Source: Sisyra terminalis
Lineage: Eukaryota > Arthropoda > Insecta > Neuroptera > Sisyridae
Assembly: GCA_958496175.1 (NCBI GenBank)
Contig: OY292276.1
Coordinates: 17,936,001 to 18,000,000, forward strand
Direction: 5' to 3'
Length of the DNA stretch: 64,000 nt
Positions 1 through 64,000 of the stretch are shown here, piece after piece. Under the pieces are notes generated by a model. It worked only from the letters and a program-made list of their open reading frames with translations. It was not told where the DNA came from and did no database searches. The translations under genes and the position numbers were made by a program. Numbering within the stretch: position 1 is the first letter of the stretch; every line of letters begins with the position of its first letter.

Positions 1-796
1 AAGGTATCTTATGCAAGGGAAGAGAAGTATAATCTACTGCGTTTGATTATAAAGATAAAAAGGTAAATAAGGTATTGAAGAAAGAAATTTCATGGTTTAA
101 AACTATAAGGAAGTGATTGAGCAATTGTTTCGAATAGTTTGAAATAAAAAAAAATAATCCATAGTGGTAGTAAACTACTCAAACTTTAGCAAATGTTGAG
201 CTAAAGCTGAAGAGTCCCCACTTTTTGAAATATATTTCTAACCTAGCTTATTAAATTTAAAAAATGTCCACACGTCAACCATCACAATTTCAACTCTACT
301 TCAACGTCGACTTATAAAGAAAAGAACATATTTTGTAGAAATTTGCAATGGAAAGGATACGACGACTTGATTTTAAATTTCTCATTGGACTTATGGAGCA
401 CGTTCACTCTAGTTTACAGCTCCGTGGTTATGCCAGAATTTGGTCGCTATAACACCAAGGCTTATGAGAAAAACCGTTAGAAATTTGGATAACTATTTTG
501 GAAGACATTTTACCGCTATACATTACCAAAATAATTTTGTCAGGAATTTAGACTCAGTACCATTGATACAGTTCAAGAGAATTCATAATTTTTAAAAATG
601 CAATAAAAAAATTCTTTCAAAGTGACCAAAAAAAATCAAATGGCAGCGCTGATCAAAAGTTTCAACCACTTGCTTTACGAGCTATGAGCCTTACCTATGA
701 AGCCTATTCATCTTATGTGAATACAGAAATATGATAATATATTTTACAATTAATATTTTTAGTATGAAAGTAGCTGAAAACATCAATTATTTCGGT

Positions 797-1135
797 GAAT
801 CAATGATAATATAATTTATCTGCAATTTGTTGTAGATCCGAGGATTTGAGGATTTTTTTTATTTTTAAATAATTTACACTTTGTTTTTTTTAATGTTTAC
901 AACGTTTTGGATTATAAATAACAGAATAAATGTATAAAGAATAAGTTTGTAACAAAATGTCATTTTGTTAAAAATTTATTCATTATACATTTGTTCTGTT
1001 AAAAGCATAAATAAATTGCGAAACGTTGCAAAAAATAAAAAAAAAAAACAAAGTATAAATTACTTAAAAATTCAAAAAATCTTCAAATCCGCGAAACAAA
1101 TTGAAGATAAATTACAGGATCGGAATCAATAATAA
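797..1135. mobile_element. Hairpin (foldback) element with 13-bp direct repeats
   Basis: Two inverted arms (about 810-959 and 961-1122) meet almost without a loop at the centre acaaaatg/tcattttgt. The unit is bounded by GAATCAATGATAA (797-809) and GAATCAATAATAA (1123-1135), 12 of 13 identical, like a target-site duplication. The right arm includes gcgaaacgttgc (1017-1028), which faintly recalls the ribozyme-like cores found elsewhere in the window. Confidence 0.6.
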
Positions 1136-4100
1136 GTATAAAGTATACTTAAAAATGTTTATGTAATTTTTTTGTGTAAAATATTATGTATTATAAAAAT
1201 CACAAGATCCAATAAAATTAAGTTCAAATTTTAATCCAAATCTATTAGATAGAAATAAATCAAAAAATTTTAAAACTAAAACAGAATTCCTTAGAAATAT
1301 TATAAGATGAAACATTTAATTAAAATTCGAGCATATTTTCTTTTATTTATCAATGTGTACATATCAACAGCGAGGAAAGATTCAATGTCTGCGTTCAATA
1401 GAAAAAGTGGCCTCAAGGAGATAATTATTAAATTTTCTTCGCTAAAATAAAAAGAACTTAAAACATATTAACTTCTTTCAATCATTAAAAACTAATTATT
1501 TAAAAAATACTAACGCACAAAAAATTGCTCTGTAAAAAATCGTTAACAATTTCTCTTTAAATTTTTTTACTCTCCTTTGTTCTCACAACATTAACAATGT
1601 TACGGTACAAAGTAGTAACCAAAGTAACTGTACAATTTAGAACGCGAAAATTTTCATTTTTTAAAAACTTTTAGATGGAGATCGTTAATATGTAGGTAGG
1701 TAATGCTAGAAATAAGTAATGTTCGGATAACTGGACCACTTGCCAATTACGTATAACGAAAATTGGACAATTTACATTTCTTTTGCATATATTTCTTGCT
1801 TTAATAATGATTGTTACCTATAAGTATAGCTTTCCACACTGAATTTAATTCAATTATGACAATTTTAAATTGTAGTGGTACAAATTATAACTAAAGTAAA
1901 TAAATAGGATATTACTTAACAGAAAAAAAGGTATAATTTTATTTACATTATATTATTACGCCTATTTACAAATTATTTGAACCATAAATAATTTTCAAGG
2001 TTAATATAGGAAAATGAGTTAGTAATGTTTCATAGGGGCATGTAAGTACGTTAACATATAGCATATATTAATATACTAAATATAAAAAAAAATGTTGTAC
2101 TATGCAAATTATTTACTTTGATAATTAAAATCTCCACTAAAACGCACGAGAATAAAATTAAGAAAATAATGAATCGCTTATGTATCAAATATAATTACAG
2201 TCAAGATAAACCTGAACTGATAATTATAATGATTAAAAATGTGAAGAATCAAAAAGGTGGGATGCTTTTCAAGCGCGTAACTTGATTTTATATCACAAAA
2301 AAAATCGAAAATAACGTTGCAATGGCTTTACAACCTTATATGCAACATATAATTGTTGGCAGAAGAATTACAACAAATTATCTTAGCCGCCCGTGCCACC
2401 AACAACTCATAATAATTATCATTAGGAATAAATAATGTAATTTTTAGCATGTGTAAATTTTATGAGATTAAATAAAACAAATGTGTGCAAAATTAAATGA
2501 TTAATCTGCATTTACTTCACAGCATAATTATTGTAATTAATTTTTAGATCAAAATCATAAAGTATGTTGTTAATTATGTACGTATTAAGTAAATAAAATG
2601 TGTTAAAAGAATCAAAAAATAAGACAAATGTAGTCTTGCTACCGACAGTGTTGTGTAAAACTTTTATGAGTAAAAAATATATAAAAGAATTTTTGTGCCC
2701 ATCATATTTTCTCAATGGTTTCTACGGTTTTATTATTCGCGGGGTCTCTCATAACTAATGCTATTTGTAATTCTACATAGGACTGCTAATGAAAATTAGT
2801 TAAAGTGGATTTCAACTATTGGTCATTGTACTAAAAGATTAGATTTTTTCGTTTGAGCCTTTATTTCCCAACCAGTAAAAATGTTATGAACCTCTTTAAA
2901 CAATATGCTTTTCACCCCTTAAACCAGTGGTTAATCAAAAGTAAGACAAGCTCGTGTACGAAGCTTTTCTATAATGAATTACAAGTGACCTGGTGTAAAT
3001 AAATTAGAGTAAAACGAATTTACTGTTAAGAAATTTAACGACTTTAGAATTTATCTTCAAAATTCAGACAAATTCGGTTTTTGAACTTCAGAAAAGTTAA
3101 CATTGGACTCGCATACCAACAATACCGTTAGTGACACACAATTGAACTAAAAAGTTTAGCAAAATCCTTATTTCTAAAGATTTCTCTTTTGAGATTTACT
3201 ATGTAGCATTCTGAAAGAATTATTTGCCACAGTACCCGTCAATTTTGTTTCTAAGATGAATCTCTATAGACATTAAATTGAATTCTTGTAAATATTTTAT
3301 ATAGTTTATGTCCCATTGGATCAAATAATACCAGAGAATTGAAACAAATCTAAACTAGAGATGAAGTTTATATAGAGAAACAAGACAAAGATAAACATTC
3401 CATATTTGTGTTGTTTGAGTTACATTTCACTTAAATTTTTCCGACATACCCTTCTTATAATGGACCGTCGATAAATTACGTAGACAATTTTTGCCTTCTT
3501 TAGATCCCTTTCTTGCTTTATAAGGCAAAATAATATCGTTTTTGTGTATTACAAATAGGAGAAGTAAGATAGTAAGACTTTTATGATCTTTTTCCAAATT
3601 GCTTTACGGAATTTATAATAGACTCCATTTTTTTTATTTCACCGATTTCAAAATCCGAATTGTACTTCGTCTTTTATTTGCAGTGTTCTGTTTTGTCCGA
3701 TCATGATTTATTTCAACAGTGTGTAGTTATTTTCTCATAATATGGCAGTGTCCTGTTTAAAGATTTCCAAACGTCCTAGTTTTCTTCTCTCCCGGGTTAG
3801 GAAACTTATTGGTACATTTCCCTTCTTGGAAACTATTTGGTATATTTTAAGCGTTCTTTCATCCTAATAATCCCGTAAATTTTATTCTGAATATTTACCC
3901 CATAATTTTCTTTATTTGTTTAAAGTTTACATACCTAACAGTACTGTCTACTTAAATACATATCTATTTTTATTCTTTTTTTATAAATACTCATATTTTA
4001 GCACCTATATGTAAAAACAATTTGCACTGCAAAAGTTTTGCTCTTTTTGTAAACATATTCGAAAACAACGAAAAAATTCAACGAATTGTTTAAATTGATT

Positions 4101-5699
4101 TAAAGTTGAGAAGAAATAAAAGTAAAGGATTAATATGAAAAACAACTTAAGTGCCACTCCATCAGAGAAAAAGGGACATTAATTAAACCATTGGATTTAA
4201 AAAAAATGGTACTTAACATTTATTTGAATTTTAAATTCTGCTCATTTACCGTATCGTTAACGAAGGTTCGTTTAGAAAAATGTATTAAAGTTTTGCGTTG
4301 AAGTGTTTTAGTAGGAAAACAAATATATACTTACAATGGGGAAAACCACTAGGTTATTATTTGTACAAGAAAAAAATGAATTTTCTTATTTATAAACATT
4401 ATTTTTAAAAAAAATACATTGATTAGTTTTGAATATTAAAAGCAAGTGGGAATTTAAAATTAATGTCTCAATTTTTTTTTCAAATGCACAAGTTATATGT
4501 AGTATTATCCCTTCATAATACTCTATTTACCGTTATACATAGCGCCTGGTTTGGAATGCCTTTTTAAAAGCAATTCCTTTCTTCTTACTTACAATTTCTT
4601 CATTGTAATATTATCACGATTACCAAGAACACAGCAAGGGTGTATAAAAATAAAAGGGCGCACCCATTTACAGGGGTGCCGCAATTGTAAAAAGGGGAAA
4701 ATAAACTACCACTATCAGTAAATTGTACCACATTTAGAATTGTATTACCTCAAACATAACACGCAACCGTTCTAAGCATGTGAAATATTCGTAACGATAT
4801 TCACCAAAAACCACTATGGTTTGGGAAAGTATTAAAAACGAAAACTGAGTAAAATGTGATAAAAGATTTGGAAACCTTACGTTTGAGCAAATTTTAAAGG
4901 CTTCATTAGAAATGTACGAATAATCAATATTGAAAATTCAAATTTAATTTAAAAACAAAAAACAATCAATTGAATGTGTTTCGATATTATAATTGCCTGG
5001 ATGTAATTTATTGAAAGAAGTCAATTAATTTGACTTTGGTATAATGTTTGTCATTGACTTGTGTTTCATTTAGGTTTCTTTTTTTTGTGTGGCACATAAC
5101 TCTTCATTGTAACTGACAAATTTTATTTCTTGTACCGTTTTCTTTAATTTGGCTGCTTCGATTTTATTCTTCTTTCGATGCTTGTTTGTGGGCTTATGAT
5201 CGTAAAAGTTTAGTGGATTTATAAGTATTTGGACGACAGGAAATAAGTAATCATGTTTCAAGTACCAAAATAAGACTACGTTTCATTTGATTGTACAATT
5301 TATTACCGATACGAATACTGCTGAATTATTCCAATAAAATTTTTCGAATTTTGGATCTATAATTTCAGGAAACTGTACAATGGTAGTCAAAAGAAATATT
5401 TCTGATATATAAACTATCATTACCCTTTCTATGTGAAGAAAACACATTGTACATAATGTATGTAAATATTGCATTAAGATACTTTAAGAAAACTTTTCAG
5501 AACAAAAATTTAAAATTTTTAGTGAACTACCGATGTTAAATGTAATATTGAAGTTAAAGACAACTTTGTATAAACCATATTCTTCGTATAAAGTTTTCTG
5601 TCATAGCGCTGCGTATCAACTTAAATGATTTTCGCGGTATTAACTGTACTATATAAACCTCCGATAAATGCTGTTAGAGAAATAAATCGAGTTAAACAT
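1136..5699. other. Non-coding, AT-rich
   Basis: No supported gene. A 60-base GC-richer patch at 2350-2412 has codon-like composition and is discussed under findings. Confidence 0.5.
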
Positions 5700-5918
5700 T
5701 AGTAATTATAGATTGATAAAATATTCAGAGGACTAGGACTAGTTTTAACTTTGTTAAAACGATTTTTTACGAACGCCTGAGGAAGGTTCAATAAAGGAGC
5801 CGAAACGTCGCATGTAATAAATAAAGTTTTGACCGATTATTTTTGATCCTAGTCCTCTTAATATTTTATCAATCTATTATCATCGAGGATTTGAAATTTT
5901 ACAATAAATAGTAATTAT
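5700..5918 (+). mobile_element. Insertion with hammerhead-like core, copy 1
   Basis: Direct repeat TAGTAATTAT at 5700-5709 and 5909-5918. Inverted arms 5705-5740 and 5845-5880 match at about 33 of 36 positions. Between them lies a hammerhead-like core: CTGAGGA (5777-5783), a five-pair stem II GGTTC/GAGCC (5785-5789 with 5797-5801), GAAA (5802-5805) and GTC (5807-5809). One extra A sits between the CTGANGA box and stem II. No coding sequence. Confidence 0.65.
5775..5811 (+). ncRNA. Hammerhead-ribozyme-like motif, copy 1
   Basis: Core boxes CTGAGGA and GAAA flank a five-base-pair stem II; GTC, a normal hammerhead cleavage triplet, follows directly with ACGT as a minimal stem III, as known for the hammerheads of Penelope-like elements. 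Stem I begins GC/GC and is then imperfect. Activity is untested. Confidence 0.5.
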
Positions 5919-6289
5919 CATAGAAGCAACATAAAATTATAACAATATATGCATACAAGTTATTAAAATAAATAAGTGTTTAAAATATGTTTCCGTTAGT
6001 GTTCAAACACGTTAATGTATCAACAATTATCGAAATACACGTTAACTCTTTCCTCTGTTTGTAACTTCATTTATTAAATGATTATTTTTTATCGCAGATA
6101 TCAGATAATCGTAAACTATTGAGTTTACTTTTATTAATAAAATTCGCGAACTTTAACTTACTATTTGGGATATTTAAACTTCAAATTCTTCTAAACTTTT
6201 ACTTAAAATCTTTATAGTTAAGGTAGAACGATGAAATACAGTGAAAATAATCATCAAACTATTACACCACTGACAAAACATTGCTCAGC

Positions 6290-6440
6290 TTACTAATGGC
6301 CAATTGTAGGTCTGGTAGGTGTTTGGTTCGAATCTCGTATCATGCAAATTTTCGATATTTCTCGATTTACGGATTTTTATTAATCCTAGAGTCGCTAAAG
6401 ACCTTGGTAGTTATAAAGCGATAATAAATAACAATAAAAA
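6290..6440 (+). mobile_element. tRNA-derived SINE, copy 1
   Basis: A B-box-like GGTTCGAATCTC (6325-6336) is followed by a tRNA-unrelated body (CTCGATTTACGGATTTTTAT, then CCTAGAGTCGC and an AAGACCTTGGTAG stretch) and a tail ending AACAATAAAAAA. The same order occurs at 40117-40277 on the other strand, which defines a family. Confidence 0.65.
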
Positions 6441-9400
6441 AATATTGCCCACAATGTAGGTCCCAAAGACCACATATTACACTTGTAATAATTGCATAAT
6501 TTAACTAAAACGCCCTTAATATAATTTAATGATAGCATTTTTAAATGCTGATTATATCGGTTTAATGTAAGATTTATATATGTGCCTACTTGCGCACTTA
6601 GTATCTTTTATGTATTTAAGTATCACGATTTTTCGCAAATTTTTAACCCTAATAATTTTGCGAAGGTAGTGTAATTACAGCTTCTTTAACTTTTACAAGA
6701 TGGTGGTCTATATCCATGGCGCAAAACTAATGTTAGTATTTCAATGAACACCGAAAAATTGTAACATTGTAACAAATTGTATGATGTCACATAATCATGG
6801 GAATGTTAGAGAGTACCTAACAAAAAGGAGATGAAACTCGAGGCAAAGGCCTCTGGGGATTAGTTTCTTTCCATACCAAAAAATAACAATATTTCAGTAT
6901 AGTAGCGGAATACGAGTTGTACTATCTGATATACATATTCTGTTTCATATCTTTGATTATAATATTTTGTTTGATGTATACAAGGGATCGTCTTCCCCTT
7001 ATATTTCCCCTCGTTATTTTACATAACATGTTAATTTTAAGTAATGTCTTAGGCTATTCTCAAAAATGTTCTCCACAGATTTCACTTTGTAAGCTATATA
7101 CAGTATACACATTTGCATTTAAATTTTGCACCGACTTTAACTAATATTACGGTTTATTTTCAAATCAAGGCAAAAAAAGAAGATTAATAATCAATTCTAC
7201 AAAAAAGTTCATTTGAATAGTCCTGAAGTGATTGGAGTTGGCAAACTTCCTTTGGTTTATTAAGCAGATAACATTTAACTGTTTATAGCCTGGTTTTCCA
7301 TAGAAAACTTCCGAATTTCTTTTACGAATTAAGGCTAACTAATACCTAAAAAATATGAATTTTAAAAATTAATTAGTCCAAAAACATACTAACCTAACCA
7401 AAAACAAACTCAATAAATTTAAAAAAAAAACATTAGTAATGAGTACCATTCACCAAGTAATTCAATTTCTTAATAGGAAAAAGTGAAGTTAAACAATTAT
7501 ATTTTTAATTAGAAGGAAATGATTGTTAACGAATGATAGAATATAACGTTGGAAAGTGAATGAAACACGTAGAACCAGTATCTTCAATATAGTTATAGAT
7601 GATGATCTCAGCACGGAAAGTTGTTACTCAACCACAATCTGTTGCTTTACCAAAGTTCAACAGATTTCGTTCCTCCCACATAATCAAAATGTCTGATGCA
7701 TAAGCAAATTTATAATAAATGCAAGATAAGTATTGAATCTATTTGTAAAATAAAATATTTTCAAAAATTCATCTAATAATATTTTACACAACACAAAATG
7801 AATAATTGCAAGAAGTTATGAAATAGCTTGCAACTTATCTCATGAATAATACAAAAACAAACTTTAAAAGGAACAAACATTGAAATGCAAAGATAGAAAC
7901 TATCCGAGTTCGGTTAATGTTTGAACCCATTTGGTTTAATATATTGACATAAAATATTTACTCATCGAATTTTTTGACGAAAAAAAAAATCATTTGAAAT
8001 GCATTACTGTTAGTTAATGTCTTATCAGAAGAAATAATAAACCGCAAGATAAAAATATTATCGAAAAAAAAAGTTTAATATATATAATTACTTGGTTTAA
8101 ATAAAAGAAATATTTTTCCGAAAGAAAATCTAAGTTTGTAAATAATTTATAGGGAAAAAAATCGGAAATATACCATTCGACAAAGCATTTAATATTTATA
8201 TAGCGGATATTTTTATAAATGACGGCATAGAAAATTCAAGGCTGCTACAATATCTTCATCATGAAAATGTCTGCACTTACAAATGAATCGAGTAAAATTC
8301 ATTCGGAAAATTCAATCATAAAAAAGTATAATTGAAAACTATCCAAACTCAATTGATAAAATGTTATTTCCAAATGTAATGTCTAATAAGTTCTTTCTTT
8401 TGCAATTTAATGTGCGAATTGTACCTAATTTATCTGACCTCGTTTTTCCTCACTAAAACCATTTAAAATTTGTAATTCCTTGTTGCACGTTTTGTAGGTT
8501 AATATATTGTGCTATTTATATAATTCAATTTTTATTAACGAAAATTTTACTAATTTAAAGAAAAGTAAAATTTATTACCTTTGACTATTGTTTTATTAAC
8601 CTGAATGTTATCCGTATAAAATCACTACCACTAAAAATTTACAAAAATTTATTGAAACACATTTTACTCACTTATTCCTAAAAAAAAATGTTTTTATTCT
8701 TATATCACACACAAAAAAGGAAATAAAACCATAGAAATTAGATTACAAATGCTTTTCGTGTTCGACCTGCAAGTGAACCTAAACAACTGAACTGATACCA
8801 CTAACTCAACTTACTAACTGTTACTGACGAAGTCTTTAAGACTATAGCCAGTGGACTACCAATCCACAAAAGACAGCAATCGACTGAACCGATTTGATAC
8901 ATTTAACATTTGATACATAATAAAAAGCCGGCTCCAGTCTGATAAATATACAATTCTCTTCAACCGGTCAATTAATTTTTAATGAAATGTTAAAAAGTAA
9001 ATGTTAAAGCATTTCAAAATTGAAACGATCAAAGTCCCCAAATATATTTCGGGTGTTTAATGTATTAATTAATTTACAAAAAAAGGTAGAAATATTCAGG
9101 GATTATATAGGCCATAACGCAGACGCGGATGTATGTTAAAAGTCAAATTTGACAGCCCTTGACAATTAGGGGTTTTGATATCCTTGTTTTTTCAAGAAAA
9201 AAACATATTTAAAAGGAACAATCGCTTTTTTTCAGAATGGAAAGCGGTAAATGAATGGCTAACTTCATCATAAGTCAATATTGAGGAAATCCACGCTATT
9301 GCCGTACTATATTGAGTGTGAAGTCCCTTGACTCAAATGTGGCGTGACACACCCCTTAATATAATTATATCAAAAAAATGTCATTTGGCTGCATTTATGC

Positions 9401-9481
9401 AGCCTCTTAGAAATGAAAATATCAATTATTAACATTCAACGATCAATATATGACAGCAAAGCAAAAAAATTAGCAAATCAT
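6441..9481. other. Non-coding, AT-rich
   Basis: No supported gene. A somewhat GC-richer patch lies at about 8755-8960; it may be regulatory but shows no recognisable motif. Confidence 0.5.
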
Positions 9482-9660
9482 ACCTTCGAAAATTGCACTT
9501 TAAATCCCAGTCGGCACAACCGTCTCTACTGGTAGCACTTCACGGCACCAGACTGGCAAGATCTTTGATTAGCGATGCGTACGCCCCATCAAATTCAAAC
9601 AAAACCGTTTTTCTGGTTCCTCCTTTTCAATCGGTCGACTAAAATCGGATGCACTTCATG
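9482..9660 (-). other. Possible non-coding first exon of a minus-strand gene
   Basis: A stretch clearly richer in GC than its surroundings ends at its low side with a donor-like GTATGATTT on the minus strand. It has no useful open frame; two short ATG frames end quickly. It lies head to head with SNRNP27, so it could be the 5' UTR exon of a transcript running toward lower coordinates. No matching downstream coding exon was found. Confidence 0.3.
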
Positions 9661-10168
9661 CAATTGGAATAAATGACAATTGATTATAGTTTTCTCAAAC
9701 AAATGTCGAATATTTGGACGATTTTAACAATACATCGGTCATTATATTGAATAGCGTCTTTCGTGTCTTTTCATAATTGTGCGCGTGCGTATCACAAATG
9801 AAACATGGTAGCTAACGCAATCTAGCGATGGAAAAAACAAAGAATTCACCGCACATAGTCTAGCGATAGCAAAAAAACGGTAAACATTTCACAGAATTAA
9901 AAATGCCGTAAAAAAGCATACGATATTACATTCATGGATTTTATTCAGTGTTTGATCGAAAGAATGTGTATGTCGGAAATTTTTGTTATTTGACAGCTGC
10001 AGGGAAAAAGGTTCGATTTTTTAAAATTAAAGTTTTATAATTAGCTTAAATTAACATTAATTTATAGTTTTTACACTAGGAAAATATTTTTAATTAAATG
10101 CACTTGTAATTTTTTTTTTGATATCAAATTATTCATATAATTCTCTATACTTTTCCAGGAACTTTCCT

Positions 10169-10636
10169 ATGGGTAGAAGTCGATCAAATTCACCGGCTCG
10201 ACGACGTGATAGAGAGAGGGAAAGGGAGAGAGATCACGACCGGCGAAGGAAACGGTCAAGATCTCGGGATAGAGACCGGGATCGAGATAGAGATCGGGAT
10301 AGAAGACGTCGTTCTGCAGACAGAGACCACCACCATCATCGTAGACGGGAATATTCGCGGTCTCGTTCTCGAGAAATAGAAAGAAATCGTAGTAAAAACA
10401 AATCAAAACACGACGATGTCGAACGACCGGCGATAACTGCTGCTGATTTGGAAGGGAAGTCACCCGAAGAACAGGAAATGATGCGAATGATGGGTTTTTG
10501 TAATTTCGATACAACCAAAGGCAAAAAAATCAAAGGGAACGACGTTGGCGAAGTTCATGTGATTCTAAAAAGGAAGTATCGACAATATATGAATCGTAAA
10601 GGCGGATTTAATCGTCCTTTAGACTTTGTTGCTTAA
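10169..10636 (+). CDS. SNRNP27: U4/U6.U5 tri-snRNP 27 kDa protein
   Basis: This encodes a 155-residue spliceosomal tri-snRNP protein, the same length as the human protein. The first half (about residues 1-75) is an RS-like domain of alternating Arg/Ser, Arg/Glu and Arg/Asp dipeptides with a His run. The C-terminal half carries the family's conserved block: [16 protein letters not shown], then FDTTKGK, then a basic stretch ending [10 protein letters not shown]. The family acts in the nucleus during spliceosome activation. The frame is open from 10118, but I start at 10169 because the ATG beginning MGRSRS matches the family N-terminus. A likely 3' splice site (ttttccag, ending 10158) lies just upstream, so a 5' UTR intron is probable; its first exon may end near 10010. 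It converges with FANCI, whose stop is 865 bases downstream. Identity rests on recalled family sequence. Confidence 0.95.
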
Positions 10637-11501
10637 GTATTTACAATACACAATAATCAGGATATTTAAGTCAGATAGACTGAGATATATTTTCAGGGTT
10701 TAGATTTCATAATCTCGACAAGATTTCAATTACAATGAACCTCATAATGTAATCAGGATTTTTATTTTTGGGTCCGTAATTACCTCATACGTAGTAGCGT
10801 AGCAGATTCGAAACTGTATTTTCACAATTTCAAATACCTCTTGCAATAATAATTGCAAAATTGTTGTTTGTTATAGTATCAAATAAGATTTTTTTCGCTA
10901 ATTTTTAACAGTTTACACTGTATTTACAATATACAAAGATATTTGCAATTAAGGAGAAATCCAATGAGACCGAAAAAAAGTTGCTTGGCAATCAAAATAT
11001 GTGTCTGACACAATACGAAAAAGAATACTACGCAAATTTTTTACTGCATCAAATCTTTGTATATTGTAAATCCAGTTATAATTTTCATTTTTTTCTATAC
11101 CCAATAAGAAAATTATTTCGCGTTCTGTCAATAAGTTTACAACTACATTCGAGTTTAGTAACTCCTTTTATTTATAACAGTAATCGATTCAAATAACTTG
11201 TTACATTATTTAAATGAAATACACTTTATTATTATTACTGATATTATAAGAAGAACATACTTTTATATCTTAATAATTTTTCATACGGTTAAGCAATTCG
11301 TTTATTAAAAGCGAGATATTTTGTAAATATTACACTATTGTTGTACAAAAATGGAAATCAAATGAAGTATTTTTATATAAAAATATTTAGTTCAACTTCA
11401 TTTTATTTCTGTAAATGTACTACGGGTTGTACAATGAAAAATAAAATAAAATACCTCGAATTAATTACACTCGAGTTATTATTGAAGAAAATCACAAGGA
11501 T
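10637..11501. other. Convergent intergenic region
   Basis: Space between the stops of SNRNP27 and FANCI; it should hold both 3' UTRs. Nothing else seen. Confidence 0.6.
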
Positions 11502-14500
11502 TTATTTGGTCTTAATTTTTTTAGCAGAACTTGCTTCATTGTCACTATCATCAGACTCATGAAGTGTATCAGACTGATCAGAATTTAATAAAACTGTATT
11601 TTCGCCTTCAGAAGAAACATTTGTTGTGGATTCATCGATGCTTTCGTTTATAGAAGAGTCATTTGCAGTTACTAAAACTTCTTTTAATATCGGTGCTTTT
11701 ATTCTAAAATCACGCGCTCGTCCTTTTCTCATATATCGTTTTAAATCCACTTTAGTTTTGTTTGATAATTGGATTACACACTTGCTTAATTGTTCCATTT
11801 CGAAAACTACTTTTGGAATGAATTTCGTAATTTGTATTACTTGAGAGTTTTGTTGATTTGTTGGTTGGTAATTTTTCTTTTCGGATGATGCATTTTCATC
11901 TCCGGTAGTATGTTCACTGCCTTCTATATAAGAAAACATGTTATGTACGTTGGTAGATAAATCATTTCCAGCTAACTGTATAACTTTTTCAAACCTATAA
12001 TGAAGTAAAAAATAATGGTTTATAAGGTGTTGCGCAAAATTAATCAGTCAAAATTTACCGAGCATGATGAAATACAGGATTGTTCTTAGTACTTCTCTGA
12101 ATAAAATATTTGGTGAGGCTTACTAAAATTTTGTAAAGTTGTCCTATAACTTTTAAGACAGTCTTACATGAAGAACTTGGCGGTATCGCAATTCCAGTTA
12201 ATGTTTCAGCTAATTCAATAACTTGCGAAAAATGGCAACATAAATCTTGTTCTTTCGACTTTAAATTTTGATGATCTAAAAGAAATATAGTAAAGATTTT
12301 TCCTTCGAGAAAAGGGTATTTCAGTAGCAGATCCAGGATTTTAATTGAAAGATAGGGAAGAACTTGAACCGATTGAGTGTAGAAATTTGGGGGGAGGATT
12401 TGAGGCCCTTCGCTTTCTTCTGGATCCACAATTGGGAAATTTAATACATCGTTTAACAAAAAATTTATAAAAAAATTAAAGATTGCAAATGCTGTAATAT
12501 TTGTTTTTTGTTTAACGACGTAACAAACATACATTTTTCCCCATTATCTTCGCTAAGGTAGTTTAACAGTTGTGAATCAGCTCGCAGTCGCAATATTATC
12601 CAATCAATATCATTTAAATGCATTTTTAAGATATTATAAATCGAATTTAATATAAACATAGCGGTACTTTCGTTAATAATATTCAATGGCGAAGGATTTT
12701 CTGATTGTTCCTAAAATTTAGAAGTATTTTTAATCAAGTTTCACTATTTTTTAACTACTTTACCTCATCTACTTTTCCGAGAACAGTAGACAAATGGCAT
12801 GCAATATTTTGAAATAAACCATCAACATGCCCAGCAGCTTCTATTTCACACTTATATTTTGTTTGCAACTGAAGTAAAAGATCAGCCAGAGCTGTCGCCG
12901 TATTTTTATTAATATTTTCGTTTTCATCTATAAACTTTTTCACCCATATTAAAACCTACAATAAGAAAACTTAAATGCTTTTTTTCAAATTTCACATTTT
13001 CAACTTTACTTGATTCCCTTCAATGCCTGATACAGGTAACAAATTAACTAAAAGATTTATTGTATTAATAATCATTGTGCCAGTTTTTTTAATTCCTTGT
13101 TCGTCATCAGCTTCGGGGTCTTCCTCCGATAATAACTTTTTAAAAGTGGATAGAAATGGTAAAATTAACTCATTCAAAGGCATTTCATTGTCCATAGATC
13201 CTAAGAATATGTGTTTAAATTTAATATACCATCAAATTATTTTCACTTTTCGCATACTCTTACCTACGAATGCAAAAAAATGACTTATTCTTTTCTTAAA
13301 GTGAAGGGAAACAATAACTATCATAATGTTAAATATTTCAAGAGATTGACTTGCTGATATTCTATCAAAATCAGCGACATCCGAAAACCGTTTAACACAT
13401 CTATTGAATATTATTTTTCCAATACTTGAAATGCGCGATAAATAATTTGTGTCATGTTCCAATTCACACGTTTTGGTGTTATGTATATTTTGTAGCTTTT
13501 CTAGCAATGCATTGAAGACAAAACGATGAAATTCTCGATTCACACGTATTTGTGTTGCTTCTGCTTTGGTAATCCACTCCAGATCGTCACTGAATAAAAA
13601 CCAATCAAAATTATAAGAAATTACAATGCTAATGAAGAAACATAAAAACTTTTTGTTTTGCAACTGTACTGGTCTATTTTTGCTTAAGTTTCCATTTTGG
13701 ATAGAAATACTGGCTAAATATAAGCTATCTAAATTCTATAATATTGAAAACCTTCCACCTATTTGATCTTCGTATAATTTATACAATCTAATATTTGCCT
13801 GTCTGTCTGGTTAAGGTTTGATTAATTGAAATCTATTAGACTCATTTAAATCCTTCTTTTAATTTGTGGATAAGTTTTAAATTATTGCTTGAAAATGATT
13901 ACTTCAACTTTCGTTAAATAAACCAATAAAACTAGAATCTGAATTTTTGCAATCCAAATAACAATAAAAACATACTAATTTACGACGAATTTTAAGGCAG
14001 CATTACATAAATCAGAAATCTAGATCCTAAGAAAAGAAACAAACAAATTTCTGGAGAGTTAATTAAGAGAGAAAATTAAATAGACAGAATTAAATAGTCC
14101 AAAATATTAAAGTGTTGAGAAGAGTTGAAGAAGAAAGAACTGTAATCAATATGGTGACAAGAAGGAAAGCTAACTGTATAGTTCACATTCTCAGAAGATA
14201 AAGATTCATTATTGATGTAGAAGGAAAACCCGAAGAAAAAAAAGGGATTGAAATTTTAGATTAATAAAAAGAGAAATAAACTATACCGATTTAAAGAATA
14301 CTGCTAAGGAGAGACTATATTGGAGGGATCTATACGATCACGTGGGAAACTAAAATTATTTCTATAATGAAAGTTAACAAAATGTTAAAGTTTTCCAGTT
14401 TTACTGCTAATATCAAAAATTATTTTCTTCATACTGCATTATATGGATAAATTGCAAATGATTACGTAAAGTTCAAAAACCCAATTAAAAACAGTATGTT

Positions 14501-17500
14501 AATAATTTTTTTTTCAAAAGTACTTACGAATGTAGTAATTCTATTGCTCTTTCAATGATTTCTAAACTAAACACAGTAGGTGGTAATACAAACGTAGCTT
14601 GCTTGTTAAGAGGATTGGTTTTTTTCAACGAGTCATCTCGTTTTCTTTTTCCAACATCTTTTTTTGTTTTTTTCAAAGACTAAAAAATAAAAAAAAGGCA
14701 TTGTTAGTTTTCATACTTTCTAAAATAAGGAAATTAAATTGAACCTTTGCAAAATCAAGAAAACGAAAATAAGATTTAAAAAGACTTAATAAAATTGAAC
14801 TTTGAGACGTCTTATCGTTAACCCAAACAAGAATGATGTAACCAAGAAAGGCTTCATAGATCGACAATATTTCTTTAAGTTCCATTTGTTTTTTTCGACT
14901 TTCGGGTAATATGTCTAGTAAATCAGTTCCATCATCCTAAAATTTATTTAAAAATTGATAAAAAACTTGAGAATTTTATAATATTTTAGTTGTTACCAAT
15001 GAAAAATGAACTGGTTCACATTTGCATAATCGAGTAATTACGGAATCGAAAACTGTTTGTAATAATGTTAAACTTCGAATTGTGGCATTTAGACCTTTGA
15101 CTCTTACCATTACTAATCCAATTACGGACACTAATTTGCCTAAAGATTCCTGTAAACAATGTGATCAATCAACAATGAATTTTTATTAGCAAAATTATAA
15201 TATTCTTACCTCTAGTGTTACATTAATATCGTCTATTTTCACCAATGAATTAATCTTTAATGGTGGCAAAGTATCTTCCTCTTCAACGTAAAACTTTTTG
15301 AAATGTATGTACAACATATCGAGCACATATACTTGTAATTCAGAATTTTGACAAACAGCATCATATAAACCATCATATAATTGCACTTTTACTTCAGCTT
15401 GCAGCAAAAAGCAACGTTTTAAAACATTCAATACCTCCAAACTTAACACTTCATTGCTGTGAATATTTCGACCTGTTTGCTGAGCTTTACATTCGATGGA
15501 AATTTGAGACAAAATTGATCTTCCTGAATCAATTTGCGAAGAATTTTCATATTGATTAATAGCAGCTAAATTTGAAATTTTAAGGTTTTTTAAAAGTTGC
15601 GTAAAGCCAGCCACTGCCATTTGCCTTGTTATGGTATCACTAAAAGATAAATTTAATATTTTTGAATAATAAAAAAATTATCCAATGCGTTGGTTTGGTC
15701 AATTTTGTATTTGTTCGAAATAACGTCTAAAGTACGTTCAAACTAGGAAACTAAATGTTTTTATCGAATTTCAATACTTTGGGGTCCATTTTAAGACAAG
15801 GGTAAATTGAGTTTTACAAACTAATATGAATTTCCATTCGCTCAGTGGCGCCTGTTGATGTTAGCGAAAAAGGCAACTGGTAATCATTTTTGTTATCTAA
15901 TATGAATATATTTTTTGTGTAAAATCGAACAAACTCAAAAATGACCAACATAAGGGACCGTAGCCGGACAAAACAGAACATCCTTTGTATAATTTGAAAA
16001 TACGCTCTTAGGGGGCTTCGAAACTCTCAAACTTAAAAAAAACGAATAGGATATTCATACATCGGAATAAACGCAAGTGGTAATTATTTACCTTAAACAG
16101 TGTAAATGTGATATTTTCTGTTTTGTCATTCTACCATAAAAGGTGTCCTATTTGTATAAATACCTCGAGTACAGAGCCTTTCTTAAAACCAAAATTATTG
16201 AATCTCGAACTCCAAATGATATTTTCATTAACGGTATTACTGAAAGAATTACCAAATTGGACATACTGCTTGGCAATTGTATCATCTGTTCAATTAACTG
16301 TGTTATAATTGTTTGATTATCCAACATTTCTAACTGAACGGTTTTACAAAGTTGATATAAACATTCTAAAATTAATAAATGCTTAAATGAATATATATAT
16401 ATATTAATATTATTATTGCTTAATCATTTACCAGTGTACTGACTGATTGATGTCCCTGTAAGAATTTTATTCTTAAGTAATTTCAATATTGATGGAGCAA
16501 TTTTACTACTTTTTGAAATCAATTTTACCAAAATCAATTTAGCGAAATACCATTGTTTTTCAGCTATTAAATCTCGACCTAACAAGGGTGATGATTCTAA
16601 AAGGCTAACGCATAACTTAACTAATCCTTCCATGACCAATTCTCGTTCTTTAATTCTGAAATATAATTTTAAATGTTTAATTTACTTGTGGAATTAAAAT
16701 TTTGGAATACCAAACTTATTATTTAATATTTTTTCTAAGACTTTTTGGAAGTTCACAGTGGAAGGAACCATTTGACGAAACCAAGCAGAATCAATTCTTT
16801 TCTGCTCTTCGGCTAAATATTTTGATATAGAATGTTTAATCAGTTCTATTACACTGTCTTCATAAAAAGATACACAAGATATTGATAAAAGTACTAAAAG
16901 TTGAAATGGATGGAGCACATATTCTGGAGATTTGCAAATAATTTTTAAATCATTGATATAAGTTTTAATGCCAGTGTAACTAGTGGCTGCAGAATGGATA
17001 TGAAACAGGACGGTACTTTCTGCTTCAACAGAGTCTGATTTAATAGTGCTTTCTAAAATATTTTTTATTTATATAATTAAATAGTTATAAAATGTGAAAT
17101 CTAATCAACTATACTTACCAATTGCATCTAAGTCTGTAAATATGTCATTTGAATCTTCAGAAAATATATTGATATCTGAATATATTCTTTTTCCAAAATA
17201 ATCCTGCAATCTAAAAATAACTGGTCCTAAGTTTTTATCTTTACACAACTGCAACATTTGATAAGTAAAATTTGGAATTTCATGCGGAGTCATCTCATCA
17301 ATGTTCTCACATAATTTATTTACAACTCTTATATGTTCTTCTTTACTTAATGGTGAATCCCTTCAAATGTAAAAGTATTTGTAAGTAATGTATGCTACAG
17401 CGTTGTATTACTAACGTAAACATGGCAGCTAGAGATATAATTATGTCAGAAGACCAACGAAATACACAAATAGCATTTACAACTGATTTTTTATATTCTA

Positions 17501-18177
17501 CACCGGTAATACTATTGCCATCATTTACGAGATCATTTCGTTTAACTATAACTTGTAGTATTTCGGGAATTAACTCCTTCCAACTAGAAAAAGAAGAAAG
17601 ATGTTAATTTCCTAGACCTTTGAATACATTTATTCTTATTTTTACATAACACTATTTTCCTGGGCTTGTATCAACTCTATACAATAGTTCATAATTTTAA
17701 CGAGATGATCAAATTGAAATTTCGAAAATTCAGTGCAAATTCTCCACATAACAGTTTTGATATGATTGGAAGGTGCAACAGATTCTTTTAAAATTTTTAT
17801 AAGTCTCATCACAATTTGATAGCGTTTTTTGTGAGAATCTCTATTATCAACAAATCCTAAGAATAAATAATTCATTATCGATACAATATTGGTTCGAGTC
17901 GCTCTGTTTTCAATTAATGTGTACAGCTGAAAATAAAATAAATTAATTTATTAACAATGAACTACATGATCAAATAGTCTTTTCCCATAAATTTTTAAAT
18001 CATACAATAAAATTACAGTGAAAAATTTATAGAATTTATAACAGGGAAGTTTTGAAAAAATACCTCATTGATATCTGTCGTTTGGATTAAATTTTGTAAT
18101 TCAGTTATATTATATTTTGTTCCAAATTCATGGATTTTTTCCAGTAATTTTAAGGTATTTTTTGAATTTCCAGACAT
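11502..18177 (-). CDS. FANCI: Fanconi anemia complementation group I protein, 17 coding exons
   Basis: FANCI pairs with FANCD2 as the DNA clamp of interstrand-crosslink repair in the nucleus. Exons in transcript order: 18177-18064, 17926-17646, 17583-17416, 17360-17119, 17052-16711, about 16647-16432, 16365-16164, 15639-15210, 15149-14997, 14936-14745, 14679-14528, 13589-13264, 13200-13010, 12955-12764, 12710-12533, 12491-12059, 11994-11502, giving about 1435 residues (human about 1328). Diagnostic matches: SIILVLRKALYS, MAVAGFTQLLKNLK, VKVQLYDGLYDAV, LPPLKI, and near the C-terminus DLKRYMRKGRARDF, with a basic tail AKKIKTK. The start at 18177 matches the family N-terminus; an in-frame ATG at 18288 would add 37 residues without similarity. 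The exon 5/6 junction is ambiguous: GTATTC with an acceptor at 16647, or GTTTGG with one at 16655. Gln replaces the expected ubiquitinated Lys. A 940-base intron (13590-14527) holds a dead LINE tail. Confidence 0.93.
14098..14350 (+). pseudogene. Decayed non-LTR retrotransposon ORF2 tail
   Basis: Inside a FANCI intron, on the opposite strand, a short frame reads VLRRVEEERTVINMVTRR, then KANCIVHILRR, then a stop. The frame continues with RFIIDVEGKPEEKKG, and a further piece in another frame reads LKNTAKERLYWRDLYDHVG. The pattern of KRxANWIGHILRRN, then VIEGKIEGxRxxGRRR, then a Trp-containing DLK-like end is the familiar C-terminal tail of insect LINE ORF2 proteins. Stops and a frame change show it is dead. 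Only the tail is recognisable, so the clade cannot be set. Confidence 0.7.
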
Positions 18178-19973
18178 ATTTACAGTTCTTGTTTTTAGTT
18201 GAAAGTAAGAAACGCGGGAAAAAGTGACATTTATTACTCTTTTCAAACAATTTCTGCTTGAAAATTTGAAAACTGATTGTAGCGACATCTGTTATTTAGA
18301 AAACAAAACGTATAGGCAGTATAATAATATTTTTGACCAATAAGAATACAGAAATGCCTATACAGCATACACTTAAGAGCTTAAGAGAGCTTAAGTGGGT
18401 TAATGTGCTTTAAGAAAATTATAACGAACACTTTTGACAAAAATGTGAGAAAGTCTCATAGAAATAGTTAAAAAATTAAAATCTGGAAACTTAGAGCTAA
18501 CTGGAAGTTATGATTTTAATAAAAATGTAATTGTAGTTTTCAAAAAATTGTCACAAAATCATATAATATACTTTTTTCAAATCAAAATTTAACAACGATT
18601 TTTGTTCTATTTTGGGATGAAGATAAACTAGAGATAAAAAAGCATTTTATTGAATAAAGTATATGCTGCCAATGTTTTGAAAATACCGAAAGTTTTAAGA
18701 ATTTCGATATATAATTTCAGAACATATATCATAAGATAGTTTTTCGTAATAGGCATGGTGACAAAAACTTTCTTTGATACAGTAAAAAGTTAATCTAAAA
18801 TGATTTATTAACTGTTCCTGCATCTTTACCCTATACTTCTACATTATAAAAAACGGTTCGTCTGATATTTGGGATGGAAACCGTTTGTTCACCATTTTTT
18901 ACAATTTATCCTCAAAAATTACTTCATTGAATGGAAAAAAAAAATAAAGAAATATTCAAGAGAAAAACGTATTTAGATACTGAATTGCTTTCGTTAATTT
19001 TTTATAAGCTCTCCAGAAATATATTTTTAATTTTTCAATGAACAAGATTGGGTGCGATAAGTTACCCGGAAATATTAAAATCTAATATAGCATCTTACTG
19101 CAAATATAATTAGCAAACAAGCTTATCAAATTTAATCCAAAAATAATTCCCAAATATTTTTCAAAATCTACTTAAATGGGCTATGTGAAAAACGGTAATC
19201 AGTAAAGTTGGTGTAAAATGGTGAAAAATATTAAAAATCTGAACTCCTTAACCAAATAAAATGCTTTAAATAGACTGATGTAAAAGAATTAGATGTAATG
19301 GAAATATTAATGCAATTTAAGAACGGACATTTCAGTCTCAAATTTTATGTATTAACTCATGATTTATTGATTGAAAATAACCTAATTTGCCTAATCTATT
19401 TACATAATCAATATTATAGTTTTACTTATTTAGTAAGGAAAGTTAATTGAAATCTGTATTTTGAAATCTGCGATTTTAATTTGAAACCCTGCTGAGTTGG
19501 CTATAATTACATAAAGTATATGTAATGCATCCCTGGTCTTTAATTCTATAGACCAATTCGTTTTCTAACAATCCCTAATTTACAGGATATTTTTTTGTTA
19601 AAATTATAGTACCTACACGTTTATATGTAATGTTTTTATTATGTTACACTAGGCAATAATTGTCTTTTCTAATATTGGTTTGTGTGCTGTTTAAATATAT
19701 TTAAAATAAGACGTTTTCAACAGTCATTCTTATCAAAGCAAAAAATTAATATGAAATTATATTTTTTTCAATAACTTTATTGTTTTTAGTAATAGCTAAA
19801 TATAAATATGTACAACATTGTAGCGATTTAAAAAAAATAACAATTGATAATTAAGGACGGAAACATAATTGTTCATTTTTAGTACTATAACGTTATAACT
19901 TTTTTAACATTATTGGAATCAAAATATTAATTTATGATATCTACGGTTTTAAAGCAGAGATCCCTACAGAAAA
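18178..19973. other. Intergenic, FANCI promoter side
   Basis: Separates FANCI from the bZIP gene; must hold the FANCI promoter and the bZIP 3' UTR. No other feature seen. Confidence 0.5.
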
Positions 19974-22900
19974 TCATTGCGAACATATTTGTAATTCATG
20001 AGTATGATTTTCTGTAGACTTTTTAACTAATAACAATTGTCTTAATGAAGCGGCTTCTTCGCGTAATGTTACAATTTGAGCTCGTAGTATAGCATTTTCG
20101 TGTTCTAACATTGTTGCACGTAAAGCGACCTAAAAATAATTTGCTTGATTATCAAATGAATTTAAATCTAAGGTTTTCGTATACAAACTTGGTCCTCTCG
20201 AATTTTTCTGGCATCCCGTGATTTCTTTGCTGCTTGGTTATTTCGTTTTCGTCGTTCAAAATACTTATCATCTTTTTGTTCATCTGGAATAGGTTTCTTT
20301 TCCCCTCGTTGTCGTTTTGAGGAATTACTGATCAAACTAATAGATCCTGCTGATGAGAGAGGCCGCGGCAATAAAGCACCTGTGGTATTTTAAAATAATA
20401 TTTTAGAAATATTTTTTCCGTTAATTATTATTTCACTATTATAGAGAAACTATTCGTTAATATTCAGTATGGTAAGAAGCTCAAATTTTAATTAATTTAC
20501 CTGCTTTTTTATCAAATGAACAAATTTGAGCTAAAGGCGTGCATCCCATTACACCATGTGAAGAAAAAATTGACGAACTTGGAAGTAATAAGTTTCCACT
20601 ATTGGTCGGAATATTTTCTGTACCACGTGCGAAAAGCGATGAATTATGCGAAAACCTATCATTTATATTTCCTATACCCAAGCACCTGGCGTTCAAATCT
20701 GAAATATAGGTAAATGAATCTTGTATTTATAAAATATATAATGTGGCTGTGTAATATTCAAAAATTTTCAAAGAAAAAGTAATATTCATTTTGTTTATGC
20801 GGGTATCTATTTAATTTTCATTTGCATCACACGCAAATGCTATAATGGGAAAATAAAAACCACAAAACTTAATCTATTTGATATTACAGTTTTTATGAAA
20901 TAAAATAATAAATTGAAATGATGAAAATACTTTTATTGGAAAAGTTTTCAAAGTATTCAACTATTTTGAATGAAAACTACCTAATTAATTTGAAAATGCT
21001 TTTAAAAGATGTTAAAATTCCTGCATTGTTGAATAATAGTAGAACGAGATTCAAAACAGATATCATAAAAGAATGTAGAAAGGAATACAGATTTTAAAGA
21101 ACTCAATTGCCAAAAATGAATGTAATAGGTTCAAGTACAAAGTGGTTTTCAACTTAATGGTAGTTTCAAGTTGTCTTTAGTTAAAGTAGAAAAATTACAA
21201 CAGTAACAAAAAACTAGCGAAACTAATAGATTGGTTTTTGGAAATTTTTATCGAACTATTTTAAAAGTTTCATTATAAAGTTTTTAATTTTAAGTGTTTA
21301 ACTAAATAATATGATTTATTCACATAATAACGAATATTCAGGAGAAGATTAATTACCTACTGCGTTTTCTTTTGAACTTTGATAGTCTTAACAATTGTTT
21401 AAAATATTATACAATATATTTAAAGGAACATACAGCTTTGATTTCAATACTTAAGTATTACTTTATTATATAATAAATACTGTAGTCAATTTGGGTTACA
21501 AAATGATTTGGAGTATATGATCTCAAAAATATTCGGTAACAAAAGTCTTTCCTTGGGATTTATTTGCTATTACTTTAACAACTAAAATTTTTGGGGAGTT
21601 TAAAATTTTCCATAATTTAGTAAGCTGAGGAATGTTTGATAAAAACTTTGAGAAATCTGAATCCGGTATCCATTGGTGGCATAGTGGCTATATTAACCTC
21701 TTGGCAACAGAGAGCTTTAGCAAAACATTTTCTTTTGGTAACATTTTAAAAGCTTTCTTACAAAACATAACAAAGTAACAAATGATGGATTGGCTTGATT
21801 GCAGAAACTTGGAGATCAATCAATATTGTTTCCGAAAATAATAAATTTTTGAAAAATTGGTATTTTTAAGCATTGCATTATTGTAGATTTATTAATGGCT
21901 ACGATGGCTAACGAGTCTGCCATAGTGTCATCTTGATAAATTATAAAATTACTATTGCATTAATTATCAATTATGCCTTAATCTTCCTGACATATCTATC
22001 AAAGAAATATTCATCGAATCTTTGTAAATTGATTAAAATACAAGATACGATTTACATGTGAAATAAAGATATCACCAATAATGGTTCCATTGGCTTCCAT
22101 GGCTTCAAGATATGAATTCTTTCTAAACGTTATCTATTATTTCTTTGAATTCAATATCTTAACAGTACCAAATATTTCTAGTAACTATGAAATATTCAGT
22201 TGGTATATTCAAAGATACAAAACTTGGTAGTTAAAATGAGCTTTATGCTTTAGTTATAAATACTTTGTCTAAAGCTTATGTAAAAAGAAAAATTTGAATC
22301 AATCAAATAGTAAGTGACTTTTTTGATTATTTGAATTAACAAACCTAAATTAAAAACTTTAAATAATTTGTTACATTTCTTATGAAAATATAAAAGTTAA
22401 GTAGTAAATCTTTAAAATGCTTGTAATTTGTAACAACAATTATATTTTATAAAGGAATTGTTTGACAATTTTATTTTTTATCAAGAAATTGTAACAATAT
22501 AGATGAAATTTTCATTGATTTTTAGTTTTTTGAGTATTTAAATTAAAGCGATTCTTATAAAACCGGGGGTTCGGCACCTATTGGATTCAGGAGGGGCAAT
22601 TGAATCGGTCATTTCAGAAAGGTGTTATGTTCCATTTCCAGAAAAAAATGGTCTTTTTCATTCATATATATATGAAAACTTTTGGTTTAGAAAATTTGTT
22701 ACTGTTATCTGTCTAATGTACTCCTCAAGTAGAGTTAGGGGAGTAATACTAAGTTCTTTTTTATATATATTTTTTAAAATTTTATATTGTATCTCTCAAT
22801 CAAATCGCTAATGAATATTGTTACAAGGTTAATTGTTAAAGGAGTACATATAGAATTTAAGCTATTGGTGTTTTCAAACCACCTTAATTTTGCCTTTTGG

Positions 22901-23726
22901 TTAGGTGATATTTCTTAGAAAAAGCTTTTTTCAAACTACACTGATGAAAAGTAAATGAAAAAATTAATAAGTGCTTTAAAAAATTCTTCAAAAGCTCATT
23001 ATGTCAACATTAAAATCAGCGCTTTATTTCATCGAAGAAAACAAATACCTAATTAAACATTATATGGGTGAATATTGAAAAACTATTTTTACTTATTTTA
23101 TTTTCATCATTTATTAATACTTTTTTTACCATTTAACTTGATAAAAAAAACATTTTTTAGAAAAATGAACATTTTCTTATTAATAAAAAAAAATCCCCGA
23201 GAAAGATATGAAATACGTATAATTGTGTTCCAATGAATTATGTGAAATAAATTCTTCTTATTTTTTATAAATTTGTGTAGAAATATACCTTTTTGGAAGA
23301 CTGAATTTTAGATTGAAAATTAAACGAATATAAACAAAAAGATCACATACCATACCAAAGCTTTGTATCATGTTAGTTTACCCTTATAAAAATTTATTTA
23401 TATATCTATCGTTTGAATACAATAATTAATCATGAGATATTCCTTATAAAAAGTATGAGAAAACTAAACAAACAATCAGCATTAACAACAACATTAAATT
23501 ATAATATGTTTTTACATGTTTTTATGCATATTTTTCGTTATATAGTAGATAAAATAGTTATGTATTAATGCATCAAACTTAAGTGAAATATAGAAGGGTA
23601 TATAAAGTTACCTTGATTTGGTATGAATAATTGGTTGTAATTTCGAAAAAAGTGTAACGCCGAAAAAGAAGACAAAATTGGAGTTGTTCCATTTCCAAAT
23701 TCAAAATGATCATTTGAGGCCATCAT
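19974..23726 (-). CDS. PAR/CES-2-type bZIP transcription factor
   Basis: Four coding exons (23726-23612, 20698-20501, 20379-20189, 20129-19974) join in frame into a 219-residue protein beginning [11 protein letters not shown]. Exon 3 carries the PAR-like lead [16 protein letters not shown] and the basic region [14 protein letters not shown] (about residues 150-163), which holds the DNA-contacting N-x-x-A-A-x-K-S-R pattern. Exon 4 carries the leucine zipper ([31 protein letters not shown]) and ends HELQICSQ. The family (HLF/TEF/Pdp1, CES-2, CG7786-like, giant) binds DNA as dimers in the nucleus, with roles in development, cell death or circadian control. The middle is Ser/Asn-rich and unremarkable. 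The first intron is about 2.9 kb, the others are 58-190 bases. The subfamily within PAR-like bZIPs is not certain, so no symbol is given. Confidence 0.88.
20699..23611 (-). other. First intron of the bZIP gene
   Basis: About 2.9 kb of AT-rich intron. Near 22575-22615 a short frame reads [14 protein letters not shown], like a retroelement aspartic protease site, with no further support. Confidence 0.6.
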
Positions 23727-26700
23727 TTGAATGGTACAATTTTCTCTTGTATTAATTTAATTTCACTTAGCTTCATTTGATTTAAAACAAATTATTATAA
23801 ACACTTAAATTTATAAATGATAATTAATATATTATTTTTGGAACGAAATATTTGTTTAGGTAATATAAATGAAAACGCTATTGTAAGCAAACAATTGAGC
23901 AATGCAGCTTTAGAAAGAGAGCTTTTTTGAATGATGATCCCATTGAATGAACATTGTTACATTAGTCCTATACAAAAAGATATTACGAGCGTTTGGTATG
24001 TGTAAAAATAAAATAGATACATATCAAATTGTCATTCTTGGTGAAAACAAAATCACCTTTTGCGATAGGTTCAAAGTTTAATAATTTCAATTAAAGGGTG
24101 GTGCTTTCGAAGACTTGCGCGACACAAGCTTGGATTCTGATTGGTAAGGGTTGTTAGTAATAATTACGTAGCCGTTATAAAGCTCTCAAAAGTATAACAT
24201 ATAAGAGGTAACTGGTTTTTCACAATTGATAAAATAATGTGAAAAAATTATAAGTTACAACGAATGAATGTTTTTTATCCCTCCTATTTCGCAATGTTTT
24301 TCCTTTTAAAGTATTTACATGTCAAATGTTAATGTTAAATGTAAATTATGTATTTCTGAGGAAATTAAATTAATGGAATAATAAAGTATATCAAACGATT
24401 TCGATTTATTTTTACGATTTTACTAAATTCAAAGTTTACAGTTTTTCTCTGGTAGCATTTCAATGCTAAAAATGTTAAAAAAAATTAACTGTTTTCATTG
24501 TGGTATACACTATACATTATTAATAATAAAACATCATGGATATGAATTGCGATAGAATCTAAAACTTCATCGTAAATATAGTATAAAAGCAATTAATAGA
24601 CAAAACAAATTTTAAAATTATTCAGGTACTAATCCATTTTTAAACTTTTATTAAATTAATTCTTTTAGTAAAATATCTTGAAAGAAAGACATTTAAAGCT
24701 CAAAGCTTTTTGTTTTGAAAACATGGGAGATTTTTTGGTGTAAGAAAATTGTGATTTAATAATAACTAGGAGATAATTTTAGAATAGCTCTATAAATTTA
24801 GGTACAAGTATTAGCACTGCTGGATTTATTAAAAATCGAAGCTCCAAAAAAATTAAAGCAAAAATATTATAAAATATTTGAATTGAGGTAAGCAATAATA
24901 TATAGCTATTTTTATAAGCAACACAATTGGTTGAAACAATGAGGAAATCTTAGGAAAACCAATTTTATTTTATTTTTTTCGATGATTATTTTGTCGATGT
25001 CGATTAAACGATAATAATTAAATTTTTATTTACTTTGGTGAATTACTTTGATAGTATACTTTGTTGAAAGGATTTATATACTATGGTAATATTTAAGTAT
25101 ATAGACATAGATAGTACTTTTTATCATTGCAAAAAATTTTCAGTTGTAACATAAGTCAACATAAGTTTGTGTTATTCTTAGGATTATTCTTAATTTCATA
25201 ACAACTTTTATGTTACCATGTAAAATTTGACAACTGTCGCCCAATTTTAACGAAAATTTAAAAAAAAATTAACTTGCATAACATTGTACGAAATTACGAG
25301 CAATGTTGTAAAAATTATCGGTTGTTCAAGACTTTAGAATAATTTTTAAATTTTGATGACTTAATTCCTTTAGCCCCATAGTTTTTAAGTGGGAGCTTTT
25401 TATGGGATATCGACACCCATGGGAGCTTTTATAGTCAAAACACGTGCAAAATTTTAAAAGGATTCATTCGTAGGCATCTGAAATATTTAGGCTCAAAAAT
25501 TGATTATCGTAATATGGTTGAAGATGGGAACTTTATATTTGAAACCACCCGCAAATGGGAGCTTTTCAGTTGGAGTTTTGCAAAGCTTGGACTATTGCTT
25601 AACGATTTTCAAATATTTGAAATTTAAAATTTTTTGCTATAATAAAACTGCAAATTATTTTCTGTATCATATTCTTGAATGTACGGGATATTCATAGAAA
25701 TAATGTTTATAAAATATGCTTTACAATAATAATGGACTATCCCATAATTTGATCTTTTATTAAGAATCTTAAATCAGTTTTTAAATATACGCACAATGTT
25801 TCACGATGCGTGTAAAAAGACAATGTAAACTTTCAACGACTTATACAAAAAAACATAGCAAATTTTGTGACATGCAAATAGTAAATTTAATTTAATTGTT
25901 GAGAAAATACAAACATTGTATTACAAAGCAAAAACAAAATGCTTCCATTGACTTTGCTAAAAGTTTGTGGAATTATACAATTTCAAGTTTTGATAATAAT
26001 AAGATAAATAAATAAAGGTGGAAACATTCATTTGTTATGTTCAGAGCTTTCTCTTCTTAAAAAAACTTCCATTTTCTTTAGGTACTTGGAAATTATTTAA
26101 CTTCATGTTGGCTACTTTACTTTTTTAAACAAATATTAATATTAGTTTATCTTATTCTTCATTCATTTATGATAGTATTTTACGTATTTTATTCATAAAA
26201 AACTTTCTAGTACTTTTCACTTTGAATTTGGAACAGTTTAGAAGTTACTGGGGGGTCGCTATCCAGTTTAGCAGTTCTTCATAACCAGCAAATTACGTTA
26301 GAAAGTAAACTTCACTTGGCTATGTTACGAGAAACTTAAAAAAAAAGTATTAAAATTATAGAAAAAAAATAATCAATTTCAAATAATATACCATAAAATA
26401 AATAACTCATAATTATTTACGCAATAGAATATTGTTTATTGAAATATTTAAACAAACTATTACATGCTTTTATACATAGATTAAAAAAGAAAAACCATTC
26501 TTTTATTGTAAAATACTCCTTTTAGATGACGTTATTTCAACCATCAATTTTAATAGTATTCAATTCGTCATTAATAATTAAATAAATTTATTCCACATGT
26601 ATAATTTGAGGTAACCACATTGGTGATCCCATTTTGCAAACATCAAAGCAATTGTGAATTATTAATTACAAAGATGAATTACCAATGAGTTGAAGGGAAA

Positions 26701-27544
26701 TGCAAAATCTATACTTATTACAGTATTTATTTATAATTATAGTTATGGTCCACTTCGTATGAAATACTATAGTGTTATGAGAATATGTCTTATGTATTTA
26801 AATTAAAATTGAGTTTGGAAATGAAAAAGGAATTTTAAATGCAAAAAAGTACATAAATAATGATTCCAACAATCTTTGCAACAATCTTGGCGATAGATTT
26901 TTAGGACATCGTTTGATTTGAAATACACTTCACATTTGAAAAATGAAATAGGAAGATCTATTGTTTGTTTAATAACATGAACTTTATATTTCTAATTGAT
27001 TTCTTTATTTTCAAAAGTATCCAATTGTTGCAACACTGCTTTTTTTATTCATAGAATTTTTCAAGAAGAATTTAAAATCTTAAAAATTTATTTTAAGTAA
27101 AAATCTTTTTTAGCTTGATTATTCAGAGTAAAAACAATCAAATCTCTCATTGACGCCAATATTTCCCACAAATAAAGCTTTCAAAGTATGAAAATCATTA
27201 AAATAAAGAAAAACTGCACAAGGATTTGGCTCTTGTTCCTAAAGAATCAAAGATTTTATTTAATTTTGCTTAAATATTTGAAAAATATCAATAGCAATCA
27301 ATAGTTCTATAATTATAATAATCAATAGTTATAAAATAAATTAAAATTCCTAAAAGAAGCTTTAGCTGTTTATAAGACTTTTAGTCTTATAAAACTTTGC
27401 ATAAATTTATTGAAAAAATATTTCAGTATGATTGTAAAAAGTAAGTTAAAACTTTTAATCGAAAACTCGAATTCTATGAAAGATAATTTTTAAAAGAAAA
27501 TATTTAGAAAGAAATAATAAGAAAGCACAAATTGAACATAAAAT
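23727..27544. other. Non-coding region upstream of the bZIP gene
   Basis: Should include the bZIP promoter; a GC-richer patch at 24095-24180 is a candidate. The 12-mer-like phrase TGGGAGCTTTT occurs three times at 25389-25570. Confidence 0.45.
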
Positions 27545-28172
27545 TTTTTGCATTTTTTGAGTTAAATTAAATATGGACAATAATATAAGACGGCATAAGG
27601 AACAAACTTTATTCCACTGCATTGCCAAAACCTAAATAATAATCTTGCGATAATACAATAATAATTATAATCACAAAATAAAAATTTTGAAAAAAAAAAT
27701 TAAGACATATAAAATTACAAAAAATAACATAGTCAACTTTAAGTTTTATGCATTTTTTGATTTAAATTAAATATGGATAGTACATAATACAATATACGAG
27801 TGTAAAAGGAAAGAGTTTTATTTCACTGGATTGCCATAACTTAAATTATAATATTGTAATAATACTATAATACTTATAATCACAAAATAAGGATTCTGAA
27901 AAAAATATTGTTTTAAATTTTATAACATTACATAATTTTATCTCAAGAATCATAAACAACGAGTAAGTATACGATACTTATTTGTATCGATTTCAAACAA
28001 TATTTTTTTCAGAATCCTTATTTTGTAATTATAAGTATTACAGTATTATTGCAAGATTATAACTTAAGTTATGGCAATCTAGTGAAGTAAAGCTCTTTCC
28101 TTTTACACTCGTATGTTATAATTGATACGATTCATATTTAATTTATGTACATACAGCAAATAAAACTTAATA
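27545..28172. repeat. Three-copy composite repeat, two direct and one inverted
   Basis: A unit of about 160 bases (start TTAAATTAAATATGGA, middle TTTCACTGGATTGCC, end AATCACAAAATAA) occurs at about 27554-27690 (+), 27762-27912 (+) and, inverted, at about 27995-28150. The second and third copies form a foldback with about 80 bases of loop. Confidence 0.65.
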
Positions 28173-31100
28173 ATTAGTTAATGAAATAAACTAATTTATG
28201 TATTTTTTTCTTTTTAATTTTCTTCAGTTTTGATCTATGTTTCTGTTATAGATATACCAATACATTTAACCTACTTAGTTTCTAATGTCAGAAGGACAAC
28301 TCCTTCTACTGTGAGCTTTTCATAAGTTTTAACATAATTTAAACGCAATTTGTGTTAATTTGATTTTTAATATAATATTTCATTTCATGTCGTCCTTGGA
28401 TGCAACAAAACAATATAATGTATTAAACACTTTGTTCCAATGCTGATTAGTGATTAAATAAGCTCTGACACCTGTACGAATCTCACGATCAAAGCAACCC
28501 CAGTGGTCGCTAATGTCCTGTTAGTTTATAATATTACCCACCACAACGTTAATTATTGTCTCGTGCTATTTTGTCTGATGTTGCCAATATACACACTACC
28601 TATTATTTTCTAATGATTACAATGCTAGGTAATAGTTCCCATTCTCTTCGTTTTACTTTCCACCTTCCATCATAATTATTTTTATGTTGATTGCTCACAA
28701 AAATGTATATATTTCATTTATATTTGCTAAAGTAATGTTTATAAAGTTTTTTTTAATAAGCGTAAAAGTGTAATTAATCAACAAGATTAAAGTTTAAATT
28801 GTTAATTTTTTATGAATTTTTGAAATTTAGCGTTTACTATGTATATTGTTTATGAAACAAAACTTTCAAAATTAATACAATTTGTACTGACTTATACAAT
28901 TACCTTCATATTAATTTTTACATAATTGTCCGAGTTTCTTGATATGAGAGTGATTTAAGAGTTTCGTACAACAAAACCCTTATATAAACCCTTAAAGCTT
29001 TTTTCCTACAATAGATACAGGAAGTTCACAAATTGTTATCCTTTCTTTCTTTGGCATTTTGCCATTTTCTCCATCCACAATTCTCTAATTTTCGAATCCT
29101 CCTTCTTAGATCATTCTCTACCATGGTTTGTCCAATGTAAGTTTTCCACCATAGAGCTGATCTTTGTCTTCGTCTCTTTTGAAAAGCAAATTGACTTTTA
29201 TTTACTTCATTACGATAACACGTAGTAAAAGTACATAATCGAATTTAAAGGATAGAATTTTGTGGGATAAATTAGAAAGCTCAAAAAAAGCATGTGCTTA
29301 AAGCAGGGTTTCCCAAGCTTTTATTCTGGTAAAATGTTGCAAAAGTTTATAGGAATCATGGAACCATTGCCATACCTAAAGCTTTTATAAACTAGATTAG
29401 TAATAGATATTTTAACAGACATATAAGTTACACTGCAGCCTCTCCAACGCATTGTTAATGACAGTTTTCTTAAAAAGGAATTTAAACGGGAAACGGGAAC
29501 TCAAATAATATTGAAACTACTGATAGATAATTTAATACCTTTGGCAAGACATGTACTAGAAATACTTTGCATTAATGGTTTAATGCATTTTATGAAAAAA
29601 TTGTAGTTTATCTTACGATTACTTTAAAATCACTCGACAACTAGCCTTGTGAAACTCCAAAAAATTTTCATGGAACCCATTTTGAGAAACACTGGCTTGT
29701 AGTCATTGCATAGCACGATATTTTTTTACTTATTTTAAAATATATACTTTAGGATTAAAACGCCTACGTTAACAATATACCTAACAATATCCTTCGTTTA
29801 TGTGAATGGTATTTCTAATAGTAAATACTACACCTTATTCAGAGTTTGCAACAAAATCTTCAAATTTCTCAATTTTCTCAAGTTCTCAACGTTTTACCGG
29901 AACCATAAAACATTCCAAAGAATAAATATGTACTTTAGATGAGTGCAATAAAAAATACATATATATAATATGTAATATAAGAAATGAACCGAAAGCTAGA
30001 CATAAGTAAAAAAAAAAGTTTTTTTTAAAAGTTTGATAATACTTAGGTAATGTTTACCTAAGGGGTAATACTTAGATAATGACTTAGGTTCTAGATCTTT
30101 AAACTATCTGCTAGATACTCGTTAATATAACTTTTACGATTTTTTTATTATAAATTATTGCTATTGTTAACATATTATAAACAACTATGCATTAATATCT
30201 ACGCAACAAAACACCATTCATCCACTTTAAATTTGATTTCTTTGACCTATTTGTAACTCTATACTATCGCTGGCAAATGGCTAGTGGTGATGTAAATTTT
30301 AAGATATTCTATTTGTTAATAGAAAGTTAAAAACCGTTCAAAGCACTTTCCCGAAATTGTCATTGGTCCTAGAAAATAAAGCTTTTCATAGAAGCTTTTC
30401 CATAATGCTTTGATCCTCTTCATTAAATTTTAATGTAATTTTGGTCTTCCATACTTACCTTCCCCGTTCCGTTATACTACTTACGCAATAACTATAATCG
30501 ATTTAAACCCAAAAAAAATCAATTCGTAACTATTAGTTATATTTTTCTTGAGTTAGTCTTTAGTTCAAAGAAATATCAAAAATATTTTGCTAATGGAACA
30601 TTGACTGTGCGCTATCTATATACTCCAATAAGTTATAGATATGCCACGTTTGTAATTTAAATTTAGCATTGTAATGCCTGGAATTATTAGAACAGTTAAG
30701 TGTTATCTACATTGTAATTTACTTTGATTGTAAGACGGTACAGAACCCATAGTTATTATATTTTTATGGGTTGTAATTTTATCTAAAGCTCTACAACAAT
30801 TTATATGTTTTATTCAAACTTCATCATTCATTCTGTAAGAAAATATTTTATTAGTACTTGACTGGTTTAATATAGCACAGTGAAATAAGGTCATACAAAT
30901 ACTGCATAAAGAAGTTCAAATTGTTTCCCTTAAAACATCAACCTGTTGACTTTTTGAAAATGCTAACTATCTTCTTGGAGTATTTTGTGGCCTTGTGTAC
31001 CTTTTTTTAAGTAAAGTATTTTATTTTAAGCGAATACTGCTTTTAATTGAAGTTTAAATGAGTAAAGAAAAAATACTAATTATTGTAATGTGAAGTAATA

Positions 31101-31935
31101 ATTACAAATCTTTGAGCTTAATAATCTCAAAAATCTATTCACAACATGCAATCATTGAAAATTAATCATATTATTCCCACATAAAGGAAAGAAACTAGTG
31201 ACAAGAGAGGATTTTTAGATATCAACAAAAATAAATTTCGAATTAAAGTGAAAGATTGTGTGACACGTAAAGTGTATTTAAAAATCAATTTACAATTTAA
31301 AGCATAGCGTGCCTAGACAATCATGTTTGTTAACATTATTAGATGCTTTTTACAGTAAAGCTTAAAGAATTCGTGAACTTGTAAAAAGTTGTAACTTTAG
31401 CGGGTTTGAGGAGGAGTCATCCGGGATCACGTAAGCCAAATCGCTGATTGACCCTTCCCTGGGACATCACCAGCTGGTAAATATTTTTACTACGACCGAG
31501 AATGTTATGGAAACAAACATTAACCAAAATAATCATTATTACTAGGTTGTTAGGTTCGGTTATTTTATAAACTTTCAGCTTCTAACACCCACAATAACTA
31601 AGTCCTCTAAAAACAGAGGTGAATTAAATATTATATTTTCGGTATTTCATTTTACAAATACATTTTTTTTTCTCGTCCGATTCTGTCTCTATAATTGGAT
31701 ATCCCCCATTGGGTTTTATAAGAATTGTCTTAAAAATTTTCTATTTTATTGAAGATTTTATACTAACTAAGATCTTGAAAGTAATTTCATAGGGATTTAA
31801 CGTTATAGCTACATAAAGAAATGTATAAAAATGTAAGCTTTTACTTGTGCATAGCACAACGTTTTAGTGAGTATTTCACCTATTGCTCAAATAGCTCCTC
31901 TCTACTAACAACTATTGTTACAAAAACGTTATGGC
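28173..31935. other. Gene desert
   Basis: Apart from the hAT-like MITE, only AT-rich sequence and a GC-rich patch at about 31398-31480 of unknown origin. Confidence 0.5.
29304..29694. mobile_element. hAT-like MITE
   Basis: Ends CAGGGTTTCCCAA and, inverted, CAGTGTTTCTCAA match at 11 of 13 and resemble hAT terminal repeats. Flanks GCTTAAAG (left) and GCTTGTAG (right) agree at 6 of 8, like a decayed 8-bp target duplication. The 391-bp interior has no coding frame. Confidence 0.6.
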
Positions 31936-32143
31936 ATTCCAAACTATTAAATCAAAGAAGAAAACTCCAGTTGTTAAAGATTCATTAGATTTTTTATTTT
32001 CTAAATTGAATGAAGTTGCGATAGGCAACGAAACGTCGTCAATTTGGAAAACAAAACATCTAAGGGATCTTAAACAACCTGAGTTTTCTTCTTTAATTTT
32101 ATTAAGAGCTGAGATCTGAGTTTTATCATCAATTCCAAATTAT
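31936..32143 (+). mobile_element. Insertion with hammerhead-like core, copy 3 (decayed)
   Basis: Direct repeat ATTCCAAACTAT (31936-31947) and ATTCCAAATTAT (32132-32143). Inverted arms about 31946-31990 and 32059-32103 share AAAGAAGAAAACTC and neighbouring bases. Between them is a hammerhead-shaped fold: seven-pair stem I AAATTGA/TCAATTT (32003-32009, 32039-32045), five-pair stem II GTTGC/GCAAC (32015-32019, 32025-32029), then GAAA and GTC. The CTGATGA box is mutated (TTGAATGA). A 62-codon frame crosses it but is explained by this structure. Confidence 0.6.
32003..32045 (+). ncRNA. Hammerhead-ribozyme-like motif, copy 3, core mutated
   Basis: Stems I and II pair perfectly and GAAACGTC is intact, but the first core box departs from CTGANGA, so cleavage is not expected. 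It is listed as a relic. Confidence 0.4.
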
Positions 32144-33202
32144 AGTTAAACACATTCAAGTATACTTATATTGTAGTATAACTAAGTTGTAAATTAAGCC
32201 ATTATAAAGATTCTAAAATATTGTCAACTGCAGTTTGGAATACCAAGACGATTTTTGTGAATAGAAGCTATTTAAAGTAATCATCTGAAAAAAGTAAAAT
32301 ACTATGTAAAACACCAAAACTTTATGTTATGTAAAAGTAGTATTTGCTTTACTTATGCTTCTAGTGCTTTATTGTTCAATTATTCTATATACGATGAGTG
32401 TTTTACAAACTGTTAATCCCCAGATATGAAAATTTCCACATTACCAATTACTATATTTTTTATTAAAAAAAAAACTAACTTTGAAACGACTTTGATTTTT
32501 AGCATTTTTTTAACTGAGTTCACAAAAAGTTAAACTTATTCAGTTAACGTTCCCCTTCGATTAGTAACAGTAATAGATGTCTGTATCTAGTAAGACGTTA
32601 TTATCGCGGGGGATAAGTTCCAATAAGCGCTATACGAAACAGCGTTATATGAGGTAACTTAGCACGTACATTTATCCATATGTGACGGGGATCAGTGATA
32701 AGAAACAGAGAATAAGACAATTTATCAGTGCTTTTTTGTTTTATATATTTTGTAGCATTTTTTATTAAATACTTTTTATCACATTGAGTACAGACTTCTT
32801 CATGGATAATATCGAATTTTATTTATAAAACATTTATGAAGATAAAAATAGTTCGAAAAAGGATCTTATGTTTGTGACGAAGAAGGTTTTTCTTCATTTG
32901 ATATTCTTTGTTGTTCTTTTTTTTAAGACGAAATCATCTAAAGTCTTCTGTCTTTTCATTGTAAAAAAGAATCTAATAAATACCATAGCTTTATTGTAGA
33001 ATGCAGAACTGTAATTTGGGTAATATTTTGGGATCTTACAGAAGAAAAACAAAACTGAATATGTCCTACTTAAGTACTTTAAAATTAATTTGCTTTAGAT
33101 ACTATGTACCTACCACCTATATAGTTCTACTATACTTCTGTGTTTTCCAAAATATGGTTTTTTAAAATGTATTTTTGGCGCACACATTATGCGAACTAAA
33201 AC

Positions 33203-33501
33203 TTGATTACTAGTATTATTTAATTTTTAGCAGGAAAGTGGACTTAAAGAATGTAAAATTTATAAATTTTAATGTATGTGTGTGATATAATAAAAAAATT
33301 ATAGTACATGTTGCTGTATTTGAGATGTATATTGTATACTTTATATTAAGAAGCCTGATGAAGGTCAAATAAAGAACCGAAACGTCGCTAAATTAATTAT
33401 TAGTATATGGATTTACATCCTTTAAGTCCACTTTCCTGCTAAAAATTAAATACTATTATGTAAATTATGGACCCAACAAATTTATCGATTTGATTACTAG
33501 T
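33203..33501 (+). mobile_element. Insertion with hammerhead-like core, copy 2
   Basis: Direct repeat TTGATTACTAGT, identical at 33203-33214 and 33490-33501. Inverted arms 33217-33256 and 33413-33452 are 39 of 40 identical. The core between them has CTGATGA (33355-33361), stem II GGT/ACC, GAAA (33379-33382) and GTC (33384-33386). Arms are unrelated in sequence to those of the other two copies. No coding sequence. Confidence 0.7.
33353..33388 (+). ncRNA. Hammerhead-ribozyme-like motif, copy 2
   Basis: Canonical CTGATGA and GAAA boxes flank a short stem II with an A-rich loop, followed by C-GTC-GC. As in copy 1 there is one extra A before stem II and a minimal ACGT stem III. Stem I has three pairs next to the core (AGC/GCT). 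Confidence 0.5.
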
Positions 33502-36500
33502 GTTTTTCTAGGTCTTTTTTCACTAATTTAAATTTAATTCAGGTTCCCTATTGACCATATTAACACCACAATTAATCTATTGTTGCAGATACCATGGTTA
33601 AACAATTTAAATGCTGTTTGATTTTCGAGATTACATAATCCCAAAGATAAATTATCAAGTAAAATTACTTAAATAAGATTTTAAGTGTCCTCTTATCTAA
33701 AACTACTGTAGTAATTGTTAAATATAATACTTTATAATATCATTGAAAATTTAACTATTAATTTGTGCTATGTACTTACCCATGGATAGGTTTATAATAT
33801 GTTTCTTTTTTCAGGCACCAAGATTGTAAGGTCGTAGTCTTTGGTATTAGAAGCGAAAAAAAAGTTTACAAACTTCAAACAACTCACTTCAATTTCATTT
33901 AAATTAAAGAAATAATTCAAAACAAATCAAGAGCTATTTCGTAATGCATAATATATACAAACATTTTACATTATCCAAATGTTTGATGTTATTCTGAATT
34001 TCTATCCAAACGGTTTCCAAAATTACGTAAAATTGAAAAACATGGAGCAAAATAATTTTGAAAACAGACAGACAAATTATTAAATAATTTTAACAAGTTT
34101 CTTGTTTCATGATTTTGGTCAAATTTTCCTTCTATCTAGTTAATAATTTCAAAGTTATATAACTTACTTTAGTTTTTCTTAATATTATTTTATTATTTTT
34201 CGTTCTTAAACTAAAGCAATTAACATCGGAAATGTACATACTAATAAATCTACATAATATTTTTGTAACTTTTTAGTTTATAATCTTTGAAAAATACAGT
34301 GTTTAATAATGGAATTGAATATGAATATTGAAACAAGATTAAATGGATAATTTTATAGAATAATGTGTTGAGTACTCCTACCGAAATACCATATGAATCA
34401 ATTAAATGCAAGAAACTATTGTGCCTGTCTAGAAAATGTATGGCACATTATTCAATTTTTATGAATTCAGTCCAGTCCTGTAAATAAAATGATGTAAACG
34501 TGTAGATGATTTTATAGTAAGTCCATACAATATTTATAATATGTGGCCGCATGGATATAAAAGTCATAAGCCGTGAGAAAATATCGAACCATAGCAGATG
34601 CATAATATTACCTAGGCCTTAATGGCTGATACAGTTATTTCAACTTAACACTAACAGTTCTAATTTTTTATGTTATTTAAGTTATTATGAATGTGAAATC
34701 TGAAACAACAATATTTATTCATTCAATTTAATTCACATCTCTTACATTCTTATTCAATAGTTTCGCTAATTATCTTAAACTCAGGTGTTCATTAGTTACC
34801 TGAAATCAAGGAGTTTAACCTAATAGTATGTGTTGCAAACATACTTCAATTTTTTATGTTCCTATTTATTAATGATAAAAAAGCAGCTGAAATTATCTTC
34901 TACAAAAATGAAATTTTAAAAAGCTCTTGTCGTTTTATTAGGGTTAATATGTATGACAGCTATTACCTATATTGCGTAAATGCATTATAAAACGATGAGG
35001 CTAATTAAAGAAAGAAGAACTTTTCATGTGATGGGGAAACAAATAGGGGAGTGAATTGGCACGTGACTCATCTATAATTTAGTACTTCTAATATTTTTTT
35101 CAATTAAAACTTATATAATGTATACCATCAAAAGGTTACTAAAAATTGTCCTTTTTTTTGAATATTTTACTTAAACTTATTGTTGTATGGTATTATACTC
35201 ATAGCGAAGCCATATAAGATCTTTCGTGCATATATGTTTTTGTGTTTAAAATTGAGTAATTAACTGTTACTAAGTTACTAAAGTGGCACAGGTGTAATCC
35301 AAAAGATAATTCAAATCATACAGTAAATGAAATAGAATAAGGCAATTATTTATTATTTTCTGCCTTTGAATTTAAAATTTCTAAAATTTTCCGCCCCTAT
35401 TTTATTAATTATTTCATATTTAAGCAAAGGTATAATCGTTGTTCTTAATACACAAATGTAAGTATTTTTAAATATTTTAAATTAAAATAATTTATTTATT
35501 CTCCCTTCAAGTTTAAAATTTAATGTAAAAGTATTTTATGATATTTTATAAATTTATCCTTGTATACATTTATTTCATTTATATAATGTATTTATCCATA
35601 ATATGCAATAACAATTTTTAATTTGTTATTAATACAAAAAAAAAACAGTTTAAAAATTTAGTTGCAATAGCAATAGTTATTTTTGTAAAATGAATGCATT
35701 TAACCCTTTTTCTCTTTTCTCTTTATGAAGACAGCTTTAGAAAGCTTCAAGAGGTCTTTAGCAAAAGTTGAAACCTTCTACTTCGTCTAATGAACATTAT
35801 AAAATATGTATAATTACAAATACTGTTTACCTAAATTTTAATGATTACCTTGAAATTTCTGAATCATTTCAATTTCTTCTGCTAAACTAAATATTTTCCC
35901 AATTTATCCGAGAAAAACTTTTTTTGTAGGCAGAGTTGTCAGAAAAAAGTATCTTAGATACTTTGAACTCTCTAAGCTACTATCTTAATTTCTTACTTTT
36001 TGACAAAAATTAACTCATATTTTAGATAATTTTTAAAAAGAACTAAACCTGATAATATAAAAAAGTATTTTAGATACCTAAAAGTAACCAAGATACCGAC
36101 AAGTACATAAGATAACAAAAAGTAACAAATATTAAAGTATACATTAAACACAAAATGGGGTACTTGTATATTGTTGGTCTTACAAAATAATGTTTATGTT
36201 TATTTATATATTGTGATTTTTTGGTTTTAACAAATTTTACATTTTATTTTTATTTTACTCAAATTAGCTGTAGGTGTTGTAGCAGGCAATACCAATAAGT
36301 TGCCACAAAATTTTTGTAATTTATTTACTATTTTTTTGAATATAATAAAATAATATGTAAAATTATTATTAACAATGAAAATAATAAAATTGAAATAAAA
36401 CCTTTCTAAAAAAATCAATATACTTGTATAACTTTTCAATTAACTTTCTATAGTTTTATTAAGTGTAAAGTGTTTACAGGGGTTGAGACATACTGGTATA

Positions 36501-38494
36501 TATATACTTTCGTTTTTCATAAATGAATAAAGAAAAGAAATGCATTACCTGATTACTTTGCAATTTTACCTAATACGTTACGAAACTTAGTACGTTCATA
36601 GTATTCAAAGTTACTAAAAAGTATTTATTTTGAGTAATTCGATACCCAAAGAACTTTCGGTTACTTTTTAAAAAGAAACGTGTCATTGACTTTAATAGCT
36701 AAAAATAAATGGACAATCCCATTGTAAAATTTAATTTTCTCTATGACTTTATACAAATTGAATTGAAATTTATTTTTATTCCAAAAATCCTATCAAAATT
36801 TTTGTTACAGTAGTAATTGTAGTTGTAAAAATATCAAAATCTAGTATATAGAAGAGACACTACAAAGTTTTTTTATGCTATTTTGTTTGCTGTATTACTG
36901 AAATTGTTTTATACCAATTTTATAGGCATTTATACTACAGTTGCTTTATACTTGGTTATAGAGTATATAATTATAAGTTCAATAAAATAGATAGAAACAG
37001 GTAGTAAAAGTAAATTATAAAGGATATTGTGTAGGGAATATAGGGTAGGTATTGAATCCTTTCAGTAAACATTATTTTCTACAGATAAATTTTCAATACC
37101 ACATTACTTTTGAAATCAAACAACTACATTCCTAAAATTTGACTCATAAAAACTGTATAGTGGTGATTTCTCAATTTGGCTAAAAAAGCAAGTGATACAA
37201 AAAAATATAATTCAATGTTTACTTTTTAATATGCAGTTCTGAAATTTATGTGTAAAATTTTTACCACATTTTGTGGATTTTAGTTTCTATTTTTTTAATT
37301 TTTTCACTATCCATTTTTTTTAATAACTTAATTTTCTTATTTTTTGCATTTATTACTTCCGAAAAAAAGAATAAAAAAGAAGTGCAATTGTACAAAAATG
37401 AGATTAGAATTCAAAAATATGTATAGCTTAATATTTTTTTAAAAAAACACTGAAAATTGCTTTAGAAATGGATTGTATTTTCGAAAGAACATATAACATG
37501 CCAGGTAAGTATTAGAGGTAGAGTGTCTACTATAATATAGCTAAACTAAACACCCTAGTGCTTATCTAAACTTGCCAATCTTAGAGGGTAGAAAAATCTT
37601 TATAAGTAAGAAAAAAAAATACTTATGGATAAAACATGTGTATAATTTTTCTAAGAAATCTATTTTTATTTTCTCTACAAGAAAAAAGCATAAGGAAAAT
37701 CATTATTATCAGATCAAAATTAAGCTGTAATAGTATTTCGTACTAACAATAGACTTGTCATCGACCTATAAAAGGAATTATATATTTCAAATTTTATTCA
37801 TAGTCAATCTAAGATCCCCACAAGAACGTACTACAAAATATGTGTGAATTATGTGTGAAATATGTGTGAATATTTTTTTTTTAAAAAAAATACATTGATA
37901 TCAGTCGTCCCAGTTAGTCCACGACCGCAGAATACCATAATTTCAAATAAACAAAAGCTATTGGTAAAGCTATTTTTAAATTAAGATTTATAAATTATGA
38001 TATATTTTGAAACATAACATGTTTGATAAAATTGATAGCATATTAAATGAAATAATTGTTTGTTTATTTCTTCAGTAACATGCAAAAAAGAGATTACGGA
38101 AAAAAGTAAACTTAATATTTCGAATTGAAATTATTTGAATATAATATCATTGCACTTGTTTGTAGATAGAGGCCATTATTTTAGATATCATTTAATCAGT
38201 ACACAATTGATGCATAATCGTACGGAGAAAAATAAATAAGATGGACATTGTCACCGTTAATTATTATCTCGTTAGGCCACAGAATAAGTAATCAATTTAA
38301 ATTTGCTTTATATTGTTCTCATCGCATAAGTGTTTACTGTTAAAAAAATTCTTTGAAATTTTTTTTTCACATTTATTATAGTTATTTCAATGAAATTAGA
38401 ACATAATGAGGAAAGTTTTTATAAAAAATGAAATTAAAATAATTAAACAATAATTTGGCTTCTTTAATGTTACAAAATTCATAACACCAATTGT
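33502..38494. other. Gene desert
   Basis: No supported gene. Around 35930-36690 short aagtatc/agatac-type motifs recur and may mark an old DNA transposon, without clear ends. Confidence 0.45.
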
Positions 38495-41400
38495 TCATCT
38501 ACTACGTGAACTTCTTGACAAAATACCAGTGAAAGAACTCAAAAAACGAGGGCTACTGAGTCGAATTAGTGAAGGATCACTATGACTATCTGATTTACGC
38601 TCATCTAAATTATTGTTGGCTAATGCGAGTCGTGTTGGAGAAATTGATTGTTGTTTTAACACCTGGTCTGGTTTATAGGACAAATTATGGGTACTATAAG
38701 CTAAACAATTCGGGATTTTCAGCATTCGTTTAGTGCTGACATCCTTTGATTTTGATTTTCCATCCATTCGTCTTTTCCTTTTCGATATAGATCGTTCGGG
38801 TTTTAAGTAATTACCATTTTGTGACCAATGATTTTTCGATTTACGTCTGTATTTGTTTTCTTCACATTTATAACATCGGCAGGAAATTCCTCCGGTACAT
38901 ACAGATCTGGGATAAACTGTCTTAGCAGCTGAATAATCTTTCCTTTTCCTTCTAGTGTTATAATTGCGACGACTGCTTAAGCACTTATATCCAGATCCAA
39001 TTTTTCGAACAACTCCACAAGCTAAGCCATAATTCAGAGCTGTTTCTACTATTTTATATGCTTGCTTTTTATCTAATACATTATCGGATAACATATAGGT
39101 TTGGAGAGTTTTGATTGAGTTAAATACTGGATTCTCAGTATCCTTCATATTTCTTAAATCATCGTTCCATATTTTACTGTCTTGTGTGCTTAATCTATTA
39201 TTAGATTTTGACTTTAAGCCACAGAAACGTTTTAAACGATTTAGATAATTCATAATGCGTTTTTCCCATCGTTGACTTTTTACTGTTTTTACATTATTGG
39301 ATGACTCTGTAAAGTAAAAGAAATTATTCAGATTTGTAGAATACAATTAAGTAAGTACAAAGACCATAAGATTCAAAAATTAAATAAAAAATATTTGGTT
39401 ATACTATAAAATTTTCGGTAATTAACTGAAAATAAAACAGACAAATGCCTTAATTAACCGAAAAAAACCCACATTACTAACATTGCATGACTAATGTAGT
39501 ATTTTTGAAACATTGAAAATAAATGAGCTGTTTTCTTTGAAAATTTTGCATAGTATGTTCATTTTATATTCGGTGGGGATATTTAAGGATTAGGTTTTAC
39601 ATTACATTTACCAGAATATTGTAAAAATGAGTAAATTTTAGAAAAAAAAATGTTTATGGATATGAGATTTTAGCAAATCAAATTCATCATTAGTAAGATT
39701 ATACGAAAAATGGAATTTCAACAATTTCAAATAGAGCGGTTCAAATGTTCCTATAAATCAAATAAAAAAATATATGTTAGTTATAATTCTATTTATTTTC
39801 AATAAGTGTGCAATAAATGACATTTTAAAACAATGCAATACTTAAATGATGGTATTTATAATAAATGAAATCACTTTAGTCAGTTATTGAAGAGTTTCTT
39901 TAGAAATTACGTTTAATTTCTACAATAACTCTTTGATGTTCTGAAATAGTAGCTCATTCTGATTATTATACTAATAATTTTGTAATTTTACAAATATTTT
40001 TCTTCAAAACAGAAAAAGAAACAAATCAATACTAGTTCAATTTTTATTAAAAACGAAGTTATTTGAAATGCTTATTTTTAGAACATAAATATATGTAAGT
40101 GCTTGTAATTCCAATTCTTTTTTTTATTGTTATGTACCGTCGCATTATACTACCCAAGTCTTTCGCGACTCTAGGTCTAATAAAAATCCGTAAATCGAGA
40201 TACATCAAAAATTTGTTTGATATGAGATTCAAATCCAAAATCCAAAATCTATAGTTTTAGAGCGGTCACCAATAGGTTATTTTTTTTAACAAAAATGCCA
40301 GAACATAAACTTGCATAGGTAAATATTACATAAGTAATCTTCTTTATATATATTAGGGTGTCCGTTATTTCCCAAATTGATTTTTTACAGCGATCGTCCC
40401 CTGAATTTTTAGTTCAAGATATAAAAAAAATTATCCAATACAATTAAGCTCTTAATTTCTTGATTAAACCGTGCCGGAATCAAGTTACTTTTACTATTTA
40501 AATAACATGGGATTATTTGACTTTTTACTTTTAATTTTTTCACTGAGAAACAAATGAATGAAAAGATTTAAAATAACACTATTCTGACGTAAAATTTAAC
40601 GCTCTACATTTAATGTCTCTTATGAATTTTCGATTAAATCACTCCATTAAAAGTTATTCAACATTTCACTTGTGCCTAATATAAATCTTGCAATATTTTC
40701 AACTTTTTGCTCATTTTTACTTTTTTAACTATAAAATCATTGGAAGAGAAGATAAAAATTATTATCATTAGAGCGTCAGTGATTATTAGTGTAAATGTTA
40801 TGGCTTGAACTGAAAATTAAACAAAAAAAATCATTTTTTGACAATTAAAACAGATGACATAAGATCCGAAATCGCTATTTCTTAAATATTTAAATATTTT
40901 ATATTTATTTAATATAAGTTCTCAAAAAATTATTTTTTTGTTTAATTTTCAGTTCAAGTCATAAAATTTACACAAATAATCACTAGCGCTCTAATGATAA
41001 TAATTATCATCTTCTCTTCCAATGATTTTATAGTTAAAAAAAGTAAAAATGAGCAAAAAGTTGAAAATGTTGCAAGATATATATTAGGTACAAGTTAAAT
41101 GTTGAATAACTTTTAATGGAGTGATTTAATCGAAAATTCATAAGAGACATTAAATGTAGAGCGTTAAATTTTACGTCAGAATAGTGTTATTTTAAATCTT
41201 TTCATTCATTTGTTTCTCAGAAAAAAAATTAAAAGTAAAAAGTCAAATAATCCCATGTTATTTAAATGGTAAAAGTAACTTGATTCCGGCACGGTTTAAT
41301 CAAGAAATTAAGAGCTTAATTGTATTGGATAATTTTTTTTTTATCTTAAACTAAAAATTCAGGGGGCAATCGCTGTAAAAAAATCAATTTGGGAAATAAC

Positions 41401-42328
41401 GGACACCCTAATATATATAAACAAAGTAATGTTAGTTAGACTATTTATAATAGAAGAATGACTGAATCGATTTTCATGATCTATGATTTGTTGGATTCGT
41501 CTACTCCTAGGCTAACAGAATAGCTACTAAAATATCTATCTAGTATGAATAAATTGAATTTTTAAATAAATTAGGTTTGCCATATTTCTCAATTATTTTC
41601 TCACATCACGCATACTTATACATTATTTGTAATTATTGATGGCTGTAATTTGCAAAAAACGCATAGCGACCATTTGAATTTAACATTGATAAATATTTTA
41701 TTTATTTCCGAGTCACAATTAATGAATAATAATATATGTCTTATGACTCAATTTCTTCTTTATTTTTCTTTAAAGTATTAATACATAGTTATATATTTTA
41801 GGGGTGAGATTATTGCGTATATTGGACATTATGTATAGATACACTAGGAAAAAGAATCTTTAAAAGAAATGGAAGTGAAGGAAAGTGTATACACTTTGAA
41901 TTGGAACAAAGTTAGAAATTTTGATATACTTACATTTATTTTCTTAAAAAAGTTTATACACTAAAGAAAAAACAATTATTGTATAAATTTTCGATACTGA
42001 AGCAAAATATGGAAGAATTTCAATCAATATATTCATTTTACTAACATAATTTTAAAAGAATTTCGCCCGATTTTTAAACCCGAGTAGCTGAACAATTTTA
42101 TATATTTTCATATTTAGATTTGTTTTACAATTATTTCAAAAATCTACCTGAATCATTACAAGAAGAAGTATAGTCGCTCTCACTATCAGCTTTATAAGAT
42201 ATTGCAATAGGCTTTGGCGCAAATTTGACTTTGGATTTTCTTCTCCGTCTTACTACACTTTTCCTCTTAAGTGGTCTTAAGGCTTTACGTGGTTTTGGAG
42301 TTGGATATTTAATTTTCGACATAGTCAA
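38495..42328 (-). CDS. Basic linker-histone-like protein A, two exons
   Basis: Exon 1 (42328-42148) and exon 2 (39306-38495) join in phase, GT donor to ttacag acceptor, into a 330-residue very basic protein. Exon 1 is an Arg/Lys-rich tail (RPLKRKSVVRRRRKSKVK). Around residues 119-171 a module reads KKQAYKIVETALNYGLACG then VVRKIGSGYKCLS, resembling the second half of the linker-histone H15 winged helix (helix 3 and the beta wing). A Cys cluster (CTGGISCRCYKC, about residue 192) and an Arg/Ser-rich C-terminus (ending LSRSSRSR) follow. The same module occurs in the gene at 46291-47667, so these are paralogues. The 2.84-kb intron contains a SINE and a 1.08-kb palindrome. Its start lies 308 bases from a divergent gene of the same kind. 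A role in chromatin, possibly sperm, is inference; I do not recognise a named orthologue. Confidence 0.75.
40117..40277 (-). mobile_element. tRNA-derived SINE, copy 2
   Basis: The reverse complement repeats the body of the copy at 6290-6440 (CTCGATTTACGGATTTTTAT, CCTAGAGTCGCGAAAG) and the same AACAATAAAAAA tail; the B box is decayed to GATTTGAATCTC. It lies in the intron of the linker-histone-like gene at 38495-42328, in the same orientation as that gene. Confidence 0.65.
40343..41421. mobile_element. Long palindromic foldback element
   Basis: Arms of about 500 bp (40343-40841 and 40921-41421) are near-identical inverted copies around a loop of about 79 bases. The outer ends read TATTAGGGTGTCCGTTATTT on each side within TA-rich flanks, so a TA target duplication is possible. 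No transposase frame is present. It sits in the intron of the linker-histone-like gene at 38495-42328. Confidence 0.8.
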
Positions 42329-42636
42329 AACTAGAAAAAAATGCTTCTAGTTTTGTTTAACCATAAATTCACACTTTAATTCCGACATCTCAATGTTTGT
42401 AAATTTGATTAAAACTTTAGTAATCATTGAATTTAATTTTAAAGTTCAAACAAAAACACTCTTTTTAATTTATCACATTAACGAAAATTGTGTAAATCTT
42501 AATTTTGCATAAAAATTCAAACTTCAAAAAATAACTGCGTGTTAACTGAAAAATCATAGAAACGAAATTATTTTCAATGTAAGTATAAAATGATTAATTA
42601 AATACTAAATTTTACGTTTTTTTTGTTTTTTAAATT
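42329..42636. promoter_or_regulatory. Shared intergenic promoter region of divergent linker-histone-like genes
   Basis: The two divergent start codons are 308 bases apart, so both promoters must lie here or overlap the 5' UTRs. The stretch is AT-rich and I saw no clear TATA box or named motif. Co-expression of the pair is inference. Confidence 0.45.
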
Positions 42637-43719
42637 ATGGAATGCCAAATAGAAAGCCGCTTATTACCAGCCTATCGTCCTGCTCTTATTTTGAAAGTTT
42701 CAGAAGCTTTAAATAACTTAAGTCAAACTTCATTCGTACCATTCTGTGAAATAATGGAATACTTTCGTTGTAATTATATAATCGATGGAGATTTGAGAAG
42801 CCAGTTACATACCTCGTTAAAACACGCTTATCGAATGGGTATCATTGCAAAAAAAGATAATTGTTACCGCCTTATGGCTCCTGTGGCAATTTTAATTTCC
42901 AAACCTGTTGGTGAAGCTTGGCGAAAATGTCAAACGGAAAGACTACAAACAGTATTTAAAGGATCCACAATTAATATTTCGCGTTGTTGCCGTCTACCAA
43001 AACGTTGTCCCTTAAACTTTAAAGTGGTATCAAAAACGCCAAGCTTAGGAACCATTTATCGTAAACGGGAGGAAAAAAATAAGAAATGTATGCTACTACG
43101 TAAATTAATCAACAGACAATGTAGGAATGCATTTGGAAAAGCAAAATGTAACAACACTAAAATTATTAGCTGTAAATATATGCGTCCTCAGTTATGCCGA
43201 CGGAAAACCAGATTTAAATGCAATTCTATCAAAAAGAAAGCAAAATATTGTGAACCCATTCCTCATGAAGATTGTGATGATTGCAATTGTTTTCCCCTTA
43301 ATAATCAAGTTTCAAAATGTAAACCTGTAAAGAAAAAAATACGAAAATATTACGATTGTGATTGTCCCCCTTACGAGAAAAATAGAAACAATATTTGTAA
43401 ACCTAGAAAAAGGAAAATGAAAGAGTGTTGTGAATACGATTATAATGAAAATTGCGATTGCCCCCCTTCTGCATCAACCAAAGTTTCAAAATGTAAATAT
43501 TTAAGTAAAAAATCTGAAAAGAGCTGTGATTCAAAGTGGGATGATGATTGCGACTGTCCTCCTTCTGAAACTTGCACAGAACCGGTGAAGAAAAAACCGA
43601 AAATGAACTTCAAAAACTTTTGTTATAATAGTCCTGCGATGCGCCTAAAAAGAGAAATATGTGAAGAAGCCTACAATTGTTTAGAGAATGATTGCTCACG
43701 AAGTTGCTGTAGAAAGTAA
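42637..43719 (+). CDS. Cysteine-rich linker-histone-like protein B, intronless
   Basis: This single-exon gene encodes 360 residues. Residues 13-80 resemble a complete H15-type winged helix: YRPALILKVSEALNNLSQ for helix 1, a middle helix, then LRSQLHTSLKHAYRMGIIAK and a final CYRL strand. Residues about 215-330 form roughly four diverged repeats in which a CDC or CNC followed by PP or FP (DCNCFP, DCDCPP, NCDCPP, DCDCPP) alternates with Lys-rich blocks such as KCKPVKKKIRK. The protein ends SRSCCRK. Lys plus paired Cys is reminiscent of protamine-like proteins that are crosslinked or bind zinc; that comparison is inference. It is divergent from the gene at 38495-42328 and upstream, on the same strand, of the third family member. 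No named orthologue is recognised. Confidence 0.78.
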   Translation: MECQIESRLLPAYRPALILKVSEALNNLSQTSFVPFCEIMEYFRCNYIIDGDLRSQLHTSLKHAYRMGIIAKKDNCYRLMAPVAILISKPVGEAWRKCQTERLQTVFKGSTINISRCCRLPKRCPLNFKVVSKTPSLGTIYRKREEKNKKCMLLRKLINRQCRNAFGKAKCNNTKIISCKYMRPQLCRRKTRFKCNSIKKKAKYCEPIPHEDCDDCNCFPLNNQVSKCKPVKKKIRKYYDCDCPPYEKNRNNICKPRKRKMKECCEYDYNENCDCPPSASTKVSKCKYLSKKSEKSCDSKWDDDCDCPPSETCTEPVKKKPKMNFKNFCYNSPAMRLKREICEEAYNCLENDCSRSCCRK

Positions 43720-43915
43720 ACCGGCCAAGGAAAAGAGTATGACGCCATTCATAAACCTTCCAAACGATTATAATAAAAATTATCTTATTCATTTAAAATG
43801 CTTACTTAAGATTCTTAATTAAAAACATAATGCATAATATATTTAATACCTGTTATATTAATTTTTTAAATCTAATAATACGAGTGTTGATAGTCTTTTG
43901 TAATTCAAATTTATA

Positions 43916-44500
43916 AGTGTCCGGCCAAAAAAAGAGTTTCGGCTTAATTTCACTTGCAGCTGTCGTCAAGCCGAAACTACGGCCGAAACCGAAACTAAAT
44001 TCTTGAGATGAAAATGTTGAGAAATTAAAGTTGCTCACTTATAATATTAAATTCTTCAATTATAAATACTATTAATTTTTATAATTAATATTATAAATGA
44101 TAATTATCAGTTCATTCATAGTATATTGATATTATAAATATTTTTTTTCAGTTTGAAAGAAAGCTAACCAGAGTTTAGAAAAAATTATTTTGTTTTGTGT
44201 ACCTAAACATAAGTAGTAAAAAGTAATATTTTTTTGTAACTTTTAAAATTTATTTGAAATAGGAAAAGGTAATAGTATATTATGTTAATGATTAGCTCAA
44301 ATTAGATATTAAATGAAGACTAAATAAAAATAAATACCTATTCGATTTAAAAGTAAAAACTGAATAATTATGATTAATTTTTTTCCAACGAAAACATGAC
44401 CTTATATGGAAGTTTTGGTTTCGGCTTCGACCGAAGCTGAGACTGATGCCGAAATTTGGTTTCGGTTTGGGGCCGTAAAAACTAGTTGCGGTCGAACACT
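43916..44500. mobile_element. MITE-like element rich in GCCGAAAC motifs
   Basis: Ends AGTGTCCGGCC and, inverted, AGTGTTCGACC agree at 9 of 11. Subterminal blocks on both sides are packed with GCCGAAAC and its complement. Flanks ATTTATA and ATTTAAA agree at 6 of 7. No transposase. Confidence 0.5.
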
Positions 44501-45543
44501 ATTTAAAACTTTATTGAAAATTAACATTTAAAAATATTTTTTTAAGATCTAAATATTTTATATAACATATTTTTAACCATTATAATTATGTACTGTAACA
44601 AACGATTTTGTTGGGGGTTCAGATGAAAGAATATACAAAATGGGTTAAACTGCAAGATTGAAAAAATAATGGCTAAAGAAGATTGAAATTCAGTAGGAGA
44701 AATAAAAGGAGAAACAGGACTAAGACTGTTTTTTTAAAGACCAGAATTTTTACATCTAGATAGTGAAATTTATCTTACAGATAAATTTTAATCAGGAGGA
44801 TAGAGAAATGATGCTTATATTTGTCTAAGAACATTGATATGTGTAGCGTAAATGTATCAAAAGTACATATCTCATTAGAAGAATATATCTTAAGAATATG
44901 GTTTATCTTTGAAGTGAAAATACGAAAATTCATAAGTGTATTTATAAAAACTAATACTATGGACTTATGCTTCAAATATTGTAGAACCCTTTCGGCTGTT
45001 CTAATTAAATTTCACGGTTGGTTATATCTACCAAATTAATAGAACTTCGTTGTAAATATCTGTAAATGTAAATACCATAAATGTAACTGAAATTTGGTGA
45101 ATTAGAAGACAAAAGTTCAAATACAAAAATAGTTCAATCGCATTAAAAGCAACAAAAATAATCCAAAATTGACGAACAATAATCATAATTTAGTGCATCT
45201 TGTGTTGATGAAAAAAAATATCTATAAATAAATATGGCACTCTAATACCATTTTACAAACCATAAACAAATGCATCCCTGTGAAGAAAAGGCATTTTAAA
45301 TGTTCAAAAAATTCAAACCAAGTCAATTTCTCTTCTTAATAAATCCTGGATTTGAATCGATCTTTCTTCTTCTTTTTTTTTGAGAAACCATTCAATTTCT
45401 CTTCTACAGCATCAAGTTTAAATCCTGTTTCCCTGAGAATGTGGCCTATTCAATTAGGTTGAAGGACTTGTACAAATAAATTATCAAACTATATATGTAA
45501 TATCCAAAAAAAATCAATAAGGGATCTCAAAGTTGGTTAAGCT

Positions 45544-45697
45544 CAAGGTTTATAAAATACACAGGTAGCCTCATACGCTACGTGACGTATTCAGAAGAAA
45601 TTCGTACATATCTTCAGACTGATTCAAATTTCAAAATTCTTCGTATGACGTCATTTTCTTTTTCTAATGGGGCAACCTGTGTTATTTATAAACCTTG
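45544..45697. mobile_element. 154-bp MITE with perfect 9-bp target duplication
   Basis: GGTTAAGCT occurs exactly at 45535-45543 and 45698-45706. The element begins CAAGGTTTATAAA and ends with its inverse; the terminal repeats extend 27 bp with about three mismatches. A 9-bp duplication points to the Mutator-like group, though 8 bp (hAT) cannot be excluded. Confidence 0.75.
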
Positions 45698-46290
45698 GGT
45701 TAAGCTTTTTCTACAAGGGCGGATTTATGGGTAGGGGCGCACGGGGGCACGTGGCCCCCCTGGGTATTTGTGTGCACTGTGGAGATTCCATAACAGTACA
45801 TACTTAGAAGCAAATCAAATTATTAAAGTTGTGAAAATATATGAATAAAATAACAGAAATAACAGAAATAACATTAGTGAAACTCTAGTCTATTTCTGGC
45901 TGGAATTGCGAATTTTTTTCGTGATCCCTTTCACGCATTTGCAAATGAAAGATGATATTGTGCCCCTCCCCAGAAAAAATCCGGAATCCGGAATAATATT
46001 ACTAAAAAGCGTTTGGTCGTAAGTGGTTCAAACATTGCCTTAATTAATTTTGAAAAATTATTAAAATTGCTAATTAATTGAAAACTTTTACGAAAATATC
46101 CATAGAAAAATTTTGATGGATACAAAAAGGATTTAAATATTTCTATAAAATTACAACCAAACTAAATTTTGCAGTACTATTTTATTTTGATCCAAGGTTG
46201 TAATACCCATGAAAGTTTAATGTTTGTTTTAGCATAGAAATTTTCTGTATATTCAATTTTGGGAAGACAAACGTCAAATTACAGTGAACA

Positions 46291-47667
46291 ATGTGTCGCT
46301 ATAAGTCTTTTAAATTATATGATCAAAGAAAGGGTAAATCGAAATTGAAGAAATGTTCCAGGAAACCTAAAAACATTAAAGGTTTGCTAATAATTTTAAA
46401 CAACTATATTTTATAAATGGTATATTAAAATGAAGCTCTTTCAGCCAAATCTAAAATAAAATGTAAATCTTTAATAAAACGTACATACAAGAGAAGAAAG
46501 TATGTACAACCTGATGCTGATAACAAAGTCAATCCATTTCTAAATGACAAAAAGAATTCCATTAAAACTCAGTATCATCCTATCAGAGGTAATCGGAATA
46601 ATGCGGCTCTTTATTTTAAAGAAACACATACTGATGAACGACCAAAACGTGTTTTTAAATCTGTGTCATTATCTTCTTCACATGAAATATTTTCGAAATT
46701 TCCACAGTTAGTTAAGAAACCTAAGGATGTAAATAAAGCAGTACAAGTTGTAACAACTTGTGGCACGACAATTAACAAGAAACTAAGACAAGCATACGAA
46801 ATTGTAAATTCTGCGCTAAAGTTTGGAGTTTCTGCAGGAGTTTTACAGATGTTTGACGGAACTTACAGAGTGAATAGACGACTGGTGTCCGAAAGTCGTT
46901 CAGAAACTGATGAATCTGAAAGATTAATATCAAAACGAGATCAAACTCCACAAACTAATTCATCGTCTACTCTTTTTAGAAAATCTAGCTTCACAAGTTC
47001 AAAAGAAGGAAAAACACAGGACAACAAACGATCCCCAGATAAAAAATCAAAAGGCAAAAAGAGTAGTCGAAACAACTCGAACTCTTCTACAAAATCAAGC
47101 TTTTCTAAGTCTTCCAACAGAGGGTCAAATCATAGTCAAAGCAAGTTCAAGAAAGAAAAATCTAAAGGTAAAAATAAATCTAAAGAAAACAAAAGTAGAG
47201 AGAGCTTAAGTGCAAAGAGAAGAAAAAAGGAAAAAGAAAAGGAAAAGGGTAAGGATAAGGAAAGGGAAAGGGAAAAGGAAAAAGAAAAGGAAAAGGAAAG
47301 AATATGTCGACATGCAATGAAAAATAAGCATAAAAAATGTGGGAAAGTAAAAAAACAAAATCAAAAAAGAGTAAGGTGGCTCGATAAACGAAAGCACAAT
47401 AATGATGAACGTTATGCGGAAGCAAATTCCCGACTTTTAGAAAAAAAAGTCTTGCCGAATCCGATTCGCTCCCAAAAACTATATCACAGTGATGATCAAA
47501 TATATAATCGTTCTAATTTTTCTCGTATTTTGGAAAACAGAACTAAACCTAATTCTCCTAATGAATGCTACGGTCCTGAAATACGTTTTTCATACATCAA
47601 TGACTCTCCATCTAGCGATTCAAATTTCGCAAACTCGACGACATCTGCAATGGGAAAGCAGCATTAA
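46291..47667 (+). CDS. Lys/Ser-rich linker-histone-like protein C, two exons
   Basis: Exon 1 (46291-46381, MCRYKSFKLYDQRKG...) and exon 2 (46445-47667) join across a 63-base intron (GT at 46382, tcag ending 46444) and give 437 residues. The longest simple ORF starts later, at a GTG, but the spliced model adds 103 in-frame residues. Residues about 122-176 carry LRQAYEIVNSALKFGVSAGV then LQMFDGTYRVNRR, the same H15-like half module as in the gene at 38495-42328. A Ser/Lys-rich linker follows, then a highly charged Lys/Glu/Arg run (about residues 290-315) and more basic sequence. Composition suggests a nuclear, DNA- or chromatin-binding protein. The Lys/Glu run is encoded by an aaaagg/aaagaa purine tract and may vary in length. 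Function is unknown to me. Confidence 0.75.
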
Positions 47668-47787
47668 TATGTAATCGTTTTTGTGAATAGACTTTAAATT
47701 TAATTTGATATTTATAATTTTTTTTTAATTGTGTTTGATTTTCATTAATAAATGTTTATGAAAACATTAAAATAAAATAAAATTAAG

Positions 47788-47974
47788 CAGACCATTCACG
47801 CTCCGACTTGCAGTCCAACTTGTGATTCGACTTTCGAAGTTGAATCAAAAGTCGAACCGTGAATGGTGTTGTTGGATGTCTAGCCGGACTAGTCGGATTA
47901 ATTAGGCGATCCAACTAGAAGATCCAACTACTAGTCCGACTTGCAGCACTGCAAGTCGGAGCGTGAATGGCCTG
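47788..47974. mobile_element. 187-bp MITE with hAT-like ends
   Basis: Starts CAGACCATTCACGCTCCGAC and ends with the inverse (CAGGCCATTCACGC, read from the other strand). The interior repeats TCCGACTTGCAG and CTAGTCCGAC blocks. It is far richer in GC than its surroundings. No clear target duplication was found. Confidence 0.65.
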
Positions 47975-49968
47975 CTTTGGGCTTAGTTAGTCTTAGTTTT
48001 TGGCCTTAATTAACTCTTAATTAATTACATTAATTAAAAGTTAATAGTTCCTTTATTAAGTATATCAAATTGATTACCAGTTGGCTTAAATTGTATATTT
48101 GTTTTATCCCAACAATTGTGTGCAATCTGAACATGTCGCAATGATATTTGACAGATTTTCCTCCAAAATTTTTCCGACCAATTTTCGTTGAATACTCTGA
48201 AAATATTTAAACGACCGCTTCTCTATGAAACATCCGGAAAATCTGTCAAATTTCTCAGGTCCTTCATCGTTTGTTTTTGACAAACCAAAAATTTAATTTA
48301 ATAGCATTATTTTAAAATATATAAGTAAAACATTGAAAATTTAACTTGTTTTTCGACGGATGTTGTATATCATTATATGATGCGAATATTATCGACCTTA
48401 AAAACTACAAACGACACTAAGAGATATTATAAGTCATAAAGATTATAAATGCATCATTGCAATCGAAAAAAATTCTAGAACATTTTCTAGAATAACATGT
48501 TCGAACTCGAATTTTTGACTATAGCTTTCGCTTCTCAACTTTTGGCTATAAAAAAATATGCCTATATATAAATCGTGATAAATAATCGAAATAATTTTAA
48601 TTTTCTAAATATAATAGAGACATATCCACTCAATTGTGAAAATTTTTCGAAAAAAATTATTACGTTTTTATATCCTTCCTCATTTTTTGAGTAGGGCAGA
48701 AGGGGCGGATTATTATTATTTAATAACGGTTTATAAAATACAATGACATTTTTACCAAGTTAACTTAAGGACAAATACAATTTCTCTTAATTAAACTAAG
48801 TGTTTAATTTTTTCAAATTATTTTGAGAAAAAGAAAATTTATTATTTTTTTTTCTTTTGTAAATTCCAATCAGAAAATTACAACTCCTATTATACCTACA
48901 ATTAGTATACATATATAAAGAATATCATTTTAAAAATAATAAACACGGAACAGCATTGTCACACGGTAATCCTAGTTGCATAACTTTAAGATTTAATAAA
49001 ATTTCACGGTGCGTTTGAGGGACTTTTGTTTCCATATAAAAGGGTAAATTTCTATAACGGTTGTTAAGAGAAGATATTCCTCTGTTTCCTCTTAATATTC
49101 CTACGAAAAAATTTTTGTTCTGTGTGTAGGCAAACAATTAAAATTCCACCCCAAAGCTGCAGTATATATCATATTCAACAGATATATCATACTAAATGAT
49201 AAATCATTACATGAATGAAAATATTCTTATGAAAAAAAGTTAGAATAAAACAATCAAAATGTAATTAAATGTCAGTTCGCTTTAATTCTTATCAAGAAAA
49301 ATAATTAAAATCATTTTTTTGACAAAAAAAAAAGTAATATACTTTTCTTCTTTTTATTATAATTTTATGAATAATTTTAGAAGAAAATTTAGGTCTCTGG
49401 TTTTAGATAAACAAATTTCCAAATTTTCAAATTACAAAATATATAATTTTAAATGTTTTAAGAAATTATCAAATAGGTTTAGTTTACTATATAACTACTA
49501 TAAAAGCATATTGTAGTTTATATGCTTTTGCATTACTGAATCGTAGTCTATTATCTATGATATTAGACTATGATATAGGACAACTAGATAAAATCCAGGA
49601 AATCCGTTAGTAATAGAATGCAAATCAATTATTACTTAATTAAAAGTGTGTATGGTTAATTTTTGACTTTTGCATTAAAATTATAATCATATGCAACACA
49701 AATTCTTCAATTATCCTTGCGGAAAGAACTTAGATATATATATACATATTATTATACCTACAATTATTCTGAAAAACACAAACTTAAAAAAATAGTCATA
49801 TTTGTGTAAATGTGAACTTTTTTTGTATATTTCTAATTTTAAAAAATCACAATTGATATTGCATAGTTGTTCAGAATATAATTTCATTTTAAATAATGAA
49901 TAAATTGCATTTAAAATATCTTACGTACTATATAAAATTGAATTTCAAAAAATAGAAGTTCAGTATAA
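47975..49968. other. Intergenic, AT-rich
   Basis: Between the third linker-histone-like gene and DYNC2I1. Contains a 70-codon minus-strand frame (48925-49137) that I do not recognise and do not call a gene. Confidence 0.45.
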
Positions 49969-52900
49969 TCACAATACATTGATATAATGAATAAAATGTT
50001 TTAACTCTTGGCTTAATGCGATTTTTGTTGTGAAATCGAACTCCGGTTGTAATTTATGTATTTCAACTCGACCATCTTCAAATGCTAAAATCTAAAATTA
50101 ATAATAAATTTATTAGTAGAAGTTAAATATAATTTAACCAATGTTACAATAATAATAAAGTACCATATAATTGTGTTTTTTCTTCGAAAACGGTAAAAGT
50201 TTCAATGCGACTATATTATTGTTTAATGGAATCGAATAAACTGGATATAAATCGCTAAATTCTAAATCCCAAATATGTAAATTATTTCCGCAGTCGACTG
50301 CATAAATGTGACATGGTTTCGTTTGTGACCATTGCAATATTTTTAAGCCATTGTAATCAAAATCACTGTCTTCAGTACCATATAAAGTGGTTAAAGCTTT
50401 TTCATGCTTTAATGAGTGTAGTCGTATACTACTATCCTTACAACCAACCAAAAAGTAGGAATAACCATATGGAAAAGTTGAAATGCACACTGTAGGGGAG
50501 TCATTTTCTGCAAAGAGAAATTACACATATTGAAACACAAATAGTTAATTAATATATAGCTCAAGATGCGTATATAAAGTTAAAGATTTCTTCTCACAAA
50601 TATTTTATATATTTCATATTTATAAAAGTTTTATTTTTTAAATTAACAAATTGTAATAATTATTATATTTATTTCGAAAGTTTGACAGTTTCAAGCCAGC
50701 TAAAGTTTGATAGCTATTTACGCTAATTTTGGAGCTTAGTTATAAACCTTTTGCTGTTGGTCTTCCCGTAGCGGTGACATTTTTAAATCGTTGTAGGAAT
50801 CGATGATCCCGTAACAGGAACCTTCGACAATCGCAAAAATCTTATCAATGTTAAAAAGTTTAATTTTTTTCGCTTTTTAGGTTTCTTTTTTGGAAAACCT
50901 TTCAAGACGATATCTTGAACTAAGAACCTTTTTTAATGAGTCAATTAATGAAATTTAGTAATTCTAAAATAAATTATAGAACAGTACACTTTTTGGAGAG
51001 CTGTATATTAAAAACATAGTTAATGTCTTAATGTTAAATAGACAAAATAGACACAAATTCGGCACTATTTTCATTTTCAATTAAACTAAATTAATTTTTA
51101 TATTCTTCTTAGAGTACCAAAGAAAAATAATTCCACCCTAAAACATTTAACCAAAGCTATGCACCATATGCATCGTAATGCAATTGTTGTATAGAAGATT
51201 AAAAAGTATTTTTTTCCTTGGAATGGCTTAATGATAGTAGATTTTATAGTTATTACAGTATTAAGTAATAGAAAAGAAAGGCTTTACAAAGGTAATTTAT
51301 AGTTAATTGAAAAAAATACAAAAATATTACCGTTATTTGAAGTATAACATTTTGGTATTACTTTCGATCCATCAGCTAGACAATGAATTATAAAACCAGA
51401 GTTTGTTGATATAAGTAAGTGATTTGGTAATACACTATCCAATTGTAAATCGTAGCATTCTAAATCAAAGTTCAATTCAGGAAGCACATCTTTCAATGAA
51501 ACCGTTATGCTAGCGACAAGTCTCACTTTACCCCAATGGGCCAGACTTTGATCAGATGATGTATGTTTGGAATTTACTCTTAATATACTCCAAATCACAA
51601 TTGTTCCACTTTCGCTCAATGAACATACCTAAAATTATAATGAAAACAAACTTTTGATTAAATTTTTATGCATAAATTTAAGTCAGTAAAAAAGCTAAGT
51701 AAATGAAATTATAAATAACCCAGTGAATGCGGTATAATATTTGAAAGACCCAAAAATCACATTCCACATAAAAATGCTATATAAATTTTATGGAAATAAA
51801 ATAAAAACTAACAAAAAATGGAAGTTTTAAATGATTTTTCTCTTAATTTAAAATTTTAATCACATAACAGTTGTTCCAATAAAATAGTATTATGTCTTAT
51901 GGTGTTAAGAAGTTTTAGGAAAGATTTATTTAAGCTTTATAAAATAATTTTTATAATTATTCATTCTCATTTTACAATTCAATATTTAGAAATAGCATAT
52001 AAATAAAATCAAACCAACAAACCAATTTGATCTTTGAAAAATTGGAAAACATATTTAATAAGAATGAAGCCTATTAAGACATAAGATGATAATCTACCAA
52101 AGCTTATTCGTTTTAAGTATTATAAAGGTTATTTAAGAATCATCGGTATATTTACTTAGACATGCAATGTGCAATGCACTGATCTGTATAATATATATAC
52201 ATATCAATGGTGTAATGTAAGAAATTAATTCAAAGTTGCAACATTACAATAAGGTTTATTGTAAACTTCATTGATTGTAAGGCAGCCAAATAATAAGCAA
52301 AGTTAGCAATAATACATATTTTATTGGACCTCCGTTATTGTAAAAACAACAATTGAGCTTTTCAAACTATTCAACAGATTCCTGAAAATTTTTCGACTTT
52401 TGAGGTTGTTGATTACGAATCTAATTACGTCTTTAAAATAATGGATATTTTTTATGTTTCTACAAAAATCTTGGTAAAATAAAGCGTTAGACTATTTTTC
52501 TGAGATTAAATTTCAATTTGCATAATATTTTCAAGAAAATATCTATCAAATATGTCGAATAATAATTGTTAAAAAAGGAAGAATTTTACCTGAGATGGTG
52601 AAACATGTAAAGCAGCTAAAAATTTTCCAGAGTCATCACCTCTTTTTAAATTTTTAATTGCAACAAGTTTAGTGTTTTCTTTTTTGCAATCCGCTTGTGT
52701 GATATAGGTCGGGGATCGTAAAATCCATCTTTGCTTTTCTTCATCTAGAATACTCATGTGGTTTATCGTTGGTTCTGATAAATCCCAAGCACATACTGAT
52801 CCATTTTCCATACCAGCTATAATTAAACTATTAAAGTTATTTTCGAAACAACAAGTCGTTATTTCATCTGAACCAAGCAATACATGTTGCGGGATATTTG

Positions 52901-54858
52901 GTTCTTGTAAATTCCAAATACAAATAATTGGACGTAATGCAATTCCCTCTTCATCTGCTATAAAATTTATGTTCCGTTTTTCATGAACAGTCAAAATCTG
53001 AGTTTTTGATTTTTCTGAGTATTCGATACATTTCACAGATCGCATTGTCAAGAACGATATTTCATTAATTCCTAATATCGTGTATTCAGCAGAAAACGGC
53101 CAATCTCTCTCTTCAGGCTTTATCCAACTGATGTTTTTGATACTTTTTTCTTTTAAAATTTGCTTTATAATCTTTTCTTTTTTTTGTAAAAATATTTCTA
53201 ATCGATTACTATTATATTTACTTAAATTTCGCCATTCATTTACGTAGTTAATGCTACTTTCTTCATCGTCCCCAACGCCTAAGCTAGTTTTAGTTAGTCG
53301 TACTAAGTCTTCATTGTTGTGAAAATTTGTAATTAAATCAACTGGAAATTGAGTCCATTTATTTTTTGTGTCAATTTCTTCAGTTTGAACTTCTTCGTCT
53401 AAATTATCATCGTTTGTTTGACAATAGTTTTGAACGGTACCTCCTCTACCATAACTCAACATAAAAATTTCATAAGGCACTGGGAAAAGCTCCAACAAAG
53501 GCACGTACATCGAATCTAAAGTAATCATACTCAGTATTTCTTGACCCCTTTTTTTGGTTTGTTCCAAAGTTTTTTGCTTCTGCTCTTTTTTACGAGCTGC
53601 TGCAAAATTAATAAACATCGACGATTTCGATTCTTCTTCAAATCCCTCATCAGAAAACATTCCGTCCTGATTTGCAATTAATTTTTGTTCTAAATTTGAA
53701 TTTTCTCGTTCAATCGCTTCCTTGATTCCATGCAAAACAGAAGGAATTCGTTTTGGGTCACGTAAATCATAATTACCGGAATCGAGTTTCCGTTCCTCCT
53801 CAGTGCCACCTGATGAAACACGTTTTTGTGTAGCAAATGATTCTTGAGATTCGTCGGCAGTTTTGCTATTTTCACAAGAGGATTTCGATGATGAAGTGGT
53901 TGGTTCTGATGTATCTGAAGATGAACATTGTTCAAAATCGGATTCATACGAATCGAAATCATCTTCATAATCGTAATTGTCGGTTACGGTTTCTGCAGAA
54001 CTAAGAGTTTTGCTTTTTTCTTTTATTACTTCTTTATAATTGTTTGAAGGTTTTTTAAATTCATGAGTTGAAATGATTGACCGTTTAGCTAAACTTGTTT
54101 CTGAAGATGAAGAGTTTACAATTGGACCTTTAACAATTTTTATTTCACTTGGACTAAGAGTTCTGCTTCTTGAACGAGGTGTTAACATTTTTTTATCTCC
54201 ATCATCCATTTTTCGTGAACGATCTTTCCGAATTAGATTGTTAGAGTTGGTTTGTTTTTCTAATAATTCACGAGCTTTCAGAGCTTTGATTTCCTTTTCC
54301 TTATCAGCATACTTTTTTGGGAAATACTTTGATGTCGTTACTCGACTACTTAAGCTATCGATTGCTTTAGATTTCATTTCCGGTTTCTTTTTAACAGTTT
54401 CTCTAGACGACGTGGGGGTAAGTGGTTGTGAAAGACGTATATTTGATTTACTACTAGATAATATATTAGACGTTGATTTCGATGCAGTGCCTTTTATTGT
54501 TGTATTTTGTCTATTTAATGCTGGTGGCCTACTTGAAAGTGGAATTTTCTGTTCTTTTATTACAGTCGCTTCTCTTTTCCGATTAATTAATCTATCGCGA
54601 CTTAGATCGCGCGTTTTAGCTAAGCCCAAACTTGGTTCTTCGTATTTACTACGAGTAGAATGGAGCACATTCTTACTATGTCCCTATTAATAAAAATAAT
54701 TAACTTAATTCAATAAAATGTCAATATTTTAATTTCGTGCAATATTTGATGAATGCTTCAATAGTTTGTTGAAAATAAAGTGCATTTAGAAAAGCGGTGA
54801 TAAATTTATGTGCTGAAAATTGTAAAAGTACCTTTGAATTTTGCATTTTATTGGACAT
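49969..54858 (-). CDS. DYNC2I1: Cytoplasmic dynein 2 intermediate chain 1 (WDR60), five exons
   Basis: This is an intermediate chain of the dynein-2 motor that drives retrograde intraflagellar transport in cilia. Exons 54858-54832, 54683-52590, 51628-51331, 50507-50164 and 50091-49969 join in frame to 961 residues (human about 1066). The N-terminal half is low-complexity and charged, with an acidic patch YDYEDDFDSYESDFE (about 245-260). Conserved landmarks follow: QKTLEQTKKRGQEIL, the VQTEEIDTKNKWTQFP motif (human QTEEIETREVWTQ), and then WD-repeat segments ICIWNLQEP, GSVCAWDLSEP, SGTIVIWSILR, FLVGCKDSSIRLHSL and LHIWDLEFSDLYP. Exon 1 encodes only nine residues (MSNKMQNSK); it is supported by an ATG, a GTACTT donor and perfect phase, but is the least certain part. 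Presence of this gene implies cilia, in insects found in sensory neurons and sperm. Confidence 0.93.
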
Positions 54859-57490
54859 TATTCACATTTTCGAATTGATCATATTTCCTGATACCAATTC
54901 ATATTCAGTTCGTGTAGTGTTGATTTTTCCAACAAAACTATTTCTAGTAACCAGTTTAGCAACTGTGTTGTTTGGAATACCCCTAGCTAATATATATTTT
55001 ACATAACGGAATCAAGTGATATCGAACCTACACCCTCGCTACTCGCACCCTTCTTTTGAATTCTTCAATAAACACACCTGTTATTGTGTACAGGGTGCCC
55101 TAGAAACACTGATGTTTGGCTTATTAAAAATTTGGAGTAAAATTAATAATTAAAAATTATAAGAAATTTTGGAGTATATTTCATCCAGATTTGGATTTAA
55201 AGAGAAAATATTTTTTCTTTTAATGTTATTAATAAGCTCTTAAAGATAACTACTTTTTGACCGATACTTATAAAATGGAATGATTGTCTCTTTTAGTTTA
55301 GAACCATTTAGTTTGGAACCATAAGTGAAATCAGAATAACATATTGATACAACTATTTAGATTAGACTTGTTTGTAACCTTTATACTTTTCTTTGGCGAA
55401 ACACTAAGATGTACCTGAAAACAAAATATTATTGAAATCGATAAGCCTGTTCTGAAATTGTACGATAGAAATCAAGTAGAAAAATATTTACGTTTAATTT
55501 TATCGACCTTTGTCCCCTAATGATAATTATTGTGAGCAAAATTAGCTTAATTCCAGGCTGGTGGGAAATTGAAAGGAATTATATGTTATCTCAACTAGTG
55601 GTATGAGATAATATTGTAAAAGCTTGAAGGCCAAAATGTATGAAAAAGGTATATTCAAAGGTGCCAATAATGGATTCGGAAAGAGGTGTTAATGTATTTA
55701 TAATTGACAACAAATAATAAATACCTTAAACTGGTTTTCTTAATGATGGATTTATACCTGCCACATTCTCTCATTCGCATTTTGGGCTTCAAACTTGTAC
55801 TATATTATTTCATATCAACAGTTGAATTTAGGACTGTATGCATTCCACTTTAGCTTACAATTAAACTGGTTCCATAAAGTGGAATCCATACTGACAAAAA
55901 CCATAACAAAAATGAATAGTATTTCAATTTTCATTTTATATCTTATTATTTGGTAATCTATTTAAAGTAATTATAATAAATGCATATCTATATTTGAAAT
56001 TTAAAAAAAGGCTAAACATATAGAATTTTCTAAACAAATAAGAGTAGTTATTTACATGTTTTATATGATTTTTATATGATTTATAAATTGTTTTATACCA
56101 AACCTAAGTTACGATGATACTAATTAATTTTTTTAAAACTTATATTTTCGAAGTTTATATTGTGATTTGATAAAGCTAGATATACTTAAGTCTCTTTGTC
56201 AAAATGGGGGGACTGTATAAACGGATTATAAGTAAGCGAATAATGGGCGTATCACATATTTAGTTTTACGGGTTCAATTAATATATAAAACTCCTGGAAT
56301 TCTTATCAATCACAAAAAAATAAACCCATTACAACGAAATTTAAAACTACTGCCAACTACTGCTATAAGACAGTTTTGTTTGTAATAGTAAATCCATATT
56401 TGTAATCCATTTCAACTTAGTCCCGTATGTAAAAATTTGACGATAAATTTTAGGGTATTGCAATACAAAAGTTAGATAATAGTTGCCTATACTACAAGAG
56501 TATTCACAGGAAATGAGTCAAATATAGAAAGACAGATACAGATTTATTAATAATTCGAAAACAAATGTTGTATGGTTGTATTATAGTGTATTTTAGAGTA
56601 GCAAATTCATATTTGTAACCTATTCAATTTCTAATACAGCTCAACATGTAAAAAATTTGCGACAAATTTTAGGGTACCGCTTTACTACAACTAGAGACTA
56701 GTTGCCTATACAACAAAAGTATTTATAAAAAATGAGCTAAATACAGATTTAGTAACAAAATGTTGTAATGTAGCATACTTTTATAAAACAAAATCTTTTC
56801 AATTTAAATATTTAAGAAAAAAGGCAAATGCTATCTGATATCTTTAACTTTTAAGAAACGTATAATACCAACATGCACTAAATTAAAATTCTGGAGAAAA
56901 TAGAAAAAAGCTGTAAATAGTATACTTACTATTGCTTATAATATAATTTTACTGGAACTTTATTTATAAGAGTAACTGTTTTTTTTTCAATCTCACTCTA
57001 TATTGAATAAATTCAATATAAACTACCCATTAAGATTTAAGTAAATACTAAAATGGTCTTCAAACACGTTCAATATAATATTTATTTTTATTAAGTTATA
57101 CATATTATATAAATTTATTGATTTTCAGTTTCATTTCTAACGAACAAAGAAATACATTGTAAACATCATGTAAATAAAATAGATAATTATAAAAAATAAA
57201 ATCCGATATTACCTATATGTAAATAAAAGGTTTTTAAATTCCTTGTGAGTTGGCACAACAAAATCTGATCCATCCATCAAATTAAATTAAATGTAACAAT
57301 ATATTTGCATTAAATATTTTCACATATTTTTGTAGATATTTGTGAAAAAAAATATAAGTAATAATAATTCGATTGAAAAATATAACAACAATCTTACCTA
57401 TATCCCCGTTTTTTTTTAAACTCACAAAACTATATAAAACGTAGATTTGTCTTCTGGATATATTTAACATAATAACAAAGTTAATAATTA
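54859..57490. other. Intergenic, AT-rich
   Basis: Holds the DYNC2I1 promoter and TRAPPC10 3' UTR. The only structure seen is the tandem duplication at 56385-56780. Confidence 0.5.
56385..56780. repeat. Diverged tandem duplication, period about 225 bp
   Basis: Two direct copies share TATTTGTAA, ACAAATTTTAGGGTA-like, TAGTTGCCTATAC and AAATGAG blocks in the same order (first copy about 56387-56575, second about 56608-56775). No coding frame. Confidence 0.55.
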
Positions 57491-60400
57491 TTAAATAATG
57501 TTTGATTCTGTAGCGGCAGGAATTACGTGAACTTGTTGAGCTTTACTATAATTATACACTTGACCAGCACTGAATGGTTCTAAACGTGGATGTATGTTCA
57601 TTTCAATTTTTCGTGATTTCTCTGCAAATAATATCAATAAATCCATGTATATATTTTTAATTAAACACTTTCCAAACCTGTAATAATGTTTTCAGCTGGT
57701 ATGTATTTTGATAATCGAATAAGGGGTAATGGCATATGACCATGACTAAGAGGCATAACATCTAAAGTAACAGTTTGCGGTTCATCACTATCTAAAGCTA
57801 CAACACCTGCAGTTCTTCCACATACAGCCCACATACTTTGATCGGCCAAAACCTCATACATTAATGAACCTTCATAAGTAATATTAACACGACTAACGGA
57901 TAATCGAAGCTGGCACATTGTACCCGATCGACAAAATTCATTTCCTTTCGACGGTTCAACACTTGAACGAACAATAAATAAAGTCTAAAATAAAAAAAAT
58001 AAAAATTATTTCTAAAATTAAAATTATTTCATGTAATTTTTACTTTATAATTTTGTATATCGAAGTTGAATTGATATTTAGTAACAGGGCCATCTTCATG
58101 AAGCAAATGTCCATCTTTCAAAACAGTAAAATGAATATTAAACTCGAATTCAATAGGATCTGTTTTTTCGGCATCATCAATTTCCATTTCCCACATAAAT
58201 GATACATTTAACGAGTTGCTTACAACCTTAAAAAATAATTTAATGACTAGGGAAATATGTTTACGTAATCTTTCAATTTACCAATGGTTGTCCCTTCATT
58301 ACATTCAGACTTTTTAATGTTATAGATTCACATTCAAGTTGAGGATCCCTCAATAATACCCGATGTGATGTTAATCCAGTTACGGTTACTTGAATAAATT
58401 TTCGTACATGAGCAGTATGCAATCGCCAGGAAGTCTTAAATAATGGTGTAAAATGCAAAGGAACAACTTGCTCATCATTTTTCCATGAGCAAAGGATTTC
58501 AATTTTTTGTTCTAATGGCTTTTCGTCCTTTTTTGATCCTAGTTCACATATAACTACTAATTCAAATGTGACGGTTTCAAAAGGATTTATTTGAGGTAAT
58601 GTTAGTATAATATCTCTGGAAAAAGTTTCTTCAACTTTATTGTCAGCCTGTTTTAAAAATAAACCCTTAGAACCACGAAGTTTAACGGTTGAATCCTAAA
58701 AAATCAAAGATTTTATTTTATAAGTAAAGCCACAAAAATTAGAACAGGGAACTGGAACTAAAGTATTAAAAATATATAGAATTGTCTATTTAACTTAAGA
58801 AAATCCAATATTTTAAAGCCCTACGTGCATTACACTTAAGTAAAACGATCAAATGAAAGTATTTGAACGCTGGAAGGTAAAGTATGATATTTATGTGATA
58901 TATAATTATAAGAAAATAAGCAAAATAAAGAACGTATTTTTATCAAAATTCAGCTTATTTAAGAAATAATTATTAACTAACTTACTTTTTCAATTAAAAA
59001 GCTTCCATTTTTAATAATTAATTGAAGACATTGTTCAAATCCGGCAGTTAATTCAGATGTGACCTGATCGAGTCGAATTACTGGTTCTTGTCGAATGACA
59101 CTGAATCCGATAGCAGGAATTAATTCGCTTAATGTAAACTGTATACTTTCAACGGTCAATATAAGTTTTTCTAATTTGTGCAATCCAGCCGAAACAGCTT
59201 TCCAAACAAATTTAATAGAATTTGAGCCAGGTTTCAACGAAATGTTTAACGATTCCAACACAATACATTCTACATTTTCATTCGGCTGATCATCTTGAAT
59301 CGGTCGCATTTCTTTTTCCGCTACTTTGCACGCCACATTTGCTGATTCAATTTGACCATCTTGTTTTCGATCAATAGTGATTCGTAAACATGCAGGTCTA
59401 GCTTGTGCTTGCATTTCTCGATATGTACATGAAGATTTAAGCTTAATTTTATTTCCACCAGATACGGTGATTATTGATAATGTAGCACGATCACACCAGA
59501 CTTCTCTTGGAAAATTATTTTCTACTATAATGTCTACGTTAATTATACTATCTTGCATTATAATTTCACTATCGCCTTTAATAGAAATATTGAAAATTTT
59601 AAACGCATCACTGAAATTCGTAACTAATGGTTTTGTTTCTTTCGGTAATTGTTTTATTGTATTGATCATTTCATCAAAATAAAAATTACGAACTAATAAC
59701 TCCAATTCCGGAGCACTAGCAATTGCGACACAGGCAAAAATAAATCGCTCACAATCGAGATTTTTGTAGCAACAAGCCGCTAATTCTATATGTGTTTGAG
59801 CGACTAAATCTTTCCATTTTTCGCCCTCAAACATCCGTAAAGCATCGGTCAAAAATACAATCGCTATAGTTATTTGACCTTGCAAAATATAAAATGATGC
59901 AAGTTCAATGCCTATACGTTTGGCCGATCGTTTACGTCCAATATGTTTGTACGTTCCCATCGCTAGTTCTGCAAGTTCCTAGAAATACATAAAACAAAAA
60001 TAAAATCTTTAAACTTAAAATAAATCGAAGAAAAATACCAAGTAATGCTTATTATATGCTTCTTTAGAACATAAAGCTTCTTTTAGTTTATCAGTTGGTG
60101 TTTGATTGTCTGTAGTACCAGGACAATCTCCCATTCCAGCAGATAAACCAACTACGATATGTAATTGTTCAGAAGTCGGTTTGTCACTGCTAAAAAGTCC
60201 ACAAAGTTGTCCTAATGCACGCAATTTTTCCATTGCATACACTAATATATCGGCGGTATATAGCGAATAAGCTTCAACTTGTTCACTTTCACTAAATTTA
60301 TTGCATATTTGCAAGACTTCTAAACAGGCCAGGAGAATCCAACAATTTATCGCACCCGAAGGGTAAGAAATTTCTAATAAACTTAATTCTCTCACAGTTG

Positions 60401-62266
60401 TATGTAAAAAAGGTAAACATCTTTGTGCAATCTATAAAAAATATATAATAAGTCGTATATACAAATTTTTTAAAGAATATTTTTACCTCCCAAGGTCGAG
60501 ATAGTAAAATTAACATTCCGGCCTGTCGAGAGTATAAATATGAACGGAATTCCAACAATGGGGCTTGTCCGTTACCTAAGACTGCGGAACGTTGTTCTCG
60601 TGTTAAGGGTCTTCCGAGCACCAATTGATGCCATTGTTCTATAGATTTTTGGAAACGGGATAACCAATCGGCTGTTTCTCCCATATGAGCATTCACAATA
60701 AATTGGCTAAATAAAGCATCCAATTCATCATATTGTACAAGCGCTTCATCGTAAAGACCAAGCATTTCCAAGACTAAAGCTAGTTCTTCCTAAAATTACA
60801 ATCCATAACATAAAGAGCACAACTTTCAAAATCTACAAAAATTCTCGAACTTGTAATAAGAAATATTGACAAAAGTCCCACGAGGGTTGGTTTCTTTTTT
60901 CGCGTTGTTCTCGAATGTGTTCTTCTAATTGAGTTAAGGCTCGACTATATGCACTTAGTAGCAATACTCGAATACGGGACACTAATCCTCGCCATGATTC
61001 TGCATTACTAAACTCAGCACGCATCGGATTTATAACTGACAAACATCGGTCTCCTATAAAAAAATTTGTAAAATAAATCATACAGGAAAAAATGATAATC
61101 TTAAAAATTGGAGCTTCAAATCAAAATAGCTCTAATTTTTATAGATATTTGGAGAGATTTCTGGCACTTTCGTAACAATTTCAAGAACTATTGTAACAAT
61201 TTTGAATAATAGCAGAAGAAAGGAGAGGCAGCGTTTGAAAATCTCTCAACCCCAGCGAATTAAAAATGTACAAAAATTTAATGGCGCCTGATTTACGTAT
61301 ACTTTGGACTTGCATATATTTATGGGACTATATATTTTTGATTCGCAAGTGTTGAGAATCTCTTTATCACTGCTTTGAAGTTAAGCACCGACTGTAACCT
61401 TGTTTTGGAGCAAAATCAGCACGAATTTTGTCAAGAACTGTAGCTCGTGGCAATAGTTTATTGGCTCGTTTTACATCATAAGTTTCCACAACAACAATCA
61501 TCCAATCTACAATATTTTTTTGGTTGAGTTCCTTCAGCCATGCTTCTAGGTCATCTCGAACGTTTAATTTGTAAGCATCTGTGTCCTAAATAAAAAAAAA
61601 AAAACTTTTCTATAATTTATCCATATTAAGTAGTTGTCTATTAATCAAATTATTTGAATGAAAAAATCATTTTATGTTTAAACACATATCTTTATCATAA
61701 CATATCTCAGAAACAATTCTTTCTTTTAAAAGTAACATAAAAATTTGGTTTTAATTCCTCTTATTAATATTATTATATAATGTCTATTTGTCTAATGGCA
61801 AAATAAAGAGCTTACACTGATAATGTTCTTTGATAAAAACCATAAAGTATTTATAAAAATAACAAGTAAAAAATTTAAAACTATCTGTGACCTATTAATA
61901 AAAACTTACTGCACATTCTGTCCAGTATATATGTAATATTGGTTGCCTTATTAAATCCCAATTTCCTTCGTGGGGTAAAGCACTAACACTAAATGGAACA
62001 AACGAAGCACCCACACGAACAGAACGAGTAGGTCGTCCCAATGGTCGACGCCAATCACAAGTTTCCTGGGGTATCGCCTGGACAAGAACCCCGTCCAATC
62101 CACCCCATAATGCTAAATCTCCAGCACCTATAAAATGATAGTAAAATAAGTATACTTTCGTTAAAAGGGATAAATAATTGAAATTTCATTTACAGGTTAT
62201 AATTGGTTTGTTGTCAATAACAAAACTTTCACTATCGCTATCATCATTACTATTCATCTTATGCAT
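57491..62266 (-). CDS. TRAPPC10: TRAPP complex subunit 10, eleven exons
   Basis: TRAPPC10 is a TRAPPII-specific subunit of the Rab GEF complex acting at the Golgi and recycling endosomes. Exons: 62266-62194, 62127-61910, 61585-61399, 61053-60851, 60789-60487, 60431-60039, 59978-58986, 58695-58282, 58226-58044, 57984-57678, 57621-57491; the sum is 3405 bases, exactly 1134 residues plus stop (human about 1259). Matches along the length include NKPIITCAGDLALWGG, LHIYWTECA, DALVQ-type EALVQYDELDALFSQF, EFRSYLYSRQ, KLKEALCSKEAYNKHYL, YKHIGRKRSAKRIG, LMYEVLADQSMWAVCGR and the C-terminal block beginning PRLEPFSAGQVYN. Exon 4 uses a weak donor (GTTCGA), but protein alignment across it (YFLLQ/EELALVLEM) supports it. 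The gene is divergent from NCAPD2. Confidence 0.95.
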
Positions 62267-62858
62267 TGAAATAGTTAATAGAAAAATAGTTTCAATCCTT
62301 TTTTGTATTTACATTTCAAAATGACACAAGTGCTAAGTTGTCAAAAACCAGCTGATTTTAGTACTAAAAATTATAAATTCAAAAGTTTCTAGAAGACTAT
62401 GTCATGCGCAGTAAACAGAATTTGGTTTAAATTTCAAATATAACACGACTTCGTACCAACTACATATAATAAAACAAATTTCATAGATTCATTAACTATT
62501 TAATATTATTAATAATTTATAATGTAATATTTCAACATTCAGTTTGCTTTTTTATTTTTTTATTTCGTTAGTGATCATAGTATTGATTAATTCTACTTTA
62601 AAATTATTATTTTTTTATAATTATATTTTCCAAGTTGGTAAAATAATCAATCGCGCTTTGGAGGGGGCCCAAGCGATTTTTGGTGGCTTTCTAAATTGAA
62701 ATAACGGATTTTATGTGACATAAACAAAAACGATTGCTTTTTGTAATCCTTTTTATTTTTCTACTTTTTTTGTTTTCTTTCATTATTACTTATATATCAA
62801 CATAATTTAATCGTTTTAACCATTGACTTGCTTGTACGGGAGTTTTATTGTTTTTAAA
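62267..62858. promoter_or_regulatory. Bidirectional promoter region between TRAPPC10 and NCAPD2
   Basis: 592 bases separate the two divergent start codons and must hold both 5' UTRs and promoters. It is AT-rich apart from a short GC-rich patch near 62655-62680 (ggagggggcccaagcg). No TATA box position was obvious. Confidence 0.5.
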
Positions 62859-63970
62859 ATGTCGTATTTTGATTTTCAAATTTTACCTAAGGAGGACTTA
62901 TTAAGTCCTCAAAGTTCTTATTATGTGAAAAATGTGTTGGAAATTGACAAGATACCGCTTGCATTGCAAGGTAACTATTTTGATTTTTAAAGACCACAAT
63001 TTACATTCTGAAGACCTTTTTGGCCTCATTAAAAATTGTATATTTTTCTATTAAAAACGCATATATTCCTATATAAAATTTTGTAAACGTTTAATATTGA
63101 AAATCAGTATTCAGTATGAATAATAATATTTGTATTTAATAAATCTAATGCTATTTTTTGTTCTCATTTTTAGAAATTAAAATGGATTTTAACACGGATG
63201 GTGCCGAACATATAATTTTACATTTCAGTAATTACTTTTCAATAATTTATCATGGAACTAAAGTTCCTAAAAAACAGGTGACAACTGCTTTTGAATTTAT
63301 TCGAAAATGTAAGTACGTATCGGTGAACTCAGAGAAGCGAATCGGTTCTCTGGGTAAACCGACATGAAAACACGCATTTAATCACGACACTTGTTTTTCT
63401 ACACAAAGTTATACTTATATCGAAGAATAGGGTTCTCGAACCTGGCGAATTAAGAAAGTATACTTTGGAACTTTAAATGATTTTTAAATGTTACGTGATT
63501 CAGAGTTTAAGTGTCGTTTTTAAATCAAATAGCCATATTTATGAAACAACCAAAAATTAAAATTAATTCATCTTACAGCATTTCAAATATTAACAAGAAA
63601 TTTAAGCGTGACTTTGGATGATGAAAGTGAATTGGACCAAGAGCTCAGTAAAAAGTTGTGTAACATTTTGAAAATGACAATGTACGTTCTACTGGAATTA
63701 TTGAAAATAATAAATCAATTTCAAAATCAAGATTTTGATGACAGCAATTTACTTAAAAAGGTTTTAAATTTCAATAATAGTTGCTACAGCTTGTCTAAAT
63801 TATTTTGATTATAATTTTTAGAAAGATCGCAGGAAAAAAGATGAAGATACAAGTGATGAATATAATCCTTTATACGAAAGTCATGAAGTTTTAGTTTTGA
63901 TATATGGTTGCTTTCAAAAGCCACTTCATAAATTATGGAATCCTCCAATTGTGGACAACGATTTGATTGA
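62859..63970 (+). CDS. NCAPD2: Condensin complex subunit 1 (CAP-D2), 5' exons, cut by window end
   Basis: This is the start of the HEAT-repeat subunit of condensin I, which compacts mitotic chromosomes. Exons: 62859-62970, 63174-63308, 63579-63760, 63822-63970, with GT/AG ends and continuous phase; a donor (GTAAAT) follows 63970 and the rest lies beyond the window. The protein begins MSYFDFQILPKEDLL, then SSYYVKNVLEIDKIPLALQ, which matches the CAP-D2 N-terminus (E/F-LPL--EELL, YVV-EVLS, IP--L). Later landmarks are LCNILKMTMYVLLELL and LHKLWNPPIVDNDLIE, aligning with the family's L--LW---I-EE-F. About 192 residues are visible of a protein usually near 1400. Identity rests on this N-terminal pattern; NCAPD3 fits less well. 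Confidence 0.85.
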
Positions 63971-64000
63971 GTAAATTCCTATTTTTCTCACAAACATTAG

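Follow-up and report, generated by a model that had tools for sequence, protein, structure and literature searches.

Paired head-to-head insertions resembling Penelope-like element ends in the genome of Sisyra terminalis

Three short insertions in the window and their repeat families

The window analysed here, a 64,000 bp stretch of contig OY292276.1 that is AT-rich throughout and has ORFs of insect-like appearance, contains three insertions (units 1 to 3) that a first-pass annotation had reported as sharing one layout of direct repeats, inverted arms and a hammerhead-like core. All three were found as genuine insertions at the coordinates given there, and such units are short, at about 200-450 bp. 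Unit 1 is bounded by target-site duplications (TSDs) at 5700-5709 (TAGTAATTAT) and 5909-5918 that match at 10/10 bp, and its inverted arms (5705-5738 and 5847-5880) correspond at 94% over 34 nt. Its minus-strand half (5710-5738) consists of the inverted arm only and has no tail, and on the plus strand lie a core of CTGAGGA, stem II and GAAACGTC (5777-5809), the arm of the tail-bearing half (5847-5875) and, on this side only, a tail of about 33 nt (5876-5908). A possible stem I, TTAC-gaac-GC / GC-at-GTAA, can be read by eye on either side of this core. Unit 2 lies between duplications at 31936-31947 and 32132-32143 (11/12 bp matching). Its arms of 64 nt (84%) form the tail-less half on the minus strand (31946-32009), which has its inner end about 2 nt from the hammerhead cleavage site, and the arm of the tail-bearing half on the plus strand (32039-32102), followed by a tail of about 29 nt (32103-32131). 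The core between them (32010-32037, plus strand) has a truncated 5′ box, with stem II (GTTGC/GCAAC) and GAAACGTC intact. Unit 3 has duplications at 33203-33214 (TTGATTACTAGT) and 33490-33501 that agree at 12/12 bp, and inverted arms at 33211-33257 and 33412-33458 (47 nt, 94%), the first of which makes up the whole of the minus-strand, tail-less half. The tail-bearing half, on the plus strand, comprises an upstream part in what is presumably the spliced form (33258-33354), with TATTAAG joined to AAGC at 33350/33351, a core of CTGATGA, stem II and GAAACGTC (33355-33386), the arm (33387-33458) and a one-sided tail of about 30 nt (33459-33489).

The exact pattern CTGANGA-N6-30-GAAAC matched the window three times against 0.35 expected; two of the matches are the cores of units 1 and 3, and the third (53786-53803, minus strand) is unrelated. 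Unit 2 departs from the reported common layout in lacking the exact box, which reads TTGAATGA and is incomplete because the junction of the two halves cuts it. The core boxes are common to four families, between which the sequence of stem II differs, and at the level of sequence the hammerhead-like core proposed by the first-pass annotation is supported. The Rfam check that it had suggested gave no score for the hammerhead models in the window or in eight fetched loci with other copies; weak matches in these scans were mostly to microRNA-like hairpins. When four cores were folded, those of units 1 and 3 formed stem II and an outer stem I, and those of loci L041 and L030 folded otherwise; all four folded no better than shuffled sequences (z -0.52 to -1.00). 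Judged by its boxes, the core would be a minimal hammerhead of type I close to the 3′ end, as expected of an insertion of a Penelope-like element (PLE), and it may act as a ribozyme.

Across 376.6 Mb of genome sequence in 11 contigs, with reversed patterns as controls, the core of unit 3 had 967 forward and 975 reverse matches at up to three mismatches (1942, against 18 + 20 = 38 for the reversed pattern), the core of unit 1 had 663 (345 + 318, against 0) and the family arm of unit 2, searched with a pattern two mismatches away from unit 2 itself, had 5910 (2940 + 2970, against 0). Within the window plus fetched loci, 335 kb in total, unit 1 was matched past its core at L003, L018 and L038, all of which contain its arm and the first two also its tail. 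Unit 2 was matched at L022, L041, L045, L047, L057 and L058, and its tail recurs identically at the first four. An alignment of 48 half-elements, including a few from other families, showed the arm and the bases past it to be common to the copies, and the arm of unit 3 occurs in most of the family-B copies sampled. Because the arms recur across copies, the units are assigned by sequence to three repeat families, A (unit 1), C (unit 2) and B (unit 3), and the claim that the arms are locus-specific falls. Among these three units only the core is indeed shared, as the first-pass annotation had observed, but each arm recurs at other fetched loci and is, to judge from these matches, the family's own sequence and not flanking DNA inverted and duplicated on insertion. 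The same annotation had named shared arms as the sign of an ordinary terminal-inverted-repeat element; arms do recur, as counted across the genome for the family of unit 2 and at fetched loci for the other two, but such an element is not what the copies show: the inner junctions vary, the tail is mostly one-sided, and apparently spliced and unspliced copies both exist.

Several other arrangements were noted. What appears to be one and the same family-B copy, lying within a copy of family C, occurs at two places 16.6 kb apart (L057 and L058), a segment that has probably been duplicated, and L049 (3355-4122) holds a short array of family-B halves in alternating inversion, unlike the dispersed insertions. 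The window also contains an inverted repeat of 450 bp (27739-28170, 78%) and a near-perfect palindrome of 1.1 kb (40340-41424, 92%). Pieces of this palindrome recur within L003 and L023 between family-B halves, which marks it as a fold-back repeat in its own right, one that family B may have carried along or inserted into.

Outer ends, tails and target-site duplications

The sample comprised 114 half-elements in 62 loci, drawn from those fetched among the first 101 or so places listed (exact cores, contigs C1 and C2), together with the window. Most sampled family-B copies face another copy, which is inverted and varies in length, and 43 head-to-head pairs were found. Five of these were dropped (L016, a different element; three of the L049 array; and the family-A pair of L018 at 2088/2151), leaving 38, of which 34 were used for flank and similarity counts and 28 for half-length counts, truncated or long-gapped pairs being left out.

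On the consensus, the outer ends of the 114 half-elements were bimodal, lying either at the end of the arm (J, at about position 103, 71 nt past the hammerhead cleavage site) or about 30 nt further out (T, about 101 nt past the site), the additional stretch being the tail. Ends were tabulated in 52 rows that included copies with one core whose partner arm could be recognised (L051 twice), and five rows with a truncated half were left untyped. Among the 47 two-sided family-B insertions typed on both sides, the tail was present on one side in 35, on neither in 10 and on both in 2, an excess of one-tail insertions that would be improbable if the sides were independent (exact test, p = 0.0003). 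The same test on earlier pair classes gave p = 0.002 for the raw counts (26, 2, 6) and p = 1.5e-5 (27, 0, 4) once L014 had been re-read and the fold-back loci omitted; L014 was T/T in the first typing, has no left tail on reading, and is typed accordingly in the second. Decayed tails at L048 and L054 counted as tail-bearing in the first typing and not in that of the 47 insertions. Two of the ten tail-less insertions, those at L057 and L058, look like a single duplicated insertion. The one-tail layout was also seen in 6/6 copies of families A and C with both ends readable (11 seen, units 1 and 2 included). For a further 12 single cores, the 47-insertion typing recognised no partner half; among them, a second half was seen at L064 in a separate reading, the two at L032 lie 2 kb apart and point towards each other, and the core of L066 at 22 sits at the edge.

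Direct repeats at the ends scored at least 8 in 26/38 pairs, compared with 12.6% when flanks were mismatched (2000 pairs). Of the 26 T/J pairs, 21 passed this score, with duplications of 8 (1), 10 (2), 12 (11), 13 (5) and 14 bp (2); 18 of the 21 were therefore 12-14 bp long, and AT stood at the tail-side start in 13. Inner junctions and half lengths differ between copies. Within pairs, half lengths were close (median difference 16 nt), a similarity that we do not use in support of a single RNA since the 28 pairs had been selected for two cores, and inner ends mirrored each other within 3 nt in only 3/28. Some second halves lack a core altogether. In 6/15 single-core insertions (L010, L027, L041, L052, L054 and L056) the short second half ends at most 7 nt from the cleavage site of the hammerhead, and the left half of unit 2 ends similarly; six of 15 are too few to say whether a cleaved RNA served as template.

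Three of the 12 typed insertions that break the one-tail rule are at loci with palindromic flanks, which were found in 3/34 pairs. At L025 and L050 there is a tail on neither side and the flanks score 58/60 and 54/60 as palindromes; the L042 pair at 2963/3013 has a tail on both sides and its palindrome begins further out. The palindromes take in flanking DNA, and the remaining 31 pairs score only 4-17. The three look like true snap-back products, and it is at these loci alone, and not for the main class, that the snap-back copying suggested by the first-pass annotation fits.

The intron-like segment and the template RNA

Two forms of family B were read by eye upstream of the hammerhead among the copies listed. 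In one, TATTAAG is followed directly by AAGCCTGATG; in the other, an insert of about 77 nt, GTAAAT...TTTTTTAG, stands at that point. The segment thus begins after TATTAAG with GTAAATGAAC and finishes with GATTTTTTAG before AAGC, and has GT..AG ends, which suggests an intron that can be removed by splicing. Its state was readable in 53 insertions, 34 without the segment and 19 with it, and the presence of copies that seemingly retain an intron agrees with what is expected of PLEs. Both halves were in the same state in all 26 informative pairs under a strict local rule (12/38 uninformative) and in 31/31 under a looser alignment rule (7 uninformative). By contrast with this agreement within pairs, the nearest relative by core-and-arm sequence was in the other state for 21/53 insertions, and 14 changes of state were needed on the tree. 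Family C halves agreed by eye in 4/4 pairs: both halves end in an intron-like TATAG at L041 and L045, and both read GAATCAAG followed by AA at L047 and L057. In overall similarity, the partner half had a median rank of 1.5 of 66 and came first in 11/34 pairs, with ranks from 22nd to 64th at L003, L012, L024, L036, L040, L043 and L053.

Copies without the segment, together with the agreement of the halves, point to a sense RNA, often spliced, as the template, the two halves sharing an RNA or a source. Such agreement could also arise if the halves came from two RNAs of a single source locus, or if gene conversion had acted on the arms. The RNA-mediated insertion with target duplication that the first-pass annotation had envisaged gains support from the copies with and without the intron-like segment and from the duplications of about 12 bp.

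Routes of insertion and comparison with known systems

The units look like one of a known kind, namely paired head-to-head end fragments of PLEs, for which inverted head-to-head pseudo-LTRs (pLTRs) with a short TSD in an AT-rich target, and a tail of 30-40 bp on one side, are expected. The Penelope link made by the first-pass annotation is borne out by the hammerhead motif, the inverted pLTR, the tail of about 30 nt and the duplications of about 12 bp. Its supposition that the architecture was undescribed is not, as the available portion of PMC3846280 presents, as typical of Penelope, an insert that combines an inverted pLTR with a tail of 31 bp and a TSD of 9 bp. The endonuclease-containing Pen elements of Adineta vaga in that source share with the units the head-to-head inverted pLTRs, an optional one-sided 31-bp tail, TSDs of 8-10 bp, retained introns and AT-rich targets; they differ in being long, mostly ORF-bearing and of very low copy number, whereas the present inserts are ORF-less, a few hundred bp long and present in hundreds to thousands of copies. 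Minimal type I hammerheads with almost no stem III are reported in thousands of dispersed animal copies, some in PLE pLTRs (Cervera & de la Pena 2014 and Lunse et al. 2017, as given in the accessible part of PMC7761336), and are described there as dispersed motifs or as tandem copies in PLEs, whereas the units here are head to head.

The closest biochemical comparison is with the Anolis PLE Poseidon PAc, whose protein, once purified, cuts both strands and extends them in vitro, with two internal reverse transcription start sites 30-40 nt apart and the stretch between them forming the tail (PMC11167929, from the sections available). As in the units, a hammerhead is followed by two start sites and cutting is AT-rich. 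In the Anolis element the hammerhead cleaves at +26 and reverse transcription starts within +111 to +118, distances that fit J and T at about 71 and 101 nt past the cut here. The Anolis work is in vitro and concerns one enzyme; the sections available do not discuss head-to-head products or one tail per insertion, and use 'inverted' once, for a blocked oligo. Start sites did not differ between strands there, so the exclusive use of T and J within each insertion is unexplained by that work.

Our preferred reading, to which we give a probability of about 60%, is that the units are 3′ end (pLTR) fragments of PLEs inserted by two-sided target-primed reverse transcription. An endonuclease would cut the target with a stagger of about 12 nt, exposing two 3′ ends that would both be extended with the sense RNA of the element as template. 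One would prime at the outer start site T and so acquire the tail, its counterpart at J, about 30 nt inward, and so lack it, usually with a single RNA molecule serving both. The two cDNAs would extend through arm and hammerhead by differing lengths before their ends were joined head to head, the stagger remaining as the target duplication. If both nicks prime on one RNA, one at each start site, a single tail and a shared splicing state are expected, the inner ends are under no mirror rule and the stagger is retained as the TSD, and this is the pattern seen in most typed insertions. The sample favours such one-RNA, two-nick priming with a sense transcript as template. That every ordinary insertion arises in this way, with opposite nicks priming one sense RNA to give exactly one T-cDNA and one J-cDNA, is a tentative proposition, somewhat easier to doubt than to accept. 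In the open-licence literature, which leaves most subscription papers outside it, we found no paper that combines two-nick priming with inverted pLTRs.

The alternative that survives best, albeit as an unlikely one, is self-priming, in which a cDNA would fold back to serve as its own template and so generate the inverted half; the available text of PMC3846280 proposes this for Penelope on an antisense template. It accounts for the head-to-head order, for halves that share their splicing state and often their sequence, for the closeness of half lengths in the 28 pairs selected for two cores and for L025, L050 and L042, with their palindromic flanks, near-palindromic centres and equal end types. 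Self-priming should, however, copy through the tail and on into the target and so produce equal ends and palindromic flanks, whereas the ends are unequal in 35/47 insertions and the flanks ordinary in 31/34 pairs. It also predicts mirrored inner ends, of which one of the three cases is itself the fold-back locus L050, and it sits poorly with second halves that have no core. An antisense template would not give 34/53 copies without a sense intron, and the intron-less copies indicate a sense RNA, contrary to the scheme of PMC3846280. As the source of the main class, self-priming is disfavoured.

Slightly less probable again is two-sided priming on two separate RNA molecules. Halves do differ clearly in some pairs (L040, L053, L043 and others), but the identical splicing state in 26/26 pairs and the high similarity rank of the partner half count against separate molecules, and independent molecules would permit more T/T and J/J insertions than were found. 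An ordinary DNA transposon (MITE) with terminal inverted repeats would suit the small size, inverted ends and many copies, yet is very improbable: in place of identical ends and a fixed TSD length, the insertions have an extension of about 30 nt usually at one end, variable inner junctions and half lengths, duplications that vary around 12 bp, and copies with and without the intron-like segment. We give hardly any credence to retrozymes, that is, short circular RNAs from hammerheads in tandem repeats. Metazoan retrozymes are, like the units, small non-coding repeats with type I hammerheads, and one array occurs here, at L049, but theirs are canonical hammerheads in tandem with no inverted halves or tail described in the parts available of PMC7229834, the main text of which uses 'inverted' 0 times; tandem hammerheads bounding a monomer were not found here, the 43 pairs being head to head and L049 consisting of alternating inverted halves. 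Inversion of flanking DNA to form the arms is equally hard to credit and, despite the palindromic flanks at three loci, is refuted for the three window units, whose arms are common to other copies.

A full-length autonomous partner of families A, B and C was not found, and none of the units has pLTRs in tandem around an ORF for a telomerase-like reverse transcriptase and a GIY-YIG endonuclease. A search of the genome with the GIY-YIG profile PF01541 returned one locus other than L030, and this locus looks by its motifs like host SLX1. At L030, an ORF (2174-2998, minus strand) is, as we read its motifs, GIY-YIG-like; it matched 0 Pfam families and had no homologue at E <= 0.001, its one weak PDB match (E 0.051) was unrelated by name, and its single-sequence fold (mean pLDDT 36) was useless. 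This ORF was rejected as the family-B partner, as BLAST places it in another family that ends about 85 nt before the family-B copy. That other PLE-like family (L030, 2024-3377), in which a hammerhead-like motif lies directly past the stop codon of the endonuclease-like ORF, is also arranged head to head, with halves very unequal in length.

Should the two-sided reading hold, one event would explain the inverted pLTRs and the optional tail of Penelope elements together, and the antisense self-priming hypothesis would be replaced, fold-back being only a minor by-path. Hundreds to thousands of short, readable insertions make the mechanism a counting problem, in which the side of the tail, the sharing of splicing state by the halves and the mirroring of inner ends are the counts that separate the explanations. 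The anatomy of these units would then be a record of how PLEs may place copies of themselves on the two sides of a target cut.
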